A stretch of 64,000 nucleotides of DNA from Aedoeadaptatus nemausensis (lineage in GTDB: Bacteria; Bacillota; Clostridia; Tissierellales; Peptoniphilaceae), in the NCBI RefSeq assembly GCF_903819165.1, contig NZ_CAIJCS010000014.1:1-64000 (forward strand), written 5' to 3'. Shown one piece after another: positions 1 through 64,000 of the stretch. Every line of letters begins with the position of its first letter. Position 1 is the first letter of the stretch. Both the position numbers and the translations under genes were made by a program. The notes beneath the pieces are model-generated. The model searched no databases and was not told the DNA's origin. It saw nothing but the letters and a program-made list of their open reading frames with translations.

Positions 1-101
1 AGAGGGACACACCTGTACCCATGCCGAACACAGAAGTTAAGCCTCTTAACGCCGATGGTACTTGGTTGGTAACGACCTGGGAGAGTAGGAAATTGCCGGG
101 C
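1..101 (+). rRNA. rrf: 5S ribosomal RNA, 3' portion
   Basis: The first bases carry the conserved 5S core (CCATGCCGAACACAGAAGTT near 18-37 and GCCGATGGTA near 51-60) and end in the 3' strand of the terminal stem (GCCGGGC). The 5' end, roughly the first 15 bases, lies outside the window. It is followed by a tRNA array, as at the end of many Firmicutes rRNA operons. Confidence 0.93.
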
Positions 102-118
102 AGAAGATTTATCTTCTG
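101..118 (+). other. Short inverted repeat after 5S rRNA
   Basis: CAGAAGA and TCTTCTG form a perfect 7-bp stem with a TTTA loop immediately after the 5S 3' end. No T-run follows, so it is more likely a processing stem or spacer hairpin than a terminator; transcription probably continues into the tRNAs. Confidence 0.4.
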
Positions 119-146
119 AAAAAAGAATTGATGAACAAACAAATAA

Positions 147-221
147 TCTTAGGTAGCTCAATGGTGGAGCACCCGGCTGTTAACCGGTAGGTTGTGGGTT
201 CGAGTCCCACCCTGAGAGCCA
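147..221 (+). tRNA. tRNA-Asn (GTT)
   Basis: Cloverleaf with acceptor TCTTAGG/CCTGAGA, anticodon GTT, T-arm GGTTCGAGTCC and encoded CCA. First tRNA of the ten-gene array after 5S. Confidence 0.97.
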
Positions 222-224
222 TCT

Positions 225-312
225 GCCGGGGTGGCGGAACTGGCAGACGCACAGGACTTAAAATCCTGCGGTCGTTGAGATCGTACCGGTTCGATTCCGG
301 TCCTCGGCACCA
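225..312 (+). tRNA. tRNA-Leu (TAA)
   Basis: Class II tRNA with a long variable arm, acceptor GCCGGGG/CCTCGGC, anticodon TAA and encoded CCA. Confidence 0.97.
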
Positions 313-349
313 ATAGGATAATAGTCACATGTCCATCAGCAATTCTTGA

Positions 350-426
<77 letters not shown>

Positions 427-447
427 TTTTTATTTTGAATTATTTAT

Positions 448-524
448 GGCGGTGTAGCTCAGTTGGCTAGAGCATACGGTTCATACCCGTAGTGTCAGCA
501 GTTCAAATCTGTTCACCGCTACCA
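448..524 (+). tRNA. tRNA-Met (CAT), elongator
   Basis: Acceptor GGCGGTG/CACCGCT, anticodon CAT in loop TTCATAC, encoded CCA. It lacks the initiator GGG/CCC anticodon stem and closely resembles Bacillus elongator tRNA-Met rather than the tRNA-Ile2 type. Confidence 0.9.
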
Positions 525-529
525 TATAA

Positions 530-604
530 GGCCCCGTGGTCAAGCGGTTAAGACACCGCCCTTTCACGGCGGTTACCCGGGTTCGAATCCCGGCGGGGTC
601 ACCA
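530..604 (+). tRNA. tRNA-Glu (TTC)
   Basis: Acceptor GGCCCCG/CGGGGTC, anticodon TTC in loop CTTTCAC, encoded CCA. Confidence 0.96.
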
Positions 605-610
605 TTATAT

Positions 611-686
611 GGGCGCATAGCTCAGTTGGGAGAGCATCTGCCTTACAAGCAGGGGGTCATAGGTTCGAGCCCTATTGCGCCCACCA
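611..686 (+). tRNA. tRNA-Val (TAC)
   Basis: Acceptor GGGCGCA/TGCGCCC, anticodon TAC in loop CTTACAA, encoded CCA. Confidence 0.96.
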
Positions 687-690
687 TTAT

Positions 691-767
691 GGCCTGGTAG
701 TTCAGTTGGTTAGAATGCCAGCCTGTCACGCTGGAGGTCGTCGGTTCGAGCCCGATCCAGGTCGCCA
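691..767 (+). tRNA. tRNA-Asp (GTC)
   Basis: Acceptor GGCCTGG/CCAGGTC, anticodon GTC, encoded CCA. Confidence 0.96.
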
Positions 768-778
768 TAATTACATAA

Positions 779-864
779 GGAGGAGTTCCCGAGTTGGCCA
801 AAGGGGACGGACTGTAAATCCGTTAGCTCAGCTTTCAGTGGTTCGAATCCACTCTCCTCCACCA
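779..864 (+). tRNA. tRNA-Tyr (GTA)
   Basis: Class II tRNA with a variable arm, acceptor GGAGGAG/CTCCTCC, anticodon GTA in loop ACTGTAAAT, encoded CCA. Confidence 0.96.
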
Positions 865-869
865 TATAC

Positions 870-944
870 GCGGAAGTGGCTCAGTGGTAGAGCATCGCCT
901 TGCCAAGGCGAGGGTCGCGAGTTCGAATCTCGTCTTCCGCTCCA
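870..944 (+). tRNA. tRNA-Gly (GCC)
   Basis: Acceptor GCGGAAG/CTTCCGC, anticodon GCC, encoded CCA. Confidence 0.96.
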
Positions 945-947
945 TAT

Positions 948-1024
948 GTACCACTAGCTCAGCTGGATAGAGCGTTTGGCTACGGACCAAAAGGTCAGGG
1001 GTTCGAATCCTCTGTGGTACGCCA
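948..1024 (+). tRNA. tRNA-Arg (ACG)
   Basis: Acceptor GTACCAC/GTGGTAC, anticodon ACG in loop CTACGGA (A34 would be edited to inosine), encoded CCA. Last tRNA before the terminator. Confidence 0.96.
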
Positions 1025-1030
1025 AATTTA

Positions 1031-1057
1031 GTCTAATCGAGAGATTAGGCTTTTTTT
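1031..1057 (+). terminator. Rho-independent terminator of the rRNA/tRNA operon
   Basis: GTCTAATC and GATTAGGC pair across a GAGA tetraloop, followed by seven Ts. It closes the tRNA array just before the VapD-like gene. Confidence 0.85.
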
Positions 1058-1095
1058 GTATTTATTTGAATTATTGAGAAGAGAGCAGGGATAGT

Positions 1096-1380
1096 ATGTA
1101 CGCTATTGTATTTGACTTAAAAAAGGAAAGCTTAGAGCAACATTTTCAAGATACATACAAGACAGCTTTTGATGAAATTGCTGCAGAATTGAAGCAATAT
1201 GGTTTTGAAAAATCGATTGGCGGAATTTATATCAACTCTTCTGATCAAGGCGGTCTAAAGGATGTATACCGTGCTATTAAAGGATTATCGAATATTGACT
1301 GGTTTAAGAAAAGTCTTCGTGACCTATCAGTATTCAAAACAGAAGATTGGTCAGATTTTACGTCGATTATAAAAGAATAA
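1096..1380 (+). CDS. vapD: VapD-family endoribonuclease (Cas2-fold)
   Basis: A 94-residue protein matching the virulence-associated protein D family: it opens with MYAIVFDL, has a central GGIYIN strand, and closes with VFKTEDWSDFT, as in Haemophilus and Helicobacter VapD. Characterised VapD proteins are small mRNA-cleaving ribonucleases with a ferredoxin-like fold related to Cas2; in Haemophilus VapD is the toxin of a VapXD pair. Asp7 of the first strand is the expected catalytic-region acid. The gene stands alone between the tRNA terminator and a bidirectional terminator. No vapX-like partner and no CRISPR repeats are seen next to it. Only a weak ribosome site (AGGGA) precedes the ATG, and no clear promoter is visible. 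Family assignment is firm; biological role here is inference. Confidence 0.85.
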   Translation: MYAIVFDLKKESLEQHFQDTYKTAFDEIAAELKQYGFEKSIGGIYINSSDQGGLKDVYRAIKGLSNIDWFKKSLRDLSVFKTEDWSDFTSIIKE

Positions 1381-1410
1381 AAAGGGCTGTTCATTTAGAA
1401 CAGCCCTTTT
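1381..1410. terminator. Bidirectional terminator between vapD and the ECF S component
   Basis: AAAGGGCTGTTC and GAACAGCCCTTT form a perfect 12-bp stem with an ATTTA loop. Ts follow on both strands (four on plus, five on minus), so it can end both convergent transcripts. Confidence 0.85.
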
Positions 1411-1449
1411 CAAATGTAATTATCTAATGAGATTTATCAATCGCCGCTT

Positions 1450-1953
1450 TCAGCGATTCATTTTCTTTATTATCGGTGCAGTTTTCAGCACGGGATATAA
1501 AATGGTTGCCAATGCGGCGCCGGCGACACCTTGTAATATATTAGGTACAAAGCTTGCCAGTGCGGTGGGGAAATTGTAAAGTATAATGCCTTCAGCCAAG
1601 AGGTAGCCCACTGCCATGACAAGTCCCGCTATTATGGCAGAGACAATTGTCGGAAGTTTTGTTTTTTCATTTAATGCACCTGCTAGGTAACCTTCCAGTC
1701 CTTTTACGACGAGGGTAATGGGGGCGTAAAAGGCGTAGCCGCTTAGAAGATCGGCCATTGCAGACCCGATGCCGCCGACGATGCCGCCGACTGTCTTGCC
1801 CAACAGTAGTCCGGCGCATATCAATAGGGTATCGCCGATGTTAAGGTAACCTTTTGTAGCGGGAATGGGAATTTGTATTACCATAGTTGCGATGGTCGTC
1901 AAGGCTATAAACATAGCGATGAGAGTAAGTTTTTGTGTCGATATTTTTTTCAT
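1450..1953 (-). CDS. ECF transporter S component, substrate unknown
   Basis: A 167-residue, highly hydrophobic protein with about six membrane segments and the look of S components (EcfS) of energy-coupling-factor vitamin importers: an N-terminal LTLIAMFIALTTIA helix, then NIGDTLLICAGLLLG and a GIGSAMADLLSGYAFYAP segment. It would dock on a shared EcfAAT module encoded elsewhere. The closest resemblance is to predicted pyridoxine/HMP-type or riboflavin-type S components, but the substrate cannot be read from sequence. The ATG at 1953 was chosen because AAGGA lies about 10 bases upstream; a longer frame reaching 2052 has no ribosome site and adds an atypical N-terminus. No recognisable riboswitch was found in the leader. 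Confidence 0.8.
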   Translation of the reverse strand: MKKISTQKLTLIAMFIALTTIATMVIQIPIPATKGYLNIGDTLLICAGLLLGKTVGGIVGGIGSAMADLLSGYAFYAPITLVVKGLEGYLAGALNEKTKLPTIVSAIIAGLVMAVGYLLAEGIILYNFPTALASFVPNILQGVAGAALATILYPVLKTAPIIKKMNR

Positions 1954-2076
1954 ATGTATCATCCTTTCCCTTCTATGGTAGTAGACTTTTCGTTTAATCG
2001 ACAGTACCAAAGAGAGGATTAACAAAGGTATCAGTAGAAGAAGGGTGGGCACTCTCTTCAGTGACCATTTAGTCCA

Positions 2077-2085
2077 TGATATAAT
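2077..2085 (+). promoter_or_regulatory. Extended -10 promoter before ybaK
   Basis: TGATATAAT is a consensus extended -10 element (TGn plus TATAAT) about 70 bases before the ybaK start. No good -35 is visible. It probably drives the 2158-9796 gene run. Confidence 0.55.
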
Positions 2086-2157
2086 AGTACATATCGTATA
2101 GGTAAATGTAATTAAGGTAGTTTAATTTTCTTCGGGTATAAATAAATGAGGTGTTCT

Positions 2158-2631
2158 ATGAAAAAGACAAACGCTCTCAGAATATTGGACAGCCATTCCA
2201 TCGATTACGATGTGGTTGAATACGATCCATCGGTTGAAGTGGACGGGGCTAAGATTGCAAAGGCAAATGATCTTCCCACTGATGAGGTATTTAAAACTCT
2301 GGTTGCAGAGGGGAAGGATGGGGCACATTTTGTCTTTGTCATACCGGTAGAGGATGAACTGGATCTTAAAAAAGCGGCTAAAGTTGTCGAAGAAAAGAAG
2401 ATGGAAATGGTTCACGTAAAGGACCTTTTAAGCTTAACGGGCTATATTCGCGGCGGATGTTCGCCCATCGGCATGAAGAAGGAATTCCCAACTTTTATTC
2501 ACGAATCGGCTTTAAATTCCGATCGTATTTATGTAAGTGCCGGTAAGAAGGGGTTGCAAATGCATTTGTCGCCCAGGGATCTCGCCGAGGCCTGCGATGG
2601 AAAATTTTTAGATATAACGAAAGAAGGTTAA
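2158..2631 (+). CDS. ybaK: Cys-tRNA(Pro)/Cys-tRNA(Cys) deacylase YbaK/EbsC
   Basis: A 157-residue single-domain protein of the YbaK/ProX trans-editing family, which hydrolyses tRNA mischarged by prolyl-tRNA synthetase. Family landmarks are visible: an N-terminal KTNALRIL helix, DEVFKTLV with the conserved Lys46 that is essential in YbaK, and the GYIRGGCSPIGMKK loop. The ATG at 2158 is preceded by GAGG at a good distance, whereas an in-frame ATG at 2146 overlaps that site and is rejected. It heads a tight gene run; the next gene starts two bases after its stop. Confidence 0.92.
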   Translation: MKKTNALRILDSHSIDYDVVEYDPSVEVDGAKIAKANDLPTDEVFKTLVAEGKDGAHFVFVIPVEDELDLKKAAKVVEEKKMEMVHVKDLLSLTGYIRGGCSPIGMKKEFPTFIHESALNSDRIYVSAGKKGLQMHLSPRDLAEACDGKFLDITKEG

Positions 2632-2632
2632 G

Positions 2633-4312
2633 ATGGATATACAGGATCGCATTTCGATGTGGAAGTCTCTCGACCATGTGTCGGAAGAGGACCTTAAGCG
2701 TTTAGAGACCATGAGTGAAGCTGAGTGCGAGGAAAGCTTTTATAAGGAGCTTTCTTTCGGAACTGCGGGGCTCCGCGGAAAGATCGGTCCCGGAACTAAC
2801 TGCATGAATGAACAGGTGATTGCTCGGGCTACAAGAGGGCTTGCCGAAGTAATTGCAAGCCGAGGTGAAGAGGCGAAAAAGCGAGGCGTCGCCATAGGCT
2901 GGGATGTGCGGGAGCGGAGTGAGACCTTTATGAGGGTAGCCGCATCTGTTTTGGCCAGCCAAGGGGTTCACGCTTATATTTATGCCGACATCCGTCCGAC
3001 CCCTATGGTATCCTTTGCCGTTCGTGAACTGGGCACCCAAGCCGGTGTCATGATTACGGCGAGCCATAACCCGAGAGAATACAATGGTTACAAGGTTTAT
3101 TGGGAAGAGGGCTCCCAAATTAGAGACGATATGGCCGATGAAATTTCAAAAGCCATCGATGCATTCGACTACAATGTATGGGCCGAAAAAAGCTTTGAGG
3201 ATTATGAACGGGAAGGTCTGATCCATACTATCGATGAGGAAGTAGAGGAAAAGTATTACCGTTTGACTCTCGAAAAAGCTCTTGAAAAGGATATCGACAA
3301 AGATATTTCCATCGTCTATACGCCTTTAAACGGCGTTGGCAATTTGCCGGTGCGGCGAGTATTTAAAACGAGAGGTTTCGACAATGTCCACTTGGTGGAA
3401 GAACAGGTGGAGCCGGATCCTACCTTTAAGAGCGTAGGCTATCCCAATCCCGAGGATTTAAATGCCTTCCAGAAATCTGTGGAACTGGGCGAAAAAATTG
3501 ACGCGGATATTCTTATCGCCACGGATCCTGACTGTGATCGGGTAGCCATGATGGCGAAAGATGCTACCGGCACATTCGTTCCCTTTTCCGGAAATCAAAT
3601 TGGCGCTCTACTAATTGATTATATCCTTTCCCGAAGAAAGGTTCACGGCACCATCCCCGCCAACGGTGCCATGGTACAGAGTATCGTATCCGGCGATTTG
3701 ACGCGAGTCGTAGCAGAATACTACGGAGTGGACATGTATATGTCTTTGACGGGTTTCAAAAACATTTGCGCCCCCGCCAATGAATGGGACAGCACGAAGG
3801 AACACGAGTTTTTATTCGGTTTCGAGGAAAGTATCGGCTATGTTTACGGCGACCATGTGCGGGATAAAGACGGGGTCGTATCGTCCATGATGATAGCGGA
3901 AATGGCGGCCTACTATTTACAAAAAGGCATAAGACTTCCGGAAGTAATGGAATCTCTTTATGAACGCCACGGTTATTACGCTGAAAAGCTTCTGTCATTT
4001 GTTCGCGAAGGGCAGGAAGGACAGGAAGAAATCGCATGGATGATGAAGGATTTAAGAGAGAATCCCCTGGCATCTGTGAAATCGCTAAAAGTTTCCGAAA
4101 TCATCGACTATAAGGACGGCGTCGAAGGCATCGGCGCAAGTAATGTATTGGAATACCACCTGGACGACGGAAGTCGCTTTTCCATTCGCCCCTCGGGAAC
4201 AGAGCCGAAGATCAAACTTTATATTTATACACACGATTCTTCCGAACAACGAGCAAAGGAGAAAATCGACTGGATCCTGGATGTTGTGACCCGTCGGTTA
4301 AACTTATCATGA
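2633..4312 (+). CDS. pgcA: Phosphoglucomutase/phosphomannomutase (alpha-D-phosphohexomutase)
   Basis: A 559-residue enzyme of the alpha-D-phosphohexomutase superfamily, interconverting hexose 1- and 6-phosphates. All four signature loops are present: the phosphoserine loop TASHNPREYNG with Ser144, the magnesium loop DPDCDR (Asp298, Asp300, Asp302), the sugar-binding GFEESIGY and the phosphate-binding RPSGTEPK near the C-terminus. Length and the N-terminal FGTAGLRG motif match the long PgcA/PGM2-like type of Firmicutes. The gene overlaps the next by four bases (ATGA). Whether glucose or mannose phosphate is preferred cannot be told from sequence. Confidence 0.93.
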   Translation: MDIQDRISMWKSLDHVSEEDLKRLETMSEAECEESFYKELSFGTAGLRGKIGPGTNCMNEQVIARATRGLAEVIASRGEEAKKRGVAIGWDVRERSETFMRVAASVLASQGVHAYIYADIRPTPMVSFAVRELGTQAGVMITASHNPREYNGYKVYWEEGSQIRDDMADEISKAIDAFDYNVWAEKSFEDYEREGLIHTIDEEVEEKYYRLTLEKALEKDIDKDISIVYTPLNGVGNLPVRRVFKTRGFDNVHLVEEQVEPDPTFKSVGYPNPEDLNAFQKSVELGEKIDADILIATDPDCDRVAMMAKDATGTFVPFSGNQIGALLIDYILSRRKVHGTIPANGAMVQSIVSGDLTRVVAEYYGVDMYMSLTGFKNICAPANEWDSTKEHEFLFGFEESIGYVYGDHVRDKDGVVSSMMIAEMAAYYLQKGIRLPEVMESLYERHGYYAEKLLSFVREGQEGQEEIAWMMKDLRENPLASVKSLKVSEIIDYKDGVEGIGASNVLEYHLDDGSRFSIRPSGTEPKIKLYIYTHDSSEQRAKEKIDWILDVVTRRLNLS

Positions 4313-5214
4313 TTCTTATAATAGATACCAATCCGATCTTAGAACGTAGACTGACAGGAGACAGCTTTCCTAAAGGAGGGCGAGGAGAGGCTACGGAAAG
4401 CATAACCTCGGCTAAAGGTTATGGCGCCGACATGGCGCGCCTCGCTGAAGATATGAACGAAGGAGCCCGTCTGCTTACTTTTTTAGGCGGCTTTGCCGGC
4501 GATCGCTATAATAAACTTTTGAGTCAATCGGGTATTGTCGTGGAATCGGAAAGCTTACGAGACGAGACACAGGAACGTATTATTCTCGAAGAAAAATACA
4601 AGAATACGTCGATCTACACGAAGGAGCCTCGCATAACTCGTGAGGATACCGTGGATTTCTACGAGCGTTTTGTACGAGAGTGCTTATCCAGTGATGTGGT
4701 GGTTATCGCCAAAGGAACTCGCTCTAAGGATCCCGAATCCATGAAGCTTCCCATGGTGCGCTATGCGAGGAGTAAATCCAAGCCTGTGATCATTCTTTCC
4801 GATGAAAGAGACGATGTAGAAGAAGTGCGGGAGGCGAAGCCCTTCGGCATGATCATCGATCGCTCCGCCCTGAGTAAGCTTGTGAAACGTAATCTTCAGT
4901 TTCTAGGAGATATCGCCTCCACAGTGGAGAAACTTTATGGTGACGATATTCCCCTTATTCTCGTTACGGGAAGTTCCAAGGGATCGATCCTCTATTGCAG
5001 AGGAGACTACTTCTTTGCGAAAAACGACGAGATCAACGATTACTTCGATCCTCATCACGCTGCCGTGGCCATGGCGGCGGGGATCGTTCGAAAATACGAT
5101 GCCCCCACTCTTTTAAAACTGACGGCAGCGGCGGCACAAAGTGAAAAGACGACGGATTTCGCCACAATTAAATCCGATATGAATCGAATCAATGTTCAGA
5201 CTATGGAGGTTTAA
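4309..5214 (+). CDS. PfkB-fold (1-phosphofructokinase-like) protein with degenerate active site
   Basis: A 301-residue protein with the outline of FruK/LacC-type PfkB sugar kinases: an N-terminal TNPILERRLTG strand, a weakened substrate loop SAKGYGADMARLAEDM (residues 34-49), FLGGFAGDRYNKLL, and a C-terminal helix AAVAMAAGIVRKYD. The hallmark GAGD anion-hole/catalytic motif is missing: the aligned segment reads HHAAVAMAAG (249-258), placing Val253 where the catalytic Asp should be. It lies in a tight operon with a phosphohexomutase upstream (4-bp overlap) and an isochorismatase-fold gene directly downstream. By family knowledge it should be inactive as a kinase; it may bind a sugar phosphate or nucleotide as a regulatory pseudo-enzyme. 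The frame is intact over its whole length, so it is not an obvious pseudogene. Confidence 0.7.
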   Translation: MILIIDTNPILERRLTGDSFPKGGRGEATESITSAKGYGADMARLAEDMNEGARLLTFLGGFAGDRYNKLLSQSGIVVESESLRDETQERIILEEKYKNTSIYTKEPRITREDTVDFYERFVRECLSSDVVVIAKGTRSKDPESMKLPMVRYARSKSKPVIILSDERDDVEEVREAKPFGMIIDRSALSKLVKRNLQFLGDIASTVEKLYGDDIPLILVTGSSKGSILYCRGDYFFAKNDEINDYFDPHHAAVAMAAGIVRKYDAPTLLKLTAAAAQSEKTTDFATIKSDMNRINVQTMEV

Positions 5215-5763
5215 ATGAATTTTAAATTAGATCGTAAAAAGACGATGTTTTTATTTATCGACATTCAAGATTCCCTGGCAAATGCTATTTATGAGAAAGA
5301 TCGCATGCTTCATTACGCAGGCGTCTTGGCCGATACGGCGGAAATCATGAAGATCCCCGCGATCTTTACGACACAGTACAAAAAAGGACTGGGTGAATTT
5401 AACCCCGAGATTCGCGAAAAGGTAAGCGAAGCCGTAGATTTCGACAAAAAATCTTTTTCCTGCATGTTGGATGAGGAGATCATCGCATACATCGAAAAAG
5501 AAAAACCCGAGCAAATCGTCCTTTGCGGCATGGAAGCCCATATTTGCGTACTCCTTACGGTTAGAGATCTGATCGAACGAGGCATCGAAGTCTATGTGGC
5601 ACAAGATGCCATCAGTTCCCGCAATCCGGAATCCGCTATCTTCGCCTTTGAAGAAATGCGCCAAATGGGCGCGTCAATCCGCCCGACGGAGACGATTCTA
5701 TTTGATCTCAACAGTGTATCGGGCACCGACGAGTTTAAAGCGGTGCAAAAGCTCATTATATAA
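5215..5763 (+). CDS. Isochorismatase-family cysteine hydrolase
   Basis: A 182-residue hydrolase of the isochorismatase-like superfamily. The catalytic triad can be seen: Asp16 in FLFIDIQDS, a Lys at 78/79 in FDKKSFS, and nucleophile Cys111 in CGMEAHICVLLT, followed by the YVAQDAISSR strand typical of the family. The GMEAH(I/V)CV form is closest to the YcaC/ISOC1-like branch of unknown substrate rather than to nicotinamidases or true isochorismatases. It starts directly after the preceding stop and its own stop overlaps the next start, so it is translationally linked with the PfkB-fold and nuclease genes. Confidence 0.85.
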   Translation: MNFKLDRKKTMFLFIDIQDSLANAIYEKDRMLHYAGVLADTAEIMKIPAIFTTQYKKGLGEFNPEIREKVSEAVDFDKKSFSCMLDEEIIAYIEKEKPEQIVLCGMEAHICVLLTVRDLIERGIEVYVAQDAISSRNPESAIFAFEEMRQMGASIRPTETILFDLNSVSGTDEFKAVQKLII

Positions 5764-6803
5764 TGCGGTTTTTGCATACGGCGGATCTGCATCTTGGTAG
5801 AAGTTTCCCTTTTTCCAGACCTCCGGATCGGGAAGAGGGGCGGAAGAATCGCTTTTCAACTTTTCAGCGTATTTTAGAATATGGTGCCTCACAATCCGTC
5901 GATTATCTGTTTTTAGTCGGCGATATTTTCGAGCAGGAAAAGATTCGTCCGGAAGAAGTGGATTATGTACTCGGCCTTTTGAGAGATCAAAATTTCGAGA
6001 CTCTTCTCCTGTTGGGGAATCACGACTTCAAACTTTACGACTATATTTCCGCTCGACTCCCCCAAAATGTCTATCTCTTCGAACAGGGAGCCCTCAGCGA
6101 ATATCGAGACGACAAGCGTGGAATTATATTCTACGGTACCAGCTGGGATCGGGACAGTTACCATCGGATTTTACAGTGTAGCGGAGAGAGCTTCCGGGAC
6201 GATTATCGCCATGTCTTGTTGCATCACGGCAATTGGACCGGAGGAGACGGCTATTTCCCTGTCGATGCGAATATCCTGTCTTTCTTCGATTACATCGCTT
6301 TGGGCCATGTGCACAAGCCGATTTTATACGAGAATAAATTGCAGATGTGCGGTACGCCGGAGCCCTTGGATCGCACCGATCGAGGAAAACTCGGCGTGGT
6401 CTATGGCGAACTGACCGACGTACTTTCAACGAAGTATATCCCCTTAGCGCAACGCATTCTTCGCCACAAGACTTTGGACGCATCCTCAGCAAATATAGTG
6501 GAGGAGCTGAAAGAAGGCCTGCAAGATGATCGGGCGATCTACAGTTTTCATCTAGCGGGAGGATATAGTGGTGTCCTCGACAAAGAAATTCGGCGCACTC
6601 TGGACCTGGCCGGAGTGGCCTATGAAGTAGAGTGGGCGAGAGACTTACCGAAATTAATTGAGCGAGTATATCGGGCTCACGAAAAGGACGCTTTGGGCGA
6701 ATTTATTCGCAGGGCGGCACAATTGGATGAAGACGAAGATACGATTCTTGCCGTCTGCGATATGGGTATTCGTTCATTATTGGGAGAGCACTATGATTCA
6801 TAA
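5763..6803 (+). CDS. SbcD/YhaO-like DNA repair metallophosphoesterase
   Basis: A 346-residue calcineurin-type phosphoesterase resembling the nuclease subunit of SbcCD/Mre11-Rad50 complexes, of the YhaO type. Metal-binding motifs run in order: ADLHLG (Asp8, His10), VGDIFEQ (Asp54), LGNHDF (Asn86-His87-Asp88), LLHHGNW (His154/155) and GHVH (181-184). The C-terminal part beyond about residue 230 is the capping region. Its stop overlaps the start of the YhaN-like ATPase by 11 bases, matching the paired nuclease/ATPase organisation of yhaO-yhaN in Bacillus. It is expected to process DNA ends with that ATPase. Confidence 0.85.
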   Translation: MRFLHTADLHLGRSFPFSRPPDREEGRKNRFSTFQRILEYGASQSVDYLFLVGDIFEQEKIRPEEVDYVLGLLRDQNFETLLLLGNHDFKLYDYISARLPQNVYLFEQGALSEYRDDKRGIIFYGTSWDRDSYHRILQCSGESFRDDYRHVLLHHGNWTGGDGYFPVDANILSFFDYIALGHVHKPILYENKLQMCGTPEPLDRTDRGKLGVVYGELTDVLSTKYIPLAQRILRHKTLDASSANIVEELKEGLQDDRAIYSFHLAGGYSGVLDKEIRRTLDLAGVAYEVEWARDLPKLIERVYRAHEKDALGEFIRRAAQLDEDEDTILAVCDMGIRSLLGEHYDS

Positions 6804-8559
6804 ATTAGAATTGAAAAGTTTCGGAGGCTTTCACGATACGGAAGTAGTTTTCGGCGAGGGCTATCAATACTTGCCGGGACCCAATGAATCGGGGAAGACT
6901 ACGACAATTATGTGCATCCGTGCGCTCCTTTACGGTTTTTCAAAGGACAGCTTGAATCGCAAGCTCTATTCTGACGATTACGAGGATTATAAACCTCTAC
7001 AGGGGCGAGATTTTTCCGCTGCCATGGAGATTGAAACGGGGAAGGGACGCTTTCGAATTGAGCGTCAATTTCATAAGGAAAACGAGCAGTTGATCCTCAC
7101 TAATTTGGATACCAATGAGATTGTAGAAGATGAATCTCTCTACGCTTTTTCAGGGATTCCCCAGCCGGGAAGTTATTTTTGGGGCCTTTCCCAAGACGAT
7201 TTTATGCGGTTTTTTTGCATGGAGGATCTCCAGTCTACCGATGCAGCGTCGATTTTAAAGCGCATCGAGGAATCAAGAGACTTTCTCACTAAAGGCAACA
7301 GCTCGCTTCGTTTCAGCGACGGCTATGCCTATTTGGATAAGCGCCGTAGAGAAATCGGGACGCCGCGGGCAAAAAAATCTCCCATCGGGCGGCACCGTGA
7401 TCAGATCGCCAGATACGAAGAGGATATGGCGAATTTAAGAGCAGAATCCAGAGAATTACAGAATCATCGAAGATCGAAGACGCAAATGGCGGAGGAACTT
7501 CGAAGCCTTCAGAAAGAGCGTCGTCTGCAAATTGAGAAACATCAAATTTTTCCTCAACTGAGGGAAAAGATGGAGTTGGTATCTCAACTGGATCAGAAGC
7601 TTATCGAAAATGAAAAGGCCATCGATCGCTTTGAATCCAAGAAGTCGAGCCGATTGACAAACAAATCGGGGATCGCCAAGGGAACGGGAGCAATGGCTTT
7701 ACTCTTTTTAGCGGCGACGGCGATGTTCATATTCTTCTTTCAACAAGAACAGGTCGCTGCCTTATCCCTAATGGGAGCAGCTCTTTTCGGCGTGTTCTCC
7801 ATCATCTTTTTTCTATGGAACAGTCGCACGAAAAAACTTTTGCGCACCTACCATAATTTATACGGGGAGCGAGACGGGCTTTTGGCGGAAAAGCAGGCCC
7901 TTTGTTCCTGGCTCGATCCTTATGTTGATGAAGAAATTGAAATGGATACGCTGAAAGATTCCCTGTACCGCTATGCGCATAAACTTGAATCTCTCCCTGA
8001 GCGGGGAGGCGAGTTGGATACGGCCATCGAAAATATTCAGCGACAGTTGGGCTTTTTAGAGGGCAAGGAGCGGGAGGCGGACGTTCTTCACCGTAAAATG
8101 GCGCAGACGGAACAAGCCTATAAAGAAGAGAAAGCCTCGGGAAAAGAACTGGAAGATCAACTGAAGATCATCGATCTGGCGGAGTCTATTTTAAGAGAAG
8201 TGGATTCCGACGGGGAAAAAGGGTTTAAGCAAGAGATTTTATCCGATGGTGAGAGGATATTCTCGGCCTTGAGTGGCGGCCGCTACGATAGCATCGCCTT
8301 CGGAAAGGGCCACTTTATAATATCGGGTAAAGACCGACCGAGCTTGCGGGATACGCAGCTTAGCCGTTCCACCGCCGATTTGTTGGTAATGTCTCTTCGC
8401 TTGGCGGCGGTGAATCAAATGGATCCCCACATTCCCATGGTTTTTGACGACGGCTTCGTCTACCTGGATGAGGGGCGTCGGGAAATGCTCGTAGATTATT
8501 TAAATGGTATGAGCCGACAAGTTTTAGATTTTACAACACCGAAAGGGAAAGGAGAGTAG
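6793..8559 (+). CDS. YhaN/SbcC-like AAA ATPase with central membrane hairpin
   Basis: A 588-residue Rad50/SbcC-type ATPase. The N-terminal half-site has Walker A GPNESGKTT (29-37). The C-terminal half-site has a degenerate signature segment (SRSTADLLVMSLRLA) and Walker B VFDDGFVYLDEGR. Between them lies a short predicted coiled coil (about 200-285). Two hydrophobic segments (about 299-316 and 321-342) follow, forming a likely membrane hairpin where Rad50 proteins carry the zinc hook. A second helical region (345-500) precedes the C-terminal lobe. The protein is much shorter than SbcC or YhaN (around 1000 residues). The ATG at 6793 starts with MIHKLELKSFGGF, typical for the family; an earlier frame opening at 6658 lies inside the upstream gene. 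Likely partner: the preceding YhaO-like nuclease. Confidence 0.82.
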   Translation: MIHKLELKSFGGFHDTEVVFGEGYQYLPGPNESGKTTTIMCIRALLYGFSKDSLNRKLYSDDYEDYKPLQGRDFSAAMEIETGKGRFRIERQFHKENEQLILTNLDTNEIVEDESLYAFSGIPQPGSYFWGLSQDDFMRFFCMEDLQSTDAASILKRIEESRDFLTKGNSSLRFSDGYAYLDKRRREIGTPRAKKSPIGRHRDQIARYEEDMANLRAESRELQNHRRSKTQMAEELRSLQKERRLQIEKHQIFPQLREKMELVSQLDQKLIENEKAIDRFESKKSSRLTNKSGIAKGTGAMALLFLAATAMFIFFFQQEQVAALSLMGAALFGVFSIIFFLWNSRTKKLLRTYHNLYGERDGLLAEKQALCSWLDPYVDEEIEMDTLKDSLYRYAHKLESLPERGGELDTAIENIQRQLGFLEGKEREADVLHRKMAQTEQAYKEEKASGKELEDQLKIIDLAESILREVDSDGEKGFKQEILSDGERIFSALSGGRYDSIAFGKGHFIISGKDRPSLRDTQLSRSTADLLVMSLRLAAVNQMDPHIPMVFDDGFVYLDEGRREMLVDYLNGMSRQVLDFTTPKGKGE

Positions 8560-8560
8560 A

Positions 8561-9262
8561 TTGATCTGGGCTATTGGCGATTTGCATTTAGATCATAAAA
8601 AAGAGAAGCCCATGGATGTCTTCGGCAAGGCGTGGCAAAATCACGAAGAGAAGATTTTCGACGCATGGCGCGAGCGCGTGGCACCTGAGGACACGGTTCT
8701 GGTTGTAGGCGATATTTCCTGGGCTTTAAAATTAGAAGACGGAAAAGAGGATCTCCTTCGAATCGATGCCTTGCCCGGTCGTAAAATTTTAATTAAGGGC
8801 AATCACGATTATTGGTGGTCTTCTCTCAATAAACTCAATGAACTGGGCCTCGAGACCATGGATTTTCTACACAATACGGGAATGGTGGTCGGCGATGTGG
8901 CTATTTGCGGCAGCCGTGGCTGGACCGATATCGACGCCGGAAGCGTGGATGAACAGGACGAAAAGATTTACAAGCGGGAGCTCAATCGCCTTCAACTGAG
9001 CATCGATGCCATGGAGAAGGAAGCGGAGGGGAAGGTCATAGCCCATCGCATTGCCATGTTGCACTACCCGCCCTTTTCATCGAAAGGAGAGCCCAACGAT
9101 TTCGCCGAGATTTTAAAAGATGCCAAAATCGATCTTTGCGTCTACGGCCATCTCCACAGTTACGGCCATAAATTCGTCGTGGAAGGGGAGTTCGACGGTG
9201 TGAACTACCAATGTGTGTCGTCGGATTATATCGATTTTAAAGTACGAAAGCTCGAGGTATAA
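8561..9262 (+). CDS. Metallophosphoesterase of unknown substrate
   Basis: A 233-residue calcineurin-like phosphoesterase, separate from the YhaO-like one. Motifs: AIGDLHLD (Asp7, His9), VGDISWAL, KGNHDYWW, LHYPPF and YGHLHSYGH. The NHDYWW and GSRGW features match a conserved clostridial family annotated only as metallophosphoesterase. The start is TTG at 8561, two bases after the previous stop with GGAGAG upstream. It abuts a CYTH protein, so a joint role in phosphoryl hydrolysis is possible but unproven. Confidence 0.82.
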   Translation: MIWAIGDLHLDHKKEKPMDVFGKAWQNHEEKIFDAWRERVAPEDTVLVVGDISWALKLEDGKEDLLRIDALPGRKILIKGNHDYWWSSLNKLNELGLETMDFLHNTGMVVGDVAICGSRGWTDIDAGSVDEQDEKIYKRELNRLQLSIDAMEKEAEGKVIAHRIAMLHYPPFSSKGEPNDFAEILKDAKIDLCVYGHLHSYGHKFVVEGEFDGVNYQCVSSDYIDFKVRKLEV

Positions 9263-9796
9263 ATGGAACGGGAAATTGAAGTTAAAGTGTTAAATATCGA
9301 CTTACATGCCATGGAAGAAAAAATCATCGACTGTGGCGGGGAAAAAATAAGCGACGAAAAACAAAAGACTATCGTGATCAATTCCGGCAATCATCCTATC
9401 CCGGAAGGGCTGGGTTATCTTCGCTTACGTGAAGTGCAATGTGACGGGAGAATTGAAAGAGTCTGCACGTTTAAAGAGAAAAAGGTGAACACCTCCGTGC
9501 GCGTCTATGACGAACACACGGTCGTCATCGACGACATGGATGAAATGCTTAGGATCTTTAAACTTTTAGGATACGATCGCACCTCCCTCGGCGAAAAGCA
9601 TCGCATCAGCTATCGCTTTAAAAATTGCCGGCTGGATTTAGATCGCTGGGATCAAGACACGTATCCCGACCCCTATATGGAAATCGAAGGAGAAAGCCGC
9701 GAAGCCATCGAAGAGGTGATTCGCGCTCTATCCATCGATCCCGAACAGGTGAGCACCCTCTCCATTCGAGAATTGCAAAATTCAAAAAATAAATAG
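9263..9796 (+). CDS. CYTH-domain protein (triphosphate tunnel metalloenzyme)
   Basis: A 177-residue protein with the signature N-terminal ExExK motif (Glu4, Glu6, Lys8 in EIEVKV), followed by alternating basic and acidic strands (LRLRE, CTFKEKK, HRISYRF, YMEIEGES), as in CYTH/class IV adenylate cyclase and thiamine triphosphatase proteins. These bind a triphosphate in a beta tunnel. The organism-level substrate (tripolyphosphate, thiamine triphosphate or nucleotide) cannot be read from sequence. Last gene of the operon; it starts immediately after the metallophosphoesterase stop. Confidence 0.85.
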   Translation: MEREIEVKVLNIDLHAMEEKIIDCGGEKISDEKQKTIVINSGNHPIPEGLGYLRLREVQCDGRIERVCTFKEKKVNTSVRVYDEHTVVIDDMDEMLRIFKLLGYDRTSLGEKHRISYRFKNCRLDLDRWDQDTYPDPYMEIEGESREAIEEVIRALSIDPEQVSTLSIRELQNSKNK

Positions 9797-9816
9797 TACA
9801 ACATAAATAGGTAATG

Positions 9817-9825
9817 TGCTATAAT
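9817..9825 (+). promoter_or_regulatory. Extended -10 promoter of ppsA
   Basis: TGCTATAAT is a perfect extended -10 element, 20 bases before the ppsA start; the -35 region (TACAAC near 9797) is poor. GAGGAGG follows as a strong ribosome site. Confidence 0.65.
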
Positions 9826-9844
9826 ACTTGCGAGGAGGAATGAT

Positions 9845-12223
9845 ATGACAGGTTTTAAATTTATTCGCTTTTTCCACGAAATCCGTAAAGACGATGTCGA
9901 TATCGTCGGTGGGAAAGGTGCCAATCTAGGAGAGATGACGAATTTCGGTTTGGACGTACCCCCGGGATTCTGCGTTACCTCCGCAGGTTATGACGCTTTT
10001 ATCGAATACGCAGGTTTAGAAGAAAAAGTCCGTTTCTTAATGGAAGACTTGGACGTAGACGATGTAGATATGTTAACCGCCGCCAGCGACGATATTCGCA
10101 GAAGCATTGAAGAGGGCGGAATCGATCCTAAGATCGAGGAAGAAATTGTGTTGGCTTATAAAGAATTCAGCCGTTCCATCGATCTGAAAGATCCCCAAGT
10201 TGCCGTGCGTTCTTCTGCAACGGCGGAAGATTTGCCCGACGCATCCTTTGCGGGACAACAAGATACTTACTTACACATTGCCGGAGAAGAAGAGCTCGTA
10301 CACCACGTGCGTAAGTGCTGGGCCAGCCTCTGGACTCCGAGAGCCATTTATTACCGTGCGAAACAAAATTACGATCACTTTGCAGTTTCCCTTTGCGTGG
10401 TCATTCAAAAAATGGTCAACTCTGAAAAATCCGGCGTTATGTTTACAGCCAACCCCATTAATTTCAGCCGCGATGAAATGATGATCAATGCCAGCTACGG
10501 CCTAGGCGAAGCCGTCGTCAGCGGTACGGTCACTCCCGACGAATACGTTATTAAAAAGAGCGACAAGAGCATTTTAGAAAAAGTCATCGCCGACAAAAAG
10601 AAAATGGTCGTTCAAAACGACTCCGGCATCGGTACACACGAAGCCGATGTAGAAGATATTCTCGGCGCCGGCGCCGTTAAGGAAGAATGTCTTTCCAAAG
10701 AAGAACTGGCTACTCTAATCGACGCCGGTCTTAAAATCGAAAGTCTATACGGAAGTGTACAAGATATCGAATGGGGTATGGACCGCGACACGAAAGGTCT
10801 CTACATTTTACAATCTCGCCCCATCACCACTCTTGGTGAAGAAATTAAACCGGAAGAGGAAAGTGATATGACGAAAGAACCTGAAAAGCTCAATCCTTTG
10901 GTACGCGGTCTCGCGGCATCTCCCGGAATCGGACGGGGTAAAGTTAAAAAGATTAAAGACGTTAGCGAAATCAATCTCGTAAAAGAGGGAGATATTCTCG
11001 TCACCGCCATGACCAACCCCGATATGGTACCCGCCATGCGTACCGCCGCAGCCGTCGTAACCGACGAAGGCGGCAGAACCTGTCACGCGGCCATTGTCAG
11101 CCGCGAACTCGGCATTCCCTGTGTGGTCGGAAGTAACGATGCGACCAGCGTATTAAAAGAAGGTATGGAAATTACCGTCGACGCCACTCGCGGTGTCGTC
11201 TACGAAGGCAGCGTCCTGCACGATCGCGACAAGAAAAAGCCGGAAGCGCAAACCGGCGGCGCAGGTCTCGGAATCGAACTCGACGAATTAAAGAGCTTGG
11301 TAGCTCCCGTAACCGCGACAAAGATCTACATGAACCTGGGCGAACCGGCGCTTATTGAAAAATACAAGAACCTTCCCTTCGACGGCATCGGCTTAATGCG
11401 CACGGAATTTATTTTCACCAATAAAATCGGCGCACACCCCATGTACCTTGCCAAAACCGGCCAAGGCGATCTCCTGATCGAAAAATTGGCTGAAGGCATT
11501 GCGGAAGTAGCCGGCGCGATTTACCCGAAACAAGTCGTCGTTCGCATGAGCGACTTCCGTACTAATGAATTCCGCGGCCTCAAGGGCGGGGATGAAGTTG
11601 AACCGCACGAAGAAAACCCCATGATCGGATGGCGTGGCGTCAGCCGCTACATTTCTCCGGAATATGAAAAGGGCTTCAGACTTGAATGCCAAGCTATGCG
11701 CAAAGTGCGTGAAGACTTCGGCCTCGACAATGTAGTGGCCATGCTTCCCTTCGTCCGTACACCGGAAGAGCTGGTAACCGTTAAGGAAATCATGGCGGAA
11801 GAAGGCTTGAAGCAATCTAAAAACTTCAAGATCTGGATTATGGCGGAAGTTCCCTCCGTCGTCTTCCAAGCGGAAGAATTTGCTGAATTAGTCGACGGCT
11901 TCTCCATCGGTTCCAATGACCTTACCCAACTTACCATGGGTGCCGACCGCGACAGCGGCATCTTAAACCGCATGGGTTACTTCGATGAGCGCAATGAAGC
12001 GGTTAAACGCGCCATTAAAACTTTAGTGGATGCGGCCAACAAAAAAGGCATTACCTGCTCTATTTGCGGCCAAGGCCCGAGCCAATATCCGGAATTTGCA
12101 GAATTCCTCGTAGAATGCGGCATTACCTCCATGTCCGTCAACCCGGATACGGTGGATTACACCCGCAGACTTGTTGCGAGCGTAGAACAAAAAATGATTC
12201 TTCGCAAATTAAGAGAACAATAA
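9845..12223 (+). CDS. ppsA: Phosphoenolpyruvate synthase
   Basis: A 792-residue PEP synthase (pyruvate, water dikinase), converting pyruvate and ATP to PEP, AMP and phosphate for gluconeogenesis. Domains in order: the N-terminal ATP-grasp/pyrophosphate-binding part (VGGKGANLGEM, then AVRSSATAEDLPDASFAGQQ), the swivelling phosphohistidine domain with GGRTCHAAIVSRELGIPC (His414), and the C-terminal PEP-binding TIM barrel (MRTEFIF, SIGSNDLTQLTMG, CSICGQGPS with the conserved Cys). Length matches the family. It has its own promoter and terminator, and codon use appears strongly biased (many GCC, CGC, GAA), suggesting high expression. An internal stretch around 330-350 is an acidic linker. Confidence 0.96.
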   Translation: MTGFKFIRFFHEIRKDDVDIVGGKGANLGEMTNFGLDVPPGFCVTSAGYDAFIEYAGLEEKVRFLMEDLDVDDVDMLTAASDDIRRSIEEGGIDPKIEEEIVLAYKEFSRSIDLKDPQVAVRSSATAEDLPDASFAGQQDTYLHIAGEEELVHHVRKCWASLWTPRAIYYRAKQNYDHFAVSLCVVIQKMVNSEKSGVMFTANPINFSRDEMMINASYGLGEAVVSGTVTPDEYVIKKSDKSILEKVIADKKKMVVQNDSGIGTHEADVEDILGAGAVKEECLSKEELATLIDAGLKIESLYGSVQDIEWGMDRDTKGLYILQSRPITTLGEEIKPEEESDMTKEPEKLNPLVRGLAASPGIGRGKVKKIKDVSEINLVKEGDILVTAMTNPDMVPAMRTAAAVVTDEGGRTCHAAIVSRELGIPCVVGSNDATSVLKEGMEITVDATRGVVYEGSVLHDRDKKKPEAQTGGAGLGIELDELKSLVAPVTATKIYMNLGEPALIEKYKNLPFDGIGLMRTEFIFTNKIGAHPMYLAKTGQGDLLIEKLAEGIAEVAGAIYPKQVVVRMSDFRTNEFRGLKGGDEVEPHEENPMIGWRGVSRYISPEYEKGFRLECQAMRKVREDFGLDNVVAMLPFVRTPEELVTVKEIMAEEGLKQSKNFKIWIMAEVPSVVFQAEEFAELVDGFSIGSNDLTQLTMGADRDSGILNRMGYFDERNEAVKRAIKTLVDAANKKGITCSICGQGPSQYPEFAEFLVECGITSMSVNPDTVDYTRRLVASVEQKMILRKLREQ

Positions 12224-12235
12224 AAAGTAAAAGAG

Positions 12236-12259
12236 CCGCCGAGTTTCCTCGGCGGTTTT
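12236..12259 (+). terminator. Terminator after ppsA
   Basis: CCGCCGAG and CTCGGCGG form an 8-bp GC-rich stem with loop TTTC, followed by four Ts. The U-tract is short. Confidence 0.7.
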
Positions 12260-12274
12260 CGATTGAAAACTTTC

Positions 12275-12302
12275 TTGACGGGGAAGTATTTCTCGATATA
12301 TT
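12275..12302 (+). promoter_or_regulatory. Promoter for small membrane-protein gene
   Basis: TTGACG (12275-12280) and TATATT (12297-12302) with a 16-bp spacer give a near-consensus housekeeping promoter, directly downstream of the ppsA terminator. Confidence 0.55.
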
Positions 12303-12343
12303 CTGTAACGAGAAAGAAAAGTTGCTGTGTTGTGGGGGTGCTT

Positions 12344-12529
12344 ATGAATTTAAAGAGCAGAATATGTTTGTATGTGATCGCCCTGTCATTTATTCTGTTG
12401 GAATTGTTGAAGTTATGGTTGGAGCAATTCAGCGGATCTTCGAGCGGTATCCCCGTGTATTTCATATTGCCTCTTGCGCCTGTTATTCTAGCTTTAATAA
12501 CATGTCTGATAAAGGCGGAGGAAGATTGA
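12344..12529 (+). CDS. Predicted small two-helix membrane protein (unrecognised)
   Basis: I do not recognise this 61-residue frame. It begins MNLKSRICLYVIALS and shows two hydrophobic helices (about 7-26 and 35-57) separated by a short polar turn (FSGSSSG), ending KAEED. Support for expression: a GGGGGTG ribosome site six bases before the ATG, a near-consensus promoter about 45 bases upstream, and a terminator just downstream. The same frame extends upstream to an ATG at 12263, but that would start before the promoter's -35. Orientation prediction by the positive-inside rule puts the N-terminus in the cytoplasm. Function unknown; a chance frame cannot be excluded. Confidence 0.5.
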   Translation: MNLKSRICLYVIALSFILLELLKLWLEQFSGSSSGIPVYFILPLAPVILALITCLIKAEED

Positions 12530-12544
12530 GAACAGTATACATAA

Positions 12545-12577
12545 AAAAGGTTCGAGCCACGACGGTTCGAACCTTTT
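12545..12577. terminator. Bidirectional terminator between small membrane gene and hem operon
   Basis: AAAAGGTTCGA and TCGAACCTTTT form an 11-bp stem around an 11-base loop. On the minus strand it is followed by a six-T run and so ends the hem operon; on plus it ends the small gene. Confidence 0.75.
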
Positions 12578-12594
12578 CTATTTAAAAGTATAAA

Positions 12595-12939
12595 TTAAAA
12601 TTCCACATTGAAAAGCTTGGCAAAATCTCTTAGTCCCGTTTCGATTTCTTTCGTGGAAAAATCGTGAGTGCGAAGGGTCTTCTCCGGTATATCCAAGAGC
12701 ATTTGATAAAAGAAAATGCCGGAGGCTAAATCCATCGTGCCCTCTTCGGCGCCGTCGAATAAAAGATCCTCGGCGTCGTTATAGCGTCCTTCGTCGATTA
12801 AATGGGCGAGCTCGCGAAAATGTTTCCTTTCCGTGATCTTTTTCTTTTCCAAAGCCAAATCGCCCTCAGGGAAGATCAGGCGCAGAAGAAATTGAATGTA
12901 CTCCTGAATCTGTTTCAAGAGAAAGTCGTTTTTAAGCAT
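12595..12939 (-). CDS. DUF6483-like protein
   Basis: A 114-residue, acidic, probably all-helical cytoplasmic protein beginning MLKNDFLLKQIQEYIQFLLRL. The opening pattern (short charged stretch, then QI..YIQFL.R..F) resembles the DUF6483 family of Firmicutes, which has no known function; this match is from memory and moderate. It is the last gene of the tetrapyrrole operon, overlapping the hemB stop by eight bases, with GAGGG before its start. No catalytic motif is visible. A role in tetrapyrrole synthesis is only suggested by position. Confidence 0.65.
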   Translation of the reverse strand: MLKNDFLLKQIQEYIQFLLRLIFPEGDLALEKKKITERKHFRELAHLIDEGRYNDAEDLLFDGAEEGTMDLASGIFFYQMLLDIPEKTLRTHDFSTKEIETGLRDFAKLFNVEF

Positions 12940-13903
12940 GGTGTCCCTCTTTTAATTGGCGAGCGAGCCATTTGGCGTGGTAGGTAATAATCATTTTGGC
13001 GCCGGCCCGCTTCATGGCGATCATGTTTTCCATGATAATGCTTTCGTCGAAAATCCCGCACTCGATGGCCTTTAAGATCATGGCATACTCGCCGCTTACA
13101 TTGTAGGTAATGAAGTTAGTATTAAAATGATCCTTTGCCCTGGCGAGTACATCTAAATAGGCGAGGCCCGGCTTCACGATAATAAAATCCGCGTCTTCGT
13201 CCAGATCCTGAGCGATTTCCCTAAGGGCTTCGTCGCCGTTATGAAAGTCCATTTGGTAAGATTTTCTGTCGCCGAAGGAAGGGCTGCTGCCGGCGGCGTC
13301 GCGGAAGGGACCGTAATATTTCGAGGCGAATTTGGCGGCGTAGCTCATAATGGGAATGTCCTTAAAGCCATTCTCGTCGAGAGCCCCTCGAATTTTAGAT
13401 ACGCGGAAATCCATCATATCCGAAGGTGCGATGACGTCGCTTCCCGCCTTGGCGTGAGAGACCGCAATTTTGGCCAGGTAGTCCAGGGTTTTGTCGTTAT
13501 CCACCATGCCCGTATCGTCTAAAATACCGCAGTGGCCGTGATCTGTATACTCGCACATACAGAGATCGGTGATAACGACTAAGTCGCTCGTAATGTCCTT
13601 GATTTTTCGGCAGGCCTGTTGAATGATACCGTTGTCGTCGTAGGCTCCTGAACCGCAACTGTCTTTGTGATCGACGACCCCGAAGAGAATGACTGCGGGA
13701 ATTTTTAAATCCACAATGTCTTGAATTTCTTCTTCCAGTCGATCGACGGAAAAGTGGTAGACACCCGGGAGGGATGGAATTTCTTTTTTTATATTTTCTC
13801 CTTCGATAACGAAGAGAGGGTAGATTAAATCCTTCACGTCCAGACTTGTTTCCGCCGTCATGGAACGAAGGATGGGATTGTTTCTAATTCTGCGCATTCG
13901 CAT
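12932..13903 (-). CDS. hemB: Porphobilinogen synthase (delta-aminolevulinate dehydratase)
   Basis: A 323-residue enzyme condensing two 5-aminolevulinate molecules to porphobilinogen. The N-terminal RMRRIRNNPILRSM arm is typical. The zinc site CMCEYTDHGHC gives Cys115, Cys117 and Cys125, so this is the Zn-type enzyme. The catalytic lysines are seen in SYAAKFASKYYGPFRDA (Lys191/195 region) and IIVKPG (Lys244, Schiff base). APSDMMDFRV and the GDRKSYQMD substrate loop are intact. AAAGGAG precedes the ATG at 13903, and the gene overlaps the cobA-hemD stop by 20 bases. Confidence 0.96.
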   Translation of the reverse strand: MRMRRIRNNPILRSMTAETSLDVKDLIYPLFVIEGENIKKEIPSLPGVYHFSVDRLEEEIQDIVDLKIPAVILFGVVDHKDSCGSGAYDDNGIIQQACRKIKDITSDLVVITDLCMCEYTDHGHCGILDDTGMVDNDKTLDYLAKIAVSHAKAGSDVIAPSDMMDFRVSKIRGALDENGFKDIPIMSYAAKFASKYYGPFRDAAGSSPSFGDRKSYQMDFHNGDEALREIAQDLDEDADFIIVKPGLAYLDVLARAKDHFNTNFITYNVSGEYAMILKAIECGIFDESIIMENMIAMKRAGAKMIITYHAKWLARQLKEGHHA

Positions 13904-15359
13904 AATGCATCTCCTTTAACATACAGTCGCAAAGAGAGTCGAAAGTGGCTTTCTCTGACATAAAAATTTTATTATCGTCGATTCCGCAATCCAAAAGCGT
14001 GGCTTTTGTGGAGGGGCCGATGGCGAAGTAAAGGGTGCCCTCCAAATTTTCGTCTCCATAGTGGTGGAAGAAATTTTTCACGGCGGAAGAGGAGCCGAAC
14101 ATAACGGCGCTCATTTTATCGGGGAGTTCGGATCCTTTTCCGGGATCGATGGCATCGTAAACAGGAAGGTCTACAAGCTCACCTATGGTGCGAAGAACGC
14201 TCCCTAAACAAGGGTCGCTCTTTACAGAATGAGGGTAGAATATAGTGAGGTTCTTTCCTGCGTATTCTTTTTTCAGAAGCTCCGCCAAATGATGACCGTC
14301 GTAGATCTCCGGATGCCCTTTTGAACGAATGCCGTACGCCGCCAGGGCTTCGTCGGTTTTTTCTCCTACGGTATAAAAGTCCACGCTCCTCAAATCGCGA
14401 ATATCTCTATTTATTATAAAGCTCTTCATGAAATAATCCACGGAATTTTTCGAGGTCAGAACCACGAGTTCGGCGGAGAAATTTTCGATGGCATGGAAAA
14501 GTTTATCCTCATTGACAGGTGCGATCTCGATCATAGGGCGGCGATGAACTCGATAGCCTTCTCTTTCTAAGATTCGCCTTGCCCGGCTTTTTTTATCTTC
14601 AAAAGTTAACACCACATTTCCCTTGTGATAGGGCGCGGGAATTAATTCTTCGTGCAGATCGACAACATCGCCGACGACGATCAGGGCAGGGCTCACGAGA
14701 TTCTCCGGAATCCCGTTTTCCGCCACGTCCTTCAATGTGGAATAGAAAGATCGCATATCTTCCGTACCGCCTTTGGAAAGCACGGCCATAGGCGTATTTT
14801 TATCTTTACCTCCTTCGATTAAGAAGCGGGCGATCGCTCGGCTTCGGCTCAGACCCATGTAGACTACAAGGGTAGAGGGAAGGGCGGCATAAGCTTTAAG
14901 ATCTTCCGGGCCGTCTTTTGAAAAAGCCGTTAGAAAAGTAACGGCACGGGCGGTATCCCTGAAGGTAACGGGAATCCCCGCCATAGCGGGCACAGCGACG
15001 CCGGAAGTAATCCCCGGGTACAGAGTAAAGGGAATGTCGCGTTCTTTTAAATAGAGCGCCTCTTCGCCACCCCGGCCGAATACATAGGGATCGCCGCCCT
15101 TTAAGCGGAGCACCCGTTTTCCTTCTAAATGTTTTTCGACCAAGAGAGCGTTGATTTCCTCTTGAGGAATCTTGTGATGGTCTTTCTTTTTGCCCGCGTC
15201 GATTTTTTCCGCATAAGGTGCAAAATCCAGCAAGCGTTGATCCATCAAGCGATCGTAAATGATGCAGTCCGCCGACTGAATTTTCCGCAAGACACCTAGG
15301 CTTACGTGGTCCATATGGCCGATGCCGGCGCCGGCGATAATGACAGGATATTTAGTCAT
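13884..15359 (-). CDS. cobA-hemD: Fused uroporphyrinogen-III C-methyltransferase / uroporphyrinogen-III synthase
   Basis: A 491-residue two-domain protein. Residues 1-240 are a SAM-dependent uroporphyrinogen-III methyltransferase (SUMT): YDRLMD, RLKGGDPYVFGRGGEE and GITSGVAVPAMAGIPVT are clear. The first loop reads GAGIGHMD instead of the usual GAGPGDP. Residues 245-491 form a HemD-type uroporphyrinogen-III synthase with two weakly conserved lobes (VVLTSKNSVDYF, VMFGSSSAVKNFF, AIGPSTKATL). The fusion makes uroporphyrinogen III from hydroxymethylbilane and methylates it to precorrin-2, the branch to siroheme and corrinoids. Such fusions are common in clostridia. AGAGGTG precedes the ATG; the 5' end overlaps hemC by eight bases. 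Confidence 0.93.
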   Translation of the reverse strand: MTKYPVIIAGAGIGHMDHVSLGVLRKIQSADCIIYDRLMDQRLLDFAPYAEKIDAGKKKDHHKIPQEEINALLVEKHLEGKRVLRLKGGDPYVFGRGGEEALYLKERDIPFTLYPGITSGVAVPAMAGIPVTFRDTARAVTFLTAFSKDGPEDLKAYAALPSTLVVYMGLSRSRAIARFLIEGGKDKNTPMAVLSKGGTEDMRSFYSTLKDVAENGIPENLVSPALIVVGDVVDLHEELIPAPYHKGNVVLTFEDKKSRARRILEREGYRVHRRPMIEIAPVNEDKLFHAIENFSAELVVLTSKNSVDYFMKSFIINRDIRDLRSVDFYTVGEKTDEALAAYGIRSKGHPEIYDGHHLAELLKKEYAGKNLTIFYPHSVKSDPCLGSVLRTIGELVDLPVYDAIDPGKGSELPDKMSAVMFGSSSAVKNFFHHYGDENLEGTLYFAIGPSTKATLLDCGIDDNKIFMSEKATFDSLCDCMLKEMHYANAQN

Positions 15360-16236
15360 GGCCTTTCACCTCTTGAACAAGTTTTAATACATCATCTTCC
15401 GCCGTATGAAAGGTGGAGGAGACGGTAGCGTAACGAAGGGGGCTTTTCCCGTCTTTTGCAAAGCAGCCATGCAATAGAATGTCGGTTTTATTTTTCTTTT
15501 CTATATAGATGCCGATGGGGGAATGGCATGATGCGTCGAGAGCCCTCTGATATTTTCGTTCCACTTTCATGCGAAAGTTTGCGTAGGGATCGGAGACTTC
15601 CTTAAAGATCTGAAGAAGATCATGCCGCTCCTCGGATATTTCGATGCCGAGTAAACCCTGGGAGGGGGAGGGGATGAAGCGGGTGGGGTCCAGTATGCCT
15701 GAAATTAAGTGTGTGAGATCTGCTCGCTGGAGACCGGCATAGGCGAGAATCGTTCCGTCGGCATGGGAAGCTTTCATTTTCTCTATGCGTGTTTGGATAT
15801 TGCCGCGAATGGGCTCGATGGACACGCCCGGGTAGAAGTGGAGCAGTTGGGAGCGTCTTCGATTGCTTCCCGTAGCGATGGTCATTTTTGCCAAGTCTTC
15901 TTCATTTTTTAAGGGCGCTTTCCCCACGATAACATCTCGCACATCGGGAGAGGTGGGAGGCGGCGCCAAAAGATAGCCCTCCGGCAATAGGGAGGGCATG
16001 TCTTTCAGGGAATGAACGGCCACATCTACATGACCCGATGTAAGGGCAGATTCCAGCTCGCCGACGAAGACGCCGTTTTTGCCCACCCTGTCGATGGGAA
16101 GGTGCTGAAACTGATCGCCCTTCGTCGATACGGCGACGAGCTCCGTCTCCAAGCCCGCCTCATTAAGAATCTCGGCGATGCTTTTCGCCTGCGTCATAGC
16201 CAATTGGCTTTTTCTCGTTCCTATGCGAATTTTCAA
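15352..16236 (-). CDS. hemC: Hydroxymethylbilane synthase (porphobilinogen deaminase)
   Basis: A 294-residue enzyme polymerising four porphobilinogens. It opens KIRIGTRKSQLAMTQA, carries the catalytic Asp in HSLKDMPS (Asp79), the arginine-rich cofactor region ATGSNRRRSQ, and Cys237 in LDASCHSPIG, which should carry the dipyrromethane cofactor. The start is TTG at 16236, with GGGAGG six bases upstream. This start lies 74 bases inside the preceding precorrin-2 dehydrogenase gene, an unusually long overlap, but the HemC N-terminus would be truncated by any later start. Confidence 0.95.
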   Translation of the reverse strand: MKIRIGTRKSQLAMTQAKSIAEILNEAGLETELVAVSTKGDQFQHLPIDRVGKNGVFVGELESALTSGHVDVAVHSLKDMPSLLPEGYLLAPPPTSPDVRDVIVGKAPLKNEEDLAKMTIATGSNRRRSQLLHFYPGVSIEPIRGNIQTRIEKMKASHADGTILAYAGLQRADLTHLISGILDPTRFIPSPSQGLLGIEISEERHDLLQIFKEVSDPYANFRMKVERKYQRALDASCHSPIGIYIEKKNKTDILLHGCFAKDGKSPLRYATVSSTFHTAEDDVLKLVQEVKGHD

Positions 16237-16822
16237 TTCGTTCCTCCCAAAATCTGTTGCTTATTTCCTCATTCTCCCAAAGTTCCGCCATAAGCTCGGA
16301 AATATAAGGGCTGTTCTCTTCGATTAAGCGCTTGCGAACCTCGCTCATAATCTTCATTTTTTCTTCTGAATATCCGTCGACAAACTTTTCCATATCCCTC
16401 TTAATCAATCGAGAGAGACTGGGATTGCCCGTTTGAATGGACACGGTGAGAGGTCCCTTGTACGTATTGGCCATCAAATGGAAGTCGGAGTTGTCGCTGT
16501 CCGTAAGGGACAGGACGGGCACGGAAGATAACTTCGCCCTCTTCGTCAGCCGACGATTAAGCGCTAAGTCGTCCGTGGCGAGGATTAAATAGTCGTAGGC
16601 GAAAAAACGAAAGTCTCCGTCGATCTCCATTTCCTTTAAAAAAATGCGTTCCTTATTTTCTTCTGCGAGTTTTAGAAGAGATTCGGTAAATTTTGTGGAC
16701 AGGCAGTAGATTAAAAATTCCGAATTTAATAGCCCTTTGATCTTTGTATAGGCACCCCGACCGCCGCCGATAACGAGTACTTTTTTATTTTTCGTATCGA
16801 TGCTTATAGGATAATAACGCAT
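16163..16822 (-). CDS. Precorrin-2 dehydrogenase / sirohydrochlorin ferrochelatase-like protein
   Basis: A 219-residue protein of the SirC/Met8p/CysG N-terminal family. It has the opening YYPISIDTKNKKVLVIGGGRGAYTKI with an NAD-binding GGGxGA motif, then YLILATDD, and LTVSIQTGNPSLSRLIKRDME, the usual domain-2 motif. It oxidises precorrin-2 to sirohydrochlorin and may also chelate metal. First gene of the minus-strand hem operon: GGGAGG lies before its ATG, with a TATAAT promoter shortly upstream. The C-terminal 25 residues are encoded in the overlap with hemC and are basic and low-conservation. Confidence 0.88.
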   Translation of the reverse strand: MRYYPISIDTKNKKVLVIGGGRGAYTKIKGLLNSEFLIYCLSTKFTESLLKLAEENKERIFLKEMEIDGDFRFFAYDYLILATDDLALNRRLTKRAKLSSVPVLSLTDSDNSDFHLMANTYKGPLTVSIQTGNPSLSRLIKRDMEKFVDGYSEEKMKIMSEVRKRLIEENSPYISELMAELWENEEISNRFWEERIENSHRNEKKPIGYDAGEKHRRDS

Positions 16823-16857
16823 AACGCCTCCCGTTTTTGTGGATATTTTTCTTTACC

Positions 16858-16863
16858 ATTATA
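16858..16863 (-). promoter_or_regulatory. -10 element of the hem operon promoter
   Basis: On the minus strand TATAAT lies 36 bases before the first hem-operon start. No convincing -35 was found at 16-18 bp. The leader is too short for a cobalamin or heme-sensing riboswitch. Confidence 0.45.
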
Positions 16864-16927
16864 ACAAAGACTGTTTGCTTTTCCGTAAGATATGATACGA
16901 AAACGTAATAGGTCATGTCCAATGCCG

Positions 16928-16936
16928 TGATATAAT
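16928..16936 (+). promoter_or_regulatory. Extended -10 promoter of the SLH protein gene
   Basis: TGATATAAT, a consensus extended -10, ends 32 bases before the ATG; AAAGGAGG is the ribosome site. It is back to back with the hem operon promoter. Confidence 0.65.
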
Positions 16937-16968
16937 GAAGATAAGTTGAATCTAAAAGGAGGAATGTT

Positions 16969-18993
16969 ATGAAGAACAATAAAATAAAAGCAGTAGCCGT
17001 TCTGGCATTAGCAGGTACAATATTGACCCAACCGATCGCTACCATGGCCGCATCCTATTCCGATGTGCGCACCGGCAGCTGGGCTGAACCTCATATTACT
17101 AAACTCACGAATTTAAAAGTAATCAGCGGTTATAACGACGGCACCTTTAAGCCTAAACGTTCCGTTAGTTATCTTGAAATCATGCAGCTTTTAAAGGGCA
17201 TTCAAAACCCGAGTGCACAAGATGTTACGGCGGCTATCAGCCGTTACGGCCACGTATCCGATACCTATAAGGTACCGGGATGGGCACGCTCGGCTATTTG
17301 CGTGGCTCTCGACAACGGCGTCATTACGGAAGAAAACCTGAAAGCAGCTTATAAAAAAGGCTTTATTACGAGCCAACCGAAAGAAAATCAATTCCCGAGC
17401 CGTGAACTGGTTATGGTTTACTACGCCAAGGCTTTAGGCATCGAAGCGAAAAAAGACATCTCGAATATTAAGGTAAAGGACTTGAATGCCATCGGCAAGA
17501 CGCCGAAAGCGCTTATCGGCGATGTAGATGTAAAAGGCCTTTACGCGGGTATTATCGACGCGGGCGTGTTCCACACCACCGGTGACGACGGATACTTCAA
17601 TCCTCAACAGCCCCTACACCGCGATCAAATGGCGACCATCACCAATTTGAGCTACGACTACAGAAATGCTGCAAAACAAACCACGGATTACGAAGGTGAA
17701 GTTTACTTCAACGAAGAAGTAAACGGCACGCCGAGCTTCGCCATTAAAGGCAAAGACGATAAGGCCATCGCTTTTGTATTGGGAAGCGACACGAAGATCA
17801 CCCTTAACGGTAAACCGGGCACGGCAAAAGACATTACCATCGGCTCCAAGGTAAAGGTATCTGCCTACGCTTCTAATACGGGCGTCGCCTCTTTACACGC
17901 TCTTAAAGTAGATATCGTATCCAATGATATAGTGGGTACCGGCGTGGTCAGATCCACGGAAAAAGACGGAATTACCGTAGATTACGTGACGAAAAAAGAT
18001 GCCAAAGTGGATTCCAAATTTAAAGCGGATTACACCACCAAATTTAAATTCGATAAAGACACCAAGGTGAAGTCCTTAGGTAAGGAAATTAAGGCGGAAG
18101 ATATTCGCGCCACGGATATGGTCATCTTTAAGGCTAAAAACGGCGTACTGAGTGAAGTGGATGTCTATCCTTACGACGGCACCGCCTCCGGCGAACTCGT
18201 GGAATTTTACTACGGTTCCCGCTTTGAACAAGACGCCAAGCTTTATTTGAAGCTCGCCGACGGTAAGACCTATACCTTTAATGCGGAAGATTCTAAGATT
18301 GCCAACGAACTTTACGAATTGACCCGTAATTTAAAGAAAGGCTATCCTCTTACGATTAAGACCTCCTACGGCAATGTGGTAGGCGTAAGCGAAACGGAAG
18401 AAACTGTAGCCGGTCTATTTGATAATATGGCGATCTACACTTTCGGAGAAAGAAAGATCAGTATTAAGACGAATAGCGGTGTGCGCCAATATACTGTTAA
18501 AGATGAGCTTAATTTCAGAGAATATCCCGGTAGCAAAGCGGTGAAAATGTCTGCCGGACAAGTATCTGATTATATTACCAACTTAAAAGGTTATAAACAG
18601 ATTGAAGTTGAACTTCACTTAAAGGGTGGCCAAGTGGAAGGCATTACGCTGGCTCGCCAATTAGTGAATCGAGATGAAAAAGTAGGAATCAAGAGTTTGG
18701 CTAAGATAGTCGATAAAGTACCGGGATCGAACTGGGCAATTAATACTGTGGAAGGTTACTCCGCTTACGCAGTTACCTATAAAGGAGATCTGAAGAAGTA
18801 CGGAGAAGTAGAATTGCCGCAATATTTCCAAATCAAAAAAGATTACGACCGCGCCCTGAGTTTCGCAGGTAATCAAGATAATATGGAGATTAAATTTGAC
18901 GTTTATCGACTTGGCAACGAATACTCCATCGGCAATGTTCGTATCAACGGCAAATATGAACTGAACGATGTGCCCATTTATTTCTACAAATAA
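16969..18993 (+). CDS. S-layer homology (SLH) domain surface protein
   Basis: A 674-residue exported protein. A signal peptide (KNNKIKAVAVLALAGTILTQ, cleavage near ATMAA-SYSD about residue 28) is followed by three SLH repeats (about 29-78, 90-157 and 166-235). The clearest reads WAEPHITKLTNLKVISGY; the third ends in PLHRDQMATITNLS. SLH repeats anchor proteins to pyruvylated secondary cell-wall polymer. The rest (240-674) is a string of beta-rich units (for example VLGSDTKITLNG, VDYVTKKDAKV, TVKDELNFREYPG) with no recognised enzyme motif. It stands alone, with its own promoter and terminator. Codon bias suggests strong expression; it may be the S-layer or a major surface protein. Confidence 0.9.
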   Translation: MKNNKIKAVAVLALAGTILTQPIATMAASYSDVRTGSWAEPHITKLTNLKVISGYNDGTFKPKRSVSYLEIMQLLKGIQNPSAQDVTAAISRYGHVSDTYKVPGWARSAICVALDNGVITEENLKAAYKKGFITSQPKENQFPSRELVMVYYAKALGIEAKKDISNIKVKDLNAIGKTPKALIGDVDVKGLYAGIIDAGVFHTTGDDGYFNPQQPLHRDQMATITNLSYDYRNAAKQTTDYEGEVYFNEEVNGTPSFAIKGKDDKAIAFVLGSDTKITLNGKPGTAKDITIGSKVKVSAYASNTGVASLHALKVDIVSNDIVGTGVVRSTEKDGITVDYVTKKDAKVDSKFKADYTTKFKFDKDTKVKSLGKEIKAEDIRATDMVIFKAKNGVLSEVDVYPYDGTASGELVEFYYGSRFEQDAKLYLKLADGKTYTFNAEDSKIANELYELTRNLKKGYPLTIKTSYGNVVGVSETEETVAGLFDNMAIYTFGERKISIKTNSGVRQYTVKDELNFREYPGSKAVKMSAGQVSDYITNLKGYKQIEVELHLKGGQVEGITLARQLVNRDEKVGIKSLAKIVDKVPGSNWAINTVEGYSAYAVTYKGDLKKYGEVELPQYFQIKKDYDRALSFAGNQDNMEIKFDVYRLGNEYSIGNVRINGKYELNDVPIYFYK

Positions 18994-19023
18994 AGAATAA
19001 AGATTTACAACAGATCTGAGAAA

Positions 19024-19056
19024 GTCCCCGCGAATTGTATTCGCCGGGGCTTTTTT
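19024..19056 (+). terminator. Terminator after the SLH protein gene
   Basis: GTCCCCGCGAAT pairs with ATTCGCCGGGGC (one mismatch, one G-U) across a TGT loop, followed by six Ts. Confidence 0.85.
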
Positions 19057-19064
19057 GTTATAAT
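19035..19064 (+). promoter_or_regulatory. Possible promoter for tcdA
   Basis: TATAAT at 19059-19064 lies about 30 bases before the tcdA start, with TTGTAT 18 bp upstream. The -35 would sit inside the preceding terminator stem, so the call is tentative. Confidence 0.4.
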
Positions 19065-19093
19065 GAGATGTTAGTAAAGTAGGGGAGGTATGT

Positions 19094-19783
19094 ATGGATC
19101 CATTTCTAAGAACTCAGTGGTTAATCGGAAAAGAAGCCCTGGAAACGCTGAAAAGTAAAAGGGTCATCGTCTTCGGTATCGGCGGCGTCGGCGGACACTG
19201 CGCCGAAGCGCTCCTGCGTTCGGGAATCGGTACTGTGGACATCGTAGACTTCGACCGAGTGGACGTGACCAATATTAATCGCCAGCTCGTGGCCACCATG
19301 GAAACCGTGGGCGAACTGAAGGTGGATGCATTAAAGGACAGGCTTCTATCTATACTCCCCGAAAGCCGCGTCAATGCTTATCCTTTTCGCATCAGTGACG
19401 AAACCATTCAAAAATTCGACTTCGCCTCCTACGACTACGCCATCGACGCATTGGATCAGGTAAGTGCTAAATTACTTTTAGCTCAATCGGCTCAAGAGGC
19501 GAAGACGCCGTTTATTTCCGCTATGGGGGCGGGGAACAAATTACACCCCGAGCTTTTGGAAATTACGACCCTCTCCAAAACCACCATGTGTCCTCTGGCA
19601 AAGGTGATGCGCAGAGAGACTAAGCGTAGAAACATCGAGGACTATGCCGTGGTCTATTCAAAAGAAGTGCCCCACAAAAAAGAGGGAGAAGGAGAGCGCT
19701 CCCCGGCGAGTATTTCCTTTGTACCGCCTGCATCGGGCTTACTCATCGCATCGAAAGTAGTACGTGATCTTATTGGAAAGTAG
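19094..19783 (+). CDS. tcdA: tRNA threonylcarbamoyladenosine dehydratase
   Basis: A 229-residue E1-like enzyme of the TcdA/CsdL family, which ATP-dependently cyclises t6A37 of tRNAs to ct6A. Seen: FGIGGVGGHCAEALLRSGIG (nucleotide binding), VDFDRVDVTNINRQL with the adenylation Arg/Asn set, YAIDALDQV, and a C-terminal VVYSKE segment followed by an SFVPPASGLLIAS motif. The length is a little below E. coli TcdA (268), lacking its C-terminal extension. First gene of a long plus-strand run that continues to cobQ; the next frame begins within 20 bases. Confidence 0.9.
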   Translation: MDPFLRTQWLIGKEALETLKSKRVIVFGIGGVGGHCAEALLRSGIGTVDIVDFDRVDVTNINRQLVATMETVGELKVDALKDRLLSILPESRVNAYPFRISDETIQKFDFASYDYAIDALDQVSAKLLLAQSAQEAKTPFISAMGAGNKLHPELLEITTLSKTTMCPLAKVMRRETKRRNIEDYAVVYSKEVPHKKEGEGERSPASISFVPPASGLLIASKVVRDLIGK

Positions 19784-19800
19784 AAATGAGGATAGAGTCC

Positions 19801-23907
<4,107 letters not shown>

Positions 23908-23908
<1 letters not shown>

Positions 23909-24186
23909 TGAAAAAAGATGAAATAAAACATATTGCGGAAATTTCGAAATTACATTTCAGCGACGAAGAGTTGGACGGCATTGTACAAGATTTTTCCGAC
24001 ACTATGGATCTGATCGATACGATTAAAGAGGCGAAAGTTCATTGTGCGCCGACTTTCCATACGAATAAATTACCGAATCGCCTAAGAGACGATGAGATTC
24101 GTCCGTCGCTGGATCGCGAGGATGCGACGAAAAATGCCGTATCGACGAAATATGGCTATTTCGAAATAATTAAATTTGTCGATTAA
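23908..24186 (+). CDS. gatC: Asp/Glu-tRNA amidotransferase subunit C
   Basis: A 92-residue GatC, the small subunit that stabilises GatA-GatB. It opens MKKDEIKHIAEISKLHFSD, the typical GatC helix, and carries LRDDEIRPSLDREDATKNA. The ATG at 23908 overlaps the ligA stop (TAATG) and has GGGGAG seven bases upstream; a five-residue longer start at 23893 overlaps that site. Confidence 0.93.
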
Positions 24187-24195
24187 GGAGGGAAT

Positions 24196-25626
24196 ATGAA
24201 TCTGATTCAAAAAACCGGCCTGGAAACCAGGGAGCTGTTTTTAAACGGCGACATTACCTGTAGTGAACTGGTGGAGGCGTATTTAGATAAAATCAAACGT
24301 GACGACGGCGAGCTCAATGTTTTTATTACCGTTATGGAAGACATGGCCCGCGCCAAGGCGAAAGAGCTGGATGAAAAACGTGAAAAAGGCGAACCTCTTG
24401 GAAAATTGGCGGGCATCGTCGTTTCGGTAAAAGACAATATCGCCGTAAAAGATGTACGCATGACCTGTGCGTCTAAAATGCTCGACGATTTCGTATCCCC
24501 TTACGATGCCATCGTGACCCAAAAATTAAAGCGTGAAGACGCCATCCTCATCGGTAAGGTCAATATGGATGAATTCGCCATGGGTTCTTCAACGAAGAAT
24601 TCCTATTACGGAGTGACGAAAAATCCGGTAGATCCTACACGAGTTTCCGGCGGCAGTTCCGGCGGCAGTTCTGCATCGGTCGCAGCTGATTTTTGTGCCG
24701 TAAGCCTGGGAACCGATACCGGCGGCTCCGTCCGTCAGCCCGCGGCATTCTGCGGTCTGGTCGGCATGAAGCCTTCTCACGGCAGTATTTCCCGCTATGG
24801 CGTAGCATCTATGGCGAACACATTCGATCAAGTGGGCGTCCTCGCCAAAAGCGTCGACGATGTGGAGTACGTTCTTTCCATTTTGGAAGGGTCGGATCTG
24901 CACGATGCCACCTGTATCGGCAACGAGTCTCTCCACTTGGACGGAAAAAAAGATGCAAAATCTTTGGACGGCTTGAAAGTAGCCATTCCCGACGTATTCA
25001 AAACCTTCGAAGTTCAAGATGAGGTTCGGGAAGCCTTTATTCATACTGTTGAATTTATGAAATCCAAAGGTGCGAAAATCGAATACGTTCACATCGGAAC
25101 TTTGGATCTCGCCATCGCCATTTATCATATTCTCGTCAACGGCGAAATCGCACCGAATATGAGTCGCTACGACGGCATCAATTACGGTTATATCACCGAC
25201 GATTACGAAAATATCGAAGAACTTTACGTTCGAACCCGTAGCGAAGGCTTCGGTACGGAAGTTAAGCGCCGCATTATGATCGGTTCCTACATTATGAGTA
25301 TGGATCACTCCAAAGAGTATTGGGAACAATCTCTTGAAATGCGCCACGCCATGATCGAGGAATTTAACGGGGTCTTTGAAGATCACGATATTATCCTCTG
25401 CCCCACTTCTCCGACGGTGGCAGTGCCCATCGACGACGATATGACGCCGGTAGAAATTTATATGCTGGATTTATTTACAGTACCCGTCAACTTAATCGGC
25501 ACGGGCGGTATCAGCGTGCCGGCGACGAAGAAAAATAAATTGCCCGTAGGCATTCAAATCATTCCGAAGAAGGGCAATGATATTCAAGCGATTCAAACGG
25601 CAAGAGAATTGGAGGGGAATATCTGA
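24196..25626 (+). CDS. gatA: Asp/Glu-tRNA amidotransferase subunit A (amidase)
   Basis: A 476-residue amidase-signature protein that releases ammonia from glutamine for transamidation of Glu-tRNA(Gln) and/or Asp-tRNA(Asn). The Ser-cisSer-Lys triad is visible: Lys in VSVKDNIAVKD, and the Ser-rich stretch SGGSSGGSSASVAADF with GTDTGGSVRQPAAFCG. AAGGAGGG precedes the ATG, and gatB overlaps by one base. A separate asparaginyl-tRNA synthetase in the window suggests Gln-tRNA formation is the main job, although GatCAB alone cannot settle this. Confidence 0.96.
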   Translation: MNLIQKTGLETRELFLNGDITCSELVEAYLDKIKRDDGELNVFITVMEDMARAKAKELDEKREKGEPLGKLAGIVVSVKDNIAVKDVRMTCASKMLDDFVSPYDAIVTQKLKREDAILIGKVNMDEFAMGSSTKNSYYGVTKNPVDPTRVSGGSSGGSSASVAADFCAVSLGTDTGGSVRQPAAFCGLVGMKPSHGSISRYGVASMANTFDQVGVLAKSVDDVEYVLSILEGSDLHDATCIGNESLHLDGKKDAKSLDGLKVAIPDVFKTFEVQDEVREAFIHTVEFMKSKGAKIEYVHIGTLDLAIAIYHILVNGEIAPNMSRYDGINYGYITDDYENIEELYVRTRSEGFGTEVKRRIMIGSYIMSMDHSKEYWEQSLEMRHAMIEEFNGVFEDHDIILCPTSPTVAVPIDDDMTPVEIYMLDLFTVPVNLIGTGGISVPATKKNKLPVGIQIIPKKGNDIQAIQTARELEGNI

Positions 25627-27056
25627 TGAGTTACAAGACCATTGTGGGATTGGAAATCCACGTGGAGCTTTCCACGAAAACCAAGGCATTTTGTGGTTGT
25701 GAAAACGCCTACGGCAGGGAACCGAATACCTGCACCTGCCCCGTGTGTTTGGGCATGCCCGGTGCGACGCCGGTTCTCAACAAAGGGGCTGTAGAGCGAG
25801 CCATTGAAATCGCGACGGCCTTCCACATGACTATCAATCACAAAAGTACGTTCTACAGAAAAAATTACTTCTATCCGGACCTTACAAAGGGCTATCAAAT
25901 CACCCAAACCGACGAAGCCGTCGCAAACCACGGCTATATCGAAATCGAAGGCGACGAGGGGGAAGCTAAAAAAATCGGCATTCACCAAATTCAAATCGAG
26001 GAAGATACGGGCAAGAGCCTTCATACCGATGAGGGTACGACCCTTATGGACTACAATCGCTGCGGCGTACCCCTCATCGAGATCGTTTCGGATCCTGACA
26101 TGAGTTCGGGTAGAGAGGCGAGAATCTTCCTGGAAAAACTCAGAAATACCTTGCGCTATCTCGGTGTTTCCGACGTAAAGATGGAAGAGGGATCTCTCAG
26201 ATGCGACGTCAATGTCAATATTAAAAATACAGAAACGGGCGAGCGCAGCGCCATCAGTGAGGTCAAGAACTTAAACTCTTTCCGCGCCGTAGAAAAGGCT
26301 ATCGACTACGAAGTGGATCGCCAAATCGCCATGATGGAAAAGGGCGAAAGTGAACCTCGCGCCACTCGCCGCTGGGACGACAGCGTCAATGAAACCATCG
26401 TCATGCGTACGAAGTATACGGAAAGCGACTATCGCTTTGCGCCTGAAGGGGATCTCGGTCCCTTGTTTATCGACGACGAATGGATCGCCGAGGTACGCTC
26501 CAAAATGGCGGAACTTCCCGATGCGAAATTAAAGCGTTTTATCGAAACTTACAGGCTGAAAGAATACGACGCCAAGGTTATCTGCGCCACTCAAATTGTG
26601 GCGGACTTTTACGAAAAAGTTGCGGAACACTTTAAAGATTACGATATGCTCTCCAATTGGTTTATGACTGAGTTCCTTCGTCGTATCGAAGTGACCGACG
26701 ACGGGGAAATGAATGTCCCCTTTGAGGCTGAAGATTTCGCATATCTTCTCGAACAGATTAAGTCATCGAAGATCAACAATAACGCCGGCAAAAAAGTCTT
26801 CCGTAAAATGTGCGAAGAAGACAAAAAGCCGAAAGATATTATCGAAGAAGAGGGCCTCGTTCAAATCGGCGATGCCTCTGAAATCGAAGCCTTCGTAAAA
26901 GAAGTTCTGGACGAAAATCCCGAGTCTGTGGAGCAGTTCAGAAACGGTAAAGACCGCGTCGTCGGCTTCCTTGTCGGACAAGTTATGAAAAAAAGTCGCG
27001 GAAAGGCGAATCCCCAAATGGCCAACGAGTTGTTGGTAAAGTATTTAAAGGGATAA
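25626..27056 (+). CDS. gatB: Asp/Glu-tRNA amidotransferase subunit B
   Basis: A 476-residue GatB, the kinase/tRNA-binding subunit. It opens YKTIVGLEIHVELSTKTKAFCGC, carries the zinc-site Cys pattern CGC...CTCPVCLGMPG, then the KNYFYPDLTKGYQITQ segment and EVKNLNSFRAVEKAI. The C-terminal YqeY-like tail is complete (KKSRGKANPQMANELL). It overlaps gatA by one base. Confidence 0.96.
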   Translation: MSYKTIVGLEIHVELSTKTKAFCGCENAYGREPNTCTCPVCLGMPGATPVLNKGAVERAIEIATAFHMTINHKSTFYRKNYFYPDLTKGYQITQTDEAVANHGYIEIEGDEGEAKKIGIHQIQIEEDTGKSLHTDEGTTLMDYNRCGVPLIEIVSDPDMSSGREARIFLEKLRNTLRYLGVSDVKMEEGSLRCDVNVNIKNTETGERSAISEVKNLNSFRAVEKAIDYEVDRQIAMMEKGESEPRATRRWDDSVNETIVMRTKYTESDYRFAPEGDLGPLFIDDEWIAEVRSKMAELPDAKLKRFIETYRLKEYDAKVICATQIVADFYEKVAEHFKDYDMLSNWFMTEFLRRIEVTDDGEMNVPFEAEDFAYLLEQIKSSKINNNAGKKVFRKMCEEDKKPKDIIEEEGLVQIGDASEIEAFVKEVLDENPESVEQFRNGKDRVVGFLVGQVMKKSRGKANPQMANELLVKYLKG

Positions 27057-27071
27057 GGGAAAGGTAGAAAA

Positions 27072-27680
27072 TTGGAATCTATTATTGTTTCGGCTATCGA
27101 ATCCTACGGATACTTCGCCGTCTTTTTCTTGATTTTCGTCGAAAATATCTTTCCGCCCATTCCGTCGGAAGTGATTCTGCTCTTAGGTGGATTCTTTGTA
27201 GGGCGGGGAAATCTTAATTTCCTGCCCACGGCCCTGGCGGCGACGGCAGGTTCCCTGTTCGGCGCCTATATTCTCTACGGCATCGGTCGTCTCGTTCCCA
27301 CAGAAAAGATTTACGATTCGGCGGAACGAGGCTGGATGAAAAAGCTGGGTTTTAAGCGCAAAGAGATCTTGACCGTAGTCCATCAATTCGAAGATAAAGG
27401 AAAGATTTTCGTTCTCATCGGCCGTTGCGTCCCCATTATTCGCAGCTTGATCTCCATTCCCGCGGGAATGGTGGAAATGCCCCTGCCTCTTTTTTCCGTC
27501 TTGACCGCCGTCGGTTCTCTCGTGTGGAACCTGATCTTGACCTATCTCGGGTACAAGACCGGTGAAAACTGGCATATTATTTTGACCTATTTGGGCTATT
27601 ACAAATATGTCATCGCGGCGCTTCTCGTCGTGGCCGGTATAGCTTATTTGATCTGGCACTTTAAACAGAAGGAAGAATAA
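27072..27680 (+). CDS. DedA/SNARE-associated (VTT) family membrane protein
   Basis: A 202-residue integral membrane protein of the DedA family, recently implicated in flipping undecaprenyl phosphate or phospholipids. Seen: FVENIFPPIPSEVILLLGGF at the N-terminus, GAYILYGIGRLV, and the conserved FVLIGRCVPIIRSLISIPAG segment with its arginines, followed by two C-terminal helices. The start is TTG at 27072, preceded by a purine-rich GGGAAAGG. It sits between gatB and the SfsA fusion in the same run. Confidence 0.9.
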   Translation: MESIIVSAIESYGYFAVFFLIFVENIFPPIPSEVILLLGGFFVGRGNLNFLPTALAATAGSLFGAYILYGIGRLVPTEKIYDSAERGWMKKLGFKRKEILTVVHQFEDKGKIFVLIGRCVPIIRSLISIPAGMVEMPLPLFSVLTAVGSLVWNLILTYLGYKTGENWHIILTYLGYYKYVIAALLVVAGIAYLIWHFKQKEE

Positions 27681-27681
27681 A

Positions 27682-28884
27682 ATGCACTATAGCAGAATGG
27701 AAGAAGCGGTTTTTCTTAAAAGGGAAAATCGCTTCATTGCGTATATAGAAAAAAACGGGGTAAAACTTCCCGTCCATGTACCCAATACGGGCCGCTGCCG
27801 TGAGCTTTTCATTTCGGGGCGGAAAGTAGTTTTAAACGGTGCGGAGCCCGGCTCCAAACGAAAGACAGCCTACTCCCTCGTTACCGTGGATAAAGGGGGT
27901 ATGTGGGTCAATATCGATTCCCAAGCGCCCAATCATTTAGTGGCGGAATATCTGGCCACCGAGCCTACGCTGAAGGGTTTCGGGAAAATTCACAGCTTTA
28001 AGCGAGAAGTTACCCACGGCGGAAGTCGCTTCGATTTTTACGTCGAAGGGAGCGAGGGGAGCGGCTTTATAGAAGTGAAGGGCGTAACGCTTGAAAAAGA
28101 CGGCCATGCCCGCTTTCCCGACGCTCCGACGACGAGGGGTACAAAGCATCTCCGAGAATTAGGCGAGCTTGCGGCGGCGGGAGAAAAGGCCGGCGTGTTT
28201 TTTGTCGTGCAGATGAAAGGCCCCGTGCTCTTCAGTCCCAACGACGAAACCGATCCGAACTTCGGCGACGAACTCAGGAGCGCCTATGAAAAAGGCGTGG
28301 AAATTTATGTAATGGATACATTAATCGAGAGGAATCAAATGAAAATAGATCGGGAAGTGTCCTTCGATCTATACGAACCGCTCGAAATGGTGGTTGCGGA
28401 AGAAGACGATTTAGAAAGCGTCCTTTCATTGGTTCAGAGCGGACGTGAGAAATTAAAGCGAGAAGGCGTGAATCAATGGCAGGGGATGGACCCGACGGAA
28501 GAGACTATATTGGAAGGTATTTTAAAAGGTCATACTTTCATCTTCAAAGATAATGGTAATATCGTCGGCACTGCCGTTTTAGCTGAGGGAAAGGACCCGA
28601 CCTACGCCGCCATCGACGGTGCGTGGCGCACTGACGGGGAGTACCTTACCATCCACCGCTCCGTGGTATCGGAAAAATACGTAGGCAAAGGGATGGGGCG
28701 CCGCATGATGAATCGTATTAAACTATATGCAGCATCTCGAAATGTGGATGCTATTCGAGTAGACACCCACGAGGACAATAAAGCTATGAGACGATTGATC
28801 GAGATTTCGGGCTTTTCTTACTGCGGCATCATTACTGTGGCCGACGGTACGGAGCGCGAGGCCTATGAATGGAGTTTAAAATGA
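27682..28884 (+). CDS. SfsA-GNAT fusion protein
   Basis: A 400-residue fusion. Residues 1-230 match SfsA (sugar fermentation stimulation protein A), a nuclease-like fold: VPNTGRCRELF, NSQAPN-type IDSQAPNHLVAEYL, SRFDFYVEG and FIEVKGVTLEKDGHARFPDAPTTRG, with the acidic/lysine residues typical of the PD-(D/E)XK-like core (Asp in SRFDF, Glu-x-Lys in EVKG). Residues 235-400 are a GNAT acetyltransferase, with the CoA-binding EKYVGKGMGRRM (motif A) and VDTHEDNKAMRRLIEISGFSYCG (motif B). Reading is continuous, and an unbroken linker DLYEPLEMVV joins the halves. The acetyl acceptor is unknown. It overlaps cbiA by four bases. Confidence 0.85.
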   Translation: MHYSRMEEAVFLKRENRFIAYIEKNGVKLPVHVPNTGRCRELFISGRKVVLNGAEPGSKRKTAYSLVTVDKGGMWVNIDSQAPNHLVAEYLATEPTLKGFGKIHSFKREVTHGGSRFDFYVEGSEGSGFIEVKGVTLEKDGHARFPDAPTTRGTKHLRELGELAAAGEKAGVFFVVQMKGPVLFSPNDETDPNFGDELRSAYEKGVEIYVMDTLIERNQMKIDREVSFDLYEPLEMVVAEEDDLESVLSLVQSGREKLKREGVNQWQGMDPTEETILEGILKGHTFIFKDNGNIVGTAVLAEGKDPTYAAIDGAWRTDGEYLTIHRSVVSEKYVGKGMGRRMMNRIKLYAASRNVDAIRVDTHEDNKAMRRLIEISGFSYCGIITVADGTEREAYEWSLK

Positions 28885-30212
28885 AGCGTCTTATGATTTC
28901 CGCCGCGAGTTCAGGCGCCGGAAAGACTACAATTACCATGGGGCTGATTCGCGCCTTTACACGCCGCGGCTTAAATCTGTCCACTGCCAAAATCGGTCCC
29001 GATTACATCGACCCAATGTATCACCGCGCCCTCGGCGGCGACGGTTACAATCTGGATTCCTTTTTAATGGAGGAAAATTACATTCGATCCCTTTTATCCA
29101 AGATGGAAAAGACGGATCTCGTACTGATTGAAGGCGCTATGGGTTATTACGACGGCATCTATACCACGACAAAAGCATCTTGTGCGGAAATGAGCGTCTT
29201 AACCGACACGCCGACGATCCTCGTTATGTCGGGGAAGGGGAAGGGCGCGAGTTTGGCGGCGGAGATAAAGGGGTTCTTAGACTTCGACCCCAATCGCATT
29301 GCCGGGATCATTTTAAATGAAACGAAACCTATGCTCGCATCCTATTATGAAAAAATAATCGAAGATTACACCGGGCTTCCGCTCCTGGGGTGTATTCCCT
29401 CCGTCGAAGGCAGGCTTTCATCCCGCCACTTAGGCCTCCTTCGGCCGGAAGAGGTGGAGCATTTAAGAGTATACGCCGATCAATTGGCGGATTTGGTTGA
29501 AGAGCATGTGGATATGGAGAAGCTTCTCGATCTCGCCGATGTAAAGCCGACAGATGCAATGGGTCGGGAAAAAATCGACATAGGCAAAGTGAAAGTCGCC
29601 ATTGCAAGAGACGAGGCTTTTCAATTCTATTATCGAGACGTCCTGGAAGATTTCCTGGAGGCCGGAGTGGAGTGGATTCCCTTTTCGCCCCTTCACGATT
29701 CCTTACCGAAAGGCATTTCGGGGCTTTATTTAGGAGGCGGTTATCCCGAGCTCTACAAAGATGAGATTTCAAACAATGCGGCTCTTAAAGAAGAATTACG
29801 AGACTATCTAAGTAAAGACCATTTGCTGATCGCCGAGTGCGGTGGTTATATGAGCCTTCTGGAATCTATAGATGATGTGTCGGCATGGGATCTTTTGCCG
29901 GGTAAAGCCGGGATGACGGATTCTTTAAAGAACTTCGGTTACCACTTTATGGAATCGAAAACTGACGGCCTATTAATGAAAGCGGGCGAGTCAGTACCCG
30001 TTCATGAATTTCACTACGGACAGACCACGGTAGTCGGGGAAGATTTTACGATGAAAAAAGCCAAACGCAATAGGGAGCGCAAGGCGGGTTTTCATGGGGA
30101 AAATCTTTATGCAGGCTTTCCCCATCTTCATTTAAGCGGCAATCATAATTTACGGCGACGAATTTTAATGAAACTGAAGGAGGCGACACCGTGGCAGGGA
30201 TTATCTTATTAG
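28881..30212 (+). CDS. cbiA: Cobyrinate a,c-diamide synthase
   Basis: A 443-residue enzyme amidating carboxylates a and c of (hydrogeno)cobyrinate. N-terminal dethiobiotin synthetase-like ATPase: SAASSGAGKTTITMG (Walker A), KIGPDYIDPMYHRALGG, LIEGAMGYYDG. C-terminal class I glutamine amidotransferase-like domain with GGGYPELY and the nucleophile Cys in IAECGGYM, and the FHYG motif near the end. The ATG at 28881 has GGAG seven bases upstream and overlaps the preceding stop (ATGA); an in-frame ATG at 28869 is less well placed. No cobalamin riboswitch precedes it. Confidence 0.93.
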   Translation: MKRLMISAASSGAGKTTITMGLIRAFTRRGLNLSTAKIGPDYIDPMYHRALGGDGYNLDSFLMEENYIRSLLSKMEKTDLVLIEGAMGYYDGIYTTTKASCAEMSVLTDTPTILVMSGKGKGASLAAEIKGFLDFDPNRIAGIILNETKPMLASYYEKIIEDYTGLPLLGCIPSVEGRLSSRHLGLLRPEEVEHLRVYADQLADLVEEHVDMEKLLDLADVKPTDAMGREKIDIGKVKVAIARDEAFQFYYRDVLEDFLEAGVEWIPFSPLHDSLPKGISGLYLGGGYPELYKDEISNNAALKEELRDYLSKDHLLIAECGGYMSLLESIDDVSAWDLLPGKAGMTDSLKNFGYHFMESKTDGLLMKAGESVPVHEFHYGQTTVVGEDFTMKKAKRNRERKAGFHGENLYAGFPHLHLSGNHNLRRRILMKLKEATPWQGLSY

Positions 30213-31669
30213 GCACCGCATCCAATGCGGGAAAGAGCGCCATGGTGGCGGCGCTCCTTAGAATCTATAAGCGTCGCGGCTTTAAGGTATGTCCCTTTAA
30301 GGCGCAGAATATGGCGTTGAACAGCGGCGTCACAAAAAGCGGCGAGGAGATCGGCAGAGCGCAACTTATGCAGGCGGAGGCGGCGGGAATCGAAGCTGAT
30401 CACCGAATGAATCCCATTCTTTTGAAACCGACGGGGAAGGGCGTAAGCCAGGTTATCGTAAACGGCAGGGTTTTAAAAAATATGAGCACGAAAGAATATT
30501 ACGCATCGAAACCTGAGCTGTTTAAAGAAGCGATTGTCGCTTATAGATCCCTCGAAAAAGAGTACGATATTATTATTGCCGAAGGTGCGGGGAGCGCCTC
30601 GGAGATTAATTTAAAATCGGTAGATATGGTGAACATGGGCTTTGCCAAGTCGGTAAATATTCCGGCACTCCTCGTGGCGGACATCGATCGCGGGGGAATG
30701 TTCGGTGCCGTCGTGGGGACGCACGTTTTGTTCGATGACGAGGAGAGGAATCTTTTTAAGGGAACTATCGTCAATAAATTTCGGGGCGATGTGTCTATTC
30801 TTGAACCGGGACTTGAAATGCTTGAAGAATATACGAAAAGGCCCGTGCTCGGCGTCGTGCCCTATATGGATATTACATTGGATGCGGAAGATTCCCTGGC
30901 TACACCCTTTCAGTGGAAACAAAATGCCCCGATCGACATCGCTGTTATAAAATTTCCCCACGTCTCCAATATTACGGATGTGGCGCCTTTCGCACTCTAC
31001 GACGATGTCTCCCTTCGCTATGTGGAGCGAGTGGAAGAAGTGGGCGATCCTGATCTATTAATATTGCCCGGGACGAAAAATACTATGGCGGATTTAAAGT
31101 GGTTAAAAGAATCCGGAATATACGCCCGGGTGCTTCGTCATGCACACAATAAAAAGCCGCTCTTCGCCATATGTGGCGGCTTTCAAATGCTCGGTGCACG
31201 CATACGAGACCCCCATAAAATCGAAGAAGGAGGCGAAATCGACGGCCTCCACCTTATAGATGCAGACACGGAAATTACATCTGTAAAGGAACAGAAGCGA
31301 GTTGAAACGACCATTACTTACGGAGGCGATCTTCTACGTTATGGAGAGGAACTAAAGGTAAAAGGCTACGAACTTCATATGGGTCGTACCACCTTATCGA
31401 AAGAGGAGAAACCATTAACTGAATATGGAGGTGTGGTACTCGATGAGCATATATTCGGATCCTATCTTCACGGCTTTTTTGACGCTCCGGACATAGCCGA
31501 CAGTGCGATCAATCGATTGCGAGAATTAAAGAATCTGGAGCGAGGCGAATCGGTAGACTATTTAAATTTTAAAGATATGCAATACGAAAAACTTGCCGAC
31601 GGTGTAGAGGCGGCCATCGATATGAACATCCTGGATAAAATCTTAGGCATCAAAAAAGAGCGGATCTGA
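30191..31669 (+). CDS. cobQ: Cobyric acid synthase
   Basis: A 492-residue glutamine-dependent enzyme amidating carboxylates b, d, e and g to give cobyric acid. Features: LLGTASNAGKSAMVAALLRI (Walker A), CPFKAQNMALNSGVT and GRAQLMQAEAAGIE characteristic of CobQ, IAEGAGSASEINL, DIDRGGMFGAVVGT, and a C-terminal amidotransferase domain (LILPGTKNTMADL, FAICGGFQMLG with nucleophile Cys, and LHGFFD). The GTG at 30191 has GGAGG about eight bases upstream and lies 22 bases inside cbiA. It ends the long run begun at tcdA. Confidence 0.94.
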   Translation: MAGIILLGTASNAGKSAMVAALLRIYKRRGFKVCPFKAQNMALNSGVTKSGEEIGRAQLMQAEAAGIEADHRMNPILLKPTGKGVSQVIVNGRVLKNMSTKEYYASKPELFKEAIVAYRSLEKEYDIIIAEGAGSASEINLKSVDMVNMGFAKSVNIPALLVADIDRGGMFGAVVGTHVLFDDEERNLFKGTIVNKFRGDVSILEPGLEMLEEYTKRPVLGVVPYMDITLDAEDSLATPFQWKQNAPIDIAVIKFPHVSNITDVAPFALYDDVSLRYVERVEEVGDPDLLILPGTKNTMADLKWLKESGIYARVLRHAHNKKPLFAICGGFQMLGARIRDPHKIEEGGEIDGLHLIDADTEITSVKEQKRVETTITYGGDLLRYGEELKVKGYELHMGRTTLSKEEKPLTEYGGVVLDEHIFGSYLHGFFDAPDIADSAINRLRELKNLERGESVDYLNFKDMQYEKLADGVEAAIDMNILDKILGIKKERI

Positions 31670-31685
31670 AATGGTCCGCTCTTTT
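31654..31685. terminator. Bidirectional terminator between cobQ and mgtE
   Basis: AAAAGAGCGGA and TCCGCTCTTTT form an 11-bp stem, T-rich on both strands. The left arm overlaps the cobQ stop. Confidence 0.8.
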
Positions 31686-31689
31686 TTGA

Positions 31690-33048
31690 TTACAGTAATT
31701 TCGGTAGAATCGTCGTAGCCAGTCCAAGGAAAATAAAGAAGCCGCAAATATCCGTCGCCGTCGTTAAAAAAATAGGAGAGGAGATGGCAGGATCGATTTT
31801 CATCTTATCGAAGAGTAGTGGAAGCAGGAAACCTACGACTCCTGCTATGACCATGTTTAAAATCATGGCGGCAAAGATAATAAGACCTAAATAGAAATTT
31901 TGGTACTTCAGATACAAGACCACGGCTGCAAAGAGACCGATGACGGCGCCGTCGAAAAGGCCTAATGCGATCTCTTTCAGAATAAGGGACAAATCATCTT
32001 CTAAGCTGATTTCATCCCGGGCGAGACTCGTAAGCACGATGGAAAGTGCCTGATTGCCTGCATTGCCTCCCATCCCCGTTACGATGGGCATGGCGGCGGC
32101 GAGTGCTACAACCTGGCTGATGGTAGACTCAAACATACTGACCACCGCCGAGGCCATAAAGGCCGTAAACAAGTTGATTACGAGCCAGGGTAGGCGGCTT
32201 TTAATGGAGTGGAAGAAACTGGAGTCGTATTCCTCATCTTTCGAAACCCCACCCATGGCGAGAATATCTTCATTATGTTCTTCTTCCATAACGTCGATAA
32301 TATCGTCGCTTGTAATGACGCCTAATATGGCCATGTTTTTATTGACGACCGGAAGATATTTCAGATCGTATTTATAAATGAGGTTGGCGGCCTCCTCCTG
32401 ATCCTGTTCGGCGTAAACGAAGAAAGGATGGTTTTCAACGAGATCGGCCAAAGGTTTAAAGCCGGGAGCCACGAGAATATCTCTTAAATTAACGATTCCC
32501 TGAATGCGGTGGCGATCGTCTGTAATAAAGATGGATTCGATAATTTCGGTGGTCGGTGCGATTTCCTTTATTTTTAAGAGGGCCTCCCGCACAGTTAAAC
32601 TTTGACGCAGAGATATAAATTCCGTGGTCATAATCCTGGCGGCGCTGTCCTCTTCATAGGAAAGGATCATCTTTAAAATGTCGGACTCGCTCGCCTTCAT
32701 ATAGTTTAAAACTTCCTTGCGTCGTTTCGTCGACATAAGGCCCAGCAAGTCTGCTACATCGGCGTTCGTCATAAAGCTGAAAATTTCGATTAATTCTTTC
32801 GTAGAATAAAACCGCGTCATTTTAGGTTGCAGATCGGGCTCGGCATTTTCTATTAGATCGGCGACCTGTTCGGCATCGAGCATAAATAGGAAGAATTGAA
32901 GATCTGCAGGTTCCAGATCTTCTAAAACCTCGTCGATATCCACTGCGTGGTATTGATCAAAAAAGGCAGAAGCATCATCGACATCGCCACGTCGAATGAC
33001 CTGTTCCAATTGTTCTTTTAAAAATTCGTAGTCGGATTCATATTCCAA
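31690..33048 (-). CDS. mgtE: Magnesium transporter MgtE
   Basis: A 452-residue MgtE-type Mg2+ channel. N-terminal helical MgtE_N domain (LEDLEPADLQFFLFMLD), two CBS domains (about 130-260; MTTEFISLRQSLTVREAL, YLPVVNKNMAILGVITSDDIIDV) that gate by sensing Mg2+, and five membrane helices with the pore segment MPIVTGMGGNAGNQALSIVL. The start is a choice: AGGAGG lies eight bases before TTG at 33048, whereas the ATG at 33054 is only two bases from it, so TTG is preferred. It has its own extended -10 promoter and a short leader without an M-box. Confidence 0.92.
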   Translation of the reverse strand: MEYESDYEFLKEQLEQVIRRGDVDDASAFFDQYHAVDIDEVLEDLEPADLQFFLFMLDAEQVADLIENAEPDLQPKMTRFYSTKELIEIFSFMTNADVADLLGLMSTKRRKEVLNYMKASESDILKMILSYEEDSAARIMTTEFISLRQSLTVREALLKIKEIAPTTEIIESIFITDDRHRIQGIVNLRDILVAPGFKPLADLVENHPFFVYAEQDQEEAANLIYKYDLKYLPVVNKNMAILGVITSDDIIDVMEEEHNEDILAMGGVSKDEEYDSSFFHSIKSRLPWLVINLFTAFMASAVVSMFESTISQVVALAAAMPIVTGMGGNAGNQALSIVLTSLARDEISLEDDLSLILKEIALGLFDGAVIGLFAAVVLYLKYQNFYLGLIIFAAMILNMVIAGVVGFLLPLLFDKMKIDPAISSPIFLTTATDICGFFIFLGLATTILPKLL

Positions 33049-33078
33049 ATACATCACCTCCTTTTTAACTTCTATTTT

Positions 33079-33087
33079 ATTATACCA
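33079..33087 (-). promoter_or_regulatory. Extended -10 promoter of mgtE
   Basis: On the minus strand TGGTATAAT is an extended -10 element about 30 bases before the start. The leader of roughly 20-25 bases is too short for a Mg2+ riboswitch. Confidence 0.6.
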
Positions 33088-33156
33088 TTCTATTATTAAT
33101 GGAGTGGCTATAAGCTTTAATCGGGAGGTTAAAAACATAACATAAAGTCACAAAGC

Positions 33157-33173
33157 TGTAACAAAGAAGTAAC
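33157..33173 (+). promoter_or_regulatory. WalR-like direct repeat upstream of NlpC/P60 gene
   Basis: TGTAAC, five bases, AGTAAC: this fits the WalR (YycF) box TGTWAH-N5-TGTWAH at 11 of 12 positions. A further TGTAAC (33202-33207) lies in an inverted repeat GTTAC-ATTTT-GTAAC at 33193-33207, overlapping the promoter's -35 region. WalR typically controls secreted cell-wall hydrolases, consistent with the downstream gene. Confidence 0.45.
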
Positions 33174-33213
33174 ACAAATGACCCATGAAATAGTTACATT
33201 TTGTAACCGATCA

Positions 33214-33222
33214 TGTTATAAT
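33214..33222 (+). promoter_or_regulatory. Extended -10 promoter of the NlpC/P60 gene
   Basis: TGTTATAAT, extended -10, with TTACAT at -35 spacing. A leader of about 100 bases follows, with AAGGAG before the ATG. Confidence 0.6.
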
Positions 33223-33326
33223 TTCCAAAGATCATTAAGAAATATCTAAATTCCCGAGAGAATTCATGACGTTTGACGTTTGTTTTAAACGAAACAGATG
33301 ACTTACATAAGGAGTGTAGCTTTTAA

Positions 33327-34406
33327 ATGAATCAGAAAATTAAACTTACCATCGGAACTGCAGCACTGGCATTAATTTCAGTGGTAGGTCTAAGAGATAC
33401 CGGCGTTTTCGTTCAGGATCATAGCACGACATTGTACAGTGGCAAGCAAATCGGTTTTGCCGTTGAGGAAAAGGCAAATATTATCGATACCACCGACAAT
33501 GGTTATATCGTAAAAAAGGGCAACGCTAAAGTAACGGTTCCGAAGACTAAAATTCTCGTAACCGAAGGTAAACCCCAAGAATACGTCGTAAAGAAAAATG
33601 CTGTTCTTAGAAAAGACGGCAAGGTTGTTCGCAATCTTTTTATCGGCGAAACACTGGAAGCAGTAACACACTACAGCAAGGGCGTGGCGGTCAACACCGT
33701 CGACGGTCTTTTCGGCTCCATAGAATACGGTTTTGTCGAAGCTGTAGAAGGTCCCTACACCACAGCTGCAAAAGTAAAGCAAGATTTAACCCTTGAAAAT
33801 ACGAACGGCGTTTTCACAGTTAAGAAAAATAACACTGTCAATGTCGTAGGATATAAAGACGGTCTTTTTATCATCTTAAATGAAGAAGGCAAAGACTTCC
33901 AAATCGATCCGAACTATTTAGATTTCGGCGAAGGTGGAGTGCAAGCCGTAAAACGTGAAGTTATTCAACGTCAGGCGCCGAAGGTAGAGGCCAAAGCTGA
34001 AGTAAAGGGCGCTCCGGCTCCCAAGGTTGACGGCGCAAAAGCACAACGCGTCATCGATTCCGCTTACAGCAAAATCGGCTCCCCCTATGTATGGGGCGCA
34101 ACAGGCGGAAACGGATACGATTGCTCCGGTTTGGTATATGCAATTTATGTAAAAGAGATGGGTATCTCCCTTCCCAGAACCTCTTCGGCACAATCCCAAG
34201 TGGGCACGCCGGTAGATCGTTCGGAACTGCAAGCCGGCGACCTGGTCTTCTTTAACACCACCGGTAAAGGTGTCAGCCACGTAGGCGTTTATGTCGGCAA
34301 CGATGTATTCGTTCACGCTGCCAGCGGAAGTGCAAGAGTTAAAGAAAATAAATTAACTGAAAAATATTACAGCTCACGCTTTGTCAACGCGATGCGCGTC
34401 CTGTAA
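33327..34406 (+). CDS. Secreted NlpC/P60 peptidoglycan endopeptidase
   Basis: A 359-residue exported cell-wall hydrolase. N-terminal hydrophobic signal segment (LTIGTAALALISVVGL, about 7-22). Residues 35-205 form a beta-rich region with two SH3-like units. A proline/lysine/alanine linker (215-237) precedes the C-terminal NlpC/P60 domain (240-359), with the catalytic Cys266 in YDCSGLVYAIY, His318 in SHVGVYVG and His330 in FVHAAS. It should cleave the stem peptide at the D-Glu to diamino acid bond. It has its own promoter with WalR-like boxes and its own terminator. Confidence 0.92.
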   Translation: MNQKIKLTIGTAALALISVVGLRDTGVFVQDHSTTLYSGKQIGFAVEEKANIIDTTDNGYIVKKGNAKVTVPKTKILVTEGKPQEYVVKKNAVLRKDGKVVRNLFIGETLEAVTHYSKGVAVNTVDGLFGSIEYGFVEAVEGPYTTAAKVKQDLTLENTNGVFTVKKNNTVNVVGYKDGLFIILNEEGKDFQIDPNYLDFGEGGVQAVKREVIQRQAPKVEAKAEVKGAPAPKVDGAKAQRVIDSAYSKIGSPYVWGATGGNGYDCSGLVYAIYVKEMGISLPRTSSAQSQVGTPVDRSELQAGDLVFFNTTGKGVSHVGVYVGNDVFVHAASGSARVKENKLTEKYYSSRFVNAMRVL

Positions 34407-34417
34407 ATGGAACGGAA

Positions 34418-34442
34418 GGAGCGGCACAGCCGCTTCTTTTTT
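34418..34442 (+). terminator. Terminator after NlpC/P60 gene
   Basis: GGAGCGGC and GCCGCTTC form an 8-bp stem (one G-U) with an ACA loop, followed by six Ts. Confidence 0.85.
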
Positions 34443-34456
34443 ATTAGGAGGATTTT

Positions 34457-35281
34457 ATGAAATACGACATTTCCCCGTTAAGAGACAAAGTCAAGTGCAT
34501 ACTACGAGACAAAGCGGACCGGGCAAGGGAGCGTGAAATTGGCTACAAGCTTTTAATATTACGAGTCGGCGATAATCCGGCAGACATAAGCTACGAGAAT
34601 TCCATTAAAAAATCCGCCGATAGTGTGGGCATCGAGGTAGAAGTGTCAACTTTTGCCGAATTGGCGACGGAAAGTGAAATCATCGCCGAAATAAAAAGAG
34701 GTAATCTCGACGAGAAAGTCGGGGGAATCCTATTGTTCCATCCGCTGCCGAAACATTTAGATACAGATGCAATTGACAGTGTCATCGACAGCGACAAAGA
34801 TATTGACTGTTTGGGACCGTCCAATCAATGGAAAGTTTTTACATCCAAAGCTTCCATTTATCCGGCCACGGCCAAGAGCGCGCTTTTAATCGCTAAAGAT
34901 ATGATGGACTTAAAGGGTAAACGGGTACTTATTATCAATCGCTCCATGGTTATCGGTAAGCCTCTTGCCATGATGTTGCTCGATGAAAATGCTACGGTTA
35001 CTATCGGCCATTCTAAAACCGAATCAATCCCCGAACTCGCGAAAAACTTCGATCTCGTTGTCTACGGTACGGGACAATGTCGATGGGTGGACGAGTCCTT
35101 CGTATCGAAAGACCAGTGTATCATCGATTGCGGCATCGCCTTTACAGAAGAAGGAAAGATGGTAGGAGATGTGGACTTCGATCGGGTGGTGGACGAGGCA
35201 AAATATGTTACTCCCGTTCCGGGCGGCGTCGGCAGTCTGACCAATCTCTTATTACTTGACAATATGTTCCGGCACAAATAA
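34457..35281 (+). CDS. folD: Methylenetetrahydrofolate dehydrogenase/cyclohydrolase FolD (variant active site)
   Basis: A 274-residue FolD-type protein interconverting 5,10-methylene-, methenyl- and 10-formyl-tetrahydrofolate. Recognised by INRSMVIGKPLAMMLLDENATVTIGHSKT (NADP-binding), DIDCLGPSN and TPVPGGVGSLTNLLLL. In bifunctional FolD the motif is YxxxK, with the Lys essential for cyclohydrolase. Here it reads YENSIKK: Tyr46 is kept, the Lys position is Ile50, and lysines occur at 51 and 52. GGVGPMT has become GGVGSLT. It may be a divergent but active clade, or dehydrogenase-biased. A strong AGGAGG ribosome site lies upstream and a terminator follows directly. Confidence 0.88.
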   Translation: MKYDISPLRDKVKCILRDKADRAREREIGYKLLILRVGDNPADISYENSIKKSADSVGIEVEVSTFAELATESEIIAEIKRGNLDEKVGGILLFHPLPKHLDTDAIDSVIDSDKDIDCLGPSNQWKVFTSKASIYPATAKSALLIAKDMMDLKGKRVLIINRSMVIGKPLAMMLLDENATVTIGHSKTESIPELAKNFDLVVYGTGQCRWVDESFVSKDQCIIDCGIAFTEEGKMVGDVDFDRVVDEAKYVTPVPGGVGSLTNLLLLDNMFRHK

Positions 35282-35313
35282 AAAGATCGAGTGAAACTGC
35301 ACTCGATCTTTTT
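35281..35313 (+). terminator. Terminator after folD
   Basis: AAAAGATCGAGTG and CACTCGATCTTTTT form a long perfect stem with a six-base loop, T-rich on the plus strand. It begins at the last base of folD. Confidence 0.85.
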
Positions 35314-35357
35314 GTACTATAAAGTCCGTGGATATACCTGGGATTACATTCTAAATT

Positions 35358-35389
35358 TAAAGGACCTCGAATCACTTCGAGGTCCTTTA
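35358..35389 (-). terminator. Hairpin ending the PBP/small-peptide transcript
   Basis: TAAAGGACCTCGA and TCGAGGTCCTTTA form a 13-bp stem with a six-base loop, starting four bases after the stop of the small minus-strand peptide gene. The U-tract on the minus strand is interrupted (TTTAAATTT), so its strength is uncertain. Confidence 0.6.
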
Positions 35390-35393
35390 CATA

Positions 35394-35528
35394 TTATCTG
35401 CGTCTCAAGATTTTCCATAAAATGTACTTTTTGAAAATTCCTCCCGATGCCTTTCGCACGGGTTTGTGGTTTAGGGCTTTAAACGCTTTCGTAAAAGCTA
35501 ATATTTTTAAAATTTTCTTAAACTTCAT
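35394..35528 (-). CDS. Unrecognised 44-residue highly cationic peptide
   Basis: I do not recognise this peptide. The frame starts at ATG 35528, with GAGGAGG five bases upstream, one of the best ribosome sites in the window. It encodes 44 residues: 11 Lys and 4 Arg, no Asp or Glu. An N-terminal KFKKILKILAFTKAFKAL stretch (2-19) would form an amphipathic helix; a short turn (NHKPVRKASGG) follows, then a second basic-hydrophobic stretch IFKKYILWKILRRR. It lies 57 bases downstream of the class A PBP gene on the same strand and just before a hairpin, so it is probably the last gene of that transcript. The composition resembles membrane-binding or nucleic-acid/polyanion-binding peptides; function unknown. 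Confidence 0.6.
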   Translation of the reverse strand: MKFKKILKILAFTKAFKALNHKPVRKASGGIFKKYILWKILRRR

Positions 35529-35585
35529 ATCTGCCTCCTCACTATACATATAGTTTACCCAAAAGGCCGGTAGTTACACATTAGT

Positions 35586-38420
35586 TTACCGCCTCGTATT
35601 TTTACGATTATTCGTCGTTTTCTTCGACGAGGAACGATTATTCTTATTTTGCTTGGCTTGAGCTTTTAGAGCTTCTTCCTGTTCTTTCTCCTGCTCTTCC
35701 TGTTGTCGTTGCATTTCTTCGTACCATTCCTTAGTGTGAATCTTACAATAACCCGAGGGTAGCGTATAATAATCCTTCGGACGGATATTATCGAATTGAG
35801 ACGGGTCATATCCCTTCGGTCGCACGAAGTAATAACCATAGGTAATGGTTTCGTGAGGGCAGTAGGTGGAAGCTCTCTCGCCCGAGACCGAGCAGATAAG
35901 AAGGCGTGTGTAATCTTCCGTAACCTCCTTCGGTGCCGTTCCCGGTAGGAAAGGAAGAGTAATCGTGGAGCCGGCGCGCCTTGCGTAAGTGGAGGCGAGT
36001 CCGCCGGTCTTGTCGCTTACCTCAACCATTTCCAAAGAATCGGGGAGAGTCCACTGATCTTTGTCACCGACAATTCCATAGAGGGAAGCGTAAAAGGACT
36101 TTGCGAGATCCTGATTGTCGCTTAGGGGTAGCTTTTGAATTTCATTGCCCATCCAAAGGCCGTAAGTATAGCGAGGGGTGGAGCCCACGGTCATGTAGTC
36201 GGAGTTAAATTTATTTTCACCGAAGATAGCGTATGCGTCGTAGCCCTGTTGCTGAATAGACTTCGATAAGGGCGAGAGGGAGAGGGCGTAGCGAAGAAGT
36301 ACATTGCTTTCCTTCGGGAAAGTAACAGATTTCGATTCGTGTCGGTAGAGTATCTTGCCTTCCCCGTCCTGAATAGATTCTACTATATAGTTTTCGCCCA
36401 CCTGAGGAGAAGCGATTTTAGAATAGGCACTTACGAGCTCTTTCAAACTTACTCCGTCTACGAGATTACCGGATGCCAGGCCGTCGTAGGTAAGGTCATT
36501 GCGCGCCTTATCTTCGGAAGGCGTGCGAATGGCATCTTCCGAAGAATTGTCGTAAAGGCCGAGAAGTTTCAGCGTCTTTAAGCTCCCATCGAAACCGTAG
36601 CGTTCGATGATTTTGCCGCTGATGGCCTCTCGCGTGTGGGCTGCACCGTCGGCCAAGACATCGTAGCCGTAGAATTCTCTCTGCGCCGGCCAAATGGCAC
36701 CGTCGATCTTAAGAGGCGTGTCGTCGTAAGAAGTGGCGAGAGTATCACCTTCTATTAGTGCCGTCAAATAGGTCGATAAGGGCACGAGGGCGGTTCCCGG
36801 TTGGCGTCTGCTGTTTAAGTGATTGAAACGGAGACGGGCCGGATTACGTAAACTATTTCCGCCTGCAAGAGCGACGATTCCGCCGGTTTCATTATCCGTA
36901 ATAAGGGCGGCGGACTGAGGTTGTAAACTGGACTCTTCCGGAAAGAGGAAGAGTTCTTTAGAAAAGACTAACTTTCCGTCTTCTTCTTTAATGAAATCAC
37001 CGTATTTATCCAAGACGTTTTTTGAAATCTTAAACTCCTTATCGCCTGTAATTTCTCCCGGTTCAAAGGCGGTTGTGCCGCCGGAGATAGTTTTCAAATT
37101 GTCGCGTCCGTCCAATGTATAGAGATTTTTAAGATGAACCGTATTATTTTTTTGAACAAAGGCGGGATTATGGAAGATAAGATTTCCGTTTTTGAACTTG
37201 TAATAGTCTTTGGCTAAATGTAAATTACCATCGCTATCGAACAGATTGCCGTAACGCAGGTAGAGAGTGTCGCCTTTTTCATCTATCATATTTCCAAATT
37301 CATCGGTAGAAAAATCTACGAAATGAGCGCCACGGTTGCGTCCGTTTTGGATCAGTTGGGCGTAACCGTCGTACAAATCTTCCATGCCCTTTTGATATTG
37401 AGGGACGATTGTTGATTGAATGGTGAGGCCACCTTCCCGAATCATTTGTGTGGCGCGATCGCGATCGATTTTTTGAGCGGTCATCAACGCCTGAACGGCT
37501 TCCTCAGTTACGAAATCGGCTACATAAGATGTATAGGGAGAGGGTTCCTCCTGTTTCGGAGCAAAGTGAATGTCTTTTAATGATGCGGATTCGGCATCCT
37601 CGGAGGAAAGGTAGTGAGCGTCGGCCATGGCCTGCAGTACGGTATTTTTCCGCTCCATGGCGCGCTCGTTCTTTTCAAGATCGTATACCTTATCGCCGAC
37701 GGATTGTGTGGCGACGATATTCTCATTCTTATCGTCAGAAGCCGGAATGCGCTTGAGTGCTTGGTAATTGGCGGGAGATTTTGCAATGCCCGCGAGAAGG
37801 GCTCCTTCTTCTACGGTTAAATCTTGGACATGTTTAGAAAAATAAGATTGGCTCGCCGCCTCCACGCCTTGGCTGCCAAGTCCCAGATCCACGCGGTTTA
37901 AATAGGCCTCTAAAATATCTTCTTTTGAAAGTTTTTCTTCTAAGGCCAGTGTTATGTACGCTTCTTTTAATTTTCGAGCCACGGACTGATCGGTGCTTAA
38001 ATACACATTTTTAACCAACTGCTGCGTAATGGTGGATCCGCCTCGGACAACCCGGCCGCTTTTCATATTGGCGGCAAAACTCGCAAAGATTTGACGTAGA
38101 TCCAGGCCGTGATGTTCATAAAAACTGCGGTCTTCGATGGCCAAAAAAGCATCCTGCACATGTTTCGGCACCTGATTTAATGCTACGTGTTCACTGACGA
38201 CGGAAGGATCTACCTCGTCGATGGTGTTGCCGTCCGCATCGAGAATAATCGAGGTTTCGGCGATGGAGCCTTTAAGCTCGCTGAAGTCGACAGACTCGAC
38301 GGAATGAAGAATGGTAACTACCCATGCGCCCAAAATACCCGCAATCAATACGACTACGAAAGCGAGAATGCTGAGGGCGAGGTGAATAGTATTTGAATGA
38401 TTTTTTATTTGATGGGACAT
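35586..38420 (-). CDS. Class A PBP-like glycosyltransferase with degenerate transpeptidase domain
   Basis: A 944-residue membrane protein with an N-terminal anchor (about 13-38). The GT51 peptidoglycan glycosyltransferase domain (about 75-240) is intact: AIEDRSFYEHHG with catalytic Glu96, GGSTITQQLVKN, RKLKEAYITLALE and EAYLNRVDLG. The transpeptidase domain keeps its fold markers (ALITDNETGGIVALAGG, RQPG, YTYGLWMG) but loses every catalytic motif. SxxK after RQPG reads TALV (Thr543, Val546), the SxN segment reads SGKII, and KTGT reads GENKFN. The C-terminus is a long Gln/Glu/Lys then Lys/Arg/Asn-rich tail. The ATG at 38420 has AGGAGG six bases upstream. It is expected to polymerise lipid II but not crosslink. 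Confidence 0.88.
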   Translation of the reverse strand: MSHQIKNHSNTIHLALSILAFVVVLIAGILGAWVVTILHSVESVDFSELKGSIAETSIILDADGNTIDEVDPSVVSEHVALNQVPKHVQDAFLAIEDRSFYEHHGLDLRQIFASFAANMKSGRVVRGGSTITQQLVKNVYLSTDQSVARKLKEAYITLALEEKLSKEDILEAYLNRVDLGLGSQGVEAASQSYFSKHVQDLTVEEGALLAGIAKSPANYQALKRIPASDDKNENIVATQSVGDKVYDLEKNERAMERKNTVLQAMADAHYLSSEDAESASLKDIHFAPKQEEPSPYTSYVADFVTEEAVQALMTAQKIDRDRATQMIREGGLTIQSTIVPQYQKGMEDLYDGYAQLIQNGRNRGAHFVDFSTDEFGNMIDEKGDTLYLRYGNLFDSDGNLHLAKDYYKFKNGNLIFHNPAFVQKNNTVHLKNLYTLDGRDNLKTISGGTTAFEPGEITGDKEFKISKNVLDKYGDFIKEEDGKLVFSKELFLFPEESSLQPQSAALITDNETGGIVALAGGNSLRNPARLRFNHLNSRRQPGTALVPLSTYLTALIEGDTLATSYDDTPLKIDGAIWPAQREFYGYDVLADGAAHTREAISGKIIERYGFDGSLKTLKLLGLYDNSSEDAIRTPSEDKARNDLTYDGLASGNLVDGVSLKELVSAYSKIASPQVGENYIVESIQDGEGKILYRHESKSVTFPKESNVLLRYALSLSPLSKSIQQQGYDAYAIFGENKFNSDYMTVGSTPRYTYGLWMGNEIQKLPLSDNQDLAKSFYASLYGIVGDKDQWTLPDSLEMVEVSDKTGGLASTYARRAGSTITLPFLPGTAPKEVTEDYTRLLICSVSGERASTYCPHETITYGYYFVRPKGYDPSQFDNIRPKDYYTLPSGYCKIHTKEWYEEMQRQQEEQEKEQEEALKAQAKQNKNNRSSSKKTTNNRKNTRR

Positions 38421-38438
38421 AGTCATCCTCCTGTCCAC

Positions 38439-38447
38439 ATTATAGCA
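38439..38447 (-). promoter_or_regulatory. Extended -10 promoter of the class A PBP gene
   Basis: On the minus strand TGCTATAAT is a perfect extended -10, about 20 bases before the chosen start; no good -35 is visible. Confidence 0.6.
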
Positions 38448-38458
38448 TAGCCCCCTTC

Positions 38459-38487
38459 TTGCGTAGAAGCTTGTGATTGTGTATATT
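38459..38487 (+). promoter_or_regulatory. Possible hflX promoter
   Basis: TTGCGT and TATATT with a 17-bp spacer, ending 19 bases before the GTG start. The -35 is weak. Confidence 0.4.
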
Positions 38488-38505
38488 TAGGAAAGGAGGT
38501 TTGGT

Positions 38506-39783
38506 GTGGAAAAACATATTACGGAACGACAGAAGGTTATTACCGCCGCAGCGTGGGACGATAAAAATAAATATAATGAAGAAAGTTTAAATGAGCTGAA
38601 CGATCTCGTAGATGTAGCAGGCGGTATAGTGGTGGGAACAGCGACGCAAACGGTACGCAGCTTTCATCCGGCAACTTTAATGGGAAAGGGAAAGCTGGAG
38701 GAAATTAAGATGGCCGCCGAAACCCTCGAGGCGGAGCTCGTGATTTTTGACGGCGAGCTTACCGGTATTCAAATGCGGGAAATCGAAAAGGCATTGGATC
38801 TTCCCGTCCTCGATCGCACGGCACTTATTTTAGATATTTTTGCATCGAGAGCCCGTACCGACGTGGGAAAACTGCAAGTTTATCTCGCACAATTGGAATA
38901 TGGAAAGACCCACTTGATCGGAAAGAAAAATTATTCCAGACTGGGCGGGGGAATCGGTACTCGCGGACCCGGTGAGCAAAAATTGGAAATCGACAGGCGT
39001 CGCATTAACGACGATATAATGCGCACGAAAAGGAAGCTGAAGCGGGCGCAAAAAGTTCGGGACACGGGTCGTAAACAGAGGGAACGATCGGACATTCCAT
39101 CCATCGCTATTGTAGGATATACCAATGCGGGGAAATCCTCCCTTATGAACCGACTGCTCAGAGAATCGTCGGCACAGGGCAAGGAGGTTTACGTAGAAGA
39201 CATGCCTTTTGCCTCTTTGGATCCCGATACGAGGAGAATCACCCTTCCCGGCGGGTTGGTTGTCTATGTAACGGATACCGTCGGCTTTATATCCAATCTT
39301 CCCACCACCCTGATCGAATCATTCCACACCACATTAGAAGAATTAAAAGATTCCGATCTCATTATTCATATGATCGACGGATCGGGAGAAGATGAAGCAC
39401 TACGTTATGAGACGACACAAAAACTCTTAAGCGATCTGGGCGTTCGCGACACGCCGATTATTTTATTTGTCAATAAGGCGGATCAAATGGAACATAAGAG
39501 ATTGCCTTTCCTTCCTTCGGAACATCGCGTTCTTTACGGATCGGTGAAAAAGGACCCTACTATCGAGCCTTTGTATGAAGCTATCGAAGAGGAATTAAAA
39601 TCCAAATATGTTAAAGTGGAGATGGCATTTTCATACGGGGAAATGCACCTTGTTGAAGAAATAAAAAGTCGCTTTCCGGTGGATTCCTTCGAATATACTG
39701 ATGAAGGCGTGGAACTCAAGGCCACGCTCCCGAAAGTTTACTTAAATCGCTATAAAGAGCAGATAAGGAGGCGCTATGTATAA
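38506..39783 (+). CDS. hflX: Ribosome-associated GTPase HflX
   Basis: A 425-residue GTPase that splits stalled or hibernating ribosomes. The N-terminal HflX domain (FHPATLMGKGKLEEIK, DGELTGIQMREIEKALDLPVLDRTALILDIF) is followed by a Gly-rich and coiled linker (RLGGGIGTRGPGEQKLEIDRR). The G domain has VGYTNAGKSSLMNRL (G1), DPDTRRI, DTVGFISNLP (G3) and FVNKAD (G4). The start is GTG at 38506 with AGGAGG six bases upstream. It overlaps yigZ by eight bases. Confidence 0.94.
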   Translation: MEKHITERQKVITAAAWDDKNKYNEESLNELNDLVDVAGGIVVGTATQTVRSFHPATLMGKGKLEEIKMAAETLEAELVIFDGELTGIQMREIEKALDLPVLDRTALILDIFASRARTDVGKLQVYLAQLEYGKTHLIGKKNYSRLGGGIGTRGPGEQKLEIDRRRINDDIMRTKRKLKRAQKVRDTGRKQRERSDIPSIAIVGYTNAGKSSLMNRLLRESSAQGKEVYVEDMPFASLDPDTRRITLPGGLVVYVTDTVGFISNLPTTLIESFHTTLEELKDSDLIIHMIDGSGEDEALRYETTQKLLSDLGVRDTPIILFVNKADQMEHKRLPFLPSEHRVLYGSVKKDPTIEPLYEAIEEELKSKYVKVEMAFSYGEMHLVEEIKSRFPVDSFEYTDEGVELKATLPKVYLNRYKEQIRRRYV

Positions 39784-40456
39784 GACAGTCTATCGAGAGG
39801 GAAAAGTAAGCCTGATCGAGAAGAAGTCTGAGTTTATCGGGCGCGTGGCTTTTGTAAAGACGAAAGAAGCGGCGGAGGCCTTTATTCAAAAGATTCGAGA
39901 CGAAGGCAAGGACGCCACCCATCATTGCACCGCTTATATTATTAACGAAGATCAGTCCATTCAAAAGTACGACGACGACGGGGAGCCGCAAAAGACGGCG
40001 GGTCCACCTATTTTAGATGTATTAAAGCGAAACGGCCTGACCAATGTGGTTTGCGTGGTAACCCGCTATTTCGGCGGCACACTCCTTGGCGCCGGCGGCC
40101 TTATTCGGGCCTATTCCTCCGCCGCATCGGCGGCTCTGGATGACGCTGTCGTGGTAGAAATGCATAAAGCCTTAGATATTACATTTACCTATGACTATAC
40201 GGAACACGGGAGCATCGAAAACTACATGATGCAAAACGGCTATCCCATTATCGACACAGTCTTTACCGATCGAGTGCAAGTGACGACGACGGTTTATGAA
40301 ACGGGTTATGAATCGTTTAAGAATTATTTGCTGGATGCCACATCGGGTACCGTTCATATAGAAAAAGAAGACCCGACGGAGCGTGCCGTTCTCGACGGCA
40401 AGTTATTATATGAAGGAAAAAGTTACGATCAACGACTTTATAAAGGGGAAGAATAA
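39776..40456 (+). CDS. yigZ: YigZ/IMPACT family protein
   Basis: A 226-residue member of the YigZ/IMPACT family. The N-terminal UPF0029 domain shows EKKSEFIGRVAFVKT, THHCTAYI, DDGEPQKTAGPPILDVL and VVTRYFGGTLLGAGGLIRAYS, which is diagnostic. The C-terminal DUF1949 ferredoxin-like domain follows from about 137. Related proteins affect translation through ribosome or GCN1-type interactions; the bacterial role is unsettled. It lies between hflX and nadE with overlapping ends. Confidence 0.92.
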   Translation: MYKTVYREGKVSLIEKKSEFIGRVAFVKTKEAAEAFIQKIRDEGKDATHHCTAYIINEDQSIQKYDDDGEPQKTAGPPILDVLKRNGLTNVVCVVTRYFGGTLLGAGGLIRAYSSAASAALDDAVVVEMHKALDITFTYDYTEHGSIENYMMQNGYPIIDTVFTDRVQVTTTVYETGYESFKNYLLDATSGTVHIEKEDPTERAVLDGKLLYEGKSYDQRLYKGEE

Positions 40457-41157
40457 TGAATACTATTGAAGCAGTTTGCAATTGGATGAAAGAAATCGTA
40501 AAAGATGCCCATGCCGACGGCGTGGTCTTCGGCCTTAGCGGTGGTATCGATTCCGCAGTGGTGGCAGGCCTTGCCAAGCGCGCCTTCGGCGACGATGCTC
40601 TGGGAATTATTATGCCCATTAATTCCAATCCTCAAGACGAAAAGGATGCGCGCCTCGTGGCGGAAACTTTGGATCTGAAGATTGAAAAAGTAGATCTTAC
40701 GGAGACATATCGCGCTTTGGTGGACGCGTCCATGAACAGCGACAACGATATGGCAAAGAACAATATTAAGCCGAGGCTTCGCTCCACCACGCTTTATTAC
40801 TACGCCCAAGACCGCAACTACCTGGTTTGCGGCTGCTCCAATGCCAGCGAGTATCACATCGGCTACTTTACAAAATACGGTGATTCCGCTTGTGATTTAA
40901 TGCCCATCGTCGATTTTGTGAAGAGCGAAGTGGTTGAGCTTGCTAAGAAACTTAATCTCCCAAAAGAAGTTATCGAGAAGAAACCGACAGCGGGCCTATA
41001 CGTCGGGCAAACCGACGAAGATGATATGGGCTTCACATACGACGAGCTCGATGCGGTGATCCGAGAAGATTACCGAGGTGAAAACCGCGACGCTATCGAT
41101 CGCAAACACGCTATTAGCGAACACAAGCGCCACATGCCGCCGAAGTTTGAAAGATAA
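40456..41157 (+). CDS. nadE: NH3-dependent NAD+ synthetase
   Basis: A 233-residue short-form NAD synthetase, amidating nicotinate adenine dinucleotide with ammonia. The PP-loop is FGLSGGIDSAVVAGLAKRA (residues about 25-43); NYLVCGCSNASEYHIGYFTKYGD and the KPTAGLYVGQTDEDDMGFTY loop are conserved. No glutaminase (nitrilase) domain is present, so it must use ammonia. The start overlaps the yigZ stop (TAATG). Confidence 0.94.
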   Translation: MNTIEAVCNWMKEIVKDAHADGVVFGLSGGIDSAVVAGLAKRAFGDDALGIIMPINSNPQDEKDARLVAETLDLKIEKVDLTETYRALVDASMNSDNDMAKNNIKPRLRSTTLYYYAQDRNYLVCGCSNASEYHIGYFTKYGDSACDLMPIVDFVKSEVVELAKKLNLPKEVIEKKPTAGLYVGQTDEDDMGFTYDELDAVIREDYRGENRDAIDRKHAISEHKRHMPPKFER

Positions 41158-41167
41158 TCTTTATAAG

Positions 41168-41176
41168 TGATATAAT
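41168..41176 (+). promoter_or_regulatory. Extended -10 promoter before yebC
   Basis: TGATATAAT, perfect extended -10, in the only gap (49 bp) between nadE and yebC; AAAGGAGG follows as the ribosome site. Confidence 0.6.
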
Positions 41177-41206
41177 TATTATTTGTTATAAATAAAGGAG
41201 GTTAAT

Positions 41207-41950
41207 ATGGCAGGACATTCTAAATGGCATAATATAAAAAATAAAAAGGGAAAGGCAGACGCCAAGCGAGGCAAGATCTTTACCAAAATGGCTCGTAAAA
41301 TCACCGTAGCAGCCAAAGAGGGGGGAGTGGATCCCGAATACAATCCCGCCCTTAAAGCGGCCATCGACAGCGCCAAAGCTGAAAACATGCCTAATGACAA
41401 TATCGAACGCGCCATTAAAAAGGCGGCGGGGGGCGGGGAAACGGATAATTTTGAATCCGTTACCTACGAAGGCTATGGGCCCTCCGGCATCGCCGTCATG
41501 GTACTTTGCTTAACGGATAATCGTAACCGTACGGCCCCCGATGTTCGTCACGCGTTCGATAAACACGGCGGCAATTTAGGGACCGACGGATCCGTTGCCT
41601 TTATGTTCAATAAGAAGGGCCAATTCGGTATCGAACTTACGGAAGATGTAGATTCCGACACTCTTCAGATGGATGCCATCGAAGCGGGCGCTGAAGATAT
41701 TCAAGTTGATGAAGACGGGATTCTCGTCTTTACAGAACCTGAGGACTACGGCGCCGTTCGAAAAGCTTTGGAAGAAAAAGGATATAACTTCGCTATTTCG
41801 GAAATCACCTATATTCCTCAAACAACAACAGTCTTAGAGGATCCGGAAGATCGAAAGAAGATGCAAAAACTTATCGATCAATTGGAAGAAAACGACGACG
41901 TTCAGGAAGTTATTCATAACTGGGAAAACGACGACGAAGACGAGGAATAA
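41207..41950 (+). CDS. yebC: YebC/PmpR/TACO1 family protein
   Basis: A 247-residue YebC-family protein, opening MAGHSKWHNIKNKKGKADAKRGKIF, which is diagnostic; three-domain length is normal. Family members have been described as transcription regulators (PmpR) and, more recently, as factors that help ribosomes translate difficult stretches. ERAIKKAAGG and YEGYGPSGIAVMV are present and the tail is acidic. It begins a run with the DUF1461 protein, deoC and lgt. Confidence 0.95.
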   Translation: MAGHSKWHNIKNKKGKADAKRGKIFTKMARKITVAAKEGGVDPEYNPALKAAIDSAKAENMPNDNIERAIKKAAGGGETDNFESVTYEGYGPSGIAVMVLCLTDNRNRTAPDVRHAFDKHGGNLGTDGSVAFMFNKKGQFGIELTEDVDSDTLQMDAIEAGAEDIQVDEDGILVFTEPEDYGAVRKALEEKGYNFAISEITYIPQTTTVLEDPEDRKKMQKLIDQLEENDDVQEVIHNWENDDEDEE

Positions 41951-42591
41951 TGAACCGTATACTATCCATCGTCACCGTTCTGTCCTGTTTTTTTCTTTTA
42001 TTTAGCTTTTCAACAGAAGCGGTGAGCCAGAATCAGGCATACTATGTGGCACAGATGGAAAAAAACAAGATTCCCGATGTGACGGGTAAAGACATGGACT
42101 CGTTGAGTGAAATATCCGCGGCACTCAGAGCCTATTTAAAAAAAGGGGAGGGAGAGATTCTTGCCCCTTATTTTTCCGCAAGCGAAATCGACCATATGGT
42201 GGATGTTTACGCTCTGTTTAAATTAATGCGGAAAATTTCCCTTTTAGCTATAGGAATACTCGTCGTGTCTTTACTCACTCTTTCTAGCCGTTTAGGTTGG
42301 CGGGGAGCGATGAGGAAGATAGGATCTTCGGCCATGGGACTGCTCGTCGTTCTCACTTTGTTTTCCATAATAGTGGCGCTGAACTTTCATGCAGCGTGGT
42401 TTAAATTTCATCAGATTTTCTTTACAAACGATTTATGGCTTATGGACCCGGAAAAAGATCTGATGATTCAAATGCTCCCCGAACCTTTTTTCTTCGGCAT
42501 GGTGAAACGAATCGGCTTTACTATGCTCGCGGGAATGATCGGTTTGTCGGGACTGTATTTTATAAAAGGAGATTCCAATGAAATTAAATAA
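41950..42591 (+). CDS. TIGR01906/DUF1461 integral membrane protein
   Basis: A 213-residue membrane protein with four predicted helices: one N-terminal (about 3-20, signal-like), and three after residue 95. Between the first two is an extracytoplasmic region of about 70 residues. The family hallmark [20 protein letters not shown] followed by [11 protein letters not shown] is clear. Function is unknown across the family. It overlaps yebC and deoC at both ends, so it is co-translated with them. Confidence 0.85.
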
Positions 42592-43219
42592 AACAATCGA
42601 CCATACGATTCTTCAAGCGGACGCTACGAAGGATTTGGTAATTAAAACCATCGACGAAGCAAAAGCTTACGATACGGCTTCCATTTGTCTGGAGCCCTGC
42701 TGGGTCGAACTTGCCGCCGAGCGTTTAAAGGGGAGCGATGTAAAGGTCTGTACGGTAATCGGTTTTCCTCTCGGAGCCACTACCTCCGCTACAAAGGCAT
42801 TCGAAGCGAAAGAAGCCGTGGCAAACGGCGCTGACGAAGTGGATATGGTTTTGAATATCGGCGCACTGAAAAGCGGCGATGAAGAAATGGTCCTGAAAGA
42901 CATGAAGGCCGTGCGCGAAGCCGTTCCCTCCGCCGTCGTGAAGGTGATTATAGAAACCTGTCTTTTAACAGATCAAGAGAAGAAAACGGCCTGCCGTCTT
43001 GCGAAAGAAGCGAGACTCGATTTCGTGAAGACTTCTACCGGTTTCAGCACCGGTGGCGCCACCGTTGAAGATGTACGACTTATGCGCGAAGCTGTCGGCG
43101 AGGAAATGGGCGTTAAAGCCAGCGGCGGGATCCGTACGAAAGAGACGGCGGAAGCAATGATCGAAGCCGGCGCTACCAGAATCGGCGCTTCTAAAACCGC
43201 TGCCATTTTAGGAGAATAA
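42578..43219 (+). CDS. deoC: Deoxyribose-phosphate aldolase
   Basis: A 213-residue class I aldolase cleaving 2-deoxyribose 5-phosphate to glyceraldehyde 3-phosphate and acetaldehyde. TIM-barrel landmarks: [43 protein letters not shown] and [13 protein letters not shown] with the Schiff-base Lys, then VKASGGIRT with the second Lys. Overlap with the upstream gene is 14 bases; lgt begins two bases after its stop. Confidence 0.95.
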
Positions 43220-43220
43220 A

Positions 43221-43988
43221 ATGAACCCCATTGCCTTTACGCTTTTCGGTATCGAGGTGCGTTGGTATGGAATTTTCATCGCCATAGGCGCCATGCTCGC
43301 CATTTACTTCGGCGAAAAACTTATCGAGAGAAACCCCCGAATACCGAAAGAATCCATAGTGGATATGAGCCTCCTGGCTCTGCCGTTGGGGATCGTCGGC
43401 GCCCGACTATATTACGTTCTGTTCGAGTGGGAGTATTACAGCCAACATACCTCGGAGATATTCGCCATACGAAATGGGGGGCTCGCCATTCACGGCGGCC
43501 TTCTCGTCGGCGCCTTCGTCATTTTCCTTTTTTCAAAAACGAAGAAAGTTCAATTTCTGGACCTTCTGGACATGATCGTAGGAGGTGTCGCCCTGGCCCA
43601 GGGGATCGGACGCTGGGGAAACTTTATGAATGGCGAAGCCCACGGCGGGCCGACCGATTTACCTTGGGCCATTCCGGTAGACGGCGTCATGGTGCACCCG
43701 ACATTCCTCTACGAATCTATTTTGGATATCGGCATTTTCCTCTTCATTTACTTCTATTTATCGAAGCGAAGAAAATATCCCGGCGAACTGTCGGGAGCTT
43801 ATTTGATCCTTTATAGTATCGGCCGTTTCTTTATCGAAGGCCTCCGGACAGACAGTCTCTACATCGGGCCTCTAAAGACGGCACAGGTCATGAGCTTAAT
43901 AGGAATTGCCATCGGAATTAGTCTCTTAATCAATGTTTATCGTCATAAAAATACAGACGATTACAGATTGATTAATAAAAACACTTAA
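43221..43988 (+). CDS. lgt: Prolipoprotein diacylglyceryl transferase
   Basis: A 255-residue polytopic enzyme that transfers diacylglycerol from phosphatidylglycerol to the lipobox Cys. Motifs: EVRWYGIFIAIG, LPLGIVGARLYYVLFEW, NGGLAIHGGLLVGA, the signature GRWGNFMNGEAHGGPTD, HPTFLYESILDI and GRFFIEGLRTDSL. Seven membrane helices fit. Followed by a strong terminator. Confidence 0.95.
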   Translation: MNPIAFTLFGIEVRWYGIFIAIGAMLAIYFGEKLIERNPRIPKESIVDMSLLALPLGIVGARLYYVLFEWEYYSQHTSEIFAIRNGGLAIHGGLLVGAFVIFLFSKTKKVQFLDLLDMIVGGVALAQGIGRWGNFMNGEAHGGPTDLPWAIPVDGVMVHPTFLYESILDIGIFLFIYFYLSKRRKYPGELSGAYLILYSIGRFFIEGLRTDSLYIGPLKTAQVMSLIGIAIGISLLINVYRHKNTDDYRLINKNT

Positions 43989-44008
43989 ACTGAATAAAAA
44001 TCTTTAGA

Positions 44009-44035
44009 AAAACCACCGAATTCGGTGGTTTTTTT
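44009..44035 (+). terminator. Terminator after lgt
   Basis: AAACCACCGAA and TTCGGTGGTTT form a perfect stem with a minimal loop, followed by five more Ts. It separates the yebC-lgt run from the dcw cluster. Confidence 0.9.
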
Positions 44036-44046
44036 GTGTTTCTATC

Positions 44047-44074
44047 TTGAATCCCATTTTAAATCGTGTAAAAT
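44047..44074 (+). promoter_or_regulatory. Promoter of the dcw cluster
   Basis: TTGAAT and TAAAAT with a 16-bp spacer, located just upstream of the MraZ boxes and 50 bases before mraZ. Confidence 0.6.
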
Positions 44075-44083
44075 AGAGTTAAG

Positions 44084-44118
44084 TGGGAGAAAGTGGTAGA
44101 GAAGGGTTCATTCGGGGT
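44084..44118 (+). promoter_or_regulatory. mraZ box: MraZ operator (10-bp spaced GGG repeats)
   Basis: Four units recur at exact 10-bp steps: TGGGA (44084), TGGTA (44094), GGGTT (44104) and GGGGT (44114). MraZ is known to bind direct TGGGN repeats spaced by five bases upstream of its own gene. The position between promoter and ATG predicts autorepression. Confidence 0.7.
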
Positions 44119-44123
44119 GGAAA

Positions 44124-44555
44124 ATGTTTTTTGGAGAAATCCGACACAATATAGACTCGAAAGGGCGCTTGGTCATGCCGGCAAAGTTTAGAGAGGGAAT
44201 ACTCGACGGCTTTGTCATGACCAAGGGCTTGGATCAGTGCATTTTTCTTTTCCCCTTAGATGAATGGAAACGCATGGAAGAAAAACTGAAGAGCCTTCCC
44301 CTTACCCACAAAGATGCACGCGCTTTCGTCCGCTATTTTTTCTCCGGAGCATGTGACGGGGAACTGGACAAGCAAGGGCGAATTCGCATTCCCCAAAACC
44401 TTATGGACTATGCCGAGCTCTCTACTAAAAGTGTGGTTATCGGCGTAGGAACGCGAATGGAAATATGGTCGGAAGATCTGTGGGATGATTACAACGACGA
44501 CGAATCCCTTTCTTACGATCAAATCGCACAACAGTTGGCCGATCTCGGCATTTAG
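44124..44555 (+). CDS. mraZ: Transcriptional regulator MraZ
   Basis: A 143-residue MraZ with two SpoVT/AbrB-like halves: FGEIRHNIDSKGRLVMPAKFRE and FFSGACDGELDKQGRIRIPQNL, each with the DxxGR loop. Forms a ring that binds the repeats upstream and controls the division/cell-wall cluster it heads. GGGGTGG acts as both the last repeat and the ribosome site. Confidence 0.95.
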   Translation: MFFGEIRHNIDSKGRLVMPAKFREGILDGFVMTKGLDQCIFLFPLDEWKRMEEKLKSLPLTHKDARAFVRYFFSGACDGELDKQGRIRIPQNLMDYAELSTKSVVIGVGTRMEIWSEDLWDDYNDDESLSYDQIAQQLADLGI

Positions 44556-44563
44556 GAGAAGCT

Positions 44564-45496
44564 ATGACCTTTGAACATATACCGGTGCTGAAAAATGAAG
44601 TCATTGAAGGCTTGCATATTGATCCCCGAGGAGTTTATGTAGACGGCACCTTGGGAGGCGGGGGACATAGCGGTGAAATTTTGCGCCGAATTCCCGAAGG
44701 GCATCTTATCGGAATCGATCAAGATGACGCCGCGCTCCAAGCGGCGGATCGCCATTTGGCGAGCATCGGAGATAATTACACACTCCTTAAGGGGAACTTT
44801 GTAAATATGAAGGATCTCCTGGCTGCGGAAAACATCGAGAAAGTCGACGGAATTTTACTGGATATCGGTGTAAGCTCCCATCAGTTCGACACGGGAGAGC
44901 GAGGATTCAGTTATCGTTACGACGGACCGCTGGACATGCGGATGAATCCATCCGACGAATTAAGTGCGCGAGACATCGTCAATACATATGACGAAGATGA
45001 ACTTAGCCAAATCTTTTGGGAATATGGTGAAGAGCGTTGGGGGAAACGGATCGCCGAGTTTATTGTTGAGGAACGAAAAACCGATCCTATTGAGACGACT
45101 TTTGATCTCGTAGAAATCATCAAAAAAGCTATCCCCGGCGGAGCTAGGCGAGAAGGCGGCCATCCGGCAAAGAAGACCTTTCAAGCATTACGAATTGCCG
45201 TCAATCGGGAGCTGGATGTATTGGAAGAGGTCATTCCCGATGCGGTGTCTCTTTTAAAACCGAAAGGTCGGCTTGCCATTATCACTTTTCATTCCTTGGA
45301 AGACAGGATCGTAAAAAATGAGTTTAAATATCTCAATCAAGACTGCATCTGTCCGCCGCGCCAACCTATTTGTACCTGTGATAAAAAGCGGGAGATAAAG
45401 ATCATTACGAGAAAGCCCATTACCGCTACTGAAAAAGAATTGGCCGAAAACAATCGGTCTCATTCCGCAAAGCTGCGAATTGCTGAAAAAATATAG
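44564..45496 (+). CDS. rsmH: 16S rRNA (cytosine1402-N4)-methyltransferase
   Basis: A 310-residue SAM methyltransferase. It opens FEHIPVLKNEVIEGL, with GTLGGGGHSGEIL (SAM binding), LLDIGVSSHQFD, GFSYRYDGPLDMRM and the C-terminal ITFHSLEDRIVKNEFK; the Cys-rich DCICPPRQPICTC segment near the end is common in the family. Second gene of the dcw cluster, nine bases after mraZ. Confidence 0.96.
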   Translation: MTFEHIPVLKNEVIEGLHIDPRGVYVDGTLGGGGHSGEILRRIPEGHLIGIDQDDAALQAADRHLASIGDNYTLLKGNFVNMKDLLAAENIEKVDGILLDIGVSSHQFDTGERGFSYRYDGPLDMRMNPSDELSARDIVNTYDEDELSQIFWEYGEERWGKRIAEFIVEERKTDPIETTFDLVEIIKKAIPGGARREGGHPAKKTFQALRIAVNRELDVLEEVIPDAVSLLKPKGRLAIITFHSLEDRIVKNEFKYLNQDCICPPRQPICTCDKKREIKIITRKPITATEKELAENNRSHSAKLRIAEKI

Positions 45497-45509
45497 GGGG
45501 AGTGATATA

Positions 45510-45923
45510 ATGAAAAAGGTTCAGGCGCGACAAAATCGTCGCCGACCCATACCACGGAAAAAGAATCGTTCGATGTCCACTTCCGCCTGTATCGGCCTTA
45601 TGATTTTAATGTTATGTATTACGGGGCTCGTACAACTTAAGGTACAGACTCGCCTTGCAAATATTAATTCGGCAATCGATCGGCAAGTGAGAGCTTTGGA
45701 AGATATGGACAAGACGTATAAAGATATGACGGCGAGTTTGGATGAGATCAAAAATTCCGACGACATTATGCGAAAAGCTAAATTCCAGCTGGGCATGGTG
45801 TATCCGGATAATGATCAGGTCAAGTACATCGATGTCGCTATTCGGGAAAAAGATAATGATGTAAACGAAAATGTTTACCTAAATCCTGTGATCTCCGTGT
45901 TGCATATTTTCAACGGAAAGTAG
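45510..45923 (+). CDS. ftsL: Cell division protein FtsL-like
   Basis: A 137-residue bitopic protein: basic cytoplasmic N-terminus (KKVQARQNRRRPIPRKK), one membrane helix (about 26-43, IGLMILMLCITGLVQL), then a short coiled coil (INSAIDRQVRALEDMDKTYKDM) and a conserved-looking RKAKFQLGMVYPDNDQ segment, as in FtsL/DivIC proteins. Identity rests on topology and its position between rsmH and the division PBP. ATG 45510 has AGGGGG upstream; an earlier in-frame ATG overlaps rsmH. Confidence 0.8.
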   Translation: MKKVQARQNRRRPIPRKKNRSMSTSACIGLMILMLCITGLVQLKVQTRLANINSAIDRQVRALEDMDKTYKDMTASLDEIKNSDDIMRKAKFQLGMVYPDNDQVKYIDVAIREKDNDVNENVYLNPVISVLHIFNGK

Positions 45924-45932
45924 GAGACTTTT

Positions 45933-48278
45933 GTGCGAGAGCAGAAAATAAATCAGAACAAAAGAGTGAGAAAGAGAAAGAAGAATCATCGTTCTTTTGG
46001 TACGCGCTTTAAAAGTATGGACCGAAAGGCGGCACTACTGTATTCGATCCTTTTCTCGCTCTTTTTTATTTTGCTCATCCGCGTCGGTTATTTACAAACC
46101 GTCGAATCGGACAGTTTAACTCGGGACGCATTGGCGCTGGACAGTGCGCAGAACAAGAAAAATGCCCGCGGACTCATTGTGGACAGTAGCGGTAAAGAAC
46201 TGGTCTCCAATATCAGCAGATCGGATATTTACGTGGACACGGAAACACTTTTAAAGAGTAAAAACAGTGCTAAATATAAAGAGCAGTTGATCAGCATCGC
46301 GGGAAAAACGCTGGATATGACGAAAGAGGAAGCCGAGAAACGTCTGGAGAAAAAAGGCCACGTTCTTCTTAAAGGAAATGTGGATCGGTCCTCGGCTATG
46401 CGCGTTCGCGACACCGATATTCCCGGCGTCGTCGTGGAGGATTTTGAAGCCAGGTCCTATCCCTATAATGATCTGGCTTCCCTCATTATCGGCTTTACTA
46501 ATAAAGACGGAGAAGGGCGCTACGGACTGGAACGCTATTATAACGAGACCTTAAGCGGCAACAGTGCCATTCTTTCTTCTCAGGAAGATCCTTCTTCCGT
46601 CGTCGAAGGAGGAGGAAGTTTAAAGCTTACGATTTCCGAACCTTTACAACGAAAAACCGAGGAGATCCTCGACAATTATCGTGAAAAGAACCAAGCGAAG
46701 CGCATTACCGCCATCGTTCAGGAGACACAAACGGGCGCTATTGCCGCTATGGCTTCCACAGATGATTACAATTTAAACTACCCCTATCGACCGGCGACGA
46801 AGGCGCAAAGTGCCGTGTGGAAAGATCTTTCTCAAGAACAAAAATCCGAGATGTGGTTCGATAATTGGCGAAACTTCTCTGTAAGCGATACCTACGAGCC
46901 CGGCTCTACCTTTAAGACCATAACGGCGGCGGCAGCTATCGAAGAGAGCACGACCAATCCCAAGAAGCACTATTACTGTACGGGTTATGTTCGAGACATT
47001 CCGGGCATAACCATTACCTGTACCTCTCTGCCCAATCCTCACGGAGACATCACCATGGATAAGGCATTTGCGGAATCCTGTAATATCAGCTTCGTCAGTA
47101 TTGCAAGAGAGCTTTCAAAAGAGGGCATGCTAAAATATATCCGAGCTTTCGGTTTCGGTGAAAAAACAGGCATCGACTTGCCTGCGGAACAGGAAGGAAT
47201 GGTTCCGGAAAGTGAAGATAAGATCGGAGATGCGCGCCTCGCTACGATGAGCTACGGTCACGGCATTGCCGTCACGCCCATTCAAATGGTAACCGCCATA
47301 TCCGCCGTCGCCAACGGAGGCTATTTGCTGGAGCCCTATGTGGTCGATGAAATCACAGATGCGGCGGGAAATCTCGTGGAAAAACACGGCACCGTCGTAC
47401 GGCGACAAGTCGTGTCAGAATCTACGAGCAACACCATGCGTAATTTAATGGTGCAGGTAGTTGAAAAAGGAACGGGTAAATATGGTGCCGTGGATCGCTA
47501 TTTAATCGGCGGAAAGACCGGTACGGCGGATAAGGTATCGGAAACCGGCGGCTATGAAAAAGATAAATATATCAGCAGTTTCGTTTCCGTAGGGCCTATG
47601 GACGATCCGAAATATACGGTGCTGGTTATCGTCGAGGAGCCTGAAGGAGATTATTTCGGCGCCACCGTTGCGGCACCGATCGCTTCGGATATTATGAACA
47701 CGGCGCTCCGCAGCGCAGAGGTTCCCTATTCCGCGGGCATGAAAGAGAAACAGGCAAAAAAAGTCATCGTTCCCAATGTGGAGAACATGCTTCTCGAAGA
47801 TGCGGGCAAGGCGCTTACGGATGTAGGCCTGAAATTTAATATGGCCTCCGAAAATGTGGGAGCCTTCGGTATTGTAGAAAAACAAGCGCCCAAAGCGGGC
47901 ACGGAAGTGGACGAAGACACGATCGTTGATTTAAAAGTAGATCCTAACGATGCCAACCGAAAGAGTGTGCCGAACTTCCTCGGAAAATCTAAAGGCGAAG
48001 TTGAAAGACTGTTAGAAAATTCGAATATCGATTATATTATGGAGGGAGAGGGGACGGTTGTCTCCCAGGAACCCTTAGCAGGAGAAGAGCTTCAAAAAGG
48101 AATGAAAGTTCGCCTGCGCCTCGAAGAAAAGCCTTCATCCGATAAAGACAATAAATCCGAGGAGGAATTTGGAGCGGGAGAGGACCGCTCTAAAGATCGG
48201 AAAGATCCTAAGATGAAGACCTCTTCTACAAAGCAGAAGACCCAAGAGGCGAAAAACAAGAAAAAAAGGAGTCATTAG
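45933..48278 (+). CDS. Division-specific class B PBP with PASTA domains (FtsI/SpoVD-like)
   Basis: A 781-residue monofunctional transpeptidase that crosslinks septal peptidoglycan. Basic N-terminus and one membrane anchor (about 36-52), a PBP dimerisation domain, then the transpeptidase with all motifs intact: STFK in YEPGSTFKTITA, SCN in AESCNISFV, KTGT in IGGKTGTADK. Two C-terminal PASTA repeats follow (KVIVPNVENML and SVPNFLGKSKGEV). The tail after the second PASTA is an unusually long Lys/Asp/Ser-rich stretch ending KNKKKRSH. The start is GTG with TAGGAG upstream. Confidence 0.93.
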   Translation: MREQKINQNKRVRKRKKNHRSFGTRFKSMDRKAALLYSILFSLFFILLIRVGYLQTVESDSLTRDALALDSAQNKKNARGLIVDSSGKELVSNISRSDIYVDTETLLKSKNSAKYKEQLISIAGKTLDMTKEEAEKRLEKKGHVLLKGNVDRSSAMRVRDTDIPGVVVEDFEARSYPYNDLASLIIGFTNKDGEGRYGLERYYNETLSGNSAILSSQEDPSSVVEGGGSLKLTISEPLQRKTEEILDNYREKNQAKRITAIVQETQTGAIAAMASTDDYNLNYPYRPATKAQSAVWKDLSQEQKSEMWFDNWRNFSVSDTYEPGSTFKTITAAAAIEESTTNPKKHYYCTGYVRDIPGITITCTSLPNPHGDITMDKAFAESCNISFVSIARELSKEGMLKYIRAFGFGEKTGIDLPAEQEGMVPESEDKIGDARLATMSYGHGIAVTPIQMVTAISAVANGGYLLEPYVVDEITDAAGNLVEKHGTVVRRQVVSESTSNTMRNLMVQVVEKGTGKYGAVDRYLIGGKTGTADKVSETGGYEKDKYISSFVSVGPMDDPKYTVLVIVEEPEGDYFGATVAAPIASDIMNTALRSAEVPYSAGMKEKQAKKVIVPNVENMLLEDAGKALTDVGLKFNMASENVGAFGIVEKQAPKAGTEVDEDTIVDLKVDPNDANRKSVPNFLGKSKGEVERLLENSNIDYIMEGEGTVVSQEPLAGEELQKGMKVRLRLEEKPSSDKDNKSEEEFGAGEDRSKDRKDPKMKTSSTKQKTQEAKNKKKRSH

Positions 48279-48281
48279 TTT

Positions 48282-49238
48282 ATGTTTACAACTTTGCCAA
48301 TCAGTTTTGGCCTGGGACTTATTTTCAGTTTAATAGGGGGGCACTACTTTATCCCCATGTTAAGAAGGTTACACGCTGGTCAGGAAATTCGGGAAGACGG
48401 GCCCCAATCTCACCTGGTGAAGGCGGGTACCCCCACTATCGGCGGCATTATCTTTTTAACATCCGCTATTTTAGCTACCTTGGTAATCAAAAATTTAACC
48501 TATGAAGCGATGGTTTTATTTATCTCCACACTGGGCTTTGGCCTTGTGGGTTTTGTAGACGACTATTTAAAAGTCGTCCACAAGCGAAACCTGGGTTTTA
48601 CAGCGCGTCAAAAACTTCTGGCTCAAATCTTGATCGCCGTTTTACTCTATGTATTGATTCGCACATCCGACGGCTTATCCACGGCTATGTTGGTTCCCGG
48701 TAGAGGCACAACATGGGAAATGGGTATTATGTTTATTCCTTTCATTATTTTCGTCGTCGTCGGAACGGTAAACTCTGTAAACTTAACAGACGGTCTCGAC
48801 GGGTTATCTTCCTCAGTTACCATCATCGTCATGTTATTTTTCTCCCTCGTAAGTTATAAGATGGGTCGAACATCCATCACCCTGTTTTGTCTGGTAATGG
48901 CTGGAGCTCTTTTAGGATTTTTGTTCTATAATAAATATCCTGCAAAAGTATTTATGGGGGATACGGGCTCTTTGGCGCTTGGAGGTGCCGTCGTAGCGGT
49001 GGCCATTTTGCTCAATCTACCATTACTGCTTCCCATTTGTTGCGGAATTTATTTTATCGAGACTCTCTCTGTGATCATCCAGGTAGTTTCTTTTAAAACC
49101 AGGGGCAAAAGAGTCTTTTTAATGAGTCCCATCCATCATCATTTTGAGCATAAAGGAATGAATGAAGTTCAAATCGTCGGTTTATTTTCCATCGTCGAAA
49201 TTGTTCTTTGCGTGATCAGTTATTTCCTGATTTTTTAG
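48282..49238 (+). CDS. mraY: Phospho-N-acetylmuramoyl-pentapeptide transferase
   Basis: A 318-residue polytopic enzyme making lipid I from UDP-MurNAc-pentapeptide and undecaprenyl phosphate. Conserved: HLVKAGTPTIGGIIF, FGLVGFVDDYLKVVHKRNLG (Asp pair), NSVNLTDGLDGLSS, FMGDTGSLALGG and the HHHFE segment PIHHHFEHKG. About ten membrane helices. Four bases after the PBP gene. Confidence 0.96.
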   Translation: MFTTLPISFGLGLIFSLIGGHYFIPMLRRLHAGQEIREDGPQSHLVKAGTPTIGGIIFLTSAILATLVIKNLTYEAMVLFISTLGFGLVGFVDDYLKVVHKRNLGFTARQKLLAQILIAVLLYVLIRTSDGLSTAMLVPGRGTTWEMGIMFIPFIIFVVVGTVNSVNLTDGLDGLSSSVTIIVMLFFSLVSYKMGRTSITLFCLVMAGALLGFLFYNKYPAKVFMGDTGSLALGGAVVAVAILLNLPLLLPICCGIYFIETLSVIIQVVSFKTRGKRVFLMSPIHHHFEHKGMNEVQIVGLFSIVEIVLCVISYFLIF

Positions 49239-49247
49239 GGGTGTACT

Positions 49248-50555
49248 ATGAAAAACAAAAAGATATTAGTTTACGGCTTGGGGAAAACCGGCCTGAGCGC
49301 CATCGATGCTTTGGGCGACGATAATACGCTTTATGTCTACGACGACGATCCGTCCCACTTTGATCTGGCGGAAGGTCTTCCCGTGTACGACGGGGAGGCT
49401 ATTGATTTCGTCATCAAAAGCCCAAGCATTCCACTGGATCAAGGCATTTTGCCGGAATTGGAGGAGCGAGGAATCCCCGTACTTTCGGACATCGAAGTCG
49501 CCTACCGTATTTCCGAGTGCGAAAATTTTCTCGCCATTACCGGCACCAACGGCAAGACGACGGTTACGGATCTGCTCTACCATCTCTTAATTGACGGCGG
49601 GAAAGTGGCCTATGTGGGAGGCAATATCGGCATCGGCATTTTGCCCATTGCAAAGCGCGCCGGTAAAGACGATATTCTCGTCATCGAATGTTCGAGTTTT
49701 CAATTGGAAACCATCGACGAATTCAAACCGAAAGTGGCGATATTAACTAATATTACAGAGGATCATTTAGACCATCATAAATCCGTAGATTCTTACCGCG
49801 AAAGTAAAAAGAATATATATAAAAATCAAGGAGAAGGCGATTACTTAATTTTAAATATAGACGATCCTTATCTCGCCATGACGGGCGAGGAGCTGGAATC
49901 TCCTCTTGTAGTAAGCACGACGCCCATTCAACAGGACGGAGCCTACAGGGACGGGGATAAACTTTATCTCGTTTTAGGCGGCGAAACGATCTATTTAATG
50001 GATCGTGACGAGATGCTTCTCGTAGGCGATCATAATGTACGCAATGCGCTGGAAGCTTCCTTAGCTGCTTATATTATGGGCGTAGATGTAGAATCTATTC
50101 GCAACACCCTTATGTCATACCGCGGTAAAGATCACCGTATGGAGTATGTGGCGGCTATCGGAGGGGTGGATGCCTATAACGACTCTAAGGGAACCAATCC
50201 CGATTCCACCGATGTAGCTCTGGCAAGTTTCTCGCGGCCGGTACGTTTACTGGCAGGCGGTTACGACAAAGGCAGTGATTTTAAAGAACTCTTTAAGCGC
50301 CATCACGAGGGTATTGCCGGCTTATATCTTTTCGGAGAAACGAAAAGTATTATGGAAGAGGAGGCACGGGAAGAAGGCGTTCGGAATATTCATGTCTTTG
50401 AAACTATGGAAGAGGCGACGGAAGAAGCCTTGGACGACAGTGAAGAAGGGGACATTTTATTGCTGTCTCCGGCCTGCGCTTCATGGGATCAGTTTAAGAG
50501 TTATGAAGAACGAGGGGATCGGTTTAAAGCGTTAATTTTAGAAAAGCGGAGCTGA
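49248..50555 (+). CDS. murD: UDP-N-acetylmuramoylalanine--D-glutamate ligase
   Basis: A 435-residue Mur ligase adding D-Glu to UDP-MurNAc-L-Ala. N-terminal Rossmann-like KILVYGLGKTGLSA, ATP-binding ITGTNGKTTVTDL, ILTNITEDHLDHH with the catalytic acid/His, DHNVRNALEASLAA, and C-terminal VDAYNDSKGTNPDST. It is the only Mur ligase in this cluster. Confidence 0.95.
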   Translation: MKNKKILVYGLGKTGLSAIDALGDDNTLYVYDDDPSHFDLAEGLPVYDGEAIDFVIKSPSIPLDQGILPELEERGIPVLSDIEVAYRISECENFLAITGTNGKTTVTDLLYHLLIDGGKVAYVGGNIGIGILPIAKRAGKDDILVIECSSFQLETIDEFKPKVAILTNITEDHLDHHKSVDSYRESKKNIYKNQGEGDYLILNIDDPYLAMTGEELESPLVVSTTPIQQDGAYRDGDKLYLVLGGETIYLMDRDEMLLVGDHNVRNALEASLAAYIMGVDVESIRNTLMSYRGKDHRMEYVAAIGGVDAYNDSKGTNPDSTDVALASFSRPVRLLAGGYDKGSDFKELFKRHHEGIAGLYLFGETKSIMEEEAREEGVRNIHVFETMEEATEEALDDSEEGDILLLSPACASWDQFKSYEERGDRFKALILEKRS

Positions 50556-50562
50556 TGAGGCT

Positions 50563-51660
50563 ATGTCTCAAATTAAAAAATATGTAGATCCTGTGTTGCT
50601 GGCTTCCATCATCATGCTGCTTATTGTCGGCGTGTTCATGGTGGCCTCCAGTTCGTGGGGAGAGGGCCTGAAGGAATTCGGCGACGGAAGCTATTACTTT
50701 AAGCGTCATGTCGTATTCCTCGTTATCGGCATCATTGCCTGTATCGCCGGATACGGCACGCCACTTAAAATCCTCAGAAAATTGGCCATGCCCCTTTGGG
50801 TCTTCAGCATGATTTTATGTTTAGCCCTTTTTACGGGTATGGGCGTTACAGTTAACGGTGCTACTCGCTGGCTGGCCATTCCGAAAACTAATTTTCAATT
50901 TATGCCCTCGGATCTGCTCAAGTACACCTCTATTTTTTTTGTGGCTCATCTTTGCACGATTCACAGAAAAAGGGGGAGGCGTCAAGGTTTTCTACCGATA
51001 CTCTTCGTCATCGGCGTTTCGGCGGGGATCGTCGTCATCGAGGATTTTTCTTCGGCGAGCGTCATTACTATCAGTCTGATGAGTATGTTTTTTATTTCCG
51101 GCATGAGTTTCTCGGAACTGATCGCCATCCTTTCCTTAGGTGCGATGGGTATCTATGGGTTTGTCCTTCGCGTACCCTATCGTATGAAACGACTTACCTC
51201 CTTTTTAGATCCCTTCGACGATATAGGGAATACGGATTGGCAACTGGCCAATTCTCTTTATTCCATCGGCATCGGATCCATTACGGGAGTCGGTTATTTT
51301 AACGCCCATCGAACATTTAATCGTTTGCCGGAAGCATACAATGACTTTATCTTTGCGGTTATCGGTCAGGAATTCGGCTTGATCGGCTCTGTCGTCGTGA
51401 TCTTGCTTTTTGCGATTTTTATAGCGAGAGGCTTTCAGACGGTCAGAATGCAGAGAAAATTTTACGAAAAACTGGTAGCGACGGGGATCGTCGTATCCAT
51501 TGGATTTCAAGCTTTTTTTAACATGGGCGTCGCCGTGGGACTTTTGCCCGTTACGGGATTAACCTTACCCTTTATCTCTTATGGCGGTACCGCTCTCATT
51601 CTCGTAATGGGAATGAGCGGCATTTTACTCAGACTATCTGCGAAAGGAGCGTCACGTTGA
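50563..51660 (+). CDS. ftsW: SEDS-family glycosyltransferase FtsW/SpoVE
   Basis: A 365-residue SEDS protein with about ten membrane helices, which polymerises lipid II with its cognate class B PBP. Family signs: FMVASSSW at the first extracellular loop, GATRWLAIP, FMPSDLLKY, VVIEDFSSAS with the essential Asp region, and the C-terminal LLPVTGLTLPFISYGGTALI. Its location between murD and murG marks the division paralogue rather than RodA. Its stop overlaps the murG TTG start. Confidence 0.92.
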   Translation: MSQIKKYVDPVLLASIIMLLIVGVFMVASSSWGEGLKEFGDGSYYFKRHVVFLVIGIIACIAGYGTPLKILRKLAMPLWVFSMILCLALFTGMGVTVNGATRWLAIPKTNFQFMPSDLLKYTSIFFVAHLCTIHRKRGRRQGFLPILFVIGVSAGIVVIEDFSSASVITISLMSMFFISGMSFSELIAILSLGAMGIYGFVLRVPYRMKRLTSFLDPFDDIGNTDWQLANSLYSIGIGSITGVGYFNAHRTFNRLPEAYNDFIFAVIGQEFGLIGSVVVILLFAIFIARGFQTVRMQRKFYEKLVATGIVVSIGFQAFFNMGVAVGLLPVTGLTLPFISYGGTALILVMGMSGILLRLSAKGASR

Positions 51661-52754
51661 AAGTAATTCTCTCAGGTGGCGGCACCGGAGGCCATATTTA
51701 TCCAGCTTTGGCCATAGGTGAAGCGTTAAAAAATAAAGTAGAGGATGTGGACATTCTCTATGTAGGAAAAAAAGACAGCATGGAAGAGGAGTTGGCTAAG
51801 AAAGAAGGATTGAAATTTGCTCCTGTGCATATCAAGGGCTTTCCCCGAAAAAAAATCAACAAAGAGTCCATCCTCACTATGATGGAACTTTTACGAGGTC
51901 TACACGATGCGGGAGAGATACTGAAGGAGTTTGAGCCCGATGTGGTTATCGGTACAGGAGGCTATGTATGTGCGCCCATCGTACTGAAAGCCCAAAGAAA
52001 AAATATAAAAACGGTGATTCAGGAACAAAACGCCTATCCGGGAAAGACCAACCGCCTTCTGGCGAAGCGCGTCGATCTTATCGCATACAGCTTTAAGGAG
52101 GCGGAGCATTATTTTCCCGATCATGCTAAAAAGCTTTACACGGGTAATCCTATTCGCTCCAGCTTTCAGAAGGTACAAAGAGAAAAAGCGCTGGAAAATT
52201 TAGGTCTCGGGAATGAAAAATCCTTGGTACTTTCTTTCGGCGGTAGTGGCGGTCAGGAATCTACAAATGAAGCGATTTTAGAAATAATGGGACATTACAA
52301 AGAGCTTCCCTTCCATCTCGTACACATTACGGGGAAGGAACATTACGAAGGTTTTGTAGAGCGAATGCCTGAAGTCGACGAGAATTCCTATACTATTCTC
52401 GATTATTCTCATCAAATTCCGGAGTTTCTCGCCGTAGCGAAACTCGTGGTTGCGTCTTCTTCCGCCATGACCCTTGCAGAAATCAGTGCAATGCACTTGC
52501 CCTCGATCCTTATCCCCAAGGCTTACACGGCAGGTAATCATCAATACCATAATGCCATGAGTTATAAAAAAGCCGATGCGGCGGAGGTAATCGAAGAAAA
52601 AGATTTAAATGGACAGGTATTGCTCGAGGTCATGAAGAGGCTGCTCGATAATGAGGAAGCATGTCGAGCTATGGGAAATGCTGCCTATGGTCTTATTAAC
52701 CCTAAGGGAACGGAAGAAATTGTTGACGCCATTTTAGAGGTGGTGTCCTCATGA
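51657..52754 (+). CDS. murG: UDP-GlcNAc:lipid I GlcNAc transferase MurG
   Basis: A 365-residue GT28 enzyme completing lipid II. Motifs: VILSGGGTGGHIYPALAIGE, GTGGYVCAPIVLKAQ, IQEQNAYPGKTNRLLAKRV, LSFGGSGGQES, and the sugar-nucleotide site VVASSSAMTLAEIS with HLPSILIPKAYTAGNHQ. The start is TTG at 51657, with AAAGGAG before it and a stop-start overlap with ftsW; it overlaps ftsQ by four bases. Confidence 0.95.
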   Translation: MKVILSGGGTGGHIYPALAIGEALKNKVEDVDILYVGKKDSMEEELAKKEGLKFAPVHIKGFPRKKINKESILTMMELLRGLHDAGEILKEFEPDVVIGTGGYVCAPIVLKAQRKNIKTVIQEQNAYPGKTNRLLAKRVDLIAYSFKEAEHYFPDHAKKLYTGNPIRSSFQKVQREKALENLGLGNEKSLVLSFGGSGGQESTNEAILEIMGHYKELPFHLVHITGKEHYEGFVERMPEVDENSYTILDYSHQIPEFLAVAKLVVASSSAMTLAEISAMHLPSILIPKAYTAGNHQYHNAMSYKKADAAEVIEEKDLNGQVLLEVMKRLLDNEEACRAMGNAAYGLINPKGTEEIVDAILEVVSS

Positions 52755-53695
52755 CGGAGAAAAGGCGGAAGAGAAAGAAAAAGCTCAAGCGGAAATATCG
52801 CAATCGCCGAATCCTACTTGTCGTCGTTTTAATCGCGATTATCGCCGGCGGATGCTTTTTGTTTTCATCTCTTACGGCTACTCAGGAAGTGGCGATCTCA
52901 GGAGCGAAGGTTGTTCCGAAGGCGACCATTCGCCAAATCACAGACGATTATGTAAACAAAAGTTACCTCACAATGGATAGGAAGAGCCTGAAGAATCGCT
53001 TGGAGCAATTACCTTATGTAAAAAGTGCAGACATCGGCCTTTCCTTTCCTCATACCTTAACCGTCTCAATAAAAGAAGAGGTGCCGTCTGCTCAGCTTTA
53101 CAGCGGGGACGGATATATACTCGTTAACGAAAATTTTAAAGCTCTCGCTAAGACCAGATCCTATGACACGAGTCTTCCGAAGATTACGGGAATCCCCACA
53201 AGAGGGGTCAAGCTCGGTCAGGTAGCTCTTAAGGAAACGGGTAATGAAAAGAAGATTGCCATGATTCAAGCTCTCTTTCTTTCTGAAATAAAAAAGGATA
53301 TCAATACACTGGCCATATTGGATCGAGGCGTAAAGATTTCATTTTCGGATGGAACCATCGTTCATATTCAAAGTTTTAACGATGCCGAATATAAGGTAAA
53401 ACAACTTGAAGAAATTCGCAAAGAGATGAAACTTAAAGATGAAACTTATCGCGAGATTTATCTGGATCAGGGAGATCATCCCGTTGCGGTAAAACCCTCT
53501 TCCATGGATGAGGATTTAAGCGATGAAGAAGTCGACGGGCAATTGGAAGAAGGGAATACATCTCAAACTAAAAATAAAAGCGAAAAGATGGAGAAAGAAG
53601 GAGAAGAATCCTCAAAAAAAGATTCTAAAAACAATGAGGATGAAGAGAATAAAGAACAAAAACGCAGTGCCGAGAAAGAGCATGAAACGAGGTAG
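52751..53695 (+). CDS. ftsQ: Cell division protein FtsQ/DivIB
   Basis: A 314-residue bitopic division protein: very basic N-terminus (KRRKRKKKLKRKYRNRR), one membrane helix (about 23-40), POTRA domain (EVAISGAKVVPKATIRQI) and beta domain (LPYVKSADIGLSFPHTLTVSIKEEVPSA) through about 235. From residue 240 the sequence becomes a low-complexity tail rich in Glu, Lys, Asp and Ser to the C-terminus, longer than usual for DivIB. Last gene of the mraZ run; ftsZ has a separate promoter. Confidence 0.88.
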   Translation: MTEKRRKRKKKLKRKYRNRRILLVVVLIAIIAGGCFLFSSLTATQEVAISGAKVVPKATIRQITDDYVNKSYLTMDRKSLKNRLEQLPYVKSADIGLSFPHTLTVSIKEEVPSAQLYSGDGYILVNENFKALAKTRSYDTSLPKITGIPTRGVKLGQVALKETGNEKKIAMIQALFLSEIKKDINTLAILDRGVKISFSDGTIVHIQSFNDAEYKVKQLEEIRKEMKLKDETYREIYLDQGDHPVAVKPSSMDEDLSDEEVDGQLEEGNTSQTKNKSEKMEKEGEESSKKDSKNNEDEENKEQKRSAEKEHETR

Positions 53696-53706
53696 TACGC
53701 CTTTTC

Positions 53707-53735
53707 TTGACTTGTACTGATTTTCTCTATAAAAT
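53707..53735 (+). promoter_or_regulatory. Promoter of ftsZ
   Basis: TTGACT and TAAAAT with a 17-bp spacer, about 53 bases before the ftsZ ATG; TAGGAGG is the ribosome site. Confidence 0.7.
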
Positions 53736-53788
53736 GTAATAAATTGATTTGATTTCATGGCTTATGTGCGCGAATTAGGAGGATTTAA

Positions 53789-54880
53789 ATGTTGGATTTT
53801 GATATGGATCATGAAGAATTTGCAAAAATTAAAGTTGCAGGTGTAGGAGGCGGTGGAAACAATGCCGTCAACCGTATGATTAACGCCGGCGTTCGCGGCG
53901 TAGAATTTCTCGCTATTAATACCGATCGTCAAGCTCTAAAAAACTCTTTAGCTGAGACGAAGATTCAAATCGGCGAAAAAGTAACAAGAGGCCTCGGTGC
54001 CGGCGCAAACCCGGACATCGGCGAACAATCGGCTGAAGAAAGCCTGGATGAAATTCGCGAAGCCTTAAGCGGAGCGGACATGGTATTTATTACTGCCGGC
54101 ATGGGCGGCGGTACCGGTACGGGAGCAGCCCCAATTATTGCCGATGTAGCGAAAGATTTAGGCGCATTGACCGTAGGCGTCGTAACGAAGCCCTTCTCTT
54201 TTGAAGGTGCTCGCCGTACGAAACAAGCTATTCGCGGTATTGAAGAATTAAGAGACAAAGTCGATACTTTGGTTATTATTCCCAACGACAGACTGTTTAA
54301 TATTTCCGACAAGAAGACCACTTTCTCGGAAGCTTTCGTCATGGCGGATGAAATCTTGAAACAAGGTATTCAAGGTATCTCCGAACTCATCAGCGTCCCC
54401 AATGTTATTAACCTCGACTTTGCAGACGTTAAAACCGTTATGCATGACAAGGGCATCGCTCACATGGGTATCGGTTACGCTTCCGGAGACGATAGAGCAA
54501 CTGAAGCTGCGCGCAATGCCGTAGAAAGTCCTTTACTCGAAACCTCTATTCAAGGAGCTAAATCCGTTCTGTTAAACATTACCTCCGGTAACGACCTGGG
54601 TATGTTTGAAATGAACGAAGCGGCCGATTTAATTCGTTCCACCGTCGATGAAGATGCCAATATTATCTTCGGTGCCGGTATCGATGAATCCTTGAAGGAT
54701 CAAGTGAAGATCACCGTCATCGCTACGGAATTTGATCAAGATGACGACGATAAGTCGAAAAAACAAACGAAGGGCTTCAATGTCTCTAAAGACGATCAAA
54801 ATGAAAAAGTGAGCGGATCCGGCAAGAAAGAAAAAGACGACGAGTTAAATATTCCGGATTTTCTTCGCAGAATGAGATAG
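53789..54880 (+). CDS. ftsZ: Cell division GTPase FtsZ
   Basis: A 363-residue tubulin homologue. GTP-binding: [24 protein letters not shown], tubulin signature [13 protein letters not shown], and the T7 loop [12 protein letters not shown] variable charged linker (315-350) leads to the C-terminal peptide [10 protein letters not shown] that binds membrane tethers. ftsA is not next to it, so the tether (FtsA or SepF) must lie elsewhere. Confidence 0.97.
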
Positions 54881-54889
54881 TAAATTATT

Positions 54890-54915
54890 GACGTATCCTG
54901 CGGGATACGTCTTTT
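54890..54915 (+). terminator. Terminator after ftsZ
   Basis: GACGTATCC and GGATACGTC form a 9-bp stem with a four-base loop, followed by TTTTG and more Ts. Confidence 0.8.
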
Positions 54916-54934
54916 GTTTTTTAGGAGGTGAATC

Positions 54935-55402
54935 ATGCGCTGTCCCTATTGTCATCATCTAGATTCGAAGGTTGTCGACTCTCGCCCGACGGAGGAAGGC
55001 GCGTCCATTAGGCGCAGGAGAGAGTGTATTGCCTGCGGTAGACGATTCACGACCTACGAACAGATCGAAGTGACGCCTATGACCGTTAAAAAGAAAAGTG
55101 GCGGTATCGACGTATTCGATCGCAATAAAATATTAAAGGGCCTGATCAAATCTTGTGAAAAGCGGCCGGTGACCCTGGAGTCTATGGAAGCCCTGGTCGA
55201 CGATATTGAAGCCACCCTTCAGAGCAAAATGGTAAAGCAAATTACCAGCGAGGAAATCGGCGAAATGATTTTGGAGCGTCTTAAGGATCTGGATGAGGTA
55301 GCTTATGTACGGTTTGCATCAGTTTACAGGCGTTTTCAGGACATCGACAGTTTTTTAAAGGAGCTGGAAGAACTTAAGGCACGCGACGAAAAAAGTAGGT
55401 GA
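54935..55402 (+). CDS. nrdR: Ribonucleotide reductase repressor NrdR
   Basis: A 155-residue repressor with an N-terminal Cys4 zinc ribbon ([21 protein letters not shown]) and an ATP-cone ([27 protein letters not shown]) that senses ATP/dATP to control nrd genes. TAGGAGG lies before the ATG. Its stop overlaps the beginning of rarA closely. Confidence 0.96.
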
Positions 55403-55404
55403 TT

Positions 55405-56730
55405 ATGGATTTATTTGAATTTCAGATGAACAATCGCCTAAAGGATACGGCGCCGCTCGCCGAGCGCATGCGGCCGAGAAAGCTTGAAGATTACGTAGGC
55501 CAGGATCACGTAGTAGGGAAGGGTAAGTATATCGATCGCATTTTGCATACTCGCTATTTGCCGTCCCTTTTATTCTACGGTCCCCCGGGCATCGGTAAGA
55601 CGACGCTCGCAGAAATTGTCGCCAAGGCGTCCAATCGTGCCTTTGTCGCCATAAGTGCCGTTACGAGCAATGTTAAAGAACTTCGAGAAGTACTAACGGA
55701 AGCTGAAGACCGGTTGGGAGGGCAAGGCCAGGAGACCGTGCTTTTTCTCGACGAAATCCACCGATTCAATAAATCTCAACAAGATGTCCTGCTTCCCTAT
55801 GTGGAAAAAGGCAAGATTATTTTAATGGGCGCCACGACGGAAAATCCCTATTTTTACGTAAACTCCGCCTTACTTTCCCGTCTGCAGGTGGTTCAGCTGA
55901 AACCTCTGGACGACGAGGCCGTAGGAGAGCTTTTGAGGCGTGCCCTTCGAGACCAAGTGCGAGGATTCGGGAAAGAAGATATTCAGTTTGAGGCGGGAGC
56001 TTTTGAGAATCTAATTGCCATGGCTCACGGTGACGGACGTTCGGCGCTGAATCTTTTAGAGGTCTGCGTTTTGAGCACATCGCCTAAAGAGAATGGCACT
56101 ATATTTATTACTGCAAAGGATGTGTCGGAATCCTCTTTAAAGCGTTCCCATCGCTATGATCGAGACGGAAACGAGCATTACGATACCATTTCCGCTTTTA
56201 TAAAATCCATTCGCGGTTCGGATCCGGATGCCGCCGTTTTTTATCTGGCGAAAATGCTGGACTCGGGCGAAGAGCCCGAATATATCGCAAGACGTATGAT
56301 GATTTCAGCATCGGAAGACATTGGAAATGCCGATCCCTACGCTATTACCATGGCGGTCTCCGCGTTTCAAACACTTCGAGTGATCGGCATGCCTGAGGGG
56401 AGAATCACCCTGGCGCAAGCGGCGACTTATTTGGCGACGGCGCCAAAGAGCAATCGAAGCTATATGGCCATTAATCGTGCTTTGGACGATGTAAAGCGGG
56501 GAGTGGGGAAGGTGATTCCTCCTTATTTAAGGGATCAGCACCAGCCCCTGGAGGAACACGAAGGGTATCGTTACCCTCACGATTATCCCGGAGGATATGT
56601 TTCTCAGCGCTACTTGCCTTTAGACATGGATGAGACGAAATACTACGAACCCTCGAATCGAGGGCATGAAGAGATTATTAATAGATACTTAAATAAACTA
56701 TATCAGGAGGACGAGAGTGAAAATTCGTGA
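55405..56730 (+). CDS. rarA: Replication-associated recombination protein RarA/MgsA
   Basis: A 441-residue clamp-loader-type AAA+ ATPase acting at stalled forks. It begins [30 protein letters not shown]; Walker [10 protein letters not shown], Walker [15 protein letters not shown], sensor [10 protein letters not shown], and C-terminal MgsA tetramerisation part ([20 protein letters not shown]). ATG 55405 is chosen over the GTG two codons earlier, with AGG five bases upstream. Confidence 0.93.
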
Positions 56731-58096
56731 AGTATTAGAACATTACAATGATTATTTGGACCAACAAATGGTGTTGGAAGGCTGGATCAAGACATCGAGA
56801 GATTCTAAAAACTTCGGCTTTATTCAACTGACCGACGGCAGTGGATTCGACGGTATCCAAGTTGTGTATGAAGGCGATATTGAAAATTTTAAAGAGATTT
56901 CCAAATATCCTCTTTACAGTTCCATTCGCGTGGAGGGGAATCTGGTAGAAAGCCCCGGGGCAAAGCAACCCATTGAAATTCACGCGACAAAAATTGAACC
57001 TCTTCACCTGGCGGAAGCGGACTATCCGCTTCAAAAGAAGCGCCACACATTTGAATATTTACGTACCAAAGCCCATCTACGTCCGAGAACCAATACGTTC
57101 CAAGCCGTGTTCCGTGTACGCAGTTTAATCGCCTTTGCCATTCACGAATTTTTCCAACAACGAAACTTCGTTTACGTTCACACGCCTATTATTACGGCAT
57201 CCGACGCCGAAGGGGCGGGGGAAATGTTCCAAGTTACCACATTTGATTTAAATAACGTACCTAAGAAAGACGGTTCTATCGATTTCGAAGAAGACTTTTT
57301 CGGAAAACACGCCAATCTTACGGTAAGCGGTCAATTGCAGGCGGAAGCTTACGCCCTCGCGTTTAGAGACGTATACACCTTCGGGCCTACATTCCGTGCA
57401 GAGAACTCCAACACCCAACGCCACGCGGCGGAGTTTTGGATGATCGAGCCGGAAATGGCCTTTGCCGACCTCAATGTAAACATGGATGTCGCGGAAGATA
57501 TGCTTAAATACATTATCAACTATGTCTTTGAGCACGCCCCAAGAGAACTCGAGTTCTTTAACTCCTTTATCGACAAAGGCCTGATCGATCGCTTGAAAAA
57601 TGTTGTAGAATCGGATTTCGTCCGCATCACCTACACTGAAGCTATCGATATTTTAGAGAAATGTGATCGTGAATTTAAGTATCCCGTTTCCTGGGGTATC
57701 GATCTTCAAACGGAACATGAACGTTATATCACCGAAGAGGTCTATAAAAAACCCGTCTTTATTACAGACTATCCCAAGGAAATCAAAGCTTTCTATATGA
57801 GAGAAAATGAAGATAAAAAGACCGTCGCCGCTATGGACTTACTCGTTCCGGGTATCGGCGAAATTATCGGAGGCTCCCAAAGAGAAGAGCGTTTAGACGT
57901 TTTGGAAGCTAAGATGAAGGACCTGGGTTTAACAGGAGACAATTACGAGTGGTATCTCGACTTGCGCCGTTACGGAAGCGTCGTTCACTCCGGATACGGT
58001 TTAGGGTTTGAGCGTGCCGTCATGTATATTACCGGTATGAAGAACATTCGCGACGTCATTCCCTTCCCGAGAACCGTAGGCAATGCAGAATTTTAG
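56717..58096 (+). CDS. asnS: Asparaginyl-tRNA synthetase
   Basis: A 459-residue class IIb synthetase. N-terminal OB fold ([24 protein letters not shown]), motif 1 region [32 protein letters not shown], motif 2 [24 protein letters not shown], and motif 3 [15 protein letters not shown]. The AENSNTxRH form separates AsnRS from AspRS. Start GTG 56717 with CAGGAGG upstream, overlapping the rarA end by 14 bases. No T-box leader. Confidence 0.95.
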
Positions 58097-58109
58097 AAAG
58101 GGCAATCCC

Positions 58110-60518
58110 ATGAAAGCATATGATCCGAAACAGATAGAGAAGAAATGGCAAGACTTTTGGGACGAACACGAAACTTATAAGGCGACCTTAGAACCGGGGA
58201 AAAAGAAATTTTATCCCTTGGTAGAGTTCCCCTATCCTTCCGGACAGGGTCTTCACGTCGGCCACCCGAGGCCCTACACGGCCCTCGATATCGTAGCTCG
58301 CAAAAGACGCTATGAAGGCGAAAATGTAATCTTTACCATGGGATGGGATGCTTTCGGCCTTCCTACAGAAAACTACGCAATTAAAAACAAAATCCATCCG
58401 CGAATCGTTACGGAACGAAACATCGCCAACTTCAAGAAGCAATTAAAGAGCTTGGGATTCAGTTTCGATTGGAGTCGTGAAATCAATACGACAGATCCGA
58501 AATATTATCGTTGGACACAATGGATTTTCCTGCAATTATTTAAAAAAGGCCTGGCCTATAAAGAGGAGATGCCCGTAAACTGGTGCCCCTCCTGTAAAGT
58601 CGGCCTCGCCAATGAAGAGGTCGTCGGTGGCAAATGCGAGCGCTGCGGCACCGTCGTAAAACATCGTCGCCGCAGTCAATGGATGCTTCGCATCACGGAA
58701 TATGCCGATCGCCTACTGGAAGGTTTGGATACGGTAGATTTTATCGAGCCTGTTAAGATTCAACAACGCAACTGGATCGGAAAGAGCGTCGGCGCCGAAA
58801 TTCACTTTAAAGTGAAGGATACGGACGAGGTCCTCCAAGTCTTTACGACACGGCCCGACACCCTTTTCGGTGCGACCTACATGGTTGTTGCACCTGAGCA
58901 TCCTCTCGTAACGGAGTATGCTCACAAGATTGAAAATATGGATGAAGTAAAGTCTTATCTTTCGGAAGTTGAAAAGAAATCCGATTTCGAGCGAACAGAG
59001 CTTTCTAAAGAAAAGACCGGTGTACCTCTAAAAGGACTCGTAGGCATTAATCCTGCCAATGGTAAAGAAATTCCCATTTGGATTTCCGACTATGTCTTGA
59101 TGACCTACGGTACCGGCGCCATTATGTCGGTTCCCGGACACGACCAAAGAGACTGGGAGTTCGCCAAAAAATTTAATCTTCCCATTATTCCCGTTATCGA
59201 AGGGGGAAATGTTGAGGAAGAGGCCTATACCGATGTATCCGAAGGCATTATGATCAACTCCGATTTTCTTAACGGAAAATCCGTGGAAGACGCTATCGAG
59301 ACCATGATCCAATGGATTACGGAAAAGGGCCTCGGCAAGAAACAAACTAATTATAAATTAAGAGACTGGGTTTTCTCGAGACAACGCTACTGGGGAGAAC
59401 CGATCCCCTTGATCCACTGCGACGATTGCGGTTGGGTTCCCGTTCCGGAAGAGGAGTTGCCTCTCGAGCTTCCCGAAGTGGAAAATTATGAACCAACAGA
59501 CAACGGTCAAAGTCCTCTCTCTGAAGTGGACGACTGGGTGAATACTACCTGCCCGAAATGCGGCAAGCCCGCTAAGAGAGAAACGGACACCATGCCTCAA
59601 TGGGCAGGCAGCAGTTGGTATTATTTACGCTACACGGATCCTAATAACGACGAATTCTTAGCCTCTAAAGATGCCCTCGAATACTTTATGCCTGTGGATT
59701 GGTACAATGGCGGCATGGAGCATACAACACTCCACTTATTGTACTCTCGCTTTTGGCATAAATTCCTCTACGATATCGGCGTGGTGACCACCGAAGAGCC
59801 CTATCAAAAGCGGACGAGTCACGGCATGATTTTAGGGGAAGACGGCGGAAAGATGAGCAAGAGCCGTGGAAATGTAGTTAATCCCGACGACATTGTCGAT
59901 CGTTACGGCGCCGATACGCTGAGAACCTATGAAATGTTTATCGGTGACTTTGAAAAATCCGTTCCCTGGTCTGAGAACGGTGTAAAAGGCTGCAGACGCT
60001 TCTTGGAAAGAGTCTGGTATTTGGCGGATGATATTCTTGACGGCGACAGCTATCGCAAGGAATCTGAAACTTTAATGCATCAAAGCATTAAAAAAGTCAG
60101 CTACGACTACGAACATTTAAAAGCGAATACAGCTATTGCACAATTGATGACCATGGTAAACTTCTTCCAAAAAGAAGGGGTCAATCGAAAAGAATTTAAA
60201 GATTTCCTCATCCTATTAAATCCCGTGGCGCCTCATATGACCGAAGAGCTTTGGGAAATGCTCGAGCTAGGCGGTAATTTATGCGATGCCCGTTGGCCGG
60301 AATATGACGAAGCCAAAACGGTGGAAGACGAGATCGAGGTTCCCGTTCAATTTAACGGAAAAGTTCGCTATAAAGTGGTTTTAAATCGAAATGCTTCTCA
60401 GGAAGAGGCATTTAATGTGGTTCACGAACACGAAGATTTTGCGAAACAAACGGAAGGCAAGACCGTCGTTAAAGAAATTTACGTGCCCGGAAAGATATTA
60501 AACATTGTCATCAAATAA
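58110..60518 (+). CDS. leuS: Leucyl-tRNA synthetase
   Basis: An 802-residue class I synthetase. HIGH-type signature [14 protein letters not shown], zinc-binding [24 protein letters not shown]1 editing domain ([38 protein letters not shown]), second Cys4 CDDCGW...CPKCG, and [16 protein letters not shown]. The ATG at 58110 has AAAGGG seven bases upstream; a longer start within asnS is unlikely. No T-box is possible in the 13-base gap. Confidence 0.96.
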
Positions 60519-60547
60519 TTGACAGTGCGCTTTCTTTAGAGTATCTT
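60519..60547 (+). promoter_or_regulatory. Promoter of the rrf2-family gene
   Basis: TTGACA and TATCTT with a 17-bp spacer. Between it and the ribosome site the sequence GAATTACTCGGAATTA (60556-60571) has the A/T-flanked CTCGGAATT look of an Rrf2/IscR half-palindrome, so autoregulation is possible. Confidence 0.6.
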
Positions 60548-60585
60548 ATTCATATAGAATTACTCGGAATTAAGGAGGTGAAGAC

Positions 60586-60984
60586 ATGAAGTTATCGACA
60601 AGAGGTCGTTACGGCCTCATGGCCATGTACCATTTGGCAAATAATTATGGTGGAGGCCCCCTTTCGGTTAACTATATAGCTGAACAGGAAGGGCTCAGCG
60701 TGGCTTATTTAGAACAATTGTTTTCACGCTTAAAAAAACGCAATTTGGTAAAGAGTATTCGTGGTGCTCAAGGAGGCTATGTGCTTACAGAACCGCCTGA
60801 AAATATTGCCATAGGTGATGTTATTGCGGCATTGGAAGGCGAAATGGCTTTTTCCTGCTGCAGCAGCGACGATGCTCATAATTGTGAAAGAGGCCATGAT
60901 TGCTCAGCTAAATCGATCTTGGATCGCATTCAAGAAGAAGTCGACGATGTCTTATACTCTATGACACTTGCAGATATGAGGTAG
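60586..60984 (+). CDS. Rrf2-family transcriptional regulator, IscR-like
   Basis: A 132-residue winged-helix regulator: STRGRYGLMAMYHLA, IAEQEGLSVAYLEQLFSRLKK (recognition helix) and VKSIRGAQGGYVL (wing). It has four cysteines, Cys91, Cys92, Cys100 and Cys106, in a short loop ending CERGHDC, consistent with [2Fe-2S] binding as in IscR; CymR lacks such a set. A strong AGGAGGTG ribosome site is present. It is followed two bases later by an AI-2E-family permease, without the iscS/iscU/mnmA genes that often accompany it. Confidence 0.88.
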   Translation: MKLSTRGRYGLMAMYHLANNYGGGPLSVNYIAEQEGLSVAYLEQLFSRLKKRNLVKSIRGAQGGYVLTEPPENIAIGDVIAALEGEMAFSCCSSDDAHNCERGHDCSAKSILDRIQEEVDDVLYSMTLADMR

Positions 60985-60986
60985 CC

Positions 60987-62225
60987 ATGGTACAAGTTGA
61001 TTCATTCTTCGATGCGGTTACCCCTAACTTTCTCGTGGTGCTCCGCGGATTGTTGTTGATTCTTTTAATAGGTCTTAGCGTCTATTATTTAATTAATATC
61101 GGAAACCAATACATCGATAAGAGCAAGCGAATACGATTGGATTTGAGACGCGTCGGACTCTTTTTATCGGCGATTCTCCTCTTTATAATTATTCGCTATG
61201 TATTTCAGCGGTTTCCCGTACTGCCGACGACACTAGCAGCTATTGTAATCTCGATGATACTCGCTTATATCATTAATCCTTTGGTAAGCTACTTGGAGAC
61301 GAAAAAGATCTCCAGGCGACTGGGCGTGCTTATCGTCTACATCGGGTTTATCTTGATTTTCGTCGTATTGTTCCTCGTGGTATTGCCGAAGACCGTAGAG
61401 GAACTTCGGAATCTTTTCACATCTCTTCCGAATTTAGTAAACGATTTGAATCTTAGGATACTGGATTCGGCAGATCATATTGAAAAAGTAACCAATATCG
61501 ATATGAGTCGTATCCTGAACAATGTCCAAGACGGAATCGAGCAGTATCTGAACTCATTGCAAACCAGTTTATTGGATCGATTGCGTTCGATGGCATCGGG
61601 AATGTACGCCGCCTTCGGAAGAATAGTAAGTTTTATTCTGGTTTTAATTTTGACCTATTACTTTACAGTCGATAAAAATAGGATCAAGGTTAAAATGTAT
61701 AAAATGATCCCCTCGAGCTATCGCTCGGACATTCTTTATCTGGCGTCTGAAATTAATACCGCCATGTTGGAATTTGTAAAGGGCAAGCTTTTGCTCGCGG
61801 TAATCGTCGGCGTCACGACAACTATCATGCTTTTAATTCTCGGCGTGAACTTTGCAGTCGCCATCGGACTAATCACTATCGTCGCCGATATTATCCCCTA
61901 TATCGGACCGTTTCTGGCTTTCGTACCGGCCTTTTTCTTCTCCGTTATGGATTCCTGGACCAAGGCAATATGGGTAAGTATTTTCTTCGTCTTCCTACAA
62001 TGGGCGGAAAACAACCTATTTGCCCCGAAGATTTTAGGGAAACGGACAGGCCTTCATCCGGCGGTCGTCCTACTATGTATCGTTATAGGAGGCGGAACCT
62101 TCGGCGTGATCGGCATGATTTTATCGGTTCCTGTCTTCTCAATATTAACCATTCTCAAAAACTTCACCGTGATGAAATGGAGAGATCATCGACAACGTAA
62201 AAATGAAGTGAAAAAAGTACAATAA
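60987..62225 (+). CDS. AI-2E family transporter (YrrI-like)
   Basis: A 412-residue membrane protein of the PerM/AI-2E exporter superfamily. Hydrophobic pairs at about 17-35 and 52-70, then helices 75-145, a soluble amphipathic stretch (150-205), and a C-terminal core: ILTYYFTVDKNRIK, IVADIIPYIGPFLAF (the conserved PYIGP), WAENNLFAPKILGKRTGLHP and GGGTFGVIGMILSVPVF. Substrate unknown; the AI-2 name is historical. Its place directly before alaS mirrors yrrI-alaS in Bacillus. Confidence 0.88.
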   Translation: MVQVDSFFDAVTPNFLVVLRGLLLILLIGLSVYYLINIGNQYIDKSKRIRLDLRRVGLFLSAILLFIIIRYVFQRFPVLPTTLAAIVISMILAYIINPLVSYLETKKISRRLGVLIVYIGFILIFVVLFLVVLPKTVEELRNLFTSLPNLVNDLNLRILDSADHIEKVTNIDMSRILNNVQDGIEQYLNSLQTSLLDRLRSMASGMYAAFGRIVSFILVLILTYYFTVDKNRIKVKMYKMIPSSYRSDILYLASEINTAMLEFVKGKLLLAVIVGVTTTIMLLILGVNFAVAIGLITIVADIIPYIGPFLAFVPAFFFSVMDSWTKAIWVSIFFVFLQWAENNLFAPKILGKRTGLHPAVVLLCIVIGGGTFGVIGMILSVPVFSILTILKNFTVMKWRDHRQRKNEVKKVQ

Positions 62226-62250
62226 GCGACGGCTTTGCCGCCGCTTATTT
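62221..62250 (+). terminator. Terminator after the AI-2E family gene
   Basis: AATAAGCG-ACGGC and GCCG-CCGCTTATT pair around TTT with one mismatch, followed by a T-rich tract. The left arm covers the stop codon. Confidence 0.65.
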
Positions 62251-62270
62251 ATTTGAATAAAGTATTCAAA

Positions 62271-62299
62271 TTGACATTCTATTCATGCAACTTTATAAT
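62271..62299 (+). promoter_or_regulatory. Perfect consensus promoter of alaS
   Basis: TTGACA (62271-62276) and TATAAT (62294-62299) with exactly 17 bp between: a full match to the housekeeping sigma consensus. The leader is only about 35 bases, too short for a T-box riboswitch. Confidence 0.85.
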
Positions 62300-62340
62300 T
62301 TTAATCATAATCAAAACTATCTAGATCAGCGGGAGGAAAC

Positions 62341-64000
62341 ATGAAACCATTGGGATTACACGATATTAGAAGCGCTTTTTTGGAGTTTTTTGAGAGTAAA
62401 GAGCACTTGGCCTTGCCGAGCTTTTCTTTAGTTCCTCAAAACGATAAATCCCTGCTCTTAATCGGGGCGGGTATGGCGCCGATGAAAAAATACTTTACTG
62501 GAGAAGCGACGCCTCCCGCATCACGGGTATGCACATCACAAAAATGTATTCGAACCGGTGATATTGAAAATGTAGGGAAGACCGATCGCCACGCCACTTT
62601 CTTTGAAATGCTCGGGAACTTCTCCTTCGGCGATTATTTTAAATCCGAAGTCATTCCCTGGGCCTGGGAATTTCTGACAGATGTATTGGAAATCGACCCG
62701 GAACGTCTATGGGCGACGGTTTATCTGGACGACGACGAAGCTTTCCGCATTTGGAATGAGGAAGTCGGACTTCCGGCGGAGCGAATCGTTCGCTTGGGAA
62801 AAGACGATAACTTCTGGGAATTGGCCGTAGGCCCGTCGGGACCGTGCTCGGAAATCTACTTCGACCGTGGCGAAAAGCACGGCTGTGGCGATCCGAACTG
62901 TAAGCCCGGATGTGAATGTGATCGCTATATTGAAGTGTGGAACCTGGTCTTTACTCAATTTGATAAGGATGAAGAAGGGGAGTACCACCCCTTGAAGCAT
63001 CCCAATATCGATACGGGCATGGGCTTAGAACGTATTGCTACCGTCCTTCAAGATACGAATAATATTTTTGAAATCGATGCAATTCACGATATTTTGGAAG
63101 AAGTTTGCCGCATGGCAAATTACACCTATGGTACCGATGCTAAAATGGACGAATCGGTTCGCGTGATTACCGACCATATTCGTGCCATTACCTTTATGAT
63201 CTCCGACTCCATTATTCCGTCTAATGAGGGAAGAGGCTATGTGGAAAGACGATTGACGCGACGTGCGGCAAAACACGGACGCAATCTCGGTATCCACGAC
63301 GCATTTTTATATAAGCTCGCCGACATGGTTATCGACTCCTGGAAGGTGCAATACACGGAGCTGGATGAAAATCGCGAGGTCATCGGACGCGTCATCTTGA
63401 GAGAAGAAGAGCGTTTCTTAAAGACTCTTGAAACGGGTATGAACCTTCTCGAGACTGAGATTGAAAACAAAAAGCGCGACGGAATTAACGAGTTTTCCGG
63501 TTCAGATGCTTTTAAACTTTACGATACCTATGGATTCCCTGTAGATTTAACGATAGAAATCCTCGAAGAAAACGGGATGATCCTCGACGAAGAAGGATTT
63601 AACGAAGCCATGGAAGCACAAAAAAATCGCGCACGTGACGCCCGTGATGACTCCGACAATATCGGTTGGGCATCGGGTGGCGGCTTCGACTTTAACGATA
63701 TTGCCGAAGAAACCACATTCGTGGGATATGATACCTTAAGCGTTAAAGACGCCGATCTTTTGCACGTCATTTCCGAAGATAAAGAAGTAGATGTCCTTGA
63801 AGCAGGAAAAAGCGGCATTTTCTACCTGGATCCTACGCCATTTTATGCAGAAAGCGGCGGCCAAATCGGCGATAGCGGTATCTTAAAAGGAGACGGTTTT
63901 ACCGTAGAAGTGGAAGACACCCAAAAGACGAAGAGCGGACATATTTACTGCATCGGAAAGGTCTTAGAAGGTAATGCGAAGGTCGGACAGGTCGACGCCT
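62341..64000 (+). CDS. alaS: Alanyl-tRNA synthetase, 5' part (runs off the window)
   Basis: An open frame of 553 codons from ATG 62341 to the window end, with no stop. It begins MKPLGLHDIRSAFLEFFESK; motif 1-like PSFSLVPQNDKSLLLIGAGMAPMK, TSQKCIRTGDIENVGKTDRHATFFEMLGNFSFGDYF, motif 3 region NTGMGLERIATVLQ-like (IDTGMGLERIA), RRLTRRAAKHGR, and the beginning of the editing domain FYAESGGQIGDSG. The first four cysteines in CGDPNCKPGCEC are characteristic. GGGAGG is the ribosome site. The C-terminal editing remainder and C-Ala domain lie beyond the window. Confidence 0.96.
   Translation, partial: MKPLGLHDIRSAFLEFFESKEHLALPSFSLVPQNDKSLLLIGAGMAPMKKYFTGEATPPASRVCTSQKCIRTGDIENVGKTDRHATFFEMLGNFSFGDYFKSEVIPWAWEFLTDVLEIDPERLWATVYLDDDEAFRIWNEEVGLPAERIVRLGKDDNFWELAVGPSGPCSEIYFDRGEKHGCGDPNCKPGCECDRYIEVWNLVFTQFDKDEEGEYHPLKHPNIDTGMGLERIATVLQDTNNIFEIDAIHDILEEVCRMANYTYGTDAKMDESVRVITDHIRAITFMISDSIIPSNEGRGYVERRLTRRAAKHGRNLGIHDAFLYKLADMVIDSWKVQYTELDENREVIGRVILREEERFLKTLETGMNLLETEIENKKRDGINEFSGSDAFKLYDTYGFPVDLTIEILEENGMILDEEGFNEAMEAQKNRARDARDDSDNIGWASGGGFDFNDIAEETTFVGYDTLSVKDADLLHVISEDKEVDVLEAGKSGIFYLDPTPFYAESGGQIGDSGILKGDGFTVEVEDTQKTKSGHIYCIGKVLEGNAKVGQVDA

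Follow-up and report, generated by a model that had tools for sequence, protein, structure and literature searches.

A class A penicillin-binding protein orthologue of Peptoniphilaceae with a complete glycosyltransferase half and a transpeptidase half devoid of catalytic motifs

Class A penicillin-binding proteins (PBPs) couple polymerisation with cross-linking within a single polypeptide. Two reports have used engineered mutants to approach what the transpeptidase (TP) domain does apart from catalysis (PMC12539705, PMC5089857). C. difficile PBP1 is TP-active and needs this activity for growth: with a dead TPase, septa are still made and the protein fails to support growth (PMC12539705). For the other TPases of C. 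difficile, that text names class B PBPs as well as L,D-transpeptidases, with no second class A PBP among them (PMC12539705). In E. coli, the S510A variant of PBP1b polymerises and sustains ceftriaxone resistance mediated by the L,D-transpeptidase YcbB, so that a polymerase whose TP domain is inactive is paired with a cross-linker on another protein, even when beta-lactams are present (PMC5089857). Monofunctional glycosyltransferases (MGT/MtgA) stand for glycan polymerisation without transpeptidation.

The protein examined here is likewise a class A PBP, encoded in a 64,000-nucleotide stretch of DNA (the window), and its natural state has an engineered analogue in the laboratory TPase mutant of C. 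difficile PBP1. Whereas C. difficile PBP1 retains its TP activity, the window protein has no TP motifs; and whereas E. coli PBP1b S510A is an engineered point mutant, the loss in the window protein is natural, multi-site and clade-wide. It is expected to share its activity with MGT/MtgA and, unlike them, retains a full-length, constrained TP region and a C-terminal module. The cellular setting differs as well, with three SEDS proteins in the window genome, one of which is encoded in the dcw cluster, whereas C. difficile is described as having no functional FtsW/FtsI orthologues (PMC12539705). The reading frame starts with an ATG at 38420, has an AGGAGG box just 5' of it and is uninterrupted, in agreement with the 944 open codons of the preliminary description of this DNA. 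The features of the locus are as follows:

35586..38420, minus strand: gene for the class A PBP orthologue without catalytic TP motifs, 944 aa
38304..38414, minus strand: N-terminal membrane-anchor helix, aa 3-39 (helix H3-39 of the AF2 model and a hydrophobic stretch)
37710..38231, minus strand: GT51 glycosyltransferase (GT) domain, aa 64-237 (Pfam PF00912, E 9e-58)
38106..38135, minus strand: GT motif EDRSFYEHHG with the catalytic Glu, aa 96-105 (sequence and alignment)
36939..37709, minus strand: linker with insertions, aa 238-494 (spanned by the alignment to 7u4h)
36051..36938, minus strand: pseudo-transpeptidase domain, aa 495-790, predicted to retain its fold (AF2 model, fold matches, dN/dS)
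36783..36794, minus strand: former SxxK, now TALV, aa 543-546 (alignment to relatives)
36627..36635, minus strand: former SxN, now TRE, aa 596-598 (alignment to relatives)
36216..36227, minus strand: former KTG(T), now IFG(E), aa 732-735 (alignment to relatives)
36000..36014, minus strand: decoy KTG (DKTGG, aa 803-807) in the C-terminal module, non-catalytic (alignment, motif scan)
35736..35894, minus strand: C-terminal module with Cys843, Cys854, Cys892 and His895 (family comparison)
38506..39783, plus strand: divergent neighbour, which from its translation we take to be an hflX-like GTPase gene; marker of the orthologous locus

The GT51 half is complete, as had been proposed: EDRSFYEHHG, with its catalytic Glu, and GGSTITQQLVKN (aa 127-138) are both present, and Pfam Transgly matches with an E of 9e-58. 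The TP half, aligned to relatives, reads T543-A-L-V546 for SxxK, T596-R-E598 for SxN and I732-F-G734 for KTG, so that neither the nucleophile nor the lysine of SxxK remains, and SxN and KTG are gone as well. This alignment bears out the earlier claim that all three catalytic motifs are gone, including TALV for SxxK and the loss of KTG; for SxN the loss stands, while its placement at SGKII (aa 601-605) does not, as the aligned word is TRE and SGKII lies some five residues further downstream. With a membrane anchor, a GT51 domain bearing its catalytic motifs and a C-terminal penicillin-binding/transpeptidase fold (as predicted), the protein belongs by descent to the class A PBPs; with TALV, TRE and IFG where a bifunctional enzyme carries SxxK, SxN and KTG, it falls outside the bifunctional type. 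Its best NCBIfam match is TIGR02074 (PBP_1a_fam; aa 77-778, E 3.7e-95), at 319.7 bits and thus under the curated cut-off of 508.75 for membership. TIGR02070 (monofunctional glycosyltransferase) likewise scores below its cut-off (151.1 against 182.65 bits), and the TP fold predicted in the window protein sets it apart from that family, which has no TP domain.

A scan of the whole protein returned SxxK-like words at aa 47, 228, 635, 930 and 931, SxN-like words at aa 466, 650 and 767, KSG at aa 120 and KTG at aa 804. Three of these look-alikes fall inside the TP region—SEDK 635, SGN 650 and SDN 767—and all three lie off the catalytic positions in the family alignment and against 7u4h, so the TP domain holds no intact motifs elsewhere. 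The KTG at aa 804 belongs to the C-terminal module and is ruled out as a catalytic motif; it sits opposite RTG of 7u4h, past the real KTGT of that structure. Displaced intact SxxK, SxN or KTG motifs, named in the preliminary description as an observation that would overturn it, were thus found neither by the whole-protein scan nor in the alignments.

From a structural perspective, the best match in both sequence and fold was 7u4h (labelled Pbp1a, Chlamydia trachomatis), which shares its domain order with the window protein and is identical to PBP1 of one genome of the family (G118) from the start to the low-complexity tail, over about 900 residues. The AF2 model of the window protein has a mean pLDDT of 81.9, and its input of mainly motif-bearing homologues may pull the predicted fold towards the canonical one. 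The model matched 7u4h_B with a VIA Z of 40.8 (rmsd 3.3, 548 residues aligned), and TP-only chains were matched with Z of about 35-36, e.g., 2v2f_F (Z 36.2, rmsd 2.5, 340 aligned). As a predicted fold, then, the retention of the TP architecture around the lost motifs that had been suggested earlier is supported by the model and the structure matches. The Pfam Transpeptidase model gave no match for the window protein at E<=1 and matched 15 of the 20 members of its clade that were tested (E<=0.01), indicating that degradation of the domain is unequal across the clade. The alignment to 7u4h continues through the linker insertions between the GT and TP domains. By position, this linker corresponds to the stretch of C. 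difficile PBP1 in which the GI domain lies; the C. difficile report places a GI domain in Peptoniphilaceae aPBPs, too (PMC12539705).

In 36 of 130 genomes of the family the orthologue lacks KTG, and each of these orthologues has additionally lost SxN (8 genomes), SxxK (14) or both (14). All 36 have two or three GT51 genes, i.e., at least a second one, while each of the 83 genomes with an intact orthologue has one. Wherever readable (80 KTG regions, 82 SxxK and SxN regions), those 83 orthologues keep SxxK, SxN and KTG, as does 7u4h, whereas the window protein has none of them. Judged by these sequences, the motif loss exceeds chance—36 of 36 clade members without KTG versus intact motifs in the 83 wherever readable—and, since 36 genomes share the state, sequencing error or decay in a single genome is ruled out. 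In the GT-domain tree, the dead-TP clade forms one branch (support 91/90; 89% of bootstrap trees), and so do the second PBPs (100/100). For the second class A PBP, the sequences read come from 28 genomes (21 of the clade's 36, where it is canonical, 4/4 in genus g13 and 3/3 in g4), and all seven motif residues are intact in 28/28. The preliminary description had asked whether the window genome holds a second, canonical class A PBP; it does (L054), with intact motifs. Four genomes of genus g13 carry at the same hflX-linked locus a monofunctional GT of 267-300 aa, divergent beside hflX-yigZ-nadE in the same arrangement as the window gene, and no orthologue was found in 3 of the 130 genomes.

The ratio dN/dS, estimated for ten pairs, was 0.03-0.10 in the GT domain and 0.05-0.22 in the pseudo-TP domain; for the pair that includes the window protein (L008-L009) and for others dS is above 1 and not reliable. 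Judged from these sequence comparisons, purifying selection acts on the pseudo-TP domain, though it evolves faster than intact TP domains. This relaxation shows in the identities: at a GT identity of 0.5-0.6, mean TP identity was highest among second PBPs (0.56), lower in intact orthologues (0.46) and lowest in the dead clade (0.34). In 33 of the 36 members, one open frame spans the protein from anchor to C-terminal module; of the remaining three, two (L081, L082) reach a contig end and one (L083) is split. The earlier view of an open, constrained frame is therefore supported by an uninterrupted ORF and by these dN/dS values (some with saturated dS); neither a disrupted frame nor neutral evolution, the marks of a pseudogene, was seen on this same evidence. 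In two members of genus g54 (L070 and L079), the open frame has no ATG, GTG or TTG before the anchor and stops fall inside their longer match, so that their 5' ends may be broken.

A TP half in simple decay—harmless, rarely truncated, with only the GT mattering and the monofunctional enzyme of g13 as the end point—would account for the graded loss of motifs across the clade, the faster evolution of the TP domain, the short GT in 4/130 genomes, the missing orthologue in three more and the two members without a clear start codon. We nevertheless regard it as rather unlikely, given dN/dS well under 1 in each of the ten pairs (even if dS is saturated in some), the whole-protein frame open in 33/36 with two contig ends and one split making up the rest, and the Cys3-His module found in 35/36 despite its variability in intact orthologues.

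Instead, the window protein is probably a beta-lactam-insensitive glycan polymerase whose TP half no longer catalyses and now has a chiefly structural or docking role. In the scheme we infer, the presence of a second bifunctional class A PBP would have made the TP activity of the old enzyme redundant; KTG, absent in all members, would have gone first, followed by SxN, SxxK or both, with the pseudo-TP half staying on as a module, structural or for docking, by which the GT is held in place and under regulation, and one lineage would later have removed that half to give a monofunctional GT. The truncation in four genomes and the absence in three mean that the pseudo-TP domain, or the whole gene, can be dispensable; they count against a pseudo-TP role needed everywhere, and the faster evolution of the pseudo-TP relative to the intact TP does likewise. 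Precedents for the polymerase reading are the polymerising E. coli PBP1b S510A (PMC5089857) and the septa still made with TPase-dead C. difficile PBP1 (PMC12539705). The growth failure of that TPase-dead PBP1 would, by analogy, also count against it (PMC12539705).

That the entire protein is non-enzymatic and acts as a regulator of the second class A PBP has a precedent in C. difficile PBP3, reported to promote septum synthesis without catalytic activity (PMC12539705). This seems very improbable here, as the GT51 residues are kept—the catalytic Glu in 34/34 dead-TP members covering the position—with low GT dN/dS in all ten pairs, and as the lineage that lost the TP half retained the GT.

The residues left at the former catalytic positions vary. 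Among the 36 members, the SxxK Ser position holds Ser (21), Thr (13) or Asn (2), and the Lys position Thr (15), Lys (10) or others (11); at the former KTGTT, the Gly is kept in 35/35 readable members and the fifth position is Asn in 34/35. The near-invariant Gly-x-Asn could hint that the old cleft has acquired a new chemistry, be it catalytic or ligand-binding, an idea to which we give hardly any credence since no single fixed pair replaces the former Ser and Lys. We know of no reaction for such replacement residues. More plausible, if still doubtful, is that the pseudo-TP domain and the Cys3-His module (a possible metal site) were repurposed as a receptor or allosteric switch that gates the beta-lactam-insensitive polymerase by reading stem peptides or the partner class A PBP; polymerisation and cross-linking would then be split between two coordinated proteins. 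The module is found in all dead-TP orthologues except L083, of which a partial ORF was read.

Within the family, the natural states run from the intact enzyme through the loss of two or three motifs and a GT alone at the locus to no copy, and states other than the intact one occur only in genomes with a second class A PBP (within the clade, canonical in the 21 of 36 genomes read). Such a series opens what the TP domain does besides catalysis to comparative testing, and it predicts for these species a beta-lactam-insensitive polymerase as well as proteins annotated as PBPs that should not bind penicillin. Among the titles and opening lines of abstracts listed in our search of the PMC library, none described the dead-TP clade. 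Beyond the family, readable orthologues in 16 order-level genomes have intact motifs. A Lachnospiraceae protein (L157) that a simple pattern scored as motif-less was rejected as a second case, its sequence reading SCFK and KSGS. A contig search showed no clade member among the at least 80 loci listed, which were mostly distant class A PBPs; the best two of those listed had 31% and 30% identity, with motifs intact by pattern.

The gene of interest encodes a class A PBP orthologue that combines a glycosyltransferase (GT51) half with a transpeptidase (TP) half lacking the catalytic motifs:

35586-38420, minus strand, open reading frame of a class A PBP gene (944 aa)

Its start codon is an ATG at 38420, with an AGGAGG box immediately 5'. 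Pfam recognized a GT51 domain (E 9e-58) spanning aa 64-237 and listed nothing for transpeptidase at E<=1, and the NCBIfam PBP1A-family model aligned to aa 77-778 (E 3.7e-95) with 319.7 bits—below its curated cut-off of 508.75. The catalytic Glu of the GT domain is present (E96), as are the remaining GT51 motifs, for which we assume the customary functional roles; GT activity would be retained. Upon alignment with relatives, SxxK reads TALV (aa 543-546), SxN reads TRE (aa 596-598) and KTG reads IFG (aa 732-734). The preliminary description had considered all three TP motifs destroyed, and this conclusion stands, although it had placed the SxN position at SGKII, some five residues too far towards the C-terminus. 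The protein would thus not be expected to bind beta-lactams.

The penicillin-binding fold is nonetheless predicted to be present, because the fold model (mean pLDDT 81.9, with values <50 in loops 525-531 and 628-639) matches both 7u4h_B (VIA Z 40.8, rmsd 3.3, 548 residues) and TP-only chains, e.g., 2v2f_F (Z 36.2, rmsd 2.5, 340 residues)—with the caveat that the input alignment consisted, apart from the window protein, of 38 distantly related class A PBPs whose SxxK, SxN and KTG are conserved to 90% or more. 7u4h is also the closest solved relative by sequence, its alignment spanning aa 46-942. This entry is labelled Chlamydia trachomatis Pbp1a; its chain is identical over ~900 residues, a low-complexity tail apart, to PBP1 from one genome in the window's own family (G118, L230:253-3165). 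According to a review (PMC5814848), Chlamydiae belong to the organisms that lack class A PBPs, and the source label is probably wrong.

To place the protein in a broader context, GT51 genes were counted in 130 genomes of the same family. An orthologue without KTG was found in 36 of them (KTG absence was read in the main ORF for 35, and in a separate second ORF for L083, the split locus). Each of the 36 has at least one further broken motif (SxN but not SxxK in 8, SxxK but not SxN in 14, both in 14), such that two or three of SxxK, SxN and KTG are lost per orthologue. Of 20 members of this dead-TP clade scanned with the Pfam transpeptidase model, 15 still give a match. All 36 genomes carry two or three GT51 genes; the third GT51 match of one of them (G023, C105:1931-2425, in a 256-aa frame) is perhaps a further monofunctional GT. 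A single GT51 gene, an orthologue with intact motifs, is found in 83 genomes, every readable region being intact (KTG in 80/83, SxxK and SxN in 82/83). Four genomes of one genus (g13) encode a canonical class A PBP together with a monofunctional GT (frame of 267-300 aa), and three of another (g4) have a canonical second PBP, with no orthologue of the window protein found by the search. The remaining four yielded no GT51 match; three are 65-81% complete and one (G057) is 99% complete, the latter matching the window protein only once and weakly (E 1.9e-24).

The preliminary description had proposed checking for a second, canonical class A PBP, and one was found. In the window assembly (1.8 Mb, 99.5% complete), the only GT51 gene besides that at 35586-38420 is L054 on contig C19, an open frame of 809 aa whose class A PBP product has intact SSIK, SSN and KTGT. 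In the 28 genomes for which the second PBP was read (21/36 dead-TP genomes, 4/4 of g13 and 3/3 of g4), it retains all seven motif residues throughout. Among the matches listed for the 15 remaining dead-TP genomes, a second GT51 match appears in 13, with open frames of 796-837 aa. The other two (G130 and G140) were each counted as having two GT51 matches, the second lying outside those listed.

A tree of the GT domain (102 rows) gathers the 34 dead-TP rows that have this domain into one branch (support 91/90; 89% of bootstrap trees), the 28 second PBPs into another (100/100) and the four monofunctional GTs of g13 into a third (100/96). These GTs adjoin the dead clade (86/75), but a very long row (L060) falls on the same branch and leaves their exact place unsure. 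With support of 99/97, the second PBPs of g13 and g4 group among those of the dead-TP genera (15 rows under this node). Gene order was also conserved: hflX lies within 1.5 kb of the dead-TP gene at each of the 31 loci for which this flank was retrieved. The monofunctional GT of all four g13 members (L092-L095) is divergent from an adjacent hflX, with yigZ and nadE coming next; the window has the same arrangement. Since hflX also adjoins several intact orthologues, it marks the locus and not the dead state. We read the monofunctional GT of g13 as a truncated copy and g4 as having lost its copy. As the association between dead TP domain and second PBP rests on a single clade, it counts as a single origin followed by further steps rather than as repeated independent events.

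The reading frame runs open from the membrane anchor to the C-terminal module in 33/36 dead-TP members; of the others, L083 is split, whereas L081 and L082 reach the ends of their contigs. The two g54 members, L070 and L079, show no ATG, GTG or TTG upstream of the anchor in the open frame and have stop codons within the longer match, so that they may have a damaged 5' end or an alternative start. Across ten dead-TP pairs, Nei-Gojobori dN/dS was 0.05-0.22 for the pseudo-TP and 0.03-0.10 for the GT domain. The former range overlaps those of intact TP domains (0.04-0.13 in three intact PBP1 pairs and 0.045-0.123 in five second-PBP pairs), with dS >1, and hence unreliable, in several pairs (2.5 in the TP domain of the window's own pair). 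Among pairs with a GT identity of 0.5-0.6, the TP domains of the dead clade shared a mean identity of 0.34 (227 pairs), against 0.46 (1658) for intact orthologues and 0.56 (219) for second PBPs; three partial dead and three partial intact rows were omitted. The pairs compared are not mutually independent. With dN/dS low and TP identity below that of intact TP domains, the pseudo-TP domain is relaxed, yet far from neutral; a docking or regulatory role could account for its retention.

Particular residues are fixed as well. Cys843, Cys854, Cys892 and His895 occur in 35/36 dead-TP orthologues (the ORF read of the 36th, L083, being partial), and the set is a possible metal site. The same columns hold Cys in only 13, 26 and 26, and His in 25, of 98 intact rows; in the 28 second PBPs, three of the four have no aligned residue and the fourth no Cys. 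At the former KTG, Gly is present in 35/35 readable members and Asn, two positions further, in 34/35.

The window protein is likely a polymerase that would hand glycan strands to other cross-linkers. Besides L054, the window genome has transpeptidase-domain matches at C14 (the window contig) 46707, 137649 and 322312-323574, three SEDS proteins and one YkuD-domain protein. Two of these lie in the window, within a dcw cluster (45933-54880: FtsI-like PASTA class B PBP, mraY, murD, FtsW-like SEDS, murG, FtsQ-like, ftsZ):

45933-48278, PASTA class B PBP, FtsI-like (transpeptidase match)
50563-51660, SEDS protein, FtsW-like (SEDS match)

Class A PBPs with a TP domain killed by engineering are already known. 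Two precedents bear on the proposed mechanism. E. coli PBP1b S510A supports ceftriaxone resistance mediated by YcbB and, in work that the same paper cites, polymerised lipid II in vitro (PMC5089857). In C. difficile, PBP1 with a dead TPase still makes septa but fails to sustain growth; a class B PBP assists there independently of its own catalytic activity (PMC12539705). Among the matches listed from open PMC titles and abstract openings, no description of dead TP domains in a naturally occurring class A PBP clade was found. The accessible text of PMC12539705 aligns Bacillota PBP1 homologues, including Tissierellia, for the GI domain, with no mention there of motif loss. The same text assigns a GI domain to the aPBP of a transferred cassette in Trichomonas vaginalis, and PMC4082486 lists TVAG_243790 as a 'penicillin binding protein transpeptidase' on that fragment, transferred from a Peptoniphilus harei relative.
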